Assembly: GCA_016179925.1 (NCBI GenBank)
Contig: JACPCG010000083.1
Location: forward strand, 1-48,502
Length of the DNA: 48,502 nt
From: Candidatus Rokuibacteriota bacterium
GTDB lineage: Bacteria; Methylomirabilota; Methylomirabilia; Rokubacteriales; CSP1-6
Direction of reading: 5' to 3'
The notes beneath the pieces were generated by a model. The model was not told where the DNA came from, ran no database searches, and was given only the letters and a program-made list of their open reading frames with translations. A program made the position numbers and the translations under genes. This document shows positions 1 to 48,502 of this stretch, piece after piece (position 1 is the stretch's first letter; each line of letters starts with the position of its first letter).

Positions 1-501
1 GCGCGCATCTTCGTCGTCCACCGGCTCGACCGCGAAACGTCGGGGCTCGTCGTGTTCGCGAAGTCGTGGGACGCGAAGCGGAAGCTCCAGGCGCAGTTCG
101 AGGCGCGGACGGTCGAGCGCGTCTACCGCGCGCTCGTCGAGGGGACGATGCGGGACGCGGAGGGCACGCTCAGCTCCAGGCTCGCTGAGGACCGTTCGCT
201 CCGTGTGGGGCCCGCGCCCCGCGGCCGCGAGGGCAGAGAGGCGATCACCCGCTATCGGGTCCTCGAGCGGCAGCGGGCGACGACGCTCCTCGAGCTCTCG
301 CTGGTGACGGGGCGGCGCGGCCAGATCCGCGCCCAGCTCGCAGCGGCGGGCCACCCGATCGTGGGCGACCGGGCCTACGGGAGCGGGCGCGATCCGCTCA
401 GGCGCGTCTGCCTGCACGCGACACGGCTCGCCTTCGTCCATCCGCGCGGCGGGCGCGTCGCCTTCGAGAGCCCGATGCCGAGCGCGTTCCGCCGCGCCTA
501 G
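1..501 (+). CDS. RluA-family pseudouridine synthase, 5' truncated
   Basis: The reading frame is open from the first base of the window, so the N-terminus lies outside. The first visible residues include HRLDRETSG, the catalytic motif of RluA/RsuA-type pseudouridine synthases, whose Asp attacks the target uridine in rRNA or tRNA. Further on, GRRGQIRAQLA and GHPIVGDRAYG match the conserved RluA C-terminal core. About 166 residues are visible, so roughly half of a typical 300-residue enzyme is missing. Which uridine is modified cannot be told from the tail. The TAG stop overlaps the end of an oppositely oriented small membrane ORF. Confidence 0.93.
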   Translation, partial: ARIFVVHRLDRETSGLVVFAKSWDAKRKLQAQFEARTVERVYRALVEGTMRDAEGTLSSRLAEDRSLRVGPAPRGREGREAITRYRVLERQRATTLLELSLVTGRRGQIRAQLAAAGHPIVGDRAYGSGRDPLRRVCLHATRLAFVHPRGGRVAFESPMPSAFRRA

Positions 502-668
502 GCGCGCATCGGGATCAGGAGCACCAAGCCGGTCAGCGCCACGGCGAGCAGCGCGGACTCGATGTGGACCTCGCGCGCCTGGCGCCTGAGCTGGCCGACC
601 ATGAAGGGCTCGCTGACGATCTGCTCGCCGCTGTCGAGGTCGCGCGCCCCGCGCGCCGCGAGGCGCAC
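498..668 (-). other. In-frame continuation after TGA, possible C-terminal half of the same membrane protein
   Basis: GTG follows the TGA directly, and the frame encodes 56 residues: a charged stretch (RLAARGARDLDSGEQ), an amphipathic part with QLRRQAREVH, and a terminal hydrophobic segment ALLAVALTGLVLLIP. It could be translated separately from the GTG by reinitiation, be read through the TGA as one chain, or be dead after a point mutation. The stop codon overlaps the stop of the convergent pseudouridine synthase gene. Confidence 0.4.
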
Positions 669-866
669 TCAGGTCTGAGCGCGGGCCTGGAGGACCCCGA
701 GCGCCCCCACCCAGAAGGGCACGACGAGGAGCGCGCGCCAGCCCCGGTCCACGCCGAGCATGAGCAGGAGGATGAGGATCGCGACCCCGGCGGCGAGGGC
801 GGCGGCGCCCAGGAGGACGCGCCTGCGGCGGCCCCGCGGCCCGATGTTCGCGATCTTCGGCGCCAC
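669..866 (-). CDS. Small membrane protein, N-terminal half before an in-frame TGA
   Basis: A 65-residue ORF beginning MAPKIANIGPRGRRRR, followed by two hydrophobic segments (about residues 18-38 and 44-58) and ending QARAQT at a TGA codon. The basic stretch before the first segment suggests the N-terminus is cytoplasmic. The frame stays open for another 56 codons after the TGA and then encodes a third hydrophobic segment, so the two parts look like one protein of about 122 residues. From memory of similar unnamed proteins, a cysteine is expected near this point, which one base change (TGC or TGT to TGA) would explain. This is not proven. No function is known. Confidence 0.55.
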   Translation of the reverse strand: MAPKIANIGPRGRRRRVLLGAAALAAGVAILILLLMLGVDRGWRALLVVPFWVGALGVLQARAQT

Positions 867-883
867 GCCTCAGCTCCGTTCCT

Positions 884-1330
884 CTAATCGGCAATGAGGA
901 CGAGGTCTACTTCGATCTGGGTCTGGCCGGCGGCGGGGTAGAGCTGGGTGACGAGCGGCTTGTGGCCCGGTGCGGTCACGCGGAGGTGGAGGTGCGGCGG
1001 GCGCCCCGGGTAGCGGCCGGGGAACGTGGTCTCATAGCGGTAGCGTCCGCTTCCGTCGGCGCGCTGCGAGGCGCGATGCTCGCCGTCGTAGTCGCCGCGC
1101 GCGTTCGCCGACCACCACTCGATCCTGGCTGCGGGCAGGGGAAGACAGCCCTTTGCGGACCGGACGACGCCGCTGACGACGAGCCCGCGCCCCGTGGCAG
1201 ACCGTTCCGGCGCGTTCGGCTCGTAGAAAGGGCCGAGCGCGTCGGGGCGGGTCGGCGCACAGGTGGGCTGCGCCGCGGCGATTTCCGGAAGCAGGGCCAG
1301 CGCGAGCGCAAGAGCCACGGCGCGGAGCAC
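884..1330 (-). CDS. Secreted intradiol ring-cleavage dioxygenase-like protein
   Basis: A 148-residue protein with a clear signal peptide (hydrophobic residues 3-20, cleavage probably after AAA-Q). The mature part has the beta-sandwich signature of intradiol dioxygenases such as protocatechuate 3,4-dioxygenase: GPFY near the start, ARIEWWSANARGDYDG, then YPGRPPHLHLR. The Tyr of GDYDG, the Tyr of YPGRPP and the two His of HLH are the expected Fe(III) ligands, so all four appear present. These enzymes open catechol-type rings. This is the short, exported, stand-alone form and its substrate is unknown. The start is GTG and no Shine-Dalgarno sequence is obvious. Confidence 0.85.
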   Translation of the reverse strand: MLRAVALALALALLPEIAAAQPTCAPTRPDALGPFYEPNAPERSATGRGLVVSGVVRSAKGCLPLPAARIEWWSANARGDYDGEHRASQRADGSGRYRYETTFPGRYPGRPPHLHLRVTAPGHKPLVTQLYPAAGQTQIEVDLVLIAD

Positions 1331-1358
1331 GCGCCAATGCTATCATTCCGAAAGCCGC

Positions 1359-1514
1359 ATGGGTGAGCCGACTCGTCCACTAGCCGCCGCCGCGGAGCTC
1401 GCCGCCGCTATCGCGCGCCTCGCCGGAGAGCTATCGCTCGCCGAGGAGCCGTCGGGGTTCGTCGCCGCGCTCGAGAACGATCCCGACACGCGCGACGCGC
1501 GGGAGCCGCAATGA
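1359..1514 (+). CDS. Small hypothetical protein upstream of amidase
   Basis: A 51-residue ORF starting MGEPTRPLAAAAELAAAIARL and ending in an acidic, charged tail. It is predicted largely helical, and codon use resembles neighbouring genes. It lies 158 bp before the amidase on the same strand. A small helical protein next to an amidase recalls the AtzG/GatC-like partner proteins of some amidases, but the sequence is not clearly a member of those families. Divergent from the dioxygenase gene. Confidence 0.45.
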   Translation: MGEPTRPLAAAAELAAAIARLAGELSLAEEPSGFVAALENDPDTRDAREPQ

Positions 1515-1533
1515 AGCCCCGAGTGCCCGCAGC

Positions 1534-1671
1534 AGGCCACCCACGGTCCACGCCGGCCTCGCGGACCCCGCTACGATGAGATCGCCATGAAAAGGGCGCA
1601 GGCTCGACGGAGCCACACCGCATCTTTCCCAGGCCACCCGCGATCCGAGCCGGCCTCGCGGACCCCGTTAC
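1534..1671 (+). repeat. Two 41-bp direct repeats before the amidase start
   Basis: Positions 1534-1574 and 1631-1671 match at 36 of 41 bases, with the last 23 bases almost identical. The second copy ends one base before the GTG start of the amidase. The first copy is followed by ATG codons that do not open a long frame. It looks like a local duplication of the translation start region. No stem-loop or known regulatory motif was recognised inside it. Confidence 0.7.
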
Positions 1672-1672
1672 A

Positions 1673-3076
1673 GTGACCGACTGGACGCTCGCGTCACTCA
1701 GCCGCGCGATCGCCGCGCACCAGGTCTCGCCGGTCGAGGCGACGCGCGCGTGCCTGGCGCGGATCGAGCGCCTCGACGCGAAGCTCCGCACGTTCATCAC
1801 GGTGGACGCCGAAGGCGCCCTCGCGGCGGCCCGCGAGCTCGAGGCCGAGCTGGCGGCCGGCCTCTCGCGGGGCCCGTTCCACGGCATCCCCGTCGCCTAC
1901 AAGGACCTCTTCCACGTCCGCGGACTGCCGACCTCCTGCGGCACGCGGACGCGCGAGTACTTCGCCGCCGACCCCGAGTGCACCGCGGTGAGCCGCCTCA
2001 GGGAAGCGGGCGCCGTCACGCTCGGGAAGCTCAACATGACCGAGCTGGCGCTCGGCCCGTTCGGCGACAACGCCCATCACGGCGACGTGCAGAACCCGTG
2101 GCGGCCCGGCCACTCCGCCGGCGGCTCCTCCAGCGGCTCGGCGGCCGCCGTGGCTGCGGGCTTCGCCGTGGGCACGCTCGGCAGCGACACGGGTGGCTCG
2201 ATCAGGCTGCCGGCCGCATGCTGCGGGGTCGTCGGCCTGAAGCCCACGTACGGGCGGGTGAGCCGCGCCGGGGTGATGCCGCTCTCGTGGTCGATGGACC
2301 ACGTGGGGCCGCTCACGCGCACGGTCGCGGACACGGCGCTGCTGCTGGGGATCATCGCCGGCCACGATCCACGCGACGCGACGACGAGCCACCGCGGGAT
2401 CCCGTACTGGGAGCGGATCCTCGAGACGCCGGTGGACGGGCTCCGCGTGGGCCTGCCCGAGAACTACTACTTCGACGGGATCGACGCCGAGATGGGCGCG
2501 GCGGTGCGCGCCGCCGCGCGGGTCATGGAGGGGCTCGGAGTCGTGATCACGCCGGTCCGCGTGCCCGATCCCCAGCCGCTCTCCGAGGTGTGCAACGTCA
2601 TCGCGCGCTCCGAGTCCGCCGCGATCCACGCGCGGCTCGTGCGCGAGCGGCCGCACGAGCTCCAGCCGGCGGTGCGCGCGCGCCTCGAGGTCGGCTTCCA
2701 CGTCTCGGCGCACGACTACCTGCAGGCCCTCCGTCTCCGCACCCGCTACGCGCGCGAGTTCACGGCGCGCGTGTTCGCCGAGGTGGACGCGCTCCTGGCG
2801 CCCGTGATCCCCGAGCCCGCGCCGGCGCTCGACGCCGTGAAGGCGGGCTCCGTCGACGACGTCGTCCAACGGATGGGTCGGTTCTCCCGCCTGACGCGCC
2901 CCTTCAACGGCCTCGGGCTGCCCGCGCTCTCGGTGCCGTGCGGGTTCTCGGGCGACGGCCGGCCGCTCGCGCTCCAGATCGTCGGGCGCCCCTTCGACGA
3001 GGCGACGACGCTCCGCCTCGGCCACGCCTACGAGCGGGCGACCGACTGGCTCGCCCGCCGGCCCACGCTCGCCTGA
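1673..3076 (+). CDS. Amidase (amidase-signature family)
   Basis: A 467-residue enzyme of the amidase-signature family, which hydrolyses amide bonds with a Ser-cisSer-Lys triad. Lys77 lies in AYKDLF, the cis-Ser is Ser152 in AGGSSSGSAAAV, and the nucleophile is Ser176 in SDTGGSIRLP. Length and motifs resemble GatA, but there are no gatB or gatC genes nearby and a second one would not be expected, so a stand-alone amidase acting on a small amide is more likely. The GTG start directly follows the second copy of a 41-bp repeat. A small helical ORF lies upstream and a CPBP protease gene follows closely downstream. Confidence 0.93.
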   Translation: MTDWTLASLSRAIAAHQVSPVEATRACLARIERLDAKLRTFITVDAEGALAAARELEAELAAGLSRGPFHGIPVAYKDLFHVRGLPTSCGTRTREYFAADPECTAVSRLREAGAVTLGKLNMTELALGPFGDNAHHGDVQNPWRPGHSAGGSSSGSAAAVAAGFAVGTLGSDTGGSIRLPAACCGVVGLKPTYGRVSRAGVMPLSWSMDHVGPLTRTVADTALLLGIIAGHDPRDATTSHRGIPYWERILETPVDGLRVGLPENYYFDGIDAEMGAAVRAAARVMEGLGVVITPVRVPDPQPLSEVCNVIARSESAAIHARLVRERPHELQPAVRARLEVGFHVSAHDYLQALRLRTRYAREFTARVFAEVDALLAPVIPEPAPALDAVKAGSVDDVVQRMGRFSRLTRPFNGLGLPALSVPCGFSGDGRPLALQIVGRPFDEATTLRLGHAYERATDWLARRPTLA

Positions 3077-3093
3077 TCCCGGATCGCCCCGTC

Positions 3094-3897
3094 GTGGAGC
3101 AGCCGCCGGTCGCGCCGCCGCGCCTCTGGCCGGTCTTCGCGGCCTACGTGGTGGCGTTCGCCGCCATCGTCGCGCTGTCCATCATGGCCGCAGCCGTTCT
3201 GCGGAGCCTCTACCCCGACGTCCCCGAGCGCGCGCTGTTCGAGGGGCTCCCCGGACTGATCGCCGGCGGGGCCGCCTCGTCCGTCGCCCTGGTCCTGACG
3301 GTGCTCCTCTTCAACCGGCCGCTCGAGCCCGTGCTCCTGCGTCTCACCCCGGGGTGGGAGAGCGGGCGGATGCTCGTTGTGATGATCGTCGGCATGCTGG
3401 CGCTCGGCCAGGCGCTCGACTCCCTGACGATGCTCGCCGGGCTGGGCCAGCAGAGCGCGATGACGGCGATCCGGAACGCGCTGACCGGCGCGGTCGGCCC
3501 CGAGCTGTTCCTGGCCGTCGTCGTGATCGGCGTGCTCGCCGGCAGCGCGGAGGAGATCTTTTTCCGCGGCTACATGCAGACGCGTCTCGGCCAGCGGCTC
3601 AGGCCCTCGCTCGCCGTCCTCGTCACGAGCGTCGCCTTCGGCCTCCTCCACCTCGAGGTGATCCACGCGGTGCTCGCGTTCGCGCTGGGGCTCTACCTCG
3701 GCTACGTCACCGAGCTCGCGGGGAGCGCGCTCCCGGCGATCGCGTGCCACGTCATCAACAACACCCTCTTCACGGTGCTCACGGCGGCCTTCGGCACCGT
3801 CGAGGCCGCCGGGGCGAACGCGGCCCTGCTCGCGGCGAGCGGGCTCGTCTTCGCCGGCTGCATCGCGTGGTTGCGCTGCGCCCGGACAACGCTGTAG
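3094..3897 (+). CDS. CPBP-family intramembrane metalloprotease
   Basis: About 267 residues, strongly hydrophobic, with roughly seven membrane segments. It carries the CPBP (CAAX protease / Abi) motifs in order: EEIFFRGYMQTRL (EExxxR), FGLLHLEV (FxxxH) and ACHVINNTL (HxxxN). These residues form the membrane-embedded metal site of Rce1-type proteases. GTG at 3094 is chosen because it lies just after the amidase stop; the frame is open further upstream but overlaps the amidase. The short spacing suggests cotranscription. Substrates of bacterial members are mostly unknown, some being linked to peptide maturation or immunity. Confidence 0.85.
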   Translation: MEQPPVAPPRLWPVFAAYVVAFAAIVALSIMAAAVLRSLYPDVPERALFEGLPGLIAGGAASSVALVLTVLLFNRPLEPVLLRLTPGWESGRMLVVMIVGMLALGQALDSLTMLAGLGQQSAMTAIRNALTGAVGPELFLAVVVIGVLAGSAEEIFFRGYMQTRLGQRLRPSLAVLVTSVAFGLLHLEVIHAVLAFALGLYLGYVTELAGSALPAIACHVINNTLFTVLTAAFGTVEAAGANAALLAASGLVFAGCIAWLRCARTTL

Positions 3898-3922
3898 GCT
3901 TAAGCACCTGGAGGAGGCGCAC

Positions 3923-5107
3923 ATGGGGCTCGGCGGCAAGGTCGCGATCATCGGCAGCGGCGTCATCAAGTACGGCGAGAACTTTCATCAGAGCCTGACC
4001 GACATGATCTTCGAGGCGGTCTCGCTCGCCCTCGCCGACGCGAAGGTCGAGCGGCAGCGCCTCCAAGCCGCGTGGCTCGGCTGCTACGAGCCCATGCTCT
4101 ACGGCTTCGAGGGTAACTCGGGGACCTTCGTCTCCGACCCGCTGAATCTGTTTCCGATTCCGGTGACGCGCGTGGCCGCCTACTGCGCGACCGGCATCGA
4201 GGCGGTCCGGAACGCCGCGCTCGCGGTCGCCTCCGGCGAGTACGACCTGGTCCTCGCGGTCGGCGCCGAGAAGATGCGCGAGGTGCCGTCGCGCGGCTCC
4301 CTCGTCGCTCAGGCCGTGAATCGCGGTCACCCGGTGCTCGCCAAGGGGCGCACCGCGCCGGGGATGTTCGCGCTCCTCGCCACGCGCTACTTCAAGGAAT
4401 ACGGGGCGGACGAGAGCGCGCTCGGCGCCGTCGCCGTGAAGAACCACTATCACGGGTCGCTCAATCCCAAGGCCCACTTCCAGAAGGAGATCACGCTCGA
4501 GCAGCATCAGAAGGCCCCCAAGGTCGCCGAGCCCCTCGGGCTCTTCGACTGCTGCCCGACGACCGACGGCGCCGCGGCGGTCATCCTGACGCGCGCCGAT
4601 CTCGCGCCGGAGCTGACCGACCGCTACTCGATCATCCGCGGCATCGCCTTCGCGGTGACCGCCGGCTACTGGAACACCCAGTTCGATCCCTCGTGGTCCT
4701 TCACGTCCTTCCGCTCCACGCAGGAGGCCGCGAAGGCCGCGTACAGGATGGCCGGCGTCACGGACCCGGCGAAGGAGATCAAGGTCGCCGAGTGCCACGA
4801 CTGCTTCACCATCACGGAGATCGTCAACTACGAGGACCTCGGGTTCGCGAAGCCGGGCGAAGGGTGGAAGTTCGCGACGGGCGGCGTCACGCGGCTCGGC
4901 GGCGACCTGCCCGTGAACACCTCGGGCGGCCTCAAGTCGTGCGGCCACCCGATCGGCTCCTCCGGTATCCGGATGATCGCGAACATCCACGACCAGCTCC
5001 TCGGGCGCGCGGGCAAGATGCAGGTGAAGGGCGCCACCCTGGGCCTCGCGCACAACCTCGGCGGGCCCGGCGCGGTGTCCGCCGTCGCGGTCCTGGGCCA
5101 ACCGTAA
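3923..5107 (+). CDS. Thiolase-family protein (SCP-x/acetyl-CoA acetyltransferase type)
   Basis: A 394-residue thiolase-fold protein. YCATGIEAV near residue 90 contains the nucleophilic Cys position; AECHDCFTITE and SCGHPIGSSG supply the His and second Cys region typical of the SCP-x branch, and GLAHNLGGPGA matches the C-terminal glycine-rich strand. Such enzymes form or cleave 3-ketoacyl-CoA. In many genomes this branch pairs with a small DUF35 OB-fold protein, and none is seen here. A strong ribosome site (GGAGG) precedes the ATG. The gene is followed directly by a truncated hydratase fragment, suggesting the downstream partner was lost. Confidence 0.9.
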   Translation: MGLGGKVAIIGSGVIKYGENFHQSLTDMIFEAVSLALADAKVERQRLQAAWLGCYEPMLYGFEGNSGTFVSDPLNLFPIPVTRVAAYCATGIEAVRNAALAVASGEYDLVLAVGAEKMREVPSRGSLVAQAVNRGHPVLAKGRTAPGMFALLATRYFKEYGADESALGAVAVKNHYHGSLNPKAHFQKEITLEQHQKAPKVAEPLGLFDCCPTTDGAAAVILTRADLAPELTDRYSIIRGIAFAVTAGYWNTQFDPSWSFTSFRSTQEAAKAAYRMAGVTDPAKEIKVAECHDCFTITEIVNYEDLGFAKPGEGWKFATGGVTRLGGDLPVNTSGGLKSCGHPIGSSGIRMIANIHDQLLGRAGKMQVKGATLGLAHNLGGPGAVSAVAVLGQP

Positions 5108-5364
5108 TCGTCAGATTGCACGCCAGCCTCGTCTACGAGCTGAACGGGACGGTCGCCGCGACGAACACGGGCGCCGAGGTGATGGGGAGCCGCGTGAACG
5201 CGCTCGCGTGGATCGCCAACCATCTCGGCGCGCGGGGCCTCGGGCTCAGGGCCGGCGACCTCGTCATGTCAGGCTCGGTCTCCCAGCTCCTCCGGCCGAA
5301 GGCGGGCGACACGGTGCGCGCCGCGTTCACGCGCCTGGGCTCGGTCTCGGTCCGCTTCGCCTGA
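5108..5364 (+). pseudogene. C-terminal fragment of a 2-keto-4-pentenoate hydratase/FAH-type enzyme
   Basis: Right after the thiolase stop, about 80 residues in another frame read LVYELNGTVAATNTGAEVMG, then NALAWIANHLGARG, AGDLVMSGSVSQLLRPKAGD and end GSVSVRFA. This is the C-terminal third of MhpD/DmpE-type hydratases of meta-cleavage pathways. The N-terminal two thirds are absent. A TTG at 5116 could start a short peptide, but there is no good ribosome site and the catalytic part is missing. Most likely a deletion remnant fused behind the thiolase. Confidence 0.75.
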
Positions 5365-5433
5365 GCGTCCGATGCGCTTCATGTCATGATGGATGGCGGA
5401 AGCCGAACTTCCAGGCCCGGTGACGGAGGCGCG

Positions 5434-6009
5434 ATGACCCTCGAACAGCTGGTCGTCCTCACGCGGGAGCGGCTCGCCGCGCGGGCCCGGCGCGTCGTGC
5501 CGGAGGGCCCGCTGGTGCGCGCCGCCGTGCTGGTGCCGCTCGTGGACCGCGGCGAGCCGCGTGTGGTGTTCGCCAAGCGGACGGATCGCGTCGGCACCCA
5601 CAAGGGCCAGATCTCGTTCCCCGGCGGCACGCTCGACCCCGCCGACCCGTCGCTCCTCGACGCGGCCCTGCGCGAGTGCGAGGAGGAAGTGGGGCTCCCG
5701 CGCGCGGCGGTCGAGCCGCTCGGCGCGCTCGACGACACCGAGACCGTCGCGACCCAGTTCGTCATCACGCCCTGGGTCGGCGTCATCCGCGAGTCGGTGA
5801 CCTGGCGGCCCGACGGCCAGGAGATCGAGAAGGTGATCGAGGTGCCGTGGGCCGCGCTCGCCGATCCCGCGAACTTCCGCGTCGAGCACTGGGAGCGCAA
5901 CGGCGTCGTGCGGCCGATGTACTTCTACGACTGCGAGGGCGAGACGATCTGGGGCGCCACCGCGCGGATCGTCAAGCACTACCTCGACCTGCTCACGGGG
6001 GCATCATGA
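5434..6009 (+). CDS. Nudix hydrolase, CoA pyrophosphatase-like
   Basis: About 191 residues. The Nudix box is visible as FPGGTLDP followed by ALRECEEEVGL (REUxEExGU), and the upstream THKGQISFPGG and downstream arrangement fit the NudL/NUDT7 branch that hydrolyses CoA and acyl-CoA to phosphopantetheine and ADP. The ATG at 5434 is preceded by GGAGG; an upstream in-frame start at 5386 is less likely. The stop overlaps the ATG of the enoyl-CoA hydratase (ATGA), so translation is probably coupled, which agrees with a role in CoA ester turnover. Confidence 0.88.
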   Translation: MTLEQLVVLTRERLAARARRVVPEGPLVRAAVLVPLVDRGEPRVVFAKRTDRVGTHKGQISFPGGTLDPADPSLLDAALRECEEEVGLPRAAVEPLGALDDTETVATQFVITPWVGVIRESVTWRPDGQEIEKVIEVPWAALADPANFRVEHWERNGVVRPMYFYDCEGETIWGATARIVKHYLDLLTGAS

Positions 6010-6788
6010 GCTACGAGACCCTGCTGACCTCGCTCCAGGACGGCGTCGCCCGCGTCACGCTGAACCGCCCGGAGGCGCGCAACGCGCTCTCGCTGACGCT
6101 CGTGCGCGAGCTGGAGCAGGCCCTCGCGTCGTACGAGGCGGACCCGGCCGCCCGGGTGATCGTGCTCTCGGGGGCGGGCGACAAGGCGTTCTGCGCCGGC
6201 GCGGACCTCAAGGGTACCGGCGACCGCGGGACGACGCTCCAGGCGCGCGAGTCCTTCGGCGGGCTGCCGCGCATCCTCGAAGCCATCGCGCGCATGCGCA
6301 CGCCCGTCATCGCCCAGGTCCACGGCGTCGCCCTCGCGGGAGGCTGCGGCCTCGCGGTGGGCTGCGACCTCATCGTCGCGTCCGACGACGCCCGGTTCGG
6401 CCTGCCCGAGATCAAGATCGGCGTGCTGCCGCTGATCGTCATGGCGCCGATCCTCCGCGCCGCCGGGCGCAAGCGCGGGCTCCTCATGATCCTCTCGGGG
6501 GAGCCCGTCTCGGCGCGCGAGGCGTTCGAGATGGGGCTCGTGAGCCTGGTCGTCCCGCGCGGGGAGCTCGAGGCCGCGACGGCGGCGCTCGCCAGGAAGA
6601 TCGCGGGCTGGAGCCCGATGGCGGTCGGCATCGCCAAGGAAGCCGCGGCGACCATCCAGGACATGGAGTACGCGAAGTCGCTCCGCTATTTGCGCGAGCT
6701 GACGACGCTGGTGTTCATGTCCGACGACGCCCGGGAAGGCATCGCGGCGTTCTTCGAGAAGCGGAAGCCCGACTGGAAGGAACGCTGA
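6006..6788 (+). CDS. Enoyl-CoA hydratase/isomerase family protein
   Basis: A 260-residue crotonase-fold protein with NRPEARNALS, the oxyanion-hole region AFCAGADLKG and the segment HGVALAGGCGLAVGCD. The Glu corresponding to Glu144 of rat hydratase is replaced by Gly in GGCGLAVG, while the Glu164 position is kept in GLPEIKIG. With one of two catalytic glutamates missing it may be an isomerase, a hydrolase or another crotonase rather than a normal hydratase. It ends AAFFEKRKPDWKER, a common tail for this family. Overlaps the Nudix gene by four bases; convergent with the histidine kinase gene. Confidence 0.9.
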   Translation: MSYETLLTSLQDGVARVTLNRPEARNALSLTLVRELEQALASYEADPAARVIVLSGAGDKAFCAGADLKGTGDRGTTLQARESFGGLPRILEAIARMRTPVIAQVHGVALAGGCGLAVGCDLIVASDDARFGLPEIKIGVLPLIVMAPILRAAGRKRGLLMILSGEPVSAREAFEMGLVSLVVPRGELEAATAALARKIAGWSPMAVGIAKEAAATIQDMEYAKSLRYLRELTTLVFMSDDAREGIAAFFEKRKPDWKER

Positions 6789-6804
6789 CCGAGGCGCCGC
6801 GGAG

Positions 6805-8937
6805 TCAGCGCACCGGCAGCGTCACGCGCATCGTCGTTCCCCGGTCCGGCTTGCTGTCGACATCGATGGCGCCGCCGTGCATCCGCACGATGCCGAGGCT
6901 GACCGAGAGCCCCAGCCCGGTTCCGCGGCCCTCGGGCTTCGTGGTGTAGAACGGCTCGAAGATCCGGGCGAGGTGCTCGGGCGGGATGCCCGGCCCGGTG
7001 TCGCTGACGCTCACCGTGATCAGCGTCCGATCGTCGTCGTCCTGCCGCGTCCCGGTCTCGAGCACGAGCACGCCGCCGCCCTCCATCGCATCCACGGCGT
7101 TCGTGATCAGGTTCAGGAACACCTGGATGAGCTGATCGCGGTCCGCGAGAATCGCCGGGAGCGAGGCGTCGAACACGCGCTCGACCTCGACGCCGGCGTG
7201 GGCCAGCTTGGCGTGGAGCAGCGCCAGCACGAGCTCGAGCAGCTCGTGCACCGACACCGGCCCGCGGTTGGGCTCCCGGCGGCGCGCGAAATCCAGCAGG
7301 TCACGCACGATCTTGCCGGCGCGGTTGGCCTCGGTCACGATGCCCGACAGCCGGCGGTGCTCGGGCGAGTCGGGCGCGGCCTCGCGAAGCAGGAGCCCGC
7401 TGTGGCCGAGGATCACCATGAGCGGGTTGTTGATCTCGTGGGCGACGCTCGCCGCCAGCTCGCCGATCGCCGCCAGCTTCGCCGACTGCACGAGGGTGTC
7501 CTGCGTCTGCCGCAGCTCCTCCATCCGCGCGCGGAGGTCCTCGTAGAGGCCGGAGTTCTTGAGCGCGATCGCCGCCTGGCCGGCCAGCATCTCCAGGAGA
7601 CCGATCTCCTCGCTGTCGAAGATCTCCCCGGAGAGCTTCTCGCCGATGACGAGTACGCCTGCGACCTCGCGCTCGAGGAAGAGCGGAACCAGGAGCGCGA
7701 CCCGCTCGCGCTCCAGCCGGGCGATGGCGGGACGCATTCGATCGTGGGTGGCGCCGTGGAACGTCGTCTCCTCGACGATGAGGGTCCGCGCCGTGGCCTG
7801 GAGCCAGAGCGTCAGCGCCGTGTCCAGCGCGGGGCTTCTTGCCGACGCCTCGGCAGCCTCCGAGGCCGCGTGCGCGAACGGGACGAAGCCCGCGGCGGCG
7901 TCGTGGAGGTGCAGGCTCGCGTGCAGCACGGGAACGCGCGCCACCAGCCCCTGGGTGAGCGTCCGGCCGAGCGCGCCGATCTCGAGCAGGGAGCCGAGCT
8001 CCCGCTGGAGTGCCACCAGCGCGTCGCGCACGCCGTGCCGCCTCCGGAACATGAGCCGCTCCAGGCCCCCTTCCAGCTCGCGGAGCACGGGCAGGGCGAC
8101 GGTGAACACGAGCAGCAGGATGAGGGCGTCCCGCATGAGCGTGCCGACCCCGGTCGCCGGCGCGCGGCCGACGAGCAGCTCGTCCAGCGCCCAGAGGCCG
8201 ACGAAGAGGATCGGCGCGAGCGCGGCGGAGGTGAGGAGATAGAGGACCGTGCGCTTGGCGAGGGTGCCGATGTCCATCAGGTGGTAGCGGACGATCGCCA
8301 CGCCGAGCGCGAGCGCGAACACGGCGTTGCTGGGGATGCCGACGGGGTAGAGCCAGTCCCACCGGAAGATGAACCGCACGAAATCCACGATGCCTCCCAG
8401 GAGACTCACCACGACGCCGAGGATGACCAGGAGCGTGCGGTTTCGCTTGAAGCTCGAGGACTGCGAGCGATAGGCGCGCACGAGCCGGACGAGCCCGAGC
8501 ACGAGGTAGCTCTGGAAGTAGACGACGAAGGGCGCGTAGAGGGGGCCGGCCGCCGGCATGAATCCCCACGCCGACTCGGTGACGCCACGCAGGAAGTACG
8601 GCGTCGGGCTGGCGAGCAGGAACGCGCCGCAGAGCGCGTAGCCGCCGAGCAGGGCGGGGCGCCGGCGCGGCAGATCGAGGAACGCGAGCACGTAGTGGTA
8701 GAAGAGCACGGGAATGGGGATGACGCCGAGGTGGAGGAAGTACTCCCACGCCACCGCCGTGTCGGGATTCGAGGTCCAGCGCAGGCCGAAGACGCCCAGG
8801 TTCCACACGGCCAGGCCGGCGGCGAGGTAGGCGAACAGGAGGTTGCGGTGACTCTTGCGATCGGGCGCGAGCGCGCTGCCGAGCAGCAGGAGGTTGAGGC
8901 CGAGCGCCACGAGCGGGAGCAGCTTATGGATCAGCAT
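6805..8937 (-). CDS. Membrane-bound sensor histidine kinase with GAF domain
   Basis: About 710 residues from the ATG at 8937. The order is an N-terminal region of seven or eight membrane helices (residues 1-290), a GAF-like domain (about 320-470), a short coiled coil, a HisKA domain with the phospho-acceptor His500 in VAHEINNPLM, and an HATPase domain with N-box NLITNAVDAM, DTGPGIPPE and GRGTGLGLS. It autophosphorylates in response to an unknown membrane or ligand signal. No response regulator gene is adjacent. The start overlaps the end of the upstream STAS-GNAT gene by 14 bases, indicating coupled expression. The frame is open for 34 more codons upstream, but those lie wholly inside the neighbour. 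Confidence 0.92.
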   Translation of the reverse strand: MLIHKLLPLVALGLNLLLLGSALAPDRKSHRNLLFAYLAAGLAVWNLGVFGLRWTSNPDTAVAWEYFLHLGVIPIPVLFYHYVLAFLDLPRRRPALLGGYALCGAFLLASPTPYFLRGVTESAWGFMPAAGPLYAPFVVYFQSYLVLGLVRLVRAYRSQSSSFKRNRTLLVILGVVVSLLGGIVDFVRFIFRWDWLYPVGIPSNAVFALALGVAIVRYHLMDIGTLAKRTVLYLLTSAALAPILFVGLWALDELLVGRAPATGVGTLMRDALILLLVFTVALPVLRELEGGLERLMFRRRHGVRDALVALQRELGSLLEIGALGRTLTQGLVARVPVLHASLHLHDAAAGFVPFAHAASEAAEASARSPALDTALTLWLQATARTLIVEETTFHGATHDRMRPAIARLERERVALLVPLFLEREVAGVLVIGEKLSGEIFDSEEIGLLEMLAGQAAIALKNSGLYEDLRARMEELRQTQDTLVQSAKLAAIGELAASVAHEINNPLMVILGHSGLLLREAAPDSPEHRRLSGIVTEANRAGKIVRDLLDFARRREPNRGPVSVHELLELVLALLHAKLAHAGVEVERVFDASLPAILADRDQLIQVFLNLITNAVDAMEGGGVLVLETGTRQDDDDRTLITVSVSDTGPGIPPEHLARIFEPFYTTKPEGRGTGLGLSVSLGIVRMHGGAIDVDSKPDRGTTMRVTLPVR

Positions 8938-9940
8938 CGGGCCCCCAGAACCCCAGGTACGGGAACCCGTCCCGCGCCCGCTGCTCCCGCATCTCGTGCT
9001 CGAGCATCGCGAAGACCAGGACGTCCCAGCGCTGGCCATCGTAGGTCCGCGCCTCGCGCAGCACGCCCTCCTGCTGGAACCCGTTGCGCTTGAGCGCGTT
9101 GACGCTCAGCACGTTGTACGCGTACACCTTCGCCTCGACGCGGCGCACGCCGATCGCGTCCATCGCGTACGCGAGGAGGAGCCGGGACGCCTCGATGCCC
9201 CAGCCCGCGCGGAGCGGCCGCGCCTGCACGACCGCGGTCTCCAGGAAGGCGAACGCCTCCGCGAGGTGCACGTTGTAGAGGCGCACGAACCCGACGGGCC
9301 CCGCCGCCGCGTCGAGCGGCAGCACGAGCAGCGTGAGCGCCGTGGGATCGTGCAGGACCTGTGCCGTGAAGTCCGGGTGATAGGGGCCGAGGTGCCGGCA
9401 GCGGTAGAGGAGCTGGCTGCCGACCATCTGCTCGAGGAGCGGGTCGTTCGCCCATCGCTCGAAAATTCCGATCTCGTCCCACGACGGCGGCCGGAGACCG
9501 AATCGCGCCGTTTCGACGAGGAATGATGGGTGCGCCTCAGGGCGTTCGCCGTGGGGCTCGGGGATCGAGAGCGCGGGGCCGGAGCCGGGCCCTTCGAGCG
9601 GGAGGTCGTCGAGGATCCCGGCGTTGAGCAGGGCCCGGTACACGGCGGCGCTCGGCAGGATCGACAGTGGCACCCGCGCGGCCTCGGCGCGACGCACGGT
9701 CTGGAAGAGCGCGGCGAGGCCGACCACGTCGCTCGCCTTGACCTCCTCGAGATTGATCCAGAGTCGCCGCGGGGCTACGCGCACGCGCTCCTCGACCGCC
9801 CGGCAGAAGGCCGGTGCCGTGCGGCAGGTCAGCGGCTCGTGAAGCCGCAGCTCGACCTCGCCCGCGCCCGGCGCGCCGTCGTGACGGGGCGGGCGCCCGC
9901 TGCCGGCCGACCCGGTGTCGTCGATGCGCTTGGCACACAT
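8924..9940 (-). CDS. STAS domain fused to GNAT-type acetyltransferase
   Basis: About 338 residues from the ATG at 9940 (a GTG at 9973 would add 11). Residues ~25-120 resemble a STAS/anti-anti-sigma domain: VELRLHEPLTCRTAPAF, LWINLEEVKASDVVGLAAL, then a ILDDLPLEG end. Residues ~145-325 look like a RimJ/RimL-type GNAT: VGFVRLYNVHLAEAFAFLE, GWGIEASRLLLAYAMD, NVLSVNALKRNGFQQEGVLR. The fusion and its overlap with a histidine kinase gene suggest a signalling module in which the acetyltransferase could be controlled by the kinase or a STAS partner. This is inference. The usual phosphorylatable Ser of STAS proteins is not obvious (ASDVVGL keeps a Ser). Confidence 0.8.
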   Translation of the reverse strand: MCAKRIDDTGSAGSGRPPRHDGAPGAGEVELRLHEPLTCRTAPAFCRAVEERVRVAPRRLWINLEEVKASDVVGLAALFQTVRRAEAARVPLSILPSAAVYRALLNAGILDDLPLEGPGSGPALSIPEPHGERPEAHPSFLVETARFGLRPPSWDEIGIFERWANDPLLEQMVGSQLLYRCRHLGPYHPDFTAQVLHDPTALTLLVLPLDAAAGPVGFVRLYNVHLAEAFAFLETAVVQARPLRAGWGIEASRLLLAYAMDAIGVRRVEAKVYAYNVLSVNALKRNGFQQEGVLREARTYDGQRWDVLVFAMLEHEMREQRARDGFPYLGFWGPDADP

Positions 9941-10090
9941 AGCCAGAAGGCGGAGTTGCAAGATCGACACCACAGAGGTCGATGAGAGAAACGATCCGGA
10001 AATTCAGGATGTTCGCGCCAGGCCGGCCCGGGTCGGCCCGACGGAGCGGAAAATAACTGCAGCCCCGGCGGTAAGAAACGAGCCAACCGC

Positions 10091-11053
10091 TTACGGCCAC
10101 CAGAGGTAGAGGAACCGCGGGCCCCCGCCGAGCGCAGCCGCGAGCTGCCCGAGCTGGCCATCCAGCCCGCCGCCCGGCGCCTGGGAGCGCGCGTAGTACG
10201 TCGCGCGGTACTCGCGGGGCCGGTGGTAGACGATCACGCGCGCCTCGTCCACGCCGACCGCGCGCTTGGCCGTTTCGATGGCATCCGGCATGTACCCGAT
10301 GCGGTCCACGAGCCTGAGCTCGAGCGCCTGCTGGGCGGTGTAGATGCGCCCGTCGGCGAGCGTGCGCGCCGTGTCAGGCGCGAGCTTTCGGCTCTCTACG
10401 AGGCGGGCGACGAATTGCCCGTGCAGGCTGTCGATGACCGACTGGAAGATCCTCATCTCCTCCACGGTCAGCGCCCGGAAGGGGCTCCCCATGTCCTTGC
10501 GCTCGCCCGACCTGATCGTCGCCGTCGCGAGGCCGAGCTTCTGCATCAGCCCCTCGGCGTTGAGCGTGACCATGACGACGCCGATCGAGCCGGTGACCGA
10601 CGTCGGGTGGGCGACGATCGTGTCGGCGGCGAGGGCCGCGTAGTAGCCGCCCGAGGCCGCGACGTCGAGCATGACCGCGACGACGGGCCGCCGCGTCGCG
10701 CGCTTCCAGCCGTCGAGCTCGCGCCAGATGATGTCGGAGGCGGTGACCGTGCCGCCCGGGCTGTTGATCCGCACCACGAGGGCTCGGACGTCGGGGTCGT
10801 CGGCCGCCTTCTTCAGCTCCTCGCGCAACCGCACCAGCATCGGCACCCGCGGCGGCGGCGTGCCGATGACGAGGCCGGGCGACGGGCTCTCGTCGGAGAG
10901 GAAGCCCGAGATGTCCGTGAGGAGGATCTTGGCCCGGCCGCCGCCCTCGACCGTCTGTTCCTCGAGCGGCCGGATCCGCGGCGTGAAATCGAGCGTGACG
11001 AGCGAGCACCCGGCGAGCGCCAGCGCCAGGACCAGCACCAGAAGCTTCCGCAT
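10091..11053 (-). CDS. sppA: Signal peptide peptidase SppA-like lipoprotein (S49 family)
   Basis: About 320 residues. It starts MRKLLVLVLALALAGCS, a lipoprotein signal with lipobox LAGC, so it should be anchored by Cys16. The S49 core follows: VRINSPGGTVTASD, the nucleophile Ser in DVAASGGYYAALAAD, VTGSIGV, and the general-base Lys in SGERKDMGSPF. These membrane-associated peptidases degrade cleaved signal peptides. The ATG at 11053 is preferred over an upstream in-frame start at 11152 because the latter would overlap the divergent dehydratase gene. A TATA-rich stretch of 25 bp separates the two divergent genes. Confidence 0.92.
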   Translation of the reverse strand: MRKLLVLVLALALAGCSLVTLDFTPRIRPLEEQTVEGGGRAKILLTDISGFLSDESPSPGLVIGTPPPRVPMLVRLREELKKAADDPDVRALVVRINSPGGTVTASDIIWRELDGWKRATRRPVVAVMLDVAASGGYYAALAADTIVAHPTSVTGSIGVVMVTLNAEGLMQKLGLATATIRSGERKDMGSPFRALTVEEMRIFQSVIDSLHGQFVARLVESRKLAPDTARTLADGRIYTAQQALELRLVDRIGYMPDAIETAKRAVGVDEARVIVYHRPREYRATYYARSQAPGGGLDGQLGQLAAALGGGPRFLYLWWP

Positions 11054-11078
11054 GGGCTGAGTATATAATCGCGGGGCT
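11054..11078. promoter_or_regulatory. Short divergent promoter between sppA and dehydratase
   Basis: Only 25 bp separate two divergent start codons. TATAAT lies at 11064-11069, nine bases before the GTG at 11079, and TATACT-like bases face the other way. This AT island in otherwise GC-rich DNA fits a bidirectional -10 region giving leaderless or nearly leaderless transcripts. No convincing -35 element was found. Confidence 0.5.
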
Positions 11079-12050
11079 GTGACCGCCTCCCCGCTCACGC
11101 TGGACGACGTCCACGCCGCTGCGCGGCGCCTGCGCGGCCGGATCCACCGCACGCCCGTGATCGCCTGCCAGTCGTTCGACGACGCGAGCGGCTACAGGGT
11201 CTTCTTCAAGTGCGAGAACCTCCAGCGCGCGGGCGCGTTCAAGATCCGCGGCGCGCTCAACAAGCTCCTCACGCTCGCGCCCGCGGCGCGCGCGCGCGGC
11301 GTCGTCGCGTACTCCTCGGGCAACCACGCCCAGGGCGTGGCGCTCGCCGCGCGCATGGTGGGGACGAGCGCGGTCATCTGCATGCCGACCGATGCCCCGG
11401 CGCTGAAGCTCGAGGCGACGAAGAACTACGGCGCCGAGGTCGTCTTCTACGACCGCCAGAAGGACGACCGCGCCGCCGTGGCCCGGAAGATCGTGGAGGA
11501 GACGGGGCGCGTCCTCGTGCCGCCCTACGACGACTACGCGATCATGGCGGGGCAGGGGACGGCGGCGCTCGAGCTCTTCCAGGAGGTGCCGTCGCTCGAT
11601 GTCCTCCTGACCCCGGTCGGCGGGGGCGGGCTCATGGCGGGATGCAGCACCGTCGCGAAGAGCCTCTTCCCCGGCATCGCCGTGATCGGCGTCGAGGCGG
11701 ACACGGCGAACGACACGTACCTGTCGCTCCAGAAGGGCGAGCGCGTGACGATCCCGCCGCCACCGACGATCGCCGACGGGATCCGCGTCACGAGCCCCGG
11801 CGCCCTCACGTTCCCGATCCTCCAGAAGAACCTGACCGACATGAGCCTCGTCAACGACGCGGAGATCGTCGTCGCCGTCCGCTTCCTGGCGCTGCGCGCG
11901 CGCCTCGTGGTCGAGCCCACGGGCGCGGTCGGCGCCGCCGCGGTGCTCGCCGGCAAGCTCCCGGTCGCGCGCGGGGCGCGCGTGGGTGTCGTGCTCTCGG
12001 GCGGGAACATCGATCCTGCGCTGCTGGTCGAGATCCTCCAGGCGAAATGA
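11079..12050 (+). CDS. Threonine/serine dehydratase-like PLP enzyme
   Basis: A 323-residue fold-type II PLP enzyme. Lys55 in AGAFKIRGAL should form the Schiff base, SSGNHAQGVALAA is the substrate loop, and VGGGGLMAG binds the PLP phosphate; SGGNID is near the end. Length and lack of a C-terminal ACT domain fit catabolic threonine ammonia-lyase or serine racemase-type enzymes, which are not feedback-inhibited by isoleucine. The substrate cannot be decided from sequence alone. The start is GTG with no room for a leader. It is convergent with the LLM oxidoreductase gene, with nine bases between the stops. Confidence 0.9.
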   Translation: MTASPLTLDDVHAAARRLRGRIHRTPVIACQSFDDASGYRVFFKCENLQRAGAFKIRGALNKLLTLAPAARARGVVAYSSGNHAQGVALAARMVGTSAVICMPTDAPALKLEATKNYGAEVVFYDRQKDDRAAVARKIVEETGRVLVPPYDDYAIMAGQGTAALELFQEVPSLDVLLTPVGGGGLMAGCSTVAKSLFPGIAVIGVEADTANDTYLSLQKGERVTIPPPPTIADGIRVTSPGALTFPILQKNLTDMSLVNDAEIVVAVRFLALRARLVVEPTGAVGAAAVLAGKLPVARGARVGVVLSGGNIDPALLVEILQAK

Positions 12051-12059
12051 CCGCCGCGC

Positions 12060-12995
12060 TCAGCGGCGGTGGAAGGCGGGGATCACGTCCGCGGCGAGCC
12101 GCTCGAGCTGCTCGAGCATGCGCTCGGGCGGGCCCAACGGCCGCACGATGAATTTCGACCCGCCGCCCGCCACGTACTGCTCGAGCCGCTCGCTGAGCGC
12201 GTCGGCCGGGCCGAACGCCGTGCAGGCGGCGAGCGTCGCCTCGTCCACCCGGCCGCGCGGGATGAACGGCGCCGCGGCAGCGCGGGCGCGGGCGGGGTCG
12301 TCGTCGAGCCAGAAGTTCACGAGTGCCCCGAAGTGGTCGCCCGGCACCGCGCGCCGCGCCTCCGCGGCGAACGCGCACGTCTTCTCGACGCCCACGCGGA
12401 ACCGGGCGGGCGTGATGAACGACGGGATCCAGCCGTCGCCGAGGCGGCCGGCGCGGCGCATCGCGGCCTCGCTGTTGCCGCCGACCCAGAGCGGCAGTGA
12501 CGGCTGGACCGGCCTCGGCAGAACCGCGACGCGGTCGAGCTTCCAGAACTCGCCGTCGTAGCTCACCTCGTCCTCACTCCAGCACCGGCGCATGATGAGG
12601 ATCGCCTCGTCCGTCCGCCGGCCGCGCTCCCGGAAGGGCACCCCCGCGGCGCGGAACTCGCGCTCCTGCTCGACGCCGATCCCGACGGCGGGAAGCGCGC
12701 GCCCGCCCGAGAGATAGTCGAGCATCGCGAGCTGGCGCGCGGCGAGGACGGGCGAGCGGAAGGGCGCGATCAGGACGCTCGGGCCGAACTTGAGCCGGCG
12801 CGTGCGCGCGGCGACGGCCGCCATCGTCGTCATCGGCTCGAGAACGGGGAGGGGCGAGGAGAGGCGGTCGGAGAACCAGACGGAGTCGATCTCACTGCGC
12901 TCGCAGAGGTCGATCAGCTTCCAGAAGAGGTCGGCGCCCTCCGGACCTGCGGGCCACGGGCCCGGCATCACGCCGATCCGGTACTTGATCTGCAT
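12060..12995 (-). CDS. LLM-class flavin-dependent oxidoreductase
   Basis: About 311 residues from ATG 12995 (a GTG three codons upstream is possible). It is a luciferase-like TIM-barrel protein: DSVWFSDRLSSPLPVLEP, TRRLKFGPSVLIAPFRSP, LDYLSGGRALPAVGIG and LPLWVGGNSEAAMRRAGRLGDGW are standard LLM family segments. Such enzymes use FMN or F420, and no residue decides which here. The physiological substrate is unknown. It is divergent from the TetR gene, with about 260 bp between them that contain a perfect hairpin. Confidence 0.9.
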   Translation of the reverse strand: MQIKYRIGVMPGPWPAGPEGADLFWKLIDLCERSEIDSVWFSDRLSSPLPVLEPMTTMAAVAARTRRLKFGPSVLIAPFRSPVLAARQLAMLDYLSGGRALPAVGIGVEQEREFRAAGVPFRERGRRTDEAILIMRRCWSEDEVSYDGEFWKLDRVAVLPRPVQPSLPLWVGGNSEAAMRRAGRLGDGWIPSFITPARFRVGVEKTCAFAAEARRAVPGDHFGALVNFWLDDDPARARAAAAPFIPRGRVDEATLAACTAFGPADALSERLEQYVAGGGSKFIVRPLGPPERMLEQLERLAADVIPAFHRR

Positions 12996-13034
12996 GCCGG
13001 GCACTCTATCACGGAGACGGAGCGATCACGGGAC

Positions 13035-13066
13035 GTCAGGGGCCGGGAAGGTCCCCGGCCCCTGAC
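13035..13066. repeat. Perfect 13-bp inverted repeat
   Basis: GTCAGGGGCCGGG and its exact reverse complement are separated by six bases. It lies between divergent genes, so a simple terminator role is unlikely, and there is no T-run on either side. It may be an intergenic palindromic (REP-like) element or an RNA hairpin in a long leader. The rest of 12996-13200 shows no convincing gene. Confidence 0.6.
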
Positions 13067-13203
13067 GGAACACTGCGGTCGCTCGCTCGATGGGAAGCTC
13101 GGCCTCCTCGGGCGCGTCTGCCCGGTTGACGGACGCCGGAACCCGCCTTGCGCAAGTCTGAGCCGAGGTCGTGCGCATGTAGGACTCCTCGGGCACGATG
13201 GAG

Positions 13204-13245
13204 TTGATTCTGCGCCGCCCCCCTCGTAGAATGAACGCCGGTTCA
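13204..13245 (+). promoter_or_regulatory. TetR promoter with overlapping palindromic operator
   Basis: TTGATT (13204-13209) and TAGAAT (13227-13232) are separated by exactly 17 bases, a good sigma-70 pattern. TGAAC-GCCG-GTTCA, a perfect inverted repeat at 13232-13245, overlaps the end of the -10 box and the predicted transcription start, and lies 10 bases before the ATG of the TetR gene. This arrangement is typical of autorepression. Confidence 0.65.
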
Positions 13246-13255
13246 GTCAACGCGC

Positions 13256-13843
13256 ATGCGCGATCCCGACAAGCCGCAACAGATCATCGACGCCGCGATC
13301 CGCGTCTTCGCGCGCAACGGCTACTACAACTCGCGCGTCTCGGACATCGCGCGCGAGGCCGGTATCGCGAGCGGCACCATCTACCTCTACTTCAAGACCA
13401 AGGACGAGATCCTCGTCACGCTCTTCCGCGAGAAGATGGCCGAGTGGGTGGCCCTCGTGCGGAAGGCGATCGCCGACGACCGGGATCCGGTCACCAAGAT
13501 CCGGAAGATCGTCGCGCTCCACTTCAAGGTGATCGAGGAGCACCCCGACCTGGCCGAGGTCGTCCAGGTCGAGCTGCGCCAGGGGCAGAAGTTCTTCCGC
13601 GGCGCCTCCGCCCACGAGGTCTCCGCCTACTTCGACGTCATCCAGGGCGTGCTCGAGGAGGGCGTGGCAGCCGGGCGGATCCGGCGCGACCTGCCGGTCA
13701 AGATCGCCACCAAGATGCTCTTCGGCGCCATGGACCAGCTCGCGACCTCGTGGGTGCTCGGCAAGCGCGCCTACCGGCTCACCGACGCGGCCGACCCGGT
13801 CGCGACCATCTTTCTCAAAGGAGTCTGCACCGATGGCGTATGA
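13256..13843 (+). CDS. TetR/AcrR-family regulator, probably of fatty acid metabolism
   Basis: A 195-residue repressor. The N-terminal helix-turn-helix reads SRVSDIAREAGIASGTIYLY (about residues 24-43), followed by a mostly helical ligand domain with DLAEVVQVELRQ and a C-terminal part resembling Bacillus FadR-like TetR proteins, which respond to acyl-CoA. It is the first gene of a run with enoyl-CoA hydratase, SDR, SCP2 and PHA genes, and its stop overlaps the next start, so it probably controls this unit. A palindrome over its own promoter supports autoregulation. Its effector is inferred only from context. Confidence 0.9.
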   Translation: MRDPDKPQQIIDAAIRVFARNGYYNSRVSDIAREAGIASGTIYLYFKTKDEILVTLFREKMAEWVALVRKAIADDRDPVTKIRKIVALHFKVIEEHPDLAEVVQVELRQGQKFFRGASAHEVSAYFDVIQGVLEEGVAAGRIRRDLPVKIATKMLFGAMDQLATSWVLGKRAYRLTDAADPVATIFLKGVCTDGV

Positions 13844-14606
13844 GACCCTTGAGTTCCAGCGGGAAGAGAGCTTCGCCGTCATCACGCTCAACCGGCCTCC
13901 CGCGAACGCGATCAGCGAGCCGCTGGTGACCGAGCTGAACGCGGCCCTCACCTCGGTGGAGGACGACGCGAGCGTGCGCGCGGTCATCATCACCGGCGCC
14001 GGCGACAAGATCTTCTGCGCCGGGGCGGACCTCGGCTCGGCGTTCTCCGGCGGCAACGTGGACACCTTCATCCGTTTCGGCAACAGCGTCATGCGGAAGA
14101 TCGAGCGCTTCCCCAAGCCCGTGATCGCCGCGATCAACGGCCACGCGCTCGGCGGCGGCTGCGAGATCGCGATGGCGTGCCACTTCCGCATCCTCAAGGA
14201 GTCGGCGCGGATGGGACAGACCGAATCGAACCTCGGCATCATCCCCGGCTACGGGGGCACGCAGCGGCTGCCGCGGCTCGTCGGCCGGGCGAAGGCGCTC
14301 GAGTTCCTGATCCTCGGCACCCAGATCCCGGCCCCGGAGTGCCTGGCCCTCGGCCTCGCGACGCGGCTCAGCAAGGACGGCGAGACGCTCAACGATGCGA
14401 AGGCGCTCGCGCGTCAGATCGCCAGGCGGCCGCCGATCGCCACGCGGCTCATCATCGAGGCGGTGGACGAGGGGCTCGAGGCGCCGATCGACAAGGCGAC
14501 CGACATCGAGGTGCGCGCGTTCCTGAAGACGCTCAAGACGGAGGACGCCGCGGAAGGGATCCAGGCCTTCTTCGCCAAGCGCGAGCCGCAGTTCAAGGGG
14601 AAATAG
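13833..14606 (+). CDS. Enoyl-CoA hydratase
   Basis: A 257-residue crotonase-family enzyme. Both catalytic glutamates are in place: one in HALGGGCEIAMAC and one in GQTESNLGIIPGYGGTQRLPR. FCAGADLGSAF forms the first oxyanion loop. This is the complete signature of a true enoyl-CoA hydratase, unlike the paralogue at 6006. The ATG at 13833 has a strong AAAGGAG site and overlaps the end of the TetR gene by 11 bases. It probably supplies 3-hydroxyacyl-CoA in beta-oxidation. Confidence 0.94.
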   Translation: MAYETLEFQREESFAVITLNRPPANAISEPLVTELNAALTSVEDDASVRAVIITGAGDKIFCAGADLGSAFSGGNVDTFIRFGNSVMRKIERFPKPVIAAINGHALGGGCEIAMACHFRILKESARMGQTESNLGIIPGYGGTQRLPRLVGRAKALEFLILGTQIPAPECLALGLATRLSKDGETLNDAKALARQIARRPPIATRLIIEAVDEGLEAPIDKATDIEVRAFLKTLKTEDAAEGIQAFFAKREPQFKGK

Positions 14607-14607
14607 G

Positions 14608-15357
14608 ATGGACCTGGGGATTCGCGACCGCGTCGCGCTCGTCACCGGCGGCGCGCGGAGCCTCGGGAAGGCCGATGCGGTGATGCTCGCCGCGGAGGGC
14701 TGCAAGGTCGCGATCGTCGACCTGAACGCCGAGGGTGCGGAGGAGACCGCGAAGGAGATCGAGAAGTCGGGCGGGCGCGCGCGCGGCTACGCGTGCGACA
14801 TCCGCGAGACCGCTCAGGTGCAGGACGTGGTTTCGCGGGTCGAGAAAGACCTGGGCCCCGTGGACATCTGCGTGAACAACGCGGGGATGATCTACACGCT
14901 CGGCCAGCTCAAGGACATGCGCGACGAGGACTGGGAGCTGAACCTCGCCGTGAACCTCACGGGGACCTTCAAGGTGACCCGGGCGGTCTTCCCCGGGATG
15001 CGCGAGCGGCGCTGGGGGCGGATCGTCTGCATGGCGTCGATCGCGGGGCTGATGGGCGGCTTCGGCCAGACCGCGTACGCCACGTCGAAGATCGGCGTCG
15101 TCGGCTTCACGAAGTCGGTCGCCCTCGAGGGCGCCCGGCACAACGTGACCTGCAACGCGATCGCGCCCGGGATCATCGCCCCGAACGCCCGGCTCTCGCC
15201 CATGTACGAGCGGATGGTGAAGCGCGTGGCGATGCAGAAGGAGGGCGAGCCCGAGGACGTGGCGAACGCCGTCGCGTTTCTCTGCTCGGAGCGCGCCCGT
15301 TACATCACGGGCGCCGTGCTGACCGTGACGGGGGGAATGGACCTGTTTACGTTCTAG
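14608..15357 (+). CDS. SDR-family oxidoreductase (FabG-like)
   Basis: A 249-residue short-chain dehydrogenase. TGGARSLG is the dinucleotide-binding loop (the usual middle Gly is Ser), NNAG is present, and the catalytic Ser-Tyr-Lys are in CMASIAG and AYATSKIG. It ends YITGAVLTVTGGMDLFTF, a typical FabG tail. It starts one base after the hydratase stop, so it is in the same operon and may oxidise or reduce 3-hydroxyacyl-CoA. Cofactor preference: VDLN after the second strand favours NAD(H). Confidence 0.92.
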   Translation: MDLGIRDRVALVTGGARSLGKADAVMLAAEGCKVAIVDLNAEGAEETAKEIEKSGGRARGYACDIRETAQVQDVVSRVEKDLGPVDICVNNAGMIYTLGQLKDMRDEDWELNLAVNLTGTFKVTRAVFPGMRERRWGRIVCMASIAGLMGGFGQTAYATSKIGVVGFTKSVALEGARHNVTCNAIAPGIIAPNARLSPMYERMVKRVAMQKEGEPEDVANAVAFLCSERARYITGAVLTVTGGMDLFTF

Positions 15358-15363
15358 GGCCGA

Positions 15364-15401
15364 CCGTCGGGCGCCGGCGCCCTGCGAAGGCGCCCCGACG
15401 G
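15364..15401 (+). terminator. Imperfect hairpin between SDR and SCP2 genes
   Basis: CCGTCGGGCGCC pairs with GGCGCCCCGACGG around a short loop, with one bulged base. No U-run follows, and a strong ribosome site lies only a few bases downstream, so it could attenuate, stabilise mRNA, or be an intrinsic pause rather than a full terminator. Confidence 0.35.
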
Positions 15402-15421
15402 CACATCCAAAGGAGGCTCGT

Positions 15422-15742
15422 ATGCCCACGGTGAAGGAGACCTTCGACCTGATGGCGGGCCGGTTCCGCGCCGACAAGGCGACGGGGACGAACGCGGTGA
15501 TCCAGTACGACGTGAGCGGCGACGGGGGCGGCACCTGGCACGCCGTCATCAAGGACGGGACGTGCACGGTCAACACGGGCGCCGCGAGCAGCCCGAACCT
15601 CACGCTCCAGATCGCGGGCCAGGACTGGCTCGACATGCTCTCGGGCAAGCAGTCCGGGCAGATGCTCTTCATGTCGGGGAAGCTCAAGGTGAAGGGCGAC
15701 ATGGGCCTCGCGATGAAGCTGGGATCGATGTTTTCGATGTGA
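15422..15742 (+). CDS. SCP2 sterol-binding domain protein
   Basis: A 106-residue single-domain SCP2 protein: IQYDVSGDGGGTWHAVIKDG, then NLTLQIAGQDWLDMLSGKQ and MFMSGKLKVKGDMGLAMKLG-type C-terminal features (LFMSGKLKVKGD). SCP2 domains bind lipids or acyl-CoA in a hydrophobic tunnel. A strong AAAGGAGG ribosome site precedes the ATG. Its place between acyl-CoA enzymes and PhaC suggests it carries acyl-CoA or lipid to these enzymes or to granules; this is inferred. Confidence 0.88.
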   Translation: MPTVKETFDLMAGRFRADKATGTNAVIQYDVSGDGGGTWHAVIKDGTCTVNTGAASSPNLTLQIAGQDWLDMLSGKQSGQMLFMSGKLKVKGDMGLAMKLGSMFSM

Positions 15743-15826
15743 CGCTGCGGCGCGTCAATGCGATACTGGGGCGGCGCCGGCGCCACACGCGCCGGCGCGA
15801 CGACATCGACAAGGAGTCCTTCGCAC

Positions 15827-17407
15827 ATGGGGCAGGAGCGATTCGCCGACGTCGTCGAGCGGTTCGCCAACGGGTTCGGGGCGGTGGTGTCGAACGCGTC
15901 GCCCGAGACCGTCAAGCAGTGGCAGGAGGAGATCGACAAGAACGTCCGGCGCCTCAAGAATCTTCACGCGATGCTCACGAGCCCGGTGGAGCCCAAGACG
16001 GGCCAGACGCCGCGCGAGGAGATCTACAAGAAGAACAAGTCGCGCCTGTACCGCTACGCGTCCTCGCGGAAGTACCGCACGCCGCTCCTCTTCGTCCCGA
16101 ACCTCGGGATCAGCCGGCCGTACATCTTCGACCTCCTGCCCAACGGCAGCTTCATCGAGCACATGACGCGCGAGGGGTTCGACTTCTACCTGCTCGACTG
16201 GGGCGTGTTCGGTCCGGAGGACAACGGCCTCACGGTCGAGGAGTGCGTGACGAAGATCCTGCCGCGCATGGCCCGGAAGGCGCTCGAGTCCTCCGGCGCC
16301 TCCGAGCTGACCGTGCTCGGCTACTGCATGGGCGCGCCGATGTCGGCGTGCTTCGTCGCGAGCCACCCCGAGATTCCCGTGAAGAACTACATCGACATGG
16401 CGGGGCCGATCGACTTCGACCAGGTCGGCCTCTTCGGGTTGTGGCTCTCGAAGGAGCACTTCAACGTCGACCGGTTCGTCGACACGCTCGGCTCGGTGCC
16501 GGCGGACATGGTGAAGGCCGGCTTCAAGCTCATCAAGCCGACGATGGACCTCTCGACGAACCTGAACCTCTGGTGGAACCTCTGGAACGACACGTACGTG
16601 GAGGGCTTCCAGGCGCTCAACAAGTGGGCGAACGAGTACGTGGCGTTTCCGGGCGAATTCTTCCGGCAGTGGGTGCGCGACTTCTACCAGGGCAACAAGC
16701 TCTACCGCGGCGAGCTCCTCATGGGCGGGCGGCCCGTCCGCCTCGCGGACATCACGTGTCCCGTCTTCGCCGTCGGCGCCAAGGAGGACTACATCGCGCC
16801 GCCCGCGTGCGTGCGCGCCCTGGTCGGCGCCGTCGGCAGCCGGGAAAAGGAATACGTCGAGCTGCCCGGCGGCCACATCTCGCTCATCGCCGGGCGGGGG
16901 GCCGCGCTCCACTGCTGGCCGAAGGTCTCCGGCTGGCTCGGCCCCCGCTCCGCCCAGGCGTGGGCGCGCCTCGTCTCCCAGCAGGCGCCCTCCACGCCGA
17001 CCCCCGACCCGTGGGGCTTCTGGCGCCCGGTCCTGGACCAGGGGCTCCAGACCTGGGCGCGGCTCTTTTCGCAAACCCCCGCCACCCCCGATCTGCTCGG
17101 GCAGTGGAAGCAGTTCCTCGACCAGTGGATCGAGGGCTGGTCCAAGGTGCTCGGCCAGACGATGGGGACCGAGCAATTCGCCAAAATGATGGGCCAGTCG
17201 CTCGACTCCTTCCTGGTGAGCCAGGCGCCGGTGAAGAAGCTCGTGGACCAGCAGGTCGAGCAGGCGCTGCAGGCGTTCAACCTGCCGTCGCGCAGCCAGG
17301 TGACGGCGGTCGCGAAGCAGCTCGTGGAGCTCGAGGAGCGGATCGAGCGGCTCGAGGACGGGATCAACGCGGTGCTCAAGCGTCTCTCCGACAAGGAGCC
17401 CAAATGA
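15827..17407 (+). CDS. phaC: Poly(3-hydroxyalkanoate) synthase with PhaE-like C-terminal extension
   Basis: A 526-residue protein. Residues 1-380 are a PHA polymerase: lipase-like box GYCMGA with nucleophile Cys167, Asp321 in GAKEDYIAP and His350 in LPGGHISLIAG, matching the catalytic triad of class III PhaC. Class III PhaC is usually about 360 residues and works with a separate PhaE subunit. Here about 150 extra residues follow, with Trp-rich helices and a final VTAVAKQLVELEERIERLED coiled coil that resembles the PhaE/PhaR C-terminus. The protein may therefore combine both subunits. The ATG at 15827 has an AAGGAG site; 23 extra codons upstream are not needed. The stop overlaps phaJ (ATGA). 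Confidence 0.93.
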   Translation: MGQERFADVVERFANGFGAVVSNASPETVKQWQEEIDKNVRRLKNLHAMLTSPVEPKTGQTPREEIYKKNKSRLYRYASSRKYRTPLLFVPNLGISRPYIFDLLPNGSFIEHMTREGFDFYLLDWGVFGPEDNGLTVEECVTKILPRMARKALESSGASELTVLGYCMGAPMSACFVASHPEIPVKNYIDMAGPIDFDQVGLFGLWLSKEHFNVDRFVDTLGSVPADMVKAGFKLIKPTMDLSTNLNLWWNLWNDTYVEGFQALNKWANEYVAFPGEFFRQWVRDFYQGNKLYRGELLMGGRPVRLADITCPVFAVGAKEDYIAPPACVRALVGAVGSREKEYVELPGGHISLIAGRGAALHCWPKVSGWLGPRSAQAWARLVSQQAPSTPTPDPWGFWRPVLDQGLQTWARLFSQTPATPDLLGQWKQFLDQWIEGWSKVLGQTMGTEQFAKMMGQSLDSFLVSQAPVKKLVDQQVEQALQAFNLPSRSQVTAVAKQLVELEERIERLEDGINAVLKRLSDKEPK

Positions 17408-17949
17408 TCGGCAAGACGATCGGCGAGCTGGAGGCGGGGGACCACGCGGAGCTCACCCGGCGGGTCGAGACCGCGGACCTCGCGGGCTTCATCAGCGCGG
17501 TCGGCGACTTGAACCCCGTCCACAGCGACGCCGCCTACGCGGCGGCGACGCCCTTCAGGGAGCCGATCGCGCCCGGCATCTTCACCGCCGGGCTCATCTC
17601 CGCGGTCATCGGCACCCGGCTGCCCGGCCCCGGCGCGATCTACCTCTCGCAGACCCTCAAGTTCAGCAAGCCCGTGAAGGCAGGCGACACGATCACGGCG
17701 CAGGTCGTCGTGCGGGACGTCATCCGCGAGCGCAACCGCATCCGCCTCGAGACCGCGTGCAGGAACCAGCGCGGCGAGGAGGTGCTCTCGGGCGAGGCGT
17801 GGGTGATGCCGTCGAACGTCCACATCGTCTACGCGGAGGAGCGGCAGGCCGCGGCCTCGCTGGCGCGCCTGGCGCTCCAGCCGTGGTCGTGGGCGGCCCA
17901 GGCGATGACCGCCTGGGCCACGATGGTCACATCAGCAGCCCGCCGTTGA
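17404..17949 (+). CDS. phaJ: MaoC-like (R)-specific enoyl-CoA hydratase
   Basis: A 181-residue hot-dog-fold protein. The hydratase 2 motif is in [14 protein letters not shown], with the catalytic Asp35 and His40, followed by [16 protein letters not shown]. Enzymes of this type convert trans-enoyl-CoA to (R)-3-hydroxyacyl-CoA, the direct PhaC substrate. The start overlaps the phaC stop by four bases, so the two are probably translated together, which supports the PhaJ role. About 45 extra C-terminal residues extend beyond the usual 135-160 and run into the 3' end of the convergent phaB remnant. Confidence 0.9.
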
Positions 17950-18596
17950 TCGACAGCTCGGCCCCGGTGATGTAGTCGCCGTCGGTCGAGACGAGATAGC
18001 AGACGGCCCGGGCGACCTCTTCGGCCGTTCCGAACCGCTTCAGCGGAATCTGACCGAGCAGCTTCTCCTTCACCTTGTCGGGGATCGCCTGGACCATCTC
18101 CGTCTCGATGAACCCCGGCGCGATCGCGTTGACCGTGATGCCCTTGCCCGCGAGCTCCTTGGCGAGTGACTTCGTGAACGCGGCCACGCCGGCCTTGGAG
18201 GCGGCGTAGTTGGCCTGGCCGAAGTTGCCGATCTGGCCGATGACCGAGGTCATGTTCACGACGCGCCCGTAGCCCTGCTTGAGCATCTGGTCGATGAAGG
18301 CCTTGGTGCAATTGAAGACGCCGTCGAGATTGATCGCGAGCACCTTCCGCCACGAGGCGTGGTCCATCTTCACGAAGGTCTTGTCCGAGCTGATGCCCGC
18401 GTTGTTGACGAGGATGTCGAGATGGCCGAACTCCTTGAGGCTTCCCGATCTGCTCGACGACCTCTTTGGCCGCCCCTTCGCTCGAGACGTAGTTGACGGC
18501 GACGTCCGCACCCTCCTCCGCGAGGGCGAGCGCGACGGCCCGCCCGATGCCGCGGGATGCTCCGGTGACGAGCGCAGTCCGACTCTTGAGTTTCAT
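17927..18596 (-). pseudogene. phaB: Disrupted acetoacetyl-CoA reductase / FabG-type SDR
   Basis: The gene starts [20 protein letters not shown] with an AGGAGG site and reads through [20 protein letters not shown]. At about 18446 the frame changes, and the sequence resumes in another frame at [19 protein letters not shown], then runs normally through the Tyr-Lys motif NYAASKAG to the end INGGLLM. Compared with normal FabG/PhaB proteins about 25-30 residues between beta-3 and beta-4 are missing, so this is a deletion plus a frameshift, not a single-base error. The product would lack part of the cofactor site. Its location beside phaC, phaJ and phaR points to PhaB. It overlaps the phaJ 3' end by 23 bases. 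Confidence 0.85.
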
Positions 18597-18654
18597 ACGA
18601 CGGCCCTCCTCTGCGCCGGCGGGGGCAAGTCTAGCACGCACCGCGGCGCGGCCC

Positions 18655-18682
18655 TTGACGCGGAGTGTTATGCGATTATCAT
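18655..18682 (+). promoter_or_regulatory. Putative phaR promoter
   Basis: TTGACG (18655-18660) and TATCAT (18677-18682) are spaced by 16 bases, about 30 bp before the phaR ATG. TTGACGCG is shared with the repeated boxes upstream of the phasin gene, which may mark a common regulator, possibly PhaR itself. Confidence 0.5.
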
Positions 18683-18714
18683 TGCGTCAGGGGAGTGCCC
18701 CGCAGAGGAGTGCG

Positions 18715-19218
18715 ATGGCCTACGTGATCAAACGCTACTCGAACCGAAAGCTCTACGACACGCAGGAGAGTCGCTACGTCACCCTCGAGGAGATCGAGGA
18801 GATGATCCGCGCGGGCAAGGAGATCTCCGTGATGGATGCCGCCTCGGGTGAGGATCTCACCGCGGTGACGCTGACGCAGATCATTCTCGAGAAGGAGCGC
18901 AACCACCGGAGCGGCCTGCCGACCGGCTTTCTGCACCAACTGATCAAGCACGGCGAGGCGTGGCAGGACTTCGTCCAGCGCTCGATGAAGTCGAGCCTCG
19001 AAGGCGTCATCTCGAACCAGCGCGAGATGGAGCGTGTCTTCCAGGAGTGGGCGAACCGCGCGGGGTGGGGGAGCATGCTCCCGAGCGCCGGCGCCAAGCC
19101 CGAACCCAAGCGCGACGACGCCGACGCCGAGCGGCTCCGCGAAGAGGTCTCCGCCCTGCGCGAGCGGCTCCGCTCGCTCGAGGAGCGGCTCGAGAAGCGC
19201 AAGACCCCGGCGAAATAA
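18715..19218 (+). CDS. phaR: PHA synthesis regulator PhaR
   Basis: A 167-residue protein. The N-terminal 60 residues carry the PHB/PHA accumulation regulator domain: VIKRYSNRKLYDTQESRYVT, then EEMIRAGKEISVMDAASGED. PhaR proteins bind both DNA and PHA granules and repress phasin genes until granules form. The middle part is amphipathic and the C-terminus is a strong coiled coil (AERLREEVSALRERLRSLEE) that probably mediates oligomerisation. The ATG at 18715 follows a GAGGAG site. A perfect 13-bp hairpin begins right after the stop. The divergent phaB remnant lies upstream and the phasin gene points toward it from downstream. Confidence 0.93.
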   Translation: MAYVIKRYSNRKLYDTQESRYVTLEEIEEMIRAGKEISVMDAASGEDLTAVTLTQIILEKERNHRSGLPTGFLHQLIKHGEAWQDFVQRSMKSSLEGVISNQREMERVFQEWANRAGWGSMLPSAGAKPEPKRDDADAERLREEVSALRERLRSLEERLEKRKTPAK

Positions 19219-19248
19219 CGAACGGCCCGGCAGGCGCCGGGCCGTTCG
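19219..19248 (+). terminator. Hairpin immediately after phaR
   Basis: CGAACGGCCCGGC pairs perfectly with its reverse complement around a four-base loop, starting at the base after the stop codon. A T-run is lacking, but such a strong GC stem right behind a gene is the common terminator form in GC-rich genomes. Confidence 0.65.
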
Positions 19249-19301
19249 CTCCGCTGTTGCGGGGCGCGATCAGAGCCCGTGAACGAATCGTACTCCCGAG
19301 G

Positions 19302-19326
19302 GGCGGCCCGGGTTCCCCGGGCCGCC
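19302..19326 (-). terminator. Hairpin downstream of the phasin gene
   Basis: GGCGGCCCGGG and its exact reverse complement are separated by TTC. It lies about 50 bases past the phasin stop in its direction of transcription. The region between contains further G- and C-runs that can pair. Together with the hairpin after phaR it separates the two convergent genes. Confidence 0.55.
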
Positions 19327-19373
19327 TCCGAGCGCCGGGGGGTTTGGGGGGCGCCCGGAGCCCCCCATGTTCT

Positions 19374-19757
19374 TCAGTTCTGGGAGTAGACGTCCTTCAT
19401 CCTGGCCACGACGGCCGTGTAGGTCTCCTGGATGCCCTTGCCCGCCTGCTCCGCGGAGGTCTGCAGCCGCTCGGCCGAGCGGGTCACCGCCTGGGCGCCC
19501 GCCTCGAGGACCTTGAACGCCTTCTGCGCCGTGTCCACGCTGTCGGCCACGGCCTTCTGGTAGAACTGGACCGGGTCCCTGGCGCCGTCCTGCCACGCCG
19601 TCTGCCACTGGAGCGCGGCGGCCTGCGAGTCCTTCAGCGCCTCGATCGCGCTCTGCTGGAGCTCCGCGTAGAGGCGGACGCTCTCCTTGGCGCTGGCCGC
19701 GCCGAACTCCACCAGCTCGCGCAGGACGCGCTGGTTGGCGTCGGCCCAGACCGTCAT
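19374..19757 (-). CDS. Phasin-family protein
   Basis: A 127-residue, almost fully helical protein rich in Ala, Gln and Glu with no membrane segment or signal: MTVWADANQRVLRELVEFG, then SVRLYAELQQSAIEALKDSQ and DTAQKAFKVLEAGAQAVTRS. This matches phasins, which coat PHA granules and control their size. It lies between phaR and fadD, and boxes shared with the phaR promoter lie upstream, consistent with PhaR repression. Its ATG overlaps the stop of a 25-codon upstream ORF (ATGA), so either translation is coupled or the two parts are one protein split by a frameshift. Confidence 0.82.
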   Translation of the reverse strand: MTVWADANQRVLRELVEFGAASAKESVRLYAELQQSAIEALKDSQAAALQWQTAWQDGARDPVQFYQKAVADSVDTAQKAFKVLEAGAQAVTRSAERLQTSAEQAGKGIQETYTAVVARMKDVYSQN

Positions 19758-19831
19758 CGTCTCGACTCGTTGATCATGAGTGGTTCCTCCTGCACTTTCC
19801 GCTTGGTCTTCGCCACCTGGGGTTTCGCCAT
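19754..19831 (-). CDS. 25-residue ORF coupled to the phasin gene
   Basis: MAKPQVAKTKRKVQEEPLMI followed by NESRR and a TGA that overlaps the phasin ATG. AAAGGG lies at a suitable distance upstream. The basic start MAKPQVAKTKRK is the kind of N-terminus seen on several phasins, so this may be the true phasin N-terminus separated by a one-base frameshift. Alternatively it is a leader peptide whose translation opens the phasin start. Confidence 0.5.
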   Translation of the reverse strand: MAKPQVAKTKRKVQEEPLMINESRR

Positions 19832-19853
19832 GTGCGTTTCCCTTTCACCGGAG

Positions 19854-19904
19854 AGCCTAACGCAGCGCGTTAATCGCGTCAAGCGATTTTTCGCATCGCG
19901 TCAA
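19854..19904 (-). promoter_or_regulatory. Phasin promoter with two 10-bp repeats 22 bp apart
   Basis: On the minus strand TTGACGCGAT occurs at 19904-19895 and again at 19882-19873, exactly two helical turns apart. The second copy gives a -35 (TTGACG) 17 bases before TAGGCT at 19859-19854. The phaR promoter has a related TTGACGCG. The pair is probably an operator, with PhaR as a plausible binder. The divergent fadD gene starts about 55 bp away and may share it. Confidence 0.55.
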
Positions 19905-19960
19905 TGCCGCCGTGGTAGTTTCTGGAACTCATTGAAATTGAGGAGTTAGGGAGAACAGCC

Positions 19961-21757
19961 ATGGCGACCGACACTCTGGCCCGAATGTTCTGGGACCGTG
20001 TGGAAAAGAGCGCCGACCGCCCGGCGCAGTCGTTCAAGCAGGGGGCCGAGTGGAAGACGATCATCTGGCGCGAGGTCGGCGACATCGTGCGCGAGGTCGC
20101 CCTCGGCCTCATCGCCCTCGGCCGCCAGAAGGGCGAGCGGATCGCGCTCCTGGCGGCGAGCCGCGCGGAATGGGTGCAGGCGGACTTCGCCGTCTTCAGC
20201 GCGGGGGGCGTGACCGTGCCGGTCTATCCGAGCTACCCGCCCGACCTCATCGCGTACGTGGTCAACGACTCGGAGGCGAAGACGCTGATCGTGGAGGATC
20301 CCGCGCAGCTCGCCAAGGCCCTCGAGGCGCGCGACCGGATGCCGGGCCTCGAGCAGATCGTCGTGATCGCGGGCTACGACGCGCCCCAGCCGCCGAAGAT
20401 GGTGATGACGTGGGAGACGCTCCGCCGCCTCGGGCGTGACAACGAGGGCGCGCACAAGTCGACGCTCGCCGAGCGGGTCGGGACGACCCTGCCCGGCGAC
20501 CTCGCGACGATCGTCTACACCTCGGGCACGACGGGGCCGCCCAAGGGCGTCATGCAGACCCACGCCAACCACGTCGCCGCCGTGAACGCGTCCATGCAGG
20601 CGACGCCGGTGGCGGAGGGCTGGGTCCACCTCCTGTTCCTGCCGCTCGCGCACTCCTTCGCGCGGCTCGAGTCCTTCCTGGGCGTGGCGCACGGCCTCAC
20701 GACCACGTTCGCCGAGAATCTCGACAAGGTCGGCGACAACCTGAAGGAGACGCGCCCCCACTTCATCTGCAGCGTGCCGCGGGTCTTCGAGAAGGTGTAC
20801 GCGAAGATCCTGGCGGGCGTGGAGGCGGGCTCGCCCGCGAAGAAGAAGATCTTCCGCTGGGCGGTCTCCGTCGGCCGTGACGTGAGCCGCCACCAGCAGC
20901 GCGGCCAGCCGGTGCCCGCGGGCCTCGAATTCAAGCGCAAGGTCGCCCACAAGCTCGTCTTCTCGAAACTCCACGCGGCGCTCGGCGGGCGGCTCGTGTG
21001 GGCGGTCTCGGGCGGCGCGCCGCTCGCGCGCGACATCGCGGAGTTCTTCCACGCGGCCGGCATCCTGGTCCTCGAGGGGTACGGTCTCACGGAGACGTGC
21101 CCGGCGCTCACGTTCAACCGGCCCGCGCAGTACAAGTTCGGCTCGGTGGGTCAGGCGCTGCCGGGGGTCGAACTGCGGATCGCCGGCGACGGCGAGATCC
21201 TCGCCAAAGGCCCGAACATCGCCACGCGCGGCTATTTCAAGCAGCCCGACGCCACGAAGGAGGTCTTCGAGGCCGACGGCTGGTTCCATACGGGCGACAT
21301 CGGCCGGATCGACGAGGACGGCTTCGTCTTCATCACGGACCGGAAGAAAGACCTGATCGTCACCGCGGGGGGCATGAACATCGCGCCCCAGAACCTCGAG
21401 AACCTCTTGAAGGCGGACCCGTTCATCAGCCAGGTGATGGTCTACGGCGACCGGCGGCCATACCCCGTGGCGCTCATCACGGTCAACCCGGAGGAGCTGC
21501 AGAAGTTCGCGCGCGAGCAGGGGATCCTCGCCGCCGACGCGGCCGTGATCGTCAAGCATCCGAAGATCGTCGAGCGCGTCGGGCGCACCGTGGAGGAGAA
21601 GAACACCCAGCTCCAGTCGTACGCCAAGATCAAGAAGTTCAGGGTGCTGCCGACGGACTTCACGCTCGACGGCGGCGAGCTGACGCCGACCCTGAAGGTG
21701 AAGCGCAAGGTCGTCGCGCAGAAGTACATGGACGCGATCGAGGAGCTGTACCGCTAG
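19961..21757 (+). CDS. fadD: Long-chain acyl-CoA synthetase (AMP-forming)
   Basis: A 598-residue AMP-dependent ligase. The P-loop is YTSGTTGPPKGVMQTH, followed by GYGLTETCPALTFN (A5), TGDIGRIDEDG (A7), DRKKDLIVTAGG (A8) and LTPTLKVKRKVV, whose Lys catalyses adenylation (A10). Length and the order of motifs match FadD-type fatty acyl-CoA synthetases (FAA1/LC-FACS branch). It activates free fatty acids for beta-oxidation or for PHA precursors. GGAG-type sites precede the ATG. It is divergent from the phasin gene across a region with repeated operator-like boxes. Confidence 0.94.
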   Translation: MATDTLARMFWDRVEKSADRPAQSFKQGAEWKTIIWREVGDIVREVALGLIALGRQKGERIALLAASRAEWVQADFAVFSAGGVTVPVYPSYPPDLIAYVVNDSEAKTLIVEDPAQLAKALEARDRMPGLEQIVVIAGYDAPQPPKMVMTWETLRRLGRDNEGAHKSTLAERVGTTLPGDLATIVYTSGTTGPPKGVMQTHANHVAAVNASMQATPVAEGWVHLLFLPLAHSFARLESFLGVAHGLTTTFAENLDKVGDNLKETRPHFICSVPRVFEKVYAKILAGVEAGSPAKKKIFRWAVSVGRDVSRHQQRGQPVPAGLEFKRKVAHKLVFSKLHAALGGRLVWAVSGGAPLARDIAEFFHAAGILVLEGYGLTETCPALTFNRPAQYKFGSVGQALPGVELRIAGDGEILAKGPNIATRGYFKQPDATKEVFEADGWFHTGDIGRIDEDGFVFITDRKKDLIVTAGGMNIAPQNLENLLKADPFISQVMVYGDRRPYPVALITVNPEELQKFAREQGILAADAAVIVKHPKIVERVGRTVEEKNTQLQSYAKIKKFRVLPTDFTLDGGELTPTLKVKRKVVAQKYMDAIEELYR

Positions 21758-21824
21758 TCCGGACTATTCATGAACGCCAAACGCGCGAGACGAGCGGGTC
21801 CTGCACCACCCGTGAGCGGCGACG

Positions 21825-22034
21825 ATGAGTAACGACGAATATCGCCGACTGGTCGAATTTCTCGGCCAGCAGTTCACGCAGGTCCGCCGAGAGATCCAGC
21901 GGGTGGATGGCAAGGTCGAGCAGCTTTGCGAAGAAGTCACGGGATTCCGAGGCGAATTCGATCAGTTCCGCGGGGAGATCAGGGCCGAGTTCGGCGAAGT
22001 CCGACGGGTGAGGCGGTTGGAGGAGGAGGGCTGA
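21825..22034 (+). pseudogene. Truncated small coiled-coil protein
   Basis: A 69-residue ORF: MSNDEYRRLVEFLGQQFTQV followed by heptad-rich REIQRVDGKVEQLCEEVTGF and ending RRVRRLEEEG. It is clearly related to the ORF at 31575 (SEYQQLFEFLGDQF...YRRLERLEQEYY), which continues for about 60 more residues. Here the second half is missing and the sequence runs straight into an SDR gene, so this looks like the head of a longer protein left by a deletion. No function is known for the family; the shared opening and the coiled coil are all that can be seen. Confidence 0.6.
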
Positions 22035-22780
22035 CCCTCGACGGCCGGGTCGCGGTGGTGACGGGCGCGAGCCGCGGGCTCGGGCGCGCGATCGCGCTGG
22101 CGCTCGCCGAGGCGGGCGCCGACGTCGCCCTAGCCGCGCGGTCGAAGAAGGACCTCGAAGAGACCGCACAGGGCGTGGAGCGTGCGGGGCGCCGGGCGCT
22201 TGTCGTGCGCACCGACGTCTCGCGCTACGAAGAGGTCGAGGCCCTCGTGGCGGGCGCCCGGAGCGAGCTCGGCCGGCTCGACATCGTCGTCAACAACGCG
22301 GGCGTCGCCAAGGTCGCCCCGCTTGCCGAGATGACGTCCGAGGACTGGCGCTTCATGGTCGACGTCAATCTCACGGGCGTCTTCAACGGTTGCCGCGCCG
22401 CCGCCCCGCATCTCATCGCGCAGAAGTCCGGCAAGGTAGTCAACGTCGCCTCGGTGTCGGGGCAGGTGGGGCTGCCGGGCTACGCGATTTACGCCGCCAC
22501 CAAGGGCGGCGTCATCGCACTCACGCGCACGCTCGGCGTCGAGTGGGCGCGCCACGGGATCCAGGTGAATGCGATCGCCCCGGGCTGGTTCGTCACCGAC
22601 ATGAACGCACCGGCGTTCGCGGATCCGAAGCTCTCCGAGCGCCTATTGCGGGACGTCCCGATGCGGAGAACTGGCCGGCTCGAGGAGATCGGGCCGCTGG
22701 CCGTCTACCTGGCCTCGGCCGCGTCGGACTTCATGACGGGCCAGACCCTCTTCCTGGACGGTGGCTACTCGGCCGCTTGA
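22031..22780 (+). CDS. SDR-family 3-oxoacyl-ACP reductase-like protein
   Basis: About 249 residues. TGASRGLGRA (NAD(P) loop), NNAGVAKVAP, NVASVSGQVG (Ser), YAIYAATKGG (Tyr-Lys) and FMTGQTLFLDGGYSAA (C-terminus) mark a classical SDR of the FabG/gluconate dehydrogenase type. AARSKKDL after the second strand suggests NADP. There is no ATG, GTG or TTG at the expected position; a CTG at 22031 follows GGAGGAGG and is the best candidate. The natural start may have been lost when the preceding coiled-coil gene was truncated. An ADH and a hydrolase follow. Confidence 0.85.
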   Translation: MTLDGRVAVVTGASRGLGRAIALALAEAGADVALAARSKKDLEETAQGVERAGRRALVVRTDVSRYEEVEALVAGARSELGRLDIVVNNAGVAKVAPLAEMTSEDWRFMVDVNLTGVFNGCRAAAPHLIAQKSGKVVNVASVSGQVGLPGYAIYAATKGGVIALTRTLGVEWARHGIQVNAIAPGWFVTDMNAPAFADPKLSERLLRDVPMRRTGRLEEIGPLAVYLASAASDFMTGQTLFLDGGYSAA

Positions 22781-22806
22781 GGGCATAAGCCATTGAAATA
22801 TAACGG

Positions 22807-22836
22807 TTGATGCAAGGGCGCAACGTCCTGTAGATT
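22807..22836 (+). promoter_or_regulatory. Putative promoter of the alcohol dehydrogenase gene
   Basis: TTGATG (22807-22812) and TAGATT (22831-22836) are spaced by 18 bases. The -10 box ends seven bases before the ATG at 22844, so the transcript would be leaderless. Confidence 0.5.
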
Positions 22837-22843
22837 GTCCGCG

Positions 22844-23821
22844 ATGAAAGCCGCCGTCCTCCATGGGCCCCGGGACCTCAGGGTGGAGAGCGCCCCCGCG
22901 CCGGAGCCCGGCACCGGCGAAGTCCTGGTCAACGTTACCCTGGCCGGCCTCTGCGGGACCGATTACCGTATCTGGACGGGGAAGCGCCCCGTGCGCTATC
23001 CGCGCATCATGGGCCACGAGCTGGTCGGGCGCCTGGTCGATACCGGCGAGCGCGTCGTCGTCGAGCCGAACTTCTCGTGCGGCCAGTGCTCGCTCTGCCA
23101 GGAGGGCAACCGCAATCTCTGCCTCGCGCGCACGGCCGTCGGCATCGACGTGGACGGCGGCTTCGCCGAGCTGGTGCGCGTGCCGTCGCCCTGCTGCTGG
23201 CCGGCGCCGGCGAATGTCGCCGACGAGGACCTGCTCCTGACCGAGCCGCTCGCCGTCGTCGTCCGCGCGGTGAATCGCGGCGCGCCGAACGCGGGCGAGA
23301 CCGCGGCCGTCGTCGGCGCGGGCACACTCGGGCTCCTCGCGCTCCAGGTGCTGCGCGCGCGGGGCGCCCGCGTGCTGGTCGTCAGCCGCACCCACCGGCG
23401 CCTCGACCTGGCGCGCGGGCTCGGGGCCGACGGGATCCATGCGCTGAGCGACGGCCCGCTCGACGTCGCCGCGTGCCGCTTCTCGCGCCGCGAGGGCGTG
23501 GATCTCGTGGTCGAGACCGCCGGCGCCGCGGAGGCCGTCACCCAGGCGCTCGAGCTCGTGCGTCCCGGCGGCCGCGTCGTGCTGACCGGGCTCCCTCACG
23601 AGCCGACGCGCGTTCCGTTCTTCAACGTCGTGCGGCGCGAAGTCACGCTCATCGGCTCCATGATCTACCAGGGCGAGTTCGGCGAAGCGCTCCGTCTGGT
23701 GGCGAGCGGCGCCGTCAGGACGCGTCCGCTCGTCACCCACCACTTCACGCTCGACGCGATCGGCGAGGCGTTCGTGGCGCATACCGATTCGAGCTCGATC
23801 AAGGTGGCCCTGGTGATCTGA
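22844..23821 (+). CDS. Zinc-type alcohol/polyol dehydrogenase (MDR family)
   Basis: A 325-residue medium-chain dehydrogenase. Catalytic zinc ligands are in AGLCGTDY and MGHELVG; the structural zinc lobe is CGQCSLCQEGNRNLC with four cysteines. The Rossmann loop is VVGAGTLGLLALQVL. Such proteins include sorbitol, threonine and other secondary alcohol dehydrogenases; the segment after the Rossmann fold does not settle the substrate. The TGA stop shares one base with the ATG of the alpha/beta hydrolase, so both should be cotranslated. Confidence 0.92.
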   Translation: MKAAVLHGPRDLRVESAPAPEPGTGEVLVNVTLAGLCGTDYRIWTGKRPVRYPRIMGHELVGRLVDTGERVVVEPNFSCGQCSLCQEGNRNLCLARTAVGIDVDGGFAELVRVPSPCCWPAPANVADEDLLLTEPLAVVVRAVNRGAPNAGETAAVVGAGTLGLLALQVLRARGARVLVVSRTHRRLDLARGLGADGIHALSDGPLDVAACRFSRREGVDLVVETAGAAEAVTQALELVRPGGRVVLTGLPHEPTRVPFFNVVRREVTLIGSMIYQGEFGEALRLVASGAVRTRPLVTHHFTLDAIGEAFVAHTDSSSIKVALVI

Positions 23822-24633
23822 TGCCCTACACCATCATCAACAAGATCCGGATGCACTACGAGGTGAGCGGGCAGGGCCCGCCGGTGCTCATGATCAACGG
23901 TCTCTCGGCGCCGGCCGTCAACTGGGCGTTCCAGGCCAAGGCGCTGGCGCCGCACTTCCAGGTCGTCACCTTCGACAACCGCGGGGTGGGGGAGACCGAT
24001 CTCCCGCCCGAGCCGGTCTACACGACGGCCCAGATGACCGACGACGCGGCCGCCCTGTTGCGGCACCTGAAGATCGGGCGCGCCCACGTCGTCGGCGCCT
24101 CGATGGGCGGCACGATCGCCCAGGAGCTGGCGCTCCGCCACCCGCGGCTGGTGCGCTCGCTCACGCTCCTCTGCACGTGGGCCGAGGCCGACGCGCGCTT
24201 CCTGCACACGATCGAAGCGTGGATGTCGCTCGCCTACCGCGTGCCGATCGAGGAGCGCTATCGCCACGTGCTCTATCCCTGGCTCTTCACGCCCGAGTTC
24301 TTCGCGAAGAAGGAGAACGTCGAGACCGCCTTCCAGCGGTCGCTCGCGTACCCGCACCAGACGAAGGCGGAAGCGATCGAGCGGCAGGGGCGCGGCCTTC
24401 TCGCCTGGAACGGCACGCGCGTGAAGCGCCTCTCGGCGATCCGCGTGCCGACGCTCGTGCTGGTCGGCAAGGACGACATCCTGACGCCGCCCGCCTTCTC
24501 GAAGGCGCTCGCCCAGCGGATCCGGCGCGCGCGCCTCGTGGTCGTGCCGGGCGGCCATGGCTTCTTCCTCGAGCACGCGGACCAGGTCAACCGGACCATC
24601 CTGCGCTTCCTCAAGTCCGTCCGCGCGAAGTAG
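23821..24633 (+). CDS. Alpha/beta hydrolase
   Basis: A 270-residue alpha/beta hydrolase. The nucleophile Ser is in VVGASMGGTIAQ, the acid is Asp in VGKDDILTPP and the base is His in PGGHGFFLEH; FDNRGVGETD holds the oxyanion loop. The overall pattern is of 3-oxoadipate enol-lactonase or haloperoxidase-like esterases. The start overlaps the ADH stop by one base, suggesting a joint catabolic step such as a lactone or ester hydrolysis after oxidation. The substrate is unknown. Confidence 0.92.
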   Translation: MPYTIINKIRMHYEVSGQGPPVLMINGLSAPAVNWAFQAKALAPHFQVVTFDNRGVGETDLPPEPVYTTAQMTDDAAALLRHLKIGRAHVVGASMGGTIAQELALRHPRLVRSLTLLCTWAEADARFLHTIEAWMSLAYRVPIEERYRHVLYPWLFTPEFFAKKENVETAFQRSLAYPHQTKAEAIERQGRGLLAWNGTRVKRLSAIRVPTLVLVGKDDILTPPAFSKALAQRIRRARLVVVPGGHGFFLEHADQVNRTILRFLKSVRAK

Positions 24634-24640
24634 CGCGAGA

Positions 24641-25420
24641 ATGCCAATGAGAGTCGCGATCCTCTGTGGCGGGCTCGGCACGCGGCTCCGCGAGGAGACC
24701 GAAGTCCGACCGAAGCCCATGGTCGAGATCGGGGGCCGGCCGATCCTCTGGCACATCATGCGCGGTTACGCCGCGCGTGGCTTCACGGAGTTCGTCCTGG
24801 CGCTCGGCTACAAGAGCGACGTCATCAAGCGCTACTTCCTCGACTACTACCGCCTCCAGAGTCACCTGACGGTCTCGCTCGGCTCGGGCGCGGTGGAGGC
24901 CCACGACGGCGAGCGCGAGGACTGGACGGTGCACCTCGTGGACACCGGCCTGGGCACTCAGACGGGGGGGCGGGTCAAGCGCCTCGCGGAGTGGCTCCGC
25001 GGCGGAACGTTCATGCTCACCTACGGCGACGGTGTCGCCGACGTGAACCCGGCCGACGTGCTCGCGTTCCACAAGAAGCACGGGAAGCTCGCCACGGTCA
25101 CGGCGGTGCGCCCGCCCGCGCGCTTCGGCGGGCTGCTGTTCAACGGCGATCTCGTCAGCGAGTTCACCGAGAAGCCGCAGGTGGGCGAGGGATGGATCAA
25201 CGGCGGCTTCTTCGTCATGGAACCGGGCGTGCTCGACTACATCCAGGGCGACGAGACCTACCTCGAGCGCGAGCCGCTCGAGCGCCTGGCCAAGGACGGC
25301 CAGCTCGCCGCCTTCCGCCACGCCGGCTTCTGGCAGTGCGTGGACACGCTCCGCGACCTCCGGCTCCTCGAGAGCCTGTGGGAGAGCGGCCGGGCGCCCT
25401 GGAGGGTGTGGCGCGGATGA
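24641..25420 (+). CDS. rfbF: Glucose-1-phosphate cytidylyltransferase
   Basis: A 257-259-residue nucleotidyltransferase (starts at 24641 or 24647). [20 protein letters not shown] is the nucleotide-binding signature with the family-specific EET before RPKPM. Other diagnostic segments are [35 protein letters not shown] and [13 protein letters not shown]. These fit DdhA/RfbF enzymes that make CDP-glucose from CTP and glucose-1-phosphate, the first step of 3,6-dideoxyhexose synthesis. The stop overlaps the next gene by four bases (ATGA), and that gene encodes the next pathway enzyme. Confidence 0.94.
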
Positions 25421-26394
25421 CGGGGTTCTGGAAGAACCGCCGTGTCTTCGTCACCGGCGCCACGGGAATGATCGGCGCCTGGCTCGTGAAGGACCTCCTC
25501 GCCCAGGGGGCCTACGTCGTCACCCTCGTGCTGGACGCCGATCCGCAGTCCGAGCTCTACCGGAGCGGCGACGTCAGCCGCATCTCGGTGGTGAACGGCG
25601 CCCTCGAGGACTTCGGGACCCTCGAGCGGGCGATCAACGCCCACGAGGCGGACACGGTGTTCCACCTCGGTGCGCAGGCCATCGTGGGCGTCGCCCACCG
25701 GGCGCCGCTTCCGACGTTCGAGACGAACGTGCGCGGGACGTGGAACCTCCTCGAGGCCTGCCGGCTCCACCGCGACCTCGTCGAGCGCGTCGTCGTCGCC
25801 TCGAGCGACAAGGCCTACGGCGCCCAGCCGCGCCTGCCGTACACCGAGGACATGCCGGTCGCGGGGATGCATCCCTACGAGGTCTCCAAGAGCGCCGCCG
25901 ACCTGATCGCGCGCACCTACTACCACACCTACGGCCTGCCCGTGGCGATCGCGCGCTGTGGGAACGTGTTCGGCGGCGGCGACCTCAACTGGAGCCGGAT
26001 CGTGCCCGGCACGATTCGCGCGTTCCTGCGCGGCGAGCGCCCGGTGGTGCGAAGCGACGGGAGCTACGTGCGCGATTACTTCTACGTGAAGGACGCCTCG
26101 CGCGCCTACCTGCGTCTGGGCGAGCGCCTCGGTGACCCGCAGGTGGTCGGTGAGGCGTTCAACTTCTCGAACGAGTCGCCGATGAGCGTGCTCGATCTCG
26201 TGGCCGTCATCCAGAAGCTGATGGACGCGAGCCACCTCGAGCCCGACGTGCGCGACGTCGCCGAGGGCGAGATCCACAGCCAGTACCTGTCGGCCACGCG
26301 GGCGCGCGAGCAGCTCGGCTGGGCGCCCGAGTTCGACCTGGAGGCGGGGCTGCGCGAGACGATCGCATGGTATCGCGCGTTTCTCGGGGCGTGA
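25417..26394 (+). CDS. rfbG: CDP-glucose 4,6-dehydratase-like
   Basis: A 325-residue extended [13 protein letters not shown] is the NAD loop, SSDKAYG supplies the Thr/Ser-Asp-Lys-type catalytic region, and YEVSKSAAD carries Tyr and Lys. [20 protein letters not shown] and [14 protein letters not shown] are typical of DdhB/RfbG. It should convert CDP-glucose to CDP-4-keto-6-deoxyglucose. Translation is coupled to rfbF by an ATGA overlap. It is slightly shorter than the 350-360 residues of characterised enzymes, mostly at the C-terminal end. Confidence 0.92.
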
Positions 26395-26405
26395 GGGCTT
26401 GACGG

Positions 26406-26495
26406 TTGGCCACCGCGATCATCCAGGACCTCGGCGAGCTGCGGCGACGCCTGGCGCCCCACCTCGCCAAGGCGCGGAAGGTGTCGATCCAGTGA
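26406..26495 (+). CDS. 29-residue ORF before the epimerase
   Basis: A TTG-started frame encodes MATAIIQDLGELRRRLAPHL and a basic tail ending VSIQ. The TGA overlaps the GTG of the epimerase (GTGA), and the segment is helical and codon-typical. It may be a coupling leader or the 3' end of a deleted gene that once stood between rfbG and the epimerase. Confidence 0.3.
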   Translation: MATAIIQDLGELRRRLAPHLAKARKVSIQ

Positions 26496-26941
26496 TCAAG
26501 GGCGTCGAGATCCACCCGCTGCAGCAGATTCCCGACGAGCGCGGCAAGGTCATGCACATGCTCCGCCGCGACGACCCGTGGTTTGGCGACTTCGGCGAGA
26601 TCTACTTCTCCGTCGTCTTCCCCGGCGCGATCAAGGCCTGGCACCTCCACACGCGGATGACGCTCAACTATGCTGTGCCGAGCGGCCGGATCAAGCTCGT
26701 CCTCTACGACGACCGCGACGACTCCCCGACGCGCGGCGAGCTGCAGGAGATCTTCACGGGCGAGGACTCCTACGCCCTCGTCACCGTGCCGCCAGGCGTG
26801 TGGAACGGCTTCAAGGGAATCGGCACCGCGCCCGCGATCGTGGCGAACTGCGCGACCATTCCCCACGACCCCGACGAGATCGTGCGGATGGATCCGTTCA
26901 GCGACCGGATTCCCTATCGCTGGGAGATCCGGCACGGGTAG
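26492..26941 (+). CDS. RmlC/dTDP-4-dehydrorhamnose 3,5-epimerase-like cupin
   Basis: A 149-residue cupin: IHPLQQIPDERGKVMHMLRR, FGEIYFSVVFPGAIKAWHLH with the conserved His, and VTVPPGVWNGFKGIG with the substrate-loop pattern of RmlC. It is about 30 residues shorter than RmlC. Within a CDP-sugar cluster the closest functional analogue is the 5-epimerase AscE of CDP-ascarylose synthesis, a known RmlC relative. That assignment rests on context. GTG at 26492 is used as the start because it begins the conserved sequence. A VapBC module follows on the other strand. Confidence 0.85.
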   Translation: MIKGVEIHPLQQIPDERGKVMHMLRRDDPWFGDFGEIYFSVVFPGAIKAWHLHTRMTLNYAVPSGRIKLVLYDDRDDSPTRGELQEIFTGEDSYALVTVPPGVWNGFKGIGTAPAIVANCATIPHDPDEIVRMDPFSDRIPYRWEIRHG

Positions 26942-26995
26942 GTGACGAGGTCCGGAGGCTGTGGAACTTCGCGGCGCGGCGTGCGCAGGCGATCG

Positions 26996-27394
26996 TCACG
27001 GTCGAGCGCGGAAACCCTGATCGGCGAAGTCGCGGTCGAAGGCGAAGGCCGTCTCGACGCGCAACTCCCGCATCGTCGCGAAGCTCACGCAATCCACCAG
27101 GCTCAACTGTCGCCGCCCCACGGCGAGGAGCGCCGTGACGCCCAGGCGGTGCTCACTTTCTCCCACCCAGTGCACGCGGAGCACGGGGACCACGTCGTCG
27201 ACAAGCGCCCGCACGGCCTCCATCCCGAGCCGACTCTGCACGAGCGCGAAGGTTTCCACCAGCACGTAACTCGTCGTGACGAGCGGCTCGTCGCTCGTGA
27301 GCAGCGTTTCCCAGGTCGCGCGCGCGGGAGGATGCTGCGTGTCCCCGGCGTCGAGCACGGCCAGCAACGCCGAGGTGTCGACGAACACGCTCAT
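26996..27394 (-). CDS. PIN-domain toxin (VapC-like)
   Basis: A 132-residue PIN-domain protein with the acidic metal-binding residues Asp6 (VFVDTSAL), Glu47 (VLVETFAL), Asp101 (SLVDCVSF) and Asp120/Asp122 (AFDRDF). Such toxins cleave specific RNAs, often initiator tRNA or rRNA. Its ATG overlaps the stop of the RHH antitoxin by four bases, as in typical vapBC operons. The module sits between sugar genes in the opposite orientation, so it was probably inserted into the cluster. Confidence 0.92.
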   Translation of the reverse strand: MSVFVDTSALLAVLDAGDTQHPPARATWETLLTSDEPLVTTSYVLVETFALVQSRLGMEAVRALVDDVVPVLRVHWVGESEHRLGVTALLAVGRRQLSLVDCVSFATMRELRVETAFAFDRDFADQGFRARP

Positions 27395-27651
27395 CGCGTG
27401 AAGGTGTCGTCGAGGTAGCGGTCGTGCTCCGTGGCGAGATCGGTTCGGCCGGAGCGAAAGCGGCCGGCGGCGCGGAGTGCGCGCTGCCGGCGGTCGGCCT
27501 CGCCCTCGGGCGCGCCCCGTACGAGGAGATCGATCGCCTCGCGGATCAGCGCGGCGACCGATACGCCGCGCTCGGCCGCGAGCCGCTTGAGTTTGCGCAT
27601 CTGTGCTTCAGTGAACTGAACCTGGGTTCGAATCATCGCTCGCGCCATCAT
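27391..27651 (-). CDS. Ribbon-helix-helix antitoxin (VapB-like)
   Basis: An 86-residue protein; an in-frame ATG at 27636 (MIRTQVQFTEAQMRKLKRLA) is an equally good start. The N-terminal 45 residues are a ribbon-helix-helix DNA-binding fold (TQVQFTE strand, RGVSVAALIREAIDLLV helices). The acidic/basic tail should wrap the toxin and block its active site. As in other vapBC modules it is expected to repress its own promoter, but no operator is evident upstream. Confidence 0.88.
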   Translation of the reverse strand: MMARAMIRTQVQFTEAQMRKLKRLAAERGVSVAALIREAIDLLVRGAPEGEADRRQRALRAAGRFRSGRTDLATEHDRYLDDTFTR

Positions 27652-27736
27652 TCTGGCGTTGCTGTCGTCATGATGTCAATGGGTCGCTAAGTACCCGAAG
27701 GCAAACGACAGGATTCCCTGCTAAGATCGTGCGACG

Positions 27737-29953
27737 ATGAAGGCGCTGGTCGTCGGGGCGTCGGGGCTTGTCGGGGGCGCGCTCGTGCGTGTCCTCGAGC
27801 GGAGCGGCATCGAGGTCGCGGCCGCCGGCCACTCGCGGGCGAGCGGCGGAGCGTTCGCCCTCGACGTTCGTGACGCCGAGGCGGTCGAACGCGCGCTCGC
27901 CGACATCAAGCCCGACGTCGTCTTCCTCGCGGTGAATGTCCCCGGCGGCGTGGACCGGTGCGAAGAGCGCCCAGACGAGGCGTACGTCGTCAACGTCGCC
28001 GGCACCACACACGTCGCCGCGGCGGCTGCCACGCACGGTGCGACGCTCGTCTACTACTCCACCGACTACATCTTCGACGGCACGTCGGGCCCCTACGCCG
28101 AAGACCACGCGGCCCATCCCGTCAGCGTCTACGGACGCACCAAGCTCGAGGCCGAGCAGGCGGTGCTGAAGCTCGCGCCGCGCCCCCTGATCGTGCGCAC
28201 CACCGCCGTCTACGGCTGGGACCGCGCCTCGCGCAACTTCGCCATGCAGGTGTGGGAGCGGCTCGGCGCCGGCCAGCCGCTGCGCGCGCCCGACGACCAG
28301 CTTTGCAACCCGACACTGGCGGAGTACCTGGCCGAGGCGAGCGTGCGGCTCGTCCAGCAGGGGGTCGCGGGCGTCGTGAACGTCGTCGGCAAGGAGCGCG
28401 TCTCCCGCGTGGAGCTCGGCCGCCAGCTCGCCCGCGCGATGGCGCTCGACCCCGCGCTCATCACGCCCACGCCCACGAGCGAGCTGGGGCAGAAAGCGGC
28501 GCGCCCGCTCCAGGGCGGGCTCAAGACCGACAAGCTCACGGCGCTCCTCGGCACCGAGCCCCTCGACCTCGCCGAGTCGCTCAAGCGCTTCCGCCGCCAG
28601 TGGCGTGCCGACACCCACACGACAGGGGCGCCGAAGGCAGGCGGCGGCGCCGGAACGACCGAAGCCGAACAGCTCAAGCAGGAGATTCTCGCGAAAGTCC
28701 GCCGCTACTGGGAAGTCGCCCACCGGCCGGCGCCGTTCGTGCCGATCAAGAGCCGCGTCAACTACGCCGGCCGCGTCTATGGTCCCGAGGAGCTGGTGAA
28801 CCTCGTGGACGCCTCGCTCGACTTCTGGCTGACGCTCGGGCCGTGGGGCGATCTCTTCGAGGCGAAGCTCCGGAAGTACCTCGGCTGCCGCGACGTCGTC
28901 CTGGTGAACTCGGGCTCGACGGCGGATCTCGCTGCGGTCATGGCGCTGATGTCGCCGCTCCTCGACCGGCCGCTATGCCCGGGCGACGAGGTCATCACGC
29001 CGGCCGTGACGTTTCCGACCACGCTCGTGCCGCTCGTCCACGGCGGGCTCCTCCCGGTGTTCGTGGACTGCGAGGTGGGGACCTACAACGTGAACCCGCG
29101 GCTCCTCGAGGGCGCCATCGGGCCCCGGACGCGCGCCCTCATGGTCCCGCACACCCTCGGCAACCCGTGCGATCTCGACGTCGTCATGGACCTGGTCAAG
29201 CGCCACGATCTCTACCTCATCGAAGACGCGTGCGACGCCCTCGGCGGCACGTGGCGCGGCAAGCCCCTCGGGACCTTCGGCGATCTGGCCACGCTCAGCT
29301 TCTTTCCCGCGCATCACATCACGATGGGCGAGGGGGGCGCCGTCCTCGTCAACAACCCGAAGCTCGCGAAGATCGTCAGGTCGGTGCGCGACTGGGGTCG
29401 CGCTTGCTGGTGCGCGCCGGGCGAGTCCAACACCTGCGGCAAGCGCTTCGGCTGGCAGCTCGGCGAGCTGCCGCGCGGCTACGATCACAAGTACATCTAC
29501 TCGACGCTCGGCTACAACTTCAAACCGACGGACATGCAGGCCGCAATCGGCGTGGCGCAGCTCGACCGGCTGCGGGACTTCATCGAGCGCCGGCGCCAGA
29601 ACTTCGAGCGGCTCTATCACGCGCTCGCTCCCTTCCAGGACGGCCTGATCCTCCCGACGCTCGACCCGCGCGCGGACCCGTCGTGGTTCGGGTTCCCGAT
29701 CACCGTGCGCGCGGGGGTCTCCCGCAACGAGCTGGTGCAGCGGCTCGAGACCGCGAACATCGAAACGCGCCAGGTGTTCGGGGGGAACATCCTGAAGCAG
29801 CCCGGCTACCGCGACATCCCGCGGCGTATCCACGGCACGCTCGCCGAGACCGACCGGATCATGCGGGACACGTTCTTCGTCGGCGTCTACCCGGGCCTGA
29901 GCGACGGGATGCTCGAGCACGTAGTCGCCACGGTCCGGAGCTTCTTTCGTTAA
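27737..29953 (+). CDS. Fusion: RmlD-like reductase + RfbH/E1 CDP-4-keto-6-deoxyglucose 3-dehydrase
   Basis: A 738-residue single ORF. Residues 1-285 are an extended SDR like dTDP-4-dehydrorhamnose reductase: VVGASGLVGGALV, YYSTDYIFDGTSGPY, VYGRTKLEAEQ. After a Gly/Ala/Thr linker (~290-315), residues ~316-738 are RfbH/E1 (DdhC). His526 replaces the PLP-binding Lys in SFFPAHHITMGEGG, as in PMP-dependent 3-dehydrases, and Cys499, Cys557, Cys559 and Cys567 form exactly the C-X57-C-X-C-X7-C [2Fe-2S] signature of E1. It should remove the 3-hydroxyl of CDP-4-keto-6-deoxyglucose and then reduce the 4-keto group. The usual E3 reductase (DdhD) is not in the window. TAAGAT lies nine bases before the ATG. 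Confidence 0.93.
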   Translation: MKALVVGASGLVGGALVRVLERSGIEVAAAGHSRASGGAFALDVRDAEAVERALADIKPDVVFLAVNVPGGVDRCEERPDEAYVVNVAGTTHVAAAAATHGATLVYYSTDYIFDGTSGPYAEDHAAHPVSVYGRTKLEAEQAVLKLAPRPLIVRTTAVYGWDRASRNFAMQVWERLGAGQPLRAPDDQLCNPTLAEYLAEASVRLVQQGVAGVVNVVGKERVSRVELGRQLARAMALDPALITPTPTSELGQKAARPLQGGLKTDKLTALLGTEPLDLAESLKRFRRQWRADTHTTGAPKAGGGAGTTEAEQLKQEILAKVRRYWEVAHRPAPFVPIKSRVNYAGRVYGPEELVNLVDASLDFWLTLGPWGDLFEAKLRKYLGCRDVVLVNSGSTADLAAVMALMSPLLDRPLCPGDEVITPAVTFPTTLVPLVHGGLLPVFVDCEVGTYNVNPRLLEGAIGPRTRALMVPHTLGNPCDLDVVMDLVKRHDLYLIEDACDALGGTWRGKPLGTFGDLATLSFFPAHHITMGEGGAVLVNNPKLAKIVRSVRDWGRACWCAPGESNTCGKRFGWQLGELPRGYDHKYIYSTLGYNFKPTDMQAAIGVAQLDRLRDFIERRRQNFERLYHALAPFQDGLILPTLDPRADPSWFGFPITVRAGVSRNELVQRLETANIETRQVFGGNILKQPGYRDIPRRIHGTLAETDRIMRDTFFVGVYPGLSDGMLEHVVATVRSFFR

Positions 29954-30002
29954 TTTCGCGAACGCCTCGATCGCCGTTGCGCTGGCCGCGGGCGCCGCCG
30001 GG

Positions 30003-31508
30003 ATGATCGGGGTCTACCTCGACACCGCGTGGCACCGGACCGTCGGGCGCGACTCGTTTTTCATCCTGCCCCACCTCTTCATCTACGGCGGCGGCCTCGG
30101 CATCTGGGCCGCCGCTCTCGCGTGCATCGCCCGCGCGACGCTCGGCCGCGGCGACGAGTTCGGCGGCCCGGTGCTCGGGCTCGGACGTCTCCGGCTGCCG
30201 TTCGGCTTCGCCCTCACCGCGGCTGGCATCGTCGTGATCCTGGCGGCGGCGCCGGTGGACGCGTGGTGGCACAACACCTTCGGGAAGGACGTCCTCATCT
30301 GGAGCCCGCCCCACCTGCAGCTCCACCTCGGCGCCGGCATCACCGCGATCGGGCTCCTCTTCGCCGTGGCGGCTCAGCGGGGCCGCGGCGCCCTCGCCCG
30401 CCCGTGGCTCTGGCAGGGCGCGATGCTGGGCGTGCTGGTGGATCTCGTCCACCGCGGTCACTTCGTCCTCGCGCACTACACGATGCTTCCCCACGCGCGC
30501 ACGCCCGACCTCTACCCGTTGCTGGTCGCGATGCTGGCGCCCTTCGTCCTCACCGCCGCCGCGCGCGCCCTCGGGCCCTGGGCGCCGACGCTCGCGTGCC
30601 TCGCGTTCCTCGGCGTGGCCTGGCTCATGGACGTGATGCTCCGGCTCATCGACTACGAGCGTTACACCTTGACGCCGATCCTGGCCGCGCCAGCGGCCAT
30701 GCTGTCGCTCGTGTTCTGGCGGGCAGGGCGACAGCGCGACCGGGCCTGGCTCGCCGTAGTGGCCGGCGTGGCGTTCGTCGCCGTCTTCGTGGTGATGGAA
30801 GTCGCGTGGATGCGCTGGCTCGTCGGGCGGCCGTGGCCGGCTGAGCGCGTGCTGGCCGGGCTCCCGCTGGTTCTCCTGACCGGTGCGCTCAGCGGCTGGG
30901 TCGGCTGGGCGCTCGGCGGCTTCCTGCGTGCCGCGGCCGCGCCCACGCGTGCGGTCGCCGCGGCGGCCGGCGGGGAGTTCGGGAGCCAGGCGCGCGCCCG
31001 CGCGGCCGCCGTCGCTGCGCTGGCGCTCGCGCTCGTCGGGCTCGTCGCGACGTACCAGCCGCAGCGCTACGGCCCGCCGATGACGGTGGACGAGCTGAAG
31101 CTCACGCCGTTCACCGCCTTCCCGTACACGGAGGCGATCTTCTGGAACGCGTTCTTCGCCGACGGCTGGCCATTCGGACGCGATGTCGAGGCACGGAGCG
31201 AGGGGATCATCGACGGCATGCCAATGCCCGTCGGTCCCGCGTGGTGCGCGCCGACCGAGGCCGGGCTGGCGACGGCGCTCCCGCGCGTGCGCTTCGCCAT
31301 GGAGGTGAACGGCACGCCCGTGGACCTCACGCCGTACCCGCTCGCGCGCCTCCGGCTGCGCGAGGGCGAGCATTGCGCGTGGGTCGGCGTCGCCTCCGCG
31401 TTCCAGCGGGCGAGCCAGAATCGCTTCGTCTACACGATCGAGCACGCCGCGCTCGGCGGGCCGACACGGATCCGTGTCGACTTGCTCGTGACGTTCAAGG
31501 ATCCATGA
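30003..31508 (+). CDS. Polytopic membrane protein of unknown family, paralogue A
   Basis: About 501 residues with about eight membrane segments (residues 20-345) and a C-terminal soluble domain of about 150 residues. Conserved features shared with the neighbour at 32028 are DTAWHRTVGRDSFF, PH in the next segment, DAWWHNTFGKDVLIWSPPHL and HYTMLPHARTPDLYPLL, giving several His, Asp and Trp at membrane boundaries that could bind a metal. Two Cys (AWCAPTE and EHCAWVG) are also shared in the C-terminal domain and might form a disulfide. I recognise no known family. In-frame hydrophobic codons run upstream to 29943 without ATG, GTG or TTG, so the true start may be non-canonical. Confidence 0.85.
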   Translation: MIGVYLDTAWHRTVGRDSFFILPHLFIYGGGLGIWAAALACIARATLGRGDEFGGPVLGLGRLRLPFGFALTAAGIVVILAAAPVDAWWHNTFGKDVLIWSPPHLQLHLGAGITAIGLLFAVAAQRGRGALARPWLWQGAMLGVLVDLVHRGHFVLAHYTMLPHARTPDLYPLLVAMLAPFVLTAAARALGPWAPTLACLAFLGVAWLMDVMLRLIDYERYTLTPILAAPAAMLSLVFWRAGRQRDRAWLAVVAGVAFVAVFVVMEVAWMRWLVGRPWPAERVLAGLPLVLLTGALSGWVGWALGGFLRAAAAPTRAVAAAAGGEFGSQARARAAAVAALALALVGLVATYQPQRYGPPMTVDELKLTPFTAFPYTEAIFWNAFFADGWPFGRDVEARSEGIIDGMPMPVGPAWCAPTEAGLATALPRVRFAMEVNGTPVDLTPYPLARLRLREGEHCAWVGVASAFQRASQNRFVYTIEHAALGGPTRIRVDLLVTFKDP

Positions 31509-31539
31509 CAAGTGTGCGGGTGTGCTCTTTTGGAGACAC

Positions 31540-31568
31540 TTGAACGGACGCACGACGTGCTGTAAGAG
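31540..31568 (+). promoter_or_regulatory. Putative promoter before the coiled-coil ORF
   Basis: TTGAAC (31540-31545) and TAAGAG (31563-31568) have a 17-base spacer. The -10 box ends six bases before the GTG at 31575, so the transcript would be leaderless. CAAGTGT and its complement ACACTTG flank the region just upstream and could form a hairpin or operator. Confidence 0.45.
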
Positions 31569-31574
31569 TTGGGC

Positions 31575-31893
31575 GTGACGCAGAGCGAATACCAACAGCT
31601 CTTCGAGTTCCTGGGGGACCAGTTCGCCGCGGTCGATCGGCGCTTTGGCACGCTCGACCGCCGGTTTGACGCGCTCGACCACCGTGTCGACGAGGGATTC
31701 CGTCTATCGTCGGCTCGAGCGCCTCGAGCAAGAATACTACGCGATCGTCGAGGTGCTGCGACGCATCGAGAGCTTGCTCGCTGACGAACAGGTCAAGCGC
31801 GAGATTCTGGAGCGGAGGGTGAACGAGCTGAAGCATCAGGTTGCCGCTCTGCAGGATCGAGTCCAGGAGCTGGAGCAGCGACTCCGCGGGTAA
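31575..31893 (+). pseudogene. Frameshifted coiled-coil protein
   Basis: The first frame reads MTQSEYQQLFEFLGDQFAAV, then RRFGTLDRRFDALDHRVDEG; around 31700 the frame moves by one base and continues VYRRLERLEQEYYAIVEVLR, with IESLLADEQ and LERRVNELKHQVAAL heptads, to the end QRLRG. Rejoined, it is a protein of about 106 residues that is almost entirely coiled coil. It is a paralogue of the truncated ORF at 21825. It sits between two related membrane protein genes. A sequencing error cannot be excluded. Confidence 0.7.
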
Positions 31894-32027
31894 CAGTCTC
31901 TCCGGTCACGCTCGCGCTCGCGCTCGCTCTGGGCGCGGGCTGGTTCGGCTTTCCCGGCCTCCTCTGGGACGTCGCCTGGCACCGGACGATCGGCCGCGAC
32001 ACCTTCTTCTCGCCGCCGCACGCGCTC

Positions 32028-33389
32028 ATGTACACGGGCGTCGCGGCCAACGGCCTCGTCAGCGCGTGGGCGGTCGTCTGGGGCCGCCGTCGCCACGGGG
32101 CGCCCGCCGGCTTCACGCTCGGTGGCCTCGGGTTCGTGCTGGCCGTGGCCGGCGCGGTGCTCGACGAGTGGTGGCACACGAACGTCGGCAAGGACGTGAA
32201 CCTCTGGAGCCCGCCGCACCTCGTCGGCCTCGCCGGCACGGTGCTCATCGCGATCGGGCTCGTCTTCGCCCTCGCCCGCCACACGCGCTATGGGCTCGAG
32301 CCTCGCTGGTGGGCGCCGCGTGTGCTCCTGCTCTTCGGCTTCGCGGACCTGATCCACAAATCCATGGTCGCGCTCGACCACTACACGCTCGATGCCTGGG
32401 GGCGCACGCCCGACTTCTATCCGCTTCTCCTGGCGCTCTTCCTGCCGGCGATCCTCGTGACCGCCGTCCGCGCGCTCGGCGCCGGCGCCGCCACGGGAGC
32501 GGCCGTGCTCTTCACCGTGCAGCACGCCCTGATCCTCCTCGTGCTGCTCGCTTTCGACATGCGCGTGCCGACCTTCACACCGATCCCGATCCTGCCCGCG
32601 CTCGCGGTGGATGTGGCCGTGGCCGTCTTCGCGGCCCGCCGCGCCTCGCCAGCCGCCGCCGTCGCGGCCGGCATGGCGTTCGTGCTCGTGCTCTACGCGC
32701 AGGAGACCGCGTGGATGGCGTGGACCGTCGCGCGGCCGTGGGAATTCGCCCGTGTCCTCGCCGCCATCCCCGCCGTCACGCTGACCGCGATCGGGAGCGC
32801 CTGGGTCGGCTGGGTGCTGGGGACGCTGCTGGCGAGCGCTGCCGAGGCGCGGCCGCTCGCTGAGGCCTTCCGGAGCCCACAACGCACGCGCGCGGCTGTC
32901 GCTGCCATGCTCGCGCTCGTCGCCGTCGGTCTCGTCGTCGCCTATCGGCCCTCGCGAGCCGAGCCGCCGGCCAGCGTCGCCGCGCTCGGCCTCGCCCCCG
33001 ACGTCGGCTTCGACTACCGCGACGCCGTCTTCTGGGAAGCGCTCCTGCCTGACGGCTGGCGCGAGCCCGGCGTCCACGGCGCCTACCAGGAAGCGATCGT
33101 GGACGGCCGCGGGATCCCGCTCGGCCCCGCGTGGTGCGCGCGCGACGACGCGACGCTCCAGCGGGAGCTGGCGACGGTCCGCTTCGGGCTCGCGATCAAC
33201 GGCGAGCCCGTAGACCTCGCGCGCTACCCGCGAACGCGCCGGCGGCTGCGCGACGGCGCCCTGTGCGAGTGGGTCGGCGTCTCGGCGGCCACGCCGCGCC
33301 CGGGGTTCCAGGAGCTGGTGTACACGCTCGGCCGCGCGTCGGGCCCGCCGTCCAGGCTGACGGTGCAGCTCAGGGTGAAGGAGCCCTGA
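32028..33389 (+). CDS. Polytopic membrane protein of unknown family, paralogue B
   Basis: 453 residues from the first ATG. The frame is open upstream to about 31880 and encodes a hydrophobic helix plus DVAWHRTIGRDTFFSPPHAL, matching paralogue A, but has no standard start codon there. Shared motifs are DEWWHTNVGKDVNLWSPPHL, DHYTLDAWGRTPDFYPLL and a C-terminal domain with PAWCARDD and ALCEWVGVS. Topology and length match paralogue A, so the pair arose by tandem duplication. Conserved His and Asp at the membrane face and paired Cys outside suggest a cofactor- or metal-dependent membrane enzyme or sensor. That is inference. The 3' end overlaps the convergent methyltransferase gene by 20 bases. 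Confidence 0.85.
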   Translation: MYTGVAANGLVSAWAVVWGRRRHGAPAGFTLGGLGFVLAVAGAVLDEWWHTNVGKDVNLWSPPHLVGLAGTVLIAIGLVFALARHTRYGLEPRWWAPRVLLLFGFADLIHKSMVALDHYTLDAWGRTPDFYPLLLALFLPAILVTAVRALGAGAATGAAVLFTVQHALILLVLLAFDMRVPTFTPIPILPALAVDVAVAVFAARRASPAAAVAAGMAFVLVLYAQETAWMAWTVARPWEFARVLAAIPAVTLTAIGSAWVGWVLGTLLASAAEARPLAEAFRSPQRTRAAVAAMLALVAVGLVVAYRPSRAEPPASVAALGLAPDVGFDYRDAVFWEALLPDGWREPGVHGAYQEAIVDGRGIPLGPAWCARDDATLQRELATVRFGLAINGEPVDLARYPRTRRRLRDGALCEWVGVSAATPRPGFQELVYTLGRASGPPSRLTVQLRVKEP

Positions 33390-33981
33390 GCGAGGAAATG
33401 ACGACCTCGTGGCCGCCCGGCGTCCGGTCGACGCGGCTCACAGGCACTCCACAGCGCCGGTAGCAATCGAGCAGCGTCGCCTCCGTGTAGCGGAAGGTGT
33501 GGATCCGACCGTCCGGCGTCCGCGTCAACGCGCGCGCCGCCCAGCGGACGACGGCAAAGCGTGACTGCGAGAGGTTCCGCACGGGCTCGGCGATCACGAG
33601 CCGGCGCCGCGCGGCAGCCCAGAGGCGCGGAAGCAAGGTGTCCGCGATGTCGTGGAACTGATATAAGCTTGCCTGCATGATCACCGTCCCGGCTGCGGGC
33701 AGCGCGCCCCCGGGGCGCACGTCGACGGCGCGGACGTCGATGCCACGGCGCCGGGCAAGCCTCAGCATCGCGGGCGCCTGCTCGAGGCCGACGTACGACC
33801 GCACGAGCCCGCGGCGCGCCAGATGCCGGTAGAGACCGAGATGGCCGCAGCACACCTCGAGAAGGTCGTCGGGCTCGCCGATCCGGGCGGCGACGAGCGC
33901 GTAGCGCGCCGCATAGTCCGGCCCGTAGCCGAGGCGCATCAGCAGCCGGTACAGCGCCGGAACCTGGTAGATGGTCAGCAT
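33370..33981 (-). CDS. Class I SAM-dependent methyltransferase-like protein
   Basis: A 203-residue protein. LLEVCCGHLGLYRHLA is a divergent SAM-binding motif I, followed by SYVGLEQAPAMLRLARRRGI (motif II area) and TVIMQASLYQFHDIAD (motif IV area). The C-terminal CYRRCGVPVSRVDRTPGGHE is repeated as a fragment at about 46.9 kb. The substrate is unknown; nearby glycosyltransferases suggest lipid or sugar modification. The divergent GT2 gene shares the 53-bp upstream region, in which TAGAAT faces this gene. Confidence 0.8.
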   Translation of the reverse strand: MLTIYQVPALYRLLMRLGYGPDYAARYALVAARIGEPDDLLEVCCGHLGLYRHLARRGLVRSYVGLEQAPAMLRLARRRGIDVRAVDVRPGGALPAAGTVIMQASLYQFHDIADTLLPRLWAAARRRLVIAEPVRNLSQSRFAVVRWAARALTRTPDGRIHTFRYTEATLLDCYRRCGVPVSRVDRTPGGHEVVISSLRAPSP

Positions 33982-34034
33982 CGCCGGGCGGGGCGCGGGA
34001 GCACGATGCCGGACATTCTAGCGTGTCAGGCGCG

Positions 34035-35030
34035 ATGACGGGCGAGCGCGGCGAGCTGATCTCGGTCGTCGTCCCCGTGTGCAACGAGGAGGCGAACCTG
34101 CCGGAGCTGCGCGCCCGGCTGAGCGCGGCGCTCGCCGGCCACGAGTTCGAGTGCATCGTGGTGGACGACGGCAGCACGGATGCCACGGCCGCCATCGTCC
34201 GCGACTTCGCGCGCGAGGACCCGCGCTTCAAGCTCGTGAGCCTGTCGCGGAACTTCGGCCATCAGGCGGCGATCTTCGCGGGCCTCACCTTCGCCCGCGG
34301 CGCGTGCGTCGCGGTCATGGACGGCGACCTCCAGGACCCACCGGAGCTGATCCCCGAGATGCTCCGCGCGTGGTCGAAGGGCGCCGAAGTGGTCTACGGC
34401 GTCCGCGCGGCGCGCAAGGACGGGTGGTTCAACCGCACGGCCGCCGCGATCTTCTACCGCCTCCTGCAGCGGCTGACCCCGATCCGCATGCCGCTCGATG
34501 CGGCCGACTTCGCGGTGCTGGACCGCCGCGTCGTGGACCTGCTCGTCGCCATCGGCGAGCGCCGTCCGTACCTGCGCGGGCTGCGGGCCTGGGCCGGCTT
34601 CCGGCAGGTGGCGGTGCCCTACGTGCGCGAGCGCCGCCGCAAGGGCTCGGCGAAGTACACGGTCTGGAAGCTCGCCGACCTCGCCGTGTCCGGGATCGTC
34701 GCGTTCTCCGTCGTCCCGCTCCGGCTCGTCATCCTGGCGGGCGCAGCGGTCTCGGTCCTGTCCGCCGCGGGAGGGGTGGTCCTGCTCCTCAGCCGTCTCG
34801 CGGGCGTCCGGCTCCTCGGCGGGGAGGTGCCGGGTCTCGCCATCGCGCTCGCCGCCGTCGCGTTCCTGTTCGGGTTCCAGCTCGTCGTGCTGGGGCTCCT
34901 CGGCGAGTACGTGGGCCGCGTCCTCGAGCAGGTTCAGCACCGCCCGATCTTCGTCGTGGACGAGGTGGTCGGCCTCGAGGCGGCGCCGGCCGCTCGGGAG
35001 CGGAGCCGGCGCCCGCCGCCTGCGGGCTGA
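34035..35030 (+). CDS. Membrane-anchored GT2 glycosyltransferase (DPM1/GtrB/ArnC type)
   Basis: About 331 residues from ATG 34035 (GTG 34023 possible). An N-terminal GT-A domain has ISVVVPVCNEEANLPEL, VDDGSTDATA, SRNFGHQAAIFAG and the metal-binding AVMDGDLQDPPELIPEM. Two C-terminal membrane helices (about residues 225-295) and an Arg/Pro-rich tail follow. This architecture transfers a sugar from a nucleotide sugar to polyprenyl phosphate on the cytoplasmic face. The lipid-linked sugar could be used by the GT39 enzyme encoded nearby. Confidence 0.92.
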   Translation: MTGERGELISVVVPVCNEEANLPELRARLSAALAGHEFECIVVDDGSTDATAAIVRDFAREDPRFKLVSLSRNFGHQAAIFAGLTFARGACVAVMDGDLQDPPELIPEMLRAWSKGAEVVYGVRAARKDGWFNRTAAAIFYRLLQRLTPIRMPLDAADFAVLDRRVVDLLVAIGERRPYLRGLRAWAGFRQVAVPYVRERRRKGSAKYTVWKLADLAVSGIVAFSVVPLRLVILAGAAVSVLSAAGGVVLLLSRLAGVRLLGGEVPGLAIALAAVAFLFGFQLVVLGLLGEYVGRVLEQVQHRPIFVVDEVVGLEAAPAARERSRRPPPAG

Positions 35031-35150
35031 CCGGATCCGCGCTGATGCCCCTCCGGGCGCCGCCGCGCCCAAGGCCACCTCAGGCAGCGTCGAGGTGACA
35101 GAGAAGCGCCGCGGAGGCAACATGCCAGCAATTTCGTGGACCTGTTATAG

Positions 35151-36167
<1,017 letters not shown>

Positions 36168-36215
36168 TCAGACCGTCCAGGTCTCGACAGGCCTCATCCC
36201 CCTGTCCGCCGCGGA

Positions 36216-37913
36216 TTAGCGGTTCGAGTAGAGCCAGCGGGAGCCGTACTGCCCGAGCGCGTGCACGTGCGGCAGCGGTAACGCTGCGACGACGCTGTGT
36301 CCCCTTGGCCGCCGCACGACGAGGAACACCCGCCGCGGGCCCGCCCAGAGACGGAGCAGCTCCCGCGTGTCGATGAACACGCCGTCGGCCTCCGGCAGCT
36401 TCGACGCGAAGGAGAAGTAGCCGACGGCCCCGTTGACGAGGAGGACGCGGCGTCCCGTGTAGAACGGAAGCGCGGGGCTGTACTCGAGCGAGCCCTCGTA
36501 GACGATGACGTCGTCCGGGGCTGCCTGCGCGACGATCGCCCGGGAGACCGCCTTGGCCGAGTGGTGAGGCTCGACCACGCCGAGAAGCTGGAGGATCAGC
36601 GTGGTGATCACGCCCGCCACGGCGAGGAGCGAGACGAACGCGCTCCGGCGCCAGCGGCGGGCCCAGCAGAGGGTGGCGAGGCCCCAGCCCAGGAGGAGCG
36701 TCAGCCCGAGCGCTTGGAGCAGCACGCCGAACGGGCGGGGCGAGGCGAACGGGAACGGGACGCCCTGATCGCGCAGGATGCGGTAGTAGACGTTCAACTC
36801 GGCGAGCCCGGCCATCGCCTGGCTCGGGGTCAGCCCCGCGCCGATCCAGAGCGCCCAGAGGCCGACGGCGCTGCACCCGACGAGCCCGACCCAAAGCCAG
36901 CGGCCGATGTCGCGCCCGCTCGCCCAGCCGGCGCCCACCAGGACGGCGAGCGCCGGAAAGGCCGGCAGCGCGTAGTACTCGTGCTTGAAGCGCGAGAGCG
37001 CGAAGAGGCCGACGATCACGAGCACCCACGCCACCACGACCGGGCGCCACCGCGCTGCCGCTGACGTGGCCGGCGCCGGGCGGGCCAGCGCGAACACCCC
37101 CCACGGGAACGCCCAGAGGAAGCTCGCGATCAAGAACCCGAGCGTCGAGATCGGCACGTCGTCTTCCACGAACCGTCGGGCGTCGAGGAACCGGAGCAGG
37201 TGGTTGTCCAGCACGTAGAAGCCGAAGAGCGTCGGGGAACGCCACGCGGCGAGCGCGTGCCACGGCACTGTGATCACGAGGAAGACCGGCACGCCGCGGG
37301 CGAGGTTGAGGTCGCGCCAGGACAGCCGGCGACCCAGCCGGCGCATCAGCAGGAGGCCGATCCCGACGATCAGCACGGGGAACACCAGGCCGGCGAAGCC
37401 TTTTGCGAGCACGCTCAGGGCGGCACCGATGTAGAGCCAGAGGAAGCGCACCCGGCCACGGTCCGGCCGCTCCGCATCGCGTAGGAAGCCGTACATCGCC
37501 AGCGTGAGACAGAAGACGAAAAGCTGATCCGTCGACGCCTTGCGGACGTAGAGCGCGTTGCCGGCGACGGTGGCGAGCACGAGCCCGGCGAGGAGCCCGG
37601 CGCGCGGGCCGTAGAGGCGCCGGCCGATCCGCCAGGTGAGCAACACCGCGCCGAGCGTGGCGAGCGCCGACCAGAGGCGCACCGCCCACTCCGTCGGGCC
37701 GACAAGCCGGAAGGTGAGCGCGGTGAGCCAGAAATAGAGCGGCGGCTTCTCCAGGTAGGGGAGACCGTTCACGTGGGGGATCAGCCAGTCGCCGCGGCTC
37801 AGCATCTCCTGCGCGATGGCGGCGTAGAGCCCCTCGTCGGGGTCGAGCAGAGGCATCCCCAGGTTGACGAAGAGGAACGGGAGGCTCAGCACCAGCAGCA
37901 GCAGCATGCTCAC
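36216..37913 (-). CDS. GT39/ArnT-like membrane glycosyltransferase
   Basis: A 565-residue protein with about 11-12 membrane helices and a short C-terminal soluble domain. The N-terminal LDPDEGLYAAIAQEMLSRGD followed by IPHVNGLPYLEKPPLYFW is the PMT/ArnT signature, with the catalytic acidic residues in the first periplasmic loop. LSRFKHEYYALPAFPALAVL also matches ArnT-like proteins. These enzymes use polyprenyl-phosphate sugars to modify lipid A or proteins. The GT2 gene nearby could make the donor. A second partial copy of this gene's first 17 codons is at about 47.9 kb. Confidence 0.9.
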   Translation of the reverse strand: MSMLLLLVLSLPFLFVNLGMPLLDPDEGLYAAIAQEMLSRGDWLIPHVNGLPYLEKPPLYFWLTALTFRLVGPTEWAVRLWSALATLGAVLLTWRIGRRLYGPRAGLLAGLVLATVAGNALYVRKASTDQLFVFCLTLAMYGFLRDAERPDRGRVRFLWLYIGAALSVLAKGFAGLVFPVLIVGIGLLLMRRLGRRLSWRDLNLARGVPVFLVITVPWHALAAWRSPTLFGFYVLDNHLLRFLDARRFVEDDVPISTLGFLIASFLWAFPWGVFALARPAPATSAAARWRPVVVAWVLVIVGLFALSRFKHEYYALPAFPALAVLVGAGWASGRDIGRWLWVGLVGCSAVGLWALWIGAGLTPSQAMAGLAELNVYYRILRDQGVPFPFASPRPFGVLLQALGLTLLLGWGLATLCWARRWRRSAFVSLLAVAGVITTLILQLLGVVEPHHSAKAVSRAIVAQAAPDDVIVYEGSLEYSPALPFYTGRRVLLVNGAVGYFSFASKLPEADGVFIDTRELLRLWAGPRRVFLVVRRPRGHSVVAALPLPHVHALGQYGSRWLYSNR

Positions 37914-38017
37914 GATGGCGGCCTCATGATAGCGGAAAAGGCCCCGGTGTATCCTTCGGCTACCGTCTTCGGCTCGCCGAGGACTCGCACGTTGACCACA
38001 CGCAAGTCTTCCGGCGG

Positions 38018-38095
38018 ATGGAAGAACGGATCCGTCTGCTGGAGGAGTTCCAGGAGAGCATCAGGGCGTTCCTGCGAAGGCAAACCGCCATCTGA
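38018..38095 (+). pseudogene. Short coiled-coil fragment
   Basis: MEERIRLLEEFQESIRAFLR then RQTAI and stop. The frame is open upstream to about 37925 without a start codon, and the visible part looks like the end of a helical protein (preceded by DSHVDHTQVFRR). Probably a gene remnant; otherwise nothing is seen between 37914 and 38190. Confidence 0.3.
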
Positions 38096-38190
38096 CCAGC
38101 GCGTCGCCAGGCTCCGCGTGCGGCTGGCCGTCAAGGTCCCGTTGTAGCCGAGCGTGAGGAAGAGCCGGACGGCGCGAATCGCGCTTTCCG

Positions 38191-38562
38191 CTACTCGCTC
38201 CTGGCGTGATCGCTGGCGCGCTCGAACACGGTCACGCCGTTCCGGACCATCCGCTCGAGGGTCGAGGCGGCCGCCGCGTACTCGGCCTCGCTGTAGACGT
38301 GTGGCTCGAGCCGCGGGACGGCGAGGGCCCGCTTGGTGAGGGCGTAAGCATCGTCCCGCGGCTCGCCTTGATACACCACGAGCACGTCGACATCGCTGGC
38401 GACGGTGGCCGTACCCGCGGCCTGGGAGCCGAAGAGCACGACGCGGACCAGCGGCAGCTGCGCCGCCAGGCGCTTGATCCCCTGGCCGAGAGCCTCGAGT
38501 AGAGCCTCTTTATCGCGGTCCGGCCAGAAGACCCGTACAGAATCCGACGACCTCTTCGGCAT
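38191..38562 (-). CDS. MNT-type nucleotidyltransferase (HEPN partner)
   Basis: A 123-residue minimal nucleotidyltransferase with the GSx10DxD signature: Gly45-Ser46 in LFGSQAAGTA and Asp57, Asp59 in SDVDVLVV. In HEPN/MNT toxin-antitoxin pairs the MNT protein neutralises the HEPN RNase, in some cases by AMPylating it. The start lies 53 bases inside the HEPN gene, so the two are translationally linked, with the toxin gene first. This gene order is usual for HEPN-MNT. Confidence 0.88.
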   Translation of the reverse strand: MPKRSSDSVRVFWPDRDKEALLEALGQGIKRLAAQLPLVRVVLFGSQAAGTATVASDVDVLVVYQGEPRDDAYALTKRALAVPRLEPHVYSEAEYAAAASTLERMVRNGVTVFERASDHARSE

Positions 38563-38905
38563 GGCGGATAAGCCTCTCTGCCTCGCCTCTGGTGTATCGG
38601 GTGCGCGGCGACCCGGACGGATGCGCGTTGGGGTAGCGCGTGGGGATGTAGGCCTTGTCGAGCTCCAGCCCGGCGTCGATCAGGTTGCCCGGGACCTGGC
38701 GCCTCCGGCCCAGCTCCGTAAGCAGGTCGGCCACCGAGTGACCCCACGCTTCCGCGCCCAGCGCCTGGAAGACCGCCTTCACGGCTTTCTCGGCCCCTTG
38801 CTGGGCGGAGAAACACGCCCACTCATAAAAGCCGGCTTCCAGGTCAGCCTTGGCGTGCCGGAGGTCTCCCTGCGCCTGGTCCATCCAGTCACGGCTGCGT
38901 TCCAT
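38510..38905 (-). CDS. HEPN-domain protein (toxin of HEPN/MNT pair)
   Basis: About 131 residues from ATG 38905. Characteristic segments are RDWMDQAQGDLRHAKADLEA, YEWACFSAQQGAEKAVKAVF, AWGHSVADLL, KAYIPTRYPNAHPSGSP and YTRGEAERLIRHAEEVV. The last holds a possible RxxxxH-like RNase motif. The frame stays open upstream to 38962. It should be a ribonuclease toxin controlled by the overlapping MNT gene. A second, damaged HEPN gene lies at 47969 and a fragment of a third is fused to an UppS tail at 39913. Confidence 0.88.
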   Translation of the reverse strand: MERSRDWMDQAQGDLRHAKADLEAGFYEWACFSAQQGAEKAVKAVFQALGAEAWGHSVADLLTELGRRRQVPGNLIDAGLELDKAYIPTRYPNAHPSGSPRTRYTRGEAERLIRHAEEVVGFCTGLLAGPR

Positions 38906-39203
38906 CGCTCGTTCAACGCTACCACGGATCACACCCGCCGCCTGGGTCCCGACGGCTTGCACCGCACGGAGAAGCTGGGCTATCCGATCAAGGAGGCTCT
39001 GGTCCCCAGCTGGGGCGGCTTGAAGGATTCGCTATTCGGCGCTGGTCGCTTACAAGAAGTCGATGGTGCGAGGGAGACGGCCCGCTTGGCCGTCACGAGC
39101 GTATCGGCCGTCACATCGCTCCAAGGCGCGTTGGAGGCGCGAGGCGTCAAAGGCTGAGGAAGACCGCAATGTTAGCCGATCTTCGTGCTAGGTTGGACAC
39201 AGG

Positions 39204-39905
39204 ATGCGCGTGCTCGTCGTCGAGGACGAAAAGGCGGTGGGTGAGGTCTTCGTCACCTACCTCCTGGAGCTCGGCCACCAGCCTGTGCTCGTCGGGAGCG
39301 CTGAAGCCGCGCTCGATCGGCTCACGACCGCCTCGCCCGACGCGATCCTCCTCGACGTCCGCCTGCCGGGGATGAGCGGGTTCGAGTTCCTTCAGCTTCC
39401 GCTCGTCCGCGCGGCGGGGATTCCGGTCGTGGCGGTCTCCGGCGTCGCCACCGAGCACCAGGCTCGGGAATGCCTCCGGCTCGGCGCGGTGGATTTCATC
39501 GCGAAACCCGTGCCGCTCGAGCGCCTGGGCGAGGTGCTCGAAGTGCTGGAGCCCTATGCCCGTGAGCGGCGCCCCGAGCCGTCGGGGGAGCGCCGTGAGC
39601 GGCGGAGCGCGCCGCGGGCGGCCCTGGCGACGACGGTGCGCGTGGTCGAGGACGACGGGACCGAGTGGTTCGGGACCTCGGTGACGGTGAGCCCGTTCAG
39701 CGTGAGGATCCGTCCGCAGGCCGCGGTGCGGCCGGGCCGGGTCGTGAAGCTCTCCTTCACCCCGCCCGACGGGGGCCCGGCCCTCCAGGCACTGGCGCTC
39801 CTCGTGCGGGAGGAGCCGGACGTCGCGATCTACTTTTTCGCCGATCTCAACGCCCCCGCGGTCTCGCGGCTCAGCACGCTGATCGCCCGACTCCAGCGCG
39901 CGTGA
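39204..39905 (+). CDS. Response regulator with receiver domain and degenerate PilZ-like domain
   Basis: A 233-residue protein. The receiver domain (1-115) has Asp8 in VVEDE, phospho-acceptor Asp51 in ILLDVRLPGMSG, Ser79 and Lys101 in DFIAKPVP. Residues ~125-230 resemble PilZ: RRERRSAPRAAL has the RxxxR c-di-GMP motif, but the second motif (D/NxSxxG) is TVSPFSVRI, so binding may be lost or altered. It may link phosphorylation to c-di-GMP or to a surface function. No kinase gene is adjacent. TAGGTT lies nine bases before the ATG. Confidence 0.88.
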   Translation: MRVLVVEDEKAVGEVFVTYLLELGHQPVLVGSAEAALDRLTTASPDAILLDVRLPGMSGFEFLQLPLVRAAGIPVVAVSGVATEHQARECLRLGAVDFIAKPVPLERLGEVLEVLEPYARERRPEPSGERRERRSAPRAALATTVRVVEDDGTEWFGTSVTVSPFSVRIRPQAAVRPGRVVKLSFTPPDGGPALQALALLVREEPDVAIYFFADLNAPAVSRLSTLIARLQRA

Positions 39906-39925
39906 GGCGGCGTCAGCGCCCGAAG
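39876..39925. repeat. 50-bp direct repeat, left copy
   Basis: Covers the last codons of the response regulator and the bases after it. It matches 40811-40860 at 48 of 50 positions. Between the copies are an UppS/HEPN fragment and a MazEF-like pair. The copies are consistent with insertion by recombination or duplication of this stretch. Confidence 0.8.
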
Positions 39926-40071
39926 CGGCGCTGGCGCTGCTGATAGGCGCGCACGGCCTGGAGGAAGTCCACCTTGCGGAACGCGGGCCAGTGGGCGTCG
40001 CAGAAGTAGAACTCGCTGTAGGCGCTCTGCGTCGGGATGTAGTGCTTGTCCAGCTCCTTCGCGTGGTCCAT
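39913..40071 (-). pseudogene. Chimeric remnant: HEPN piece joined to UppS C-terminus
   Basis: A 52-codon ORF. It begins [14 protein letters not shown], which matches the C-terminal part of HEPN proteins (compare DKAYIPTRYPN at 38.6 kb). It then switches to [20 protein letters not shown] and [18 protein letters not shown], the exact end of an undecaprenyl-diphosphate synthase like the one at 46.1-46.7 kb. The two families have no reason to be fused, so this is a deletion or recombination scar. It shows that a second uppS copy once lay here. Confidence 0.75.
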
Positions 40072-40112
40072 CTGGGCTCTGGCGGCGCCGACTGCGGCAC
40101 TAGACGAACGAG

Positions 40113-40472
40113 TTACAACTCGAAGGGTTCGAGCCCCAGGCTCACCTGGATGGCTCTGTCTACCTGGCGCATCCGATCTGAGGGCAGATTACCTGCACGC
40201 TGTCCGAGGCGTCGCTTGTCCACCGTGTAGAGATGCCCGAGGTGAACGACCGAAGGCCTCGGCAACCCCGATTCTCCTGGGCCAATGCGAACTCCTACCG
40301 GTAGTTTGGCAACGCGGGGATTGCTCGTGATGGCAGCGACAATGGTCAACTGGCTTGCCCGGTTGCCGATATCGTTCTGGATGACGAGGGCCGGATGGCG
40401 TCCGCCCATCTCCCCGGTGCCAGTCGGAGAGAAATCGACAAAGTAGATTTCACCTCTCTGCGGGGACTCCAT
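40113..40472 (-). CDS. MazF/PemK-family toxin
   Basis: A 119-residue protein with MazF features: [20 protein letters not shown] in strand 1 with the catalytic Arg, [20 protein letters not shown]-like TIVAAITSN, and [12 protein letters not shown] near the end. These toxins cleave mRNA at short motifs. Its ATG starts right after the antitoxin stop (TAAATG), and both genes are read from one promoter. Confidence 0.92.
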
Positions 40473-40739
40473 TTATCGCCTCCTCCGTCGGGGAGAGGGA
40501 GGCAGGGTCTCGGTGACAACAGGAAAATAGGTTTCCGCGAGGGCGCGATCTTCGTTGGCGAGACCAGCATAGATCTCCGTGACCTTCCGCACGAGCTCCA
40601 CCTCGGCGGGCTGCCCGAGGGCCGTCTCGACCGCTCGACGGACGAACGCACTTCGGGAAAGGCGGGCCTTGCCGGCGAGCCGGTCAATCCGGCGAAGGAG
40701 AGGAGCCGGCAGGCTGAGAGCGACCTTGGTAACAGCCAT
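40473..40739 (-). CDS. Ribbon-helix-helix antitoxin (MazE-like)
   Basis: An 88-residue protein. TKVALSLPAPLLRRIDRLAG and LSRSAFVRRAVETAL form an RHH DNA-binding domain; the C-terminal half is acidic then ends SPRRRRR. It should bind and inhibit the MazF-like toxin and repress the operon. AAGGAGG precedes the ATG. Three copies of a TTCATAC half-site lie upstream. Confidence 0.88.
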   Translation of the reverse strand: MAVTKVALSLPAPLLRRIDRLAGKARLSRSAFVRRAVETALGQPAEVELVRKVTEIYAGLANEDRALAETYFPVVTETLPPSPRRRRR

Positions 40740-40741
40740 AA

Positions 40742-40780
40742 TTCATACCTCCTTCATACCATTCTTTATCGGAGTATGAA
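40742..40780 (-). promoter_or_regulatory. Operator-like half-sites upstream of the MazEF pair
   Basis: TTCATAC occurs at 40742-40748 and 40753-40759, 11 bp apart, and its inverse GTATGAA at 40774-40780. One helical-turn spacing and the inverted third site fit cooperative binding by an RHH antitoxin. GATAAA between them may contribute to the -10 region. The first site overlaps the antitoxin ribosome-binding area. Confidence 0.55.
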
Positions 40781-40810
40781 TCGAATCGTGCTTCCGATCA
40801 AGGGTCGTGA

Positions 40811-40860
40811 ACGCTGATCGCCCGACTCCAGCGCGCGTGACGCGGCGTCAGCGCCCGCAG
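40811..40860. repeat. 50-bp direct repeat, right copy
   Basis: Second copy of the segment at 39876-39925, with two mismatches. It contains no gene here; the part corresponding to the response regulator end is detached from its gene. Confidence 0.8.
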
Positions 40861-40902
40861 CGATGGCCGGGGACGGAAGTCGCCGCCGCGGTAGCGTCGT
40901 CC

Positions 40903-42120
40903 TCACCACTCCCACAGCGCTGCCATCGGTACGGCGTAGAGGTTGTGGCCGAAGGGGACGACCTTGCGGCCGAGGTACAGGATCACGCCGATGCGGAAGC
41001 GCCGACCGGCCAGCTTGGCGAGCTCGTGGAGCCCCCGGAAGTCCTCGCCTCTGACCGTCTGGCTCTGCGTCACTTCAATGCCGAGGATCTCACCGGCTTC
41101 CCCCTCGACCACGACATCGACCTCGAGGCCCTTAGGAGTGCGGAAGTGGTAGAGCTGGGGCTGCTCTTCGTGCCACGACACCTGCTTGTGCAGCTCCATG
41201 ATCACGAAGTTTTCCAGTAGCGGGCCCCCGATCGGCTCCTTCGGCACGCGCGCGGCGCCGAGGTGGAGCAGCGCCGCCGCCAATCCGGTATCGGCGAAGA
41301 GCAGTTTCCCGGCCTTGACGACGCGGGAGCCGAGCTTCATACCCCACGCTGGCAGCGGGTGGACCAGGAACGTCCGTTCCAGCAGCGCCATATAGCGCTG
41401 GAGCGTCGTGTGGGGGATGCCGACCGAGCGCGAGATATCCGCGAGGTTGACGAGGGTGGCCACGCGCGTCGCGAGCAGCGCGACCAGGCGTGGCAGGGCG
41501 GCGAGGGCCTCGATGGTCGTCAGCTCTCGGATGTCCCGCTCGAGCACGCCGGTGACATACGAACGCAACCATGCCGCGCGCCGACGCTCGGCCCAGGTGT
41601 GGACCGCCGGATATCCGCCGCGGACGACGCGTTCCGCCACCTCATCAATGGGGACGGGGGTCGGGTTGCCCGGCAGGCGCTTGCGGCGGATCGTGTCGAG
41701 GAACCCCTCACGGCGCCCCAGGATCTCGCCCTGGGAGAACGGCCAGAGCGTGAGGATCTCCATGCGGCCCACGAGGGACTCGGCGACGCGCGGCACGAAC
41801 TGGATCTTGGCCGACCCCGTGAGCAGAAAGCGCCCCGGCCGTCGATCGCGATCCACCGACGCCTTGATGGCCAGGAGCAGTTCGGGGACGCGTTGGATCT
41901 CGTCGATGACGACGGTCCGCTCGTGCCGGCTGACGAAGGCTGTCGGGTCGGCCTGGGCGGCGGCCAGGAGGGTCGTGTCGTCCAGCGTGTAGTACCGATC
42001 CTCCGGCACGAGGGTCTGCGCCAGCGTGCTCTTGCCGACCTGGCGGGCCCCCGTGAGGAGGACGACCGGGGTGTCGCTCAGGGCCGCCTTGAGCGGCCCT
42101 TCTATGCCTCTCCGTAGCAC
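40903..42120 (-). CDS. AAA-family ATPase with DUF4143 domain
   Basis: A 405-residue protein. Walker A is LTGARQVGKSTLAQ (about residues 22-35), Walker B VVIDEIQRVPELL, sensor LLTGSAKIQF. The C-terminal DUF4143 part has ENFVIMELHKQ and FRTPKGLEVDVVVEGEAGEI with EVTQSQ, a restriction-nuclease-like fold. Members are widespread in bacteria and archaea, often in mobile or defence contexts, without a well-defined function. The start is GTG at 42120, inside a 19-bp palindrome that also contains the -10 box, so the transcript is probably leaderless and autoregulated. Confidence 0.9.
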   Translation of the reverse strand: MLRRGIEGPLKAALSDTPVVLLTGARQVGKSTLAQTLVPEDRYYTLDDTTLLAAAQADPTAFVSRHERTVVIDEIQRVPELLLAIKASVDRDRRPGRFLLTGSAKIQFVPRVAESLVGRMEILTLWPFSQGEILGRREGFLDTIRRKRLPGNPTPVPIDEVAERVVRGGYPAVHTWAERRRAAWLRSYVTGVLERDIRELTTIEALAALPRLVALLATRVATLVNLADISRSVGIPHTTLQRYMALLERTFLVHPLPAWGMKLGSRVVKAGKLLFADTGLAAALLHLGAARVPKEPIGGPLLENFVIMELHKQVSWHEEQPQLYHFRTPKGLEVDVVVEGEAGEILGIEVTQSQTVRGEDFRGLHELAKLAGRRFRIGVILYLGRKVVPFGHNLYAVPMAALWEW

Positions 42121-42137
42121 GGGTATATTATACCCGT
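42119..42137 (-). promoter_or_regulatory. 19-bp perfect palindrome over promoter and start codon
   Basis: ACGGGTATATTATACCCGT is fully symmetric around its centre. On the minus strand it contains TATAAT (42132-42127), six bases before the GTG start of the ATPase. A protein bound here would block both transcription and start-codon access. Confidence 0.65.
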
Positions 42138-42213
42138 CTTATGGGGTTGTAGCCGAGGCCATTCTACCGCGGCACGATGTGCTGATGCCTCTTCCCACTC
42201 CGGAGGCGCGTGT

Positions 42214-43389
42214 TCAATTCGGGGAAGGCGCTTCAGTGGAATGGATCGCCTGGAGGACGGCCGCCGGATCCACACGGCGCCGGAATCTGACGACCAGCGC
42301 GCCGGGCGGAAGATCCGCCTGGGCACAGTTTCGCGCCTCGTCGATGCAGAGGATCAGTCGCGACACGCGGGCCGTCCGATACAGCGCGAGTTTTCGCGCC
42401 ACGTAGTCCGGCGTCCAGAAGCCCACGATCTCCAGGAGCCACCGCCGCTCGGGATCGGAGCGGGGCTGGAGGGCGAAGTCCGGAAAGATCAGGGTGCGGT
42501 CAGCGGCGATTGGCTCGGGCTCGCGAACCACATCCCAGCCTGGCGCGAGCCGCCGGAAGTCACGGGCGAAGCGCTCCTCGAGGCGGCTGTCGTACTCGCG
42601 CGGCGCGCTGGCGGGAAAGATCGGATCACCCGTCGCGAGTTGCAGGGTCAGGCGGCGTCCGTCGAGCACGCATTCCGCGTGCAGGCGGAAGCGCGGGCAC
42701 CACCCGAGCAGCGGGATCAATTCGCCGAGCGCGTGACCGTAGAGCCGGGTGTGCTGGAACAGCGCGAACGGCCCCGAGATCTCCACTGACGCGCCGCCGT
42801 GCCCGGACGGTTCGGCCACGCTGCAGATCAGTCCACGCCACTTCGCGTGGCGGACCAGGGCCCGCGTGTTCCCGTCCACGTCGATCCTGAGAGCCGTCGC
42901 GTGGAACAGGAGCCGCTGAACCAGCGCGAGGTTGGTGCGCAGCGCCAGCTCCGGCGCCGACAAGGGCTGTCCCGGCGCGCTGACGAGCCGTTCGCCGGGG
43001 AGGTCGGCGAACAGCGACCCGCGGAGGTCGGCGATGGTCACCCCGAGCGAGGCCGCGACGTTGGACAGCACGTCAGGCGGCGCCTCGGACGTCCGGGCCG
43101 CCTCCACGAAGACCAGCGCCCGCGCGCGCCTGGGCGGCACCGCGGCCACGCTTGGATGGCCGCGCCGCAGGCGCGCGAGAACCTCGACGGCCAGTTTGAG
43201 CTTCTCCGGGGGGCTCTCGCATGGGAGCGGCTCGCGCAGCCGGGCATCCAGCTCGCGTTGGGGCCGTCCGATGAACCGCTCGTGCTCGTCGAGGAGGGAC
43301 CGCAACCACGGATGGTCGTGCTCCCCGAGGAAGTGAGGAACGACGATGGCGCCCGCGACGCTATAGCTGACCAGACGATCGGGTAACAA
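42214..43389 (-). CDS. Bax1-like nuclease (DUF790), XPB partner
   Basis: A 391-residue DUF790 protein. The C-terminal part has the PD-(D/E)xK-like core LIFPDFALQPR and LEIVGFWTPDYVARKLALYR, which is the diagnostic DUF790 segment (VPDF...EVVGFWTPEY). The N-terminal part is the XPB-binding region. In archaea Bax1 forms a helicase-nuclease complex with XPB and incises bubble DNA in a repair-like reaction. Its TTG start overlaps the helicase gene by 29 bases, so the two are made together. It is flanked by toxin-antitoxin genes and a DUF4143 ATPase. Confidence 0.9.
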   Translation of the reverse strand: MLPDRLVSYSVAGAIVVPHFLGEHDHPWLRSLLDEHERFIGRPQRELDARLREPLPCESPPEKLKLAVEVLARLRRGHPSVAAVPPRRARALVFVEAARTSEAPPDVLSNVAASLGVTIADLRGSLFADLPGERLVSAPGQPLSAPELALRTNLALVQRLLFHATALRIDVDGNTRALVRHAKWRGLICSVAEPSGHGGASVEISGPFALFQHTRLYGHALGELIPLLGWCPRFRLHAECVLDGRRLTLQLATGDPIFPASAPREYDSRLEERFARDFRRLAPGWDVVREPEPIAADRTLIFPDFALQPRSDPERRWLLEIVGFWTPDYVARKLALYRTARVSRLILCIDEARNCAQADLPPGALVVRFRRRVDPAAVLQAIHSTEAPSPN

Positions 43390-44734
43390 GCCCGCGGCGT
43401 CTCCTCAGCGCCTGACCGACTTCGATGGTGTTCCGGGTGACGAGCTCGTACACGACGGCGCGCTTGCCCTCGCTCGGCCGCAGCAACCGCCCGACCCGTT
43501 GCACGTGCTCGCGCTCTCCAAGGGCGCCCCCGACGATGACGGCGACGTCCGCGTCAGGGACGTCGAGCCCTTCGTTGAGCACCCGGGCCGACACGAGCGT
43601 GCGGAGCTCGCCGCGGCGGAAGCGCTCGAGCACGTCCTCGCGCTCCTGACGGCCGATGTCGCAGGTGAGCGGCATGACGAGATGCTCGCGCGCGATCGCG
43701 TAGGCCGTGTCGTTGTCGGCGGTGAAGACCAGCACCCTGGAGTCACGGTGGCGTTCGAGCAGGGAGCGCAAGGCGCGATGTTTGGCGTGCGTGAACGACA
43801 GCAGCCGCCGCATTTGGCGCCACGCCGCCAGGGCGCGACGTCCCGCCGGGGTGCGGGCGGCGTCTCGGCTGAAGTCCGCCCACGTGGCGCCCGGCGCGGC
43901 CCGCCGGAACTCTGTGTAGACGCCCCTGAAGATCGCAGCGAGGTTCGTGTAGGCGGAGCGTTCCTCGGGAGAGAGGTCCAGGTACAGCGTGATCGCGTCG
44001 AAGCTGGCGAGAAATCCGCCGGCGAGGTCGGCGACGGCGAGCTCGAAGACCGTCGGGCCCACCAGCTCGGCCAGGCAGGTCGCCGCGCCCGCGTCGCGCG
44101 GAGGCGTGGCCGTCAGGCCGAGACGCGCGTCCGCGATCGCCATCTCGAGGGCCTCGTCGCGGAGGCCACCGCCGAAATGGTGCACCTCGTCGACGATGAG
44201 AAGGTCGAAGCGATCGCCGAGCTGATCCATGTGCCGATACGCCCCTTCGAAGGTCGCCACCGTGACCGGCGCCACCCGGCGCACGCCGTCGCCGTAGCGC
44301 CCGATCGGGCCCCGGTACACCGTGCTGATCTCCCGGGACCATTGGTCGAGCAGGACCCGGGTCGGCACGAGGCACAAGGCGCTCAACTGCGTCCGCTGCA
44401 TGGCGGCAAGAGCCAGCCGTGTCTTGCCGCTCCCCGTCGGGAGCGCGACGACGCCGCGTCGATGCGCCAGTTCCCACGCCGACAGCGCCGCCTCCTGGTA
44501 GCTGCGGAGATCGACGGCCGACCACGCCTCCGGCACGGATCGAGGACGTGGCGGGAGGTCCTGCACTCGCACGCCCGCCGCGAGGAGCCAGCGCTTGAGG
44601 GCCGAGTGCCTGCGGGCGGGCGCCCGATACGCATGCACGCGACGGTCCCAGAGGACTCCCGGTGCGGCGGCGAGGTTCAGGCCATGCGGTGGATCGGCCA
44701 GCACGATCGTCCCTCGGTCGAATCGCAGCGTCAT
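43361..44734 (-). CDS. XPB-like superfamily 2 helicase
   Basis: A 457-residue helicase. LRSYQEAALSAWELAHRRGV precedes motif I ALPTGSGKTRLA; motif II is VDEVHH (DEVH in place of DEAH), motif III LTATPPRD, and motifs IV-VI include VLVFTADN, VSARVLNEGLDVPDADVAVI and QRVGRLLRPSEGKRA. This matches archaeal-type XPB, including the short N-terminal damage-recognition-like domain. With the overlapping Bax1 gene it forms a DNA-processing pair, either in repair or in defence. A 58-bp repeat that recurs 3 kb away lies just upstream. Confidence 0.9.
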   Translation of the reverse strand: MTLRFDRGTIVLADPPHGLNLAAAPGVLWDRRVHAYRAPARRHSALKRWLLAAGVRVQDLPPRPRSVPEAWSAVDLRSYQEAALSAWELAHRRGVVALPTGSGKTRLALAAMQRTQLSALCLVPTRVLLDQWSREISTVYRGPIGRYGDGVRRVAPVTVATFEGAYRHMDQLGDRFDLLIVDEVHHFGGGLRDEALEMAIADARLGLTATPPRDAGAATCLAELVGPTVFELAVADLAGGFLASFDAITLYLDLSPEERSAYTNLAAIFRGVYTEFRRAAPGATWADFSRDAARTPAGRRALAAWRQMRRLLSFTHAKHRALRSLLERHRDSRVLVFTADNDTAYAIAREHLVMPLTCDIGRQEREDVLERFRRGELRTLVSARVLNEGLDVPDADVAVIVGGALGEREHVQRVGRLLRPSEGKRAVVYELVTRNTIEVGQALRRRRGLVTRSSGQL

Positions 44735-44801
44735 GACCAGCGCGCCCGCGCCGTCGGAACCCGCGTCTCCTTTCGGGCATTCAGCGAGGACGGACGCCCT
44801 A

Positions 44802-44859
44802 GAGAACGTTACTGCGCGTTACGAGCCGCGCCAATGCCCAAAGATGGATACACGCGCGT
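44802..44859. repeat. 58-bp perfect direct repeat, copy 1
   Basis: Identical to 47758-47815. Similarity continues imperfectly on both sides (about 44733-44890 against 47693-47846). The copy lies just upstream of the helicase gene. On the plus strand a frame reads YCALRAAPMPKDGYTRV in both copies, but no protein family is recognised. Confidence 0.8.
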
Positions 44860-44917
44860 CGCCGGCAAAGGACGGCTCGCGATCGGTAGGGATTAGCGGC
44901 TTGTTCGGCCTCGCGGA

Positions 44918-45152
44918 CTAAGCCTTCGTGGCTCGGAGCCGCCGTGGGCCGGAGGCTCGCCGGGCTGGAAATGCGATCTTCACTTCCCGGCCAAGCGCTC
45001 GCGCAATCTTGACCAACGTCTCAAGGGTCATATTTTGGGCCGGGCTCGTCTCGTGCCAGCGCAGTCTGGCTCAGATGGCGCCGCTTTCGCAGTCGGGCGA
45101 TCCGGGCGCCGACACGAAGCGCCTCGAGTTCTTCCTCAATGAGCGCCCGCAT
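44918..45152 (-). pseudogene. HigA/Xre-type antitoxin remnant
   Basis: One frame begins MRALIEEELEALRVGARIAR and LRKRRHLSQTALA, the start of an Xre helix-turn-helix domain of the HigA type. A deletion then removes the recognition helix, and the sequence resumes in another frame at ETLVKIARALGREVKIAF followed by a basic tail. The total length is not a multiple of three. The linked toxin gene is not visible. This is a dead antitoxin gene. Confidence 0.75.
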
Positions 45153-45248
45153 CTCAGGGTCGCCCAACGGTCTCCCCCGGGCTTGCGCAACATCCTGCTG
45201 ACCGTCGTGCCCTCGCCCCGCGCCGCGCTACTCCGGGTTCCGCAGTCC

Positions 45249-45463
45249 CTACCGGGAGGCGGGCATCCTGGCCGTCATCGCCCGCAGCCAGGCTTCGAGG
45301 GTCGCGAGATGGCGCGGGAGGCGACCGAAGATCGCGACCGCGATCCGCTCGTTGTAGTCGCGGCGTCACGCTCGACCCGGGTCGGCTTCGCGAGCACCGC
45401 GAGCTCGCGCAGCGTGGCCACGGCCCGGCTCGCGACGGTCACGCGCTCGCGGAGGCGATCCAG
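45249..45463 (-). pseudogene. Remnant of HI0074-like nucleotidyltransferase-binding protein
   Basis: The start LDRLRERVTVASRAVATLRE with PTRVERDAA is the N-terminus of the HI0074 family. The end YNERIAVAIFGRLPRHLATL and EAWL is its C-terminus, in a different frame. About 80 central residues are missing between ERDAA and YNERI. It overlaps the end of the upstream MNT gene at 45439, as HI0073/HI0074 pairs do, so the pair lost this partner. Confidence 0.7.
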
Positions 45464-45774
45464 AGGATGCCCTCCCGGCGCACCCGCTCGCGAAACTCGG
45501 TGTCGGCGTCGGAGAGGTCGACCACATCGACCCGGTACGGCACGGTGCTCTCCTCCAGCGCCTCGCGCAGACGTGCGAGGGTCTCCGGCGGTAAGGGCTC
45601 GGCAGCGTCCAGGGCGATGTCGATATCGCTGGCCTGATGCGGGGCGCCCGACGCCCATGAGCCGAACAGATAGACGGCGACGGGCCGGCCAGCGAGCGCG
45701 CGCTGGACGATCGCCCGCACGTGGTCCAGCGTCGCGGCGGCGTGGCTCGTGTCCGCTCTTGCCCGGGCACTCAC
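45439..45774 (-). CDS. MNT-type nucleotidyltransferase (HI0073-like)
   Basis: A 111-residue protein with YLFGSWASGAPHQASDIDIA (GSx10DxD with DID), followed by DVVDLSDADTEFRERVRREG. It belongs to the minimal nucleotidyltransferases that pair with HEPN/HI0074 proteins. Its partner gene just downstream is deleted internally. TACACT lies six bases before the GTG start, indicating a leaderless promoter. Whether it still functions alone is unknown. Confidence 0.87.
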   Translation of the reverse strand: MSARARADTSHAAATLDHVRAIVQRALAGRPVAVYLFGSWASGAPHQASDIDIALDAAEPLPPETLARLREALEESTVPYRVDVVDLSDADTEFRERVRREGILWIASASA

Positions 45775-45816
45775 AGGACCAGTGTACTCGGAGTGGCCTG
45801 GTGGCGAGGAGGACCT

Positions 45817-45915
45817 TCAGACCGACGCGCTCTTCAGCAGCTCGGTGTAGCGCTCGGCCACCGCCAGGAAGGCGCGATTGCTATCGAGGGCGCTGGGTGG
45901 TGGCTGCCTGCTCAT
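45817..45915 (-). CDS. 32-residue ORF after a repeated promoter-like sequence
   Basis: MSRQPPPSALDSNRAFLAVA and then ERYTELLKSASV. Upstream is CGCGGTAGAATGG, which also occurs before the DUF4143 ATPase. The ORF looks like a helical N-terminus of a longer protein, so it may be a remnant. Apart from this, 45775-46073 shows no gene. Confidence 0.3.
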   Translation of the reverse strand: MSRQPPPSALDSNRAFLAVAERYTELLKSASV

Positions 45916-45916
45916 T

Positions 45917-45949
45917 GCCGAGCCCATTCTACCGCGACACAGTGTCCTG
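45917..45949 (-). repeat. Promoter-like repeat, copy 2
   Basis: Shares the core CCATTCTACCGCG and flanking bases with 42152-42184. Read on the minus strand it is CGCGGTAGAATGG, containing a TAGAAT -10 box. Each copy lies upstream of a minus-strand accessory gene. Confidence 0.45.
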
Positions 45950-46073
45950 GCCCCCGTGCGAGAGAAAAGACAGGCGATGAGGACGTCGGCGTCGAGGCGC
46001 GACGTCCCTCACGGACGGTCGGCGAGGTCGTTCTGGAGATCCCGGTAGAAGTTCTCGTGCGATCCGCGGGACG

Positions 46074-46740
46074 CTACGACCCGAAGCGGCGATCGCGCTG
46101 CTGGAAGGAGCGCACGGCGCGCAGGAAGTCGATCCGGCGGAAGGCCGGCCAGTGGACTTCGCAGAAGTAGAACTCGCTGTAGGCGCTCTGCCAGAGCAGG
46201 AAGCCCGAGAGCCGGACCTCGCCGCTGGTGCGGATGATGAGGTCGGGGTCGGGCAGGTCGGGCGCGTAGAGGTACTGCGCGCGTGTCCAGGTCCTCGCCC
46301 TGCTTGGCCTTCTCGCGGAGCAGCGCCTGCACGGCGTCGATGATCTCCTGGCGGCCGCCGTAGGCGACGGCGATCGTGAGCAGCATGCCCCGGTAGGCGG
46401 CCGTCGCCTCCTCCGCCACCAGGGAGTCCGGCAGGAGGTCGAGCTTGCCGACGGCGCGCACGCGCACGCCGAGGCGGCGGATGGGTGGATGACCCGCGAG
46501 CTGGACGAGCTTGGCCTCGACCGCCGAGAGGATGCCCGAAACCTCCGTCGGCGTTCGCTGGAAGTTCTCCGTCGACAGCACCCAGAGGGTCACGGCGGGG
46601 ATGGACAGCTCGGCGCACCAGAGGAGCACGTCGTCGAGCTTCCGCGCCCCGAGCCGGTACGCCTCGCGCGGGTCGACGACGCCTTGCTCGAGGGCGTACC
46701 GCCGGTTGCCGTCGAGGATGATGCCGAGGTGCCGCGGCAC
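46074..46740 (-). pseudogene. uppS: Undecaprenyl-diphosphate synthase-like gene with a frameshift
   Basis: The N-terminal frame reads PRHLGIILDGNRRYALEQGV with the catalytic Asp10 in ILDGNRR, then [14 protein letters not shown], and stays good to [10 protein letters not shown] near 46286. There two bases are missing in a GC dinucleotide run, and the next frame continues [20 protein letters not shown] and then [20 protein letters not shown] to the end RRFGS. Rejoined, the length is about 222 residues. A possible MKALLY start further upstream in another frame suggests an N-terminal deletion too. An assembly or sequencing error is possible because the break is in a simple repeat. It would make the polyprenyl carrier for cell-wall glycans. 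Confidence 0.75.
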
Positions 46741-46805
46741 CGGCCGGCCGCGGATAGAGGAGCGCCTTCACTCCGCCCCAAGGTAGCGTCCTGGTCCCCG
46801 GTCGG

Positions 46806-46923
46806 TCAAGAATTGGGCGCGCCAGAATCGGGCGCGCCAGGAGGCTTGACCGAGGTGACGACCAGCTCGCTGCCGCCCGGCGTCCGCTCGAGCCGGCTCA
46901 CCGGGACCCCGCAATGCTCGTAT
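46806..46923 (-). pseudogene. C-terminal fragment of a methyltransferase
   Basis: About 38 codons read YEHCGVPVSRLERTPGGSEL and VVTSV followed by a Gly/Pro tail. They match the C-terminus of the methyltransferase at 33.4 kb (CYRRCGVPVSRVDRTPGGHEVVISSL). The rest of the gene is absent. Confidence 0.65.
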
Positions 46924-46951
46924 GGGCTTCCGGCAGGTCGCGCTGGCCTGT

Positions 46952-46981
46952 TTGACTTTGCGCCGACGGCTTCGCTATGGT
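46952..46981 (+). promoter_or_regulatory. Putative promoter of the YjbQ-like gene
   Basis: TTGACT (46952-46957) and TATGGT (46976-46981) are spaced by 18 bases, with nine bases from the -10 box to the ATG. Confidence 0.45.
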
Positions 46982-46990
46982 TCAGGGGTG

Positions 46991-47419
46991 ATGCGAGTGT
47001 TCACGGCCTCGCTGACGTTGGCCACCGAAGGGCGCACCGAGGTCTCGGACATCACGAAGCTCGTTCGCGAGGTGGTCGAGCGGCTGCCGGTCTCGGCGGG
47101 CGTCGCGCTCGTCAACACGCTCCACACGACGTGCGCGCTCTTCGTCAACGAGTTCCAGAGCGCCCTCATGGACGATCTGAAATGCCTCATCGAGCGGCTC
47201 GTGCCGGAGCGAGCCGGGTACCGCCACGACGACCCGCGCGTCTCCGACTGCGAGCGTGGGAACGCGCACGCGCACCTGCGGGCCGCCCTCATCGGGCGGA
47301 GCGTCGCGCTCGGGATCAACAACGGGGAGCTGACGCTCGGCCGGTTCCAGTCGATCATCTTCGCCGAGCTCGACGGACCGCGGAAGCGGAAGATCAGCGT
47401 CCAGGTCATCGGCGCCTAA
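46991..47419 (+). CDS. yjbQ: YjbQ/UPF0047 family protein
   Basis: A 142-residue protein from ATG 46991. NTLHTTCALFVNEFQSALMD, then NAHAHLRAALIGRSVALGIN, GELTLGRFQSIIFAELDGPR and RKISVQVIG are the conserved blocks of this family. Members form trimers with a conserved His cluster (here HTT and HAHL); some have thiamine-phosphate synthase activity in vitro. Its physiological role is unclear. An upstream start at 46922 is in frame but lies in a methyltransferase remnant. Confidence 0.92.
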   Translation: MRVFTASLTLATEGRTEVSDITKLVREVVERLPVSAGVALVNTLHTTCALFVNEFQSALMDDLKCLIERLVPERAGYRHDDPRVSDCERGNAHAHLRAALIGRSVALGINNGELTLGRFQSIIFAELDGPRKRKISVQVIGA

Positions 47420-47436
47420 GCCTGGCGCCGGCGGCG

Positions 47437-47619
47437 TCACTTCCCTTCGGAAGCGATCCTCCGTAGCTGCTGCACCGCGTCGTAGGGGTGGTCGCCCCTC
47501 ACGACCTTCAGCAAGACCCGGGTCGAGAAGACCACCAGCCAGAACGCGCCCGCCCAGAACGCCGCCGTGCTCACCAGGAGCCCGAGCGGGAGTCTGCGGA
47601 GGCGGAGCTTTTTCCTCAT
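47437..47619 (-). CDS. Small single-pass membrane protein
   Basis: About 60 residues: a basic N-terminus MRKKLRLRRLPLG, one hydrophobic segment (LLVSTAAFWAGAFWLVVF) and a cytoplasmic-looking tail VLLKVVRGDHPYDAVQQLRR. TATAAT at 47632-47627 ends seven bases before the ATG at 47619, so it should be leaderless; the ATG at 47628 lies inside the -10 box and is unlikely. No family is recognised. Confidence 0.65.
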   Translation of the reverse strand: MRKKLRLRRLPLGLLVSTAAFWAGAFWLVVFSTRVLLKVVRGDHPYDAVQQLRRIASEGK

Positions 47620-47757
47620 CGCCCCCATTATATGCGAGACGCGAGGGAAGTAGCCGCCTCACGGCGCGCCGGGGAGCACCTGGTTGCAGCGCCATGCCCG
47701 GCGCGCCGGTGCCGTCCGAGTTCACGTCTCCCTTCGACAGCGACAACGGACGCAGTG

Positions 47758-47815
47758 GAGAACGTTACTGCGCGTTACGAGCCGCGCCAATGCCCAAAGA
47801 TGGATACACGCGCGT
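47758..47815. repeat. 58-bp perfect direct repeat, copy 2
   Basis: Identical to 44802-44859, with weaker similarity on both sides. It lies in a gene-poor stretch (47620-47968) that otherwise holds only a GT39 fragment. Confidence 0.8.
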
Positions 47816-47863
47816 GACCGGCAAAGAACCGCTTGCGATCGGTGGGCGAGCCCCGTCGCCAGG

Positions 47864-47915
47864 AGAGGCATCCCAGCTTGACGAAGAGGAACGGGAGGCT
47901 CAACGCCAGCAGCAT
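47864..47915 (-). pseudogene. Start of a GT39 gene, duplicated fragment
   Basis: About 17 codons read MLLALSLPFLFVKLGCLS. They match the beginning of the GT39 gene at 37.9 kb (MSMLLLLVLSLPFLFVNLGM) at the DNA level too. The similarity then stops. The fragment is followed by a HEPN gene, as the intact copy is. Confidence 0.65.
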
Positions 47916-47968
47916 GCGCTCTGAATTTCTCGCCGCCGGGCGGCCGCGTATACGACAATCGAGCCGGA

Positions 47969-48271
47969 ATGGTGAGTCGAGCGCCCGATTGGTTCAGCCA
48001 GGCGGAGCGTGATCTCGGACAGGCGGAAGACTCCCGCCGGGCCGGGCGTCACGAGTGGGCGTGCTTCGCGGCTCATCAGGCCGCGGAGAAGGCCGTGAAG
48101 GCTCTTCACCTCCACCTGGGCCAGGAGGCTTGGGGCCACGTCGTGGCCAAGCTGCTCCGTGATCTCCCGGCCTCGGCAGGGGTCGCTGCAGCGCTGGCGC
48201 CGTTCGAACACTACGGCCCACTCCAGAGCGAGGGGGCGCTGCGCTTTGCCGGTGCGATCTCGGCGGGGTGA
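47969..48271 (+). pseudogene. HEPN-domain gene with internal deletion
   Basis: A 100-residue ORF. The start is normal for HEPN proteins: DWFSQAERDLGQAEDSRRAG, HEWACFAAHQAAEKAVKAL, EAWGHVVAKLLRDLP. The expected segment with YxPxRYPN is missing, and APFEHYGPLQSEGALRFAGA follows directly; the last helix is also cut short. The missing YIPTRYPN part is present in the intact HEPN at 38.5 kb. No MNT gene follows in the window. It may be dead or a short inactive form. Confidence 0.7.
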
Positions 48272-48292
48272 AGGCGCTGTAGACGGTTGTGG

Positions 48293-48502
48293 TCAGCCAC
48301 GCGCCTTCGCGCGCTGACGCCATGACCAAAACGCCAACCCTTGGATGAGCGAGAGCGGGAGCAGGATGGCGTCAGAGAAGACGTAGAGCCCAACGAAGTG
48401 GCCCGTCAGAGTCCGCACGGCGATGGCCGCAAGCGCCCCGAGCAGGACGTTCGCGACGAGAAAGATGACGCTGGCGCCCAGGCACTCGAGCGCGCTCCCC
48501 AG
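48293..48502 (-). CDS. Membrane protein, 5' end outside the window
   Basis: An open frame from the window edge encodes 69 residues with two hydrophobic helices (ASVIFLVANVLLGALAAIAV and FVGLYVFSDAILLPLSLIQG) and a basic end WSWRQRAKARG. It looks like the C-terminus of a small integral membrane protein. No family can be assigned. Confidence 0.6.
   Translation of the reverse strand: MGSALECLGASVIFLVANVLLGALAAIAVRTLTGHFVGLYVFSDAILLPLSLIQGLAFWSWRQRAKARG

Follow-up and report, generated by a model that had tools for sequence, protein, structure and literature searches.

Two tandem membrane proteins of a Candidatus Rokuibacteriota bacterium with a probable PmoC/AmoC-like metal core

The window analysed, i.e., the whole stretch of 48,502 nucleotides of contig JACPCG010000083.1 from a Candidatus Rokuibacteriota bacterium, contains two neighbouring + strand genes for membrane proteins, here termed A and B. 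The two are paralogues (43% identity across 502 columns; BLASTP E = 2e-83), as the first-pass annotation had proposed, and all of the motifs that it had described as common to them (WHRTxGRDxFF, WWHxxxGKDxxxWSPPHL, HYT...RTPDxYPLL and two Cys) were found in both. Its size range of 450-500 residues still covers B, which has 499 residues with TM1 included, and was corrected to ~520 for A. Coding on the + strand is indicated for both genes by a GC3 of 0.93 against a GC2 of 0.53-0.54, and is further supported by B orthologues that are 72-78% identical. The features of the two genes are as follows.

29943..31508, + strand: protein A, ~521 aa, with a four-helix PmoC-like metal core (probable), more TM helices and a C-terminal Ig-like domain
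30021..30074, + strand: first triad of A, D27-x3-H31-x12-H44, CuC-like, spaced as D156/H160/H173 of PmoC
30258..30314, + strand: second triad of A, D106-x3-H110-x13-H124, CuD-like with Asp for Asn, spaced as N227/H231/H245 of PmoC
31056..31505, + strand: C-terminal extracytoplasmic domain of A with two invariant Cys, assigned by alignment to B
31890..33389, + strand: protein B, ~499 aa, paralogous to A and built in the same way
31890..32303, + strand: TM1-TM4 core of B, a duplicated helical hairpin and probable PmoC/AmoC homologue (AF2, Foldseek, hmmsearch, internal duplication)
31968..32021, + strand: first triad of B, D27/H31/H44, invariant in 47 homologues
32163..32219, + strand: second triad of B, D92/H96/H110, invariant in 47 homologues
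32946..33386, + strand: C-terminal Ig-like beta-sandwich of B with C416 and C459 (AF2 strands, Ig-fold matches of the full-length model, invariance)

The genes are surrounded by a sugar-nucleotide and glycosyltransferase cluster, and no copper gene was recognised in the window. A transporter or glycosyl-carrier role, as the sugar cluster might suggest, was rejected, given that A and B lack Pfam support for it.

Both proteins have a hydrophobic in-frame stretch upstream without a standard start. The frame of A is open from 29925, its sole ATG (30003) lies only six codons ahead of the first ligand, and the next upstream start candidate is an ATC at 29970. In B, the sole ATG (32028) follows the first ligand triad, ahead of which only a CTG at 31929 is present. 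Most orthologues of A and B start with ATG or GTG 26-37 codons ahead of the first ligand Asp. Thus, TM1 is real, and a default gene call for B would drop the first metal site. The coiled-coil ORF between A and B, which had been noted as a gene, is disrupted near 31,700, where the frame changes, and lacks conservation: in relatives, the two genes are either separated by a gap of ~11 nt (G036 and G089) or have the capsule gene Wzi between them. The ORF was rejected as a component of the system.

In PmoC, the CuC ligands are D156, H160 and H173, those of CuD are N227, H231 and H245, and Arg165 and Phe177 are close by (PMC12576850). The family of A and B has the Asp-x3-His-x12-His pattern of the CuC site of PmoC/AmoC, with one additional residue ahead of the last CuC-type His in some Actinomycetota members, and R36 and Y48 of B correspond to Arg165 and Phe177. 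The Asn-x3-His-x13-His pattern of the CuD site is not matched in full, as its spacing and both His are retained while Asn is replaced by Asp. All six ligand positions are invariant both in an alignment of 47 homologues and among 32 divergent members. The metal site of His and Asp at the membrane and the exposed domain that were postulated from the window alone are thus well supported, with six residues at the CuC and CuD positions and a C-terminus predicted to be an Ig-like beta-sandwich.

Structure and profile searches converged on PmoC/AmoC. A model of the 138-aa core of B (AF2, pLDDT 85) was compared by Foldseek with the PDB, and ranks 1-8 were all AmoC/PmoC, with a probability of 1.00, query TM scores of 0.61-0.73, ~20% identity and E-values of 0.011-0.067; rank 9 was a designed helical bundle (E = 0.42). 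The fold of the metal-bearing helices of PmoC/AmoC is thus found in B with a query TM score of up to 0.73, in a predicted model only. By hmmsearch, the core profile had 14 matches at E <= 10 among 177,635 PDB sequences, every one of them AmoC/PmoC (best E = 0.0015), and the best 10 matches of a profile built from the 32 divergent members were likewise all AmoC/PmoC (top E = 7e-4). Alignment of the A/B family with PmoC by hhalign (E = 2.5e-5) paired D/H with D/H and D/H with N/H. When 5,010 ORFs were searched with a PmoC HMM, the 22 matches next after PmoC itself were family members, and in the reverse search PmoC sequences ranked immediately below the family.

It should be noted that neither Pfam nor NCBIfam holds a family for A or B, and to this extent the earlier description of an unknown family was right. 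The curated cut-offs of PF04896/TIGR03078 were not reached (best E = 0.053 for Pfam and 0.013 for NCBIfam), and B scored 12.8 bits against a PmoC/AmoC cut-off of 280.6. PmoC was also absent from the Foldseek top 50 for the full-length model, in which the Ig-like C-terminus dominated and the membrane part had no useful match. A match of the full profile to phosphatidylglycerophosphatase B spanned only low-complexity C-terminal helices and was rejected. The first-pass annotation had named a clear match to a known transporter or oxidase family as what would count against an undescribed system; of this, remote homology to CuMMO subunit C was found and membership was not. We consider it very probable that the N-terminal helices of A and B are remote homologues of the four-helix metal core of PmoC/AmoC.

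Further analyses revealed that both metal half-sites sit on an internally duplicated helical hairpin (hhalign probability 97.7, E = 8.6e-12, score 63.7 against <= 12.5 in 40 shuffles). The second hairpin alone had no significant similarity to the second hairpin of PmoC, and a duplication between hairpins 1 and 2 of PmoC was undetectable by sequence. In addition to this strong repeat, the family differs from PmoC/AmoC in its Asp at the CuD position, in lacking the N-terminal part of PmoC ahead of the core, in the extra TM helices and Ig-like domain that follow the core in A and B, in the lack of PmoA/PmoB in most of its genomes and in scores far under the family cut-offs. Shared with PmoC/AmoC are the four-helix core, the order and spacing of the triads, the Arg and the aromatic residue, and the location of ligands at helix ends.

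A and B are no local oddity but a small branch of a large family that spans several phyla, with members in Methylomirabilota/Rokubacteria, Actinomycetota, Chloroflexota and Acidobacteriota; a limited literature search found no published description of it. In an annotated plasmid collection, one member had two matches and another had one. PmoA (PF02461) and PmoB (PF04744) were missing in 29 of 32 family-carrying genomes checked, including the source genome (81% complete), and a three-subunit monooxygenase is therefore excluded there, insofar as incomplete genomes can show this.

An extracytoplasmic beta-sandwich that is Ig-like, cupredoxin-like or a true CopC recurs in the family, either fused or adjacent to the core. 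C416 and C459 (B numbering) are invariant across 13 A/B orthologues. In Mycolicibacterium vanbaalenii, CopC (PF04234, 2.7e-23) adjoins the family gene, whose product is WP_099962906.1, with CtaG, COX3 and TlpA close by. Actinomycetota members have an adjacent cupredoxin-like lipoprotein with a conserved HVH, Chloroflexota members have a secreted beta-sandwich protein adjacent or fused, and at several Chloroflexota/Acidobacteriota loci the beta-sandwich partner is predicted to begin with His. A ferric-reductase-like heme protein adjoins an Acidimicrobiia member, to which it could supply electrons. A further paralogue in the source genome lies beside a Cu/Zn-SOD-like gene. The partners are clade-specific, with no neighbour conserved throughout the family; by sequence, the C-terminal domain of A/B has no link to the domain of the Chloroflexota partner, and no family was found for the third protein encoded in the actinobacterial operon. 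This pairing of a membrane core with a beta-sandwich, as partner gene or fusion, resembles that of subunit C with the domains of PmoB, which we take to be an extracytoplasmic beta-sandwich module. It differs in that no sequence relation to PmoB (PF04744) was found and in that the C-terminal domain of A/B appears Ig-like. CopD is the membrane partner that works with CopC, and the family is similar to CopC-CopD in combining a membrane protein with an extracytoplasmic copper binder, CopC itself adjoining the M. vanbaalenii member. However, no match to CopD or any other Pfam family was obtained for the M. vanbaalenii protein or for the members in the alignments of 47 and 32.

These observations suggest, with a probability of roughly 0.6, that A and B are membrane metalloproteins in which a PmoC-like core is combined with an extracytoplasmic module, most likely as a copper redox enzyme. 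Each of the two duplicated hairpins provides an Asp-x3-His where one helix ends and a further His where the next begins, so that a D-H-H half-site results at the CuC position and another at the CuD position. The beta-sandwich module, fused C-terminally in A/B and some others or encoded by the next gene, might deliver copper or electrons, and O2 might be used on a membrane-soluble substrate without PmoA/PmoB. Homology and the cupredoxin/CopC partners indicate that the metal is probably copper. Assignment of the family as copper redox enzymes of the membrane is the weakest step, and we rate it slightly below even odds. Points against the overall reading are the scores under the family cut-offs, the modest Foldseek E-values, the outcome for the second hairpin alone, the missing PmoA/PmoB, the Asp at the CuD position and a sugar-cluster neighbourhood in which no copper gene was recognised.

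It is improbable that A and B represent genes in decay or misassemblies in the source genome. Both lack a standard start ahead of TM1, and the intervening ORF is frameshifted as well, but their frames are long and intact with the GC3 pattern of coding DNA, every ligand and Cys is retained at high identity to orthologues, a B orthologue (L008) likewise lacks a standard start, and the missing starts are explicable by rare ATC/CTG starts or assembly errors. Slightly less probable still is convergence, in which a polytopic membrane protein of unrelated origin that binds Zn or Fe would have acquired the D-x3-H...H spacing of PmoC by chance. The weak pairwise statistics, the lack of significant similarity of the second hairpin when compared alone and the Asp at the CuD position are consistent with it; the agreement in two spacings, Arg, aromatic residue, helix positions and order argues against it, as do fold and profile searches of the whole PDB that pick AmoC/PmoC and little else and the reciprocal ranking of the family and PmoC.

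A more serious alternative, to which we give about one chance in three, is copper handling, in which the PmoC-like core would receive, import or sense copper at the membrane together with a CopC- or cupredoxin-like binder on the extracytoplasmic side, in the manner of CopD and CopC. The M. vanbaalenii locus with CopC, CtaG, COX3 and TlpA, the cupredoxin-like lipoproteins, the partners with a predicted initial His, the Cu/Zn-SOD-like gene next to the source-genome paralogue and the missing PmoA/PmoB are all in its favour, and a CopC partner is as compatible with copper handling as with catalysis. Six invariant ligands in two sites at PmoC positions, together with the Arg and the aromatic residue, resemble a fixed site more than a transport route, and neither the ferric-reductase-like neighbour in Acidimicrobiia nor the glycosyltransferase context of A and B points to trafficking.

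If A and B are indeed copper redox enzymes, they may, more tentatively, belong to a superfamily of stand-alone copper enzymes of the membrane, present in several phyla, from or alongside which PmoC/AmoC arose, with half-sites formed by duplication of a D-H-H hairpin and a cupredoxin/Ig/CopC-like module in place of PmoA/PmoB. The published trees examined include only xmoCAB operons. The catalytic copper site and the evolutionary origin of pMMO/AMO are open questions on which the family bears: having the ligand positions of subunit C and lacking subunits A and B, it would be a natural outgroup, and it would offer a simpler protein in which the CuC/CuD site can be studied by itself, with culturable carriers such as M. 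vanbaalenii available. Among the genes of soil, marine and actinobacterial genomes that are annotated as "hypothetical protein", some may encode copper redox proteins.

Genes A and B of the window encode tandem paralogous membrane proteins that share 43% identity:

29943-31508, + strand, gene A, paralogue of B
31890-33389, + strand, gene B, paralogue of A

The first-pass annotation placed both in an unknown family, which stands in that a Pfam search of both proteins returned no family and falls in that profile and fold searches point to subunit C of the copper membrane monooxygenases (CuMMO; PmoC/AmoC). NCBIfam gave nothing on A or B beyond a sub-threshold match of B residues 26-49 to methane/ammonia monooxygenase subunit C (E 0.063); the relation to PmoC/AmoC was therefore put to test. 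In hhalign, the A/B family aligned with PmoC at E 2.5e-5 and wider family sets at E 1.3e-3 and 1.1e-4. When all PDB sequences were searched (hmmsearch) with a profile of the core (TM1-TM4 of B, two helical hairpins), the 14 matches at E up to 10 were all AmoC/PmoC (best, 0.0015), and the best ten PDB matches of a divergent-set profile were AmoC/PmoC throughout (top E 7e-4). Reciprocal ranking of the family and PmoC profiles among 5,010 ORFs was also counted in favour of homology. For the AlphaFold2 model of the 138-residue core (pLDDT 85, pTM 0.77), Foldseek ranks 1-8 against the PDB were AmoC/PmoC (probability 1.00, TMq 0.61-0.73, E 0.011-0.067), followed by a gap to E 0.42. PmoC was absent from the top 50 Foldseek matches of the full-length model, which is dominated by a C-terminal Ig-like domain. 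Hairpin 1 alone scored 19.8 against PmoC hairpin 1, compared to 7.7 in 60 shuffles; hairpin 2 alone was not above shuffles against PmoC hairpin 2. No one number is decisive, and homology of the core to PmoC/AmoC is accepted as well supported because several lines agree. Profile search and structure prediction, the kinds of check proposed at first pass, each single out AmoC/PmoC for the core.

Almost all residues invariant among 47 members belong to a pattern that occurs twice, as D-x2-W-H-x3-G-R-D...P-H in TM1-2 and as D-x2-W-H-x3-G-x-D...S-P-P-H in TM3-4. The six D/H positions are also invariant in the second, divergent set (n = 32, chiefly Actinomycetota and Chloroflexota). In M. capsulatus PmoC, CuC is bound by Asp156/His160/His173 and CuD by Asn227/His231/His245, with Arg165 and Phe177 beside the copper site (PMC12576850). 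The ligand spacings of 4+13 and 4+14 are common to PmoC and A/B, R36 and Y48 of B are spaced from the ligands as Arg165 and Phe177 are, and the sole ligand change is Asn227 to Asp. The suggested His/Asp metal site at the membrane is thus borne out at the sequence level by six positions that correspond to the CuC/CuD ligands, and the metal bound would be copper.

The TM1-2 and TM3-4 profiles of the family aligned with each other at a probability of 97.7 (E 8.6e-12) and a score of 63.7, whereas 40 column shuffles reached 12.5 at most; therefore, the two half-sites are copies. No internal duplication is seen by sequence in PmoC itself, and the family may thus have kept the older state, a direction that we infer.

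The hydrophobic in-frame stretch previously noted upstream of each gene was confirmed as TM1, part of A and B; in most orthologues an ATG or GTG is present 26-37 codons ahead of the first ligand Asp. Neither A nor B has an in-frame ATG, GTG or TTG upstream of TM1, and the ATG of B at 32028 comes 3' of the first ligand triad. Rare starts (ATC 29970, CTG 31929) or assembly error may account for this. The coiled-coil gene noted between A and B at first pass is discarded as part of the system, as the intervening ORF is not conserved in genomes with the tandem pair. Within 31575-31893 its frame seems to shift near 31,700, which splits it into VTQSEYQQLFEFLGDQ... in one frame and VYRRLERLEQEYY... 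in another.

A and B form two distinct clades among their relatives (support 98/100 each, unrooted tree), and the tandem pair is found in 7 genomes (G000, G036, G037, G038, G039, G047 and G089) of the family-level clade. In their own genome (81% complete, 223 contigs, the window being C12), to which Candidatus Rokubacteria MAGs (Methylomirabilota) are the closest named relatives, a third paralogue on contig C16 adjoins a Cu/Zn-superoxide-dismutase-like gene. The pair is surrounded by a sugar-nucleotide and glycosyltransferase cluster, within which 26996-27651 (- strand) carries a ribbon-helix-helix-like ORF and then a PIN-domain-like ORF that look like a VapBC-type toxin-antitoxin pair. One 738-aa ORF (27737-29953) is an apparent fusion of an RmlD-like dehydratase/reductase and a DegT-type aminotransferase.

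Profile matches to A/B occur in 46 of 95 Methylomirabilota genomes, and the wider profile matches in 41/297 Actinomycetota, 38/201 Chloroflexota and 5/149 Acidobacteriota genomes sampled. No aligned family member (sets of 47 and 32) had a Pfam match over the core at the curated cut-off, and both annotated records found are labelled "hypothetical protein." Two Chloroflexota loci (L141, L142) likewise carry tandem pairs, with a more divergent D-x3-H...H pattern. A very divergent member (LYIDGWSHRHVALDTFFSPYHAIFYSG; L059/L060) occurs in Methylomirabilota genomes G035/G034, which have genuine pMMO genes elsewhere, and the Rokubacterial relative G038 has a genuine divergent pmoCAB-type operon (C365:5680-8747; L057, L176, L179) besides its tandem pair. 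The same gene A is found on Rokubacterial L034 and on contig L035 (MGTY01000022.1), whose label, Elusimicrobia GWA2_69_24, probably reflects mis-binning.

PmoA and PmoB are absent in 29 of 32 family-bearing genomes; in the other three, genuine pmoA and pmoB are located elsewhere in the genome. The recurrent partner is an extramembrane beta-sandwich module whose form differs by clade. In A/B it is a predicted Ig-like domain at the C-terminus, in which two Cys are invariant, in keeping with the exposed domain first proposed. In Chloroflexota and Acidobacteriota we read an adjacent gene as encoding a secreted beta-sandwich plus TM protein, which has no Pfam family; four such partners have a predicted mature N-terminal His, and at L145 the Chloroflexota-type domain is fused to the family protein. 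No sequence link was found between this domain and the A/B Ig-like domain. In Actinomycetota, a cupredoxin-like lipoprotein with a conserved HVH is followed by a membrane protein of ~430 aa, an order kept in several loci; the L152 lipoprotein has a match to the C-terminal region of NosZ (E 8.9e-6). The actinobacterial loci L186-L189 and L192-L194 (e.g., L188:7340-11155) share a conserved operon of three genes, for the PmoC-like protein, the HVH cupredoxin-like lipoprotein and, matching no known family, a membrane protein of 420-445 aa (LAHGLGGSTDLPIP...). In Mycolicibacterium vanbaalenii the module is a genuine CopC (PF04234, 2.7e-23), encoded immediately upstream of the family gene within a copper/cytochrome-oxidase cluster that also has CtaG, COX3 and TlpA. 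The gene next to an Acidimicrobiia member encodes a ferric-reductase-like protein, a DsbD-TM protein is encoded nearby, and a ferric-reductase-like gene is seen again at L047. Though not uniform, these contexts favour copper and redox.

No description of the family was found in the open journal literature searched, where the matches dealt with CuMMOs proper or with unrelated subjects; a paper on CuMMO evolution is concerned with xmoCAB operons (PMC6215863). As to a known oxidase family, A and B have remote homology to CuMMO subunit C. The family would work like part of that subunit and is not a member of PF04896/TIGR03078: its scores stay below the cut-offs, Asp replaces the ligand Asn, and the partner subunits are missing from most genomes.

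With the PmoC-homologous four-helix core, invariant D-H-H pairs, duplicated hairpin, lack of PmoA/B and recurring partners as groundwork, the two half-sites would act together and the extramembrane module would deliver copper or electrons to the core. We prefer to regard the family as a putative membrane copper redox enzyme using O2. The main rival is copper handling together with a CopC-like partner. Coordinates of the M. vanbaalenii locus are as follows:

L184:7823-10584, M. vanbaalenii plasmid NZ_CP126903.1, CopC gene and family gene ("hypothetical protein")

M. vanbaalenii provides a culturable organism for tests on the family.
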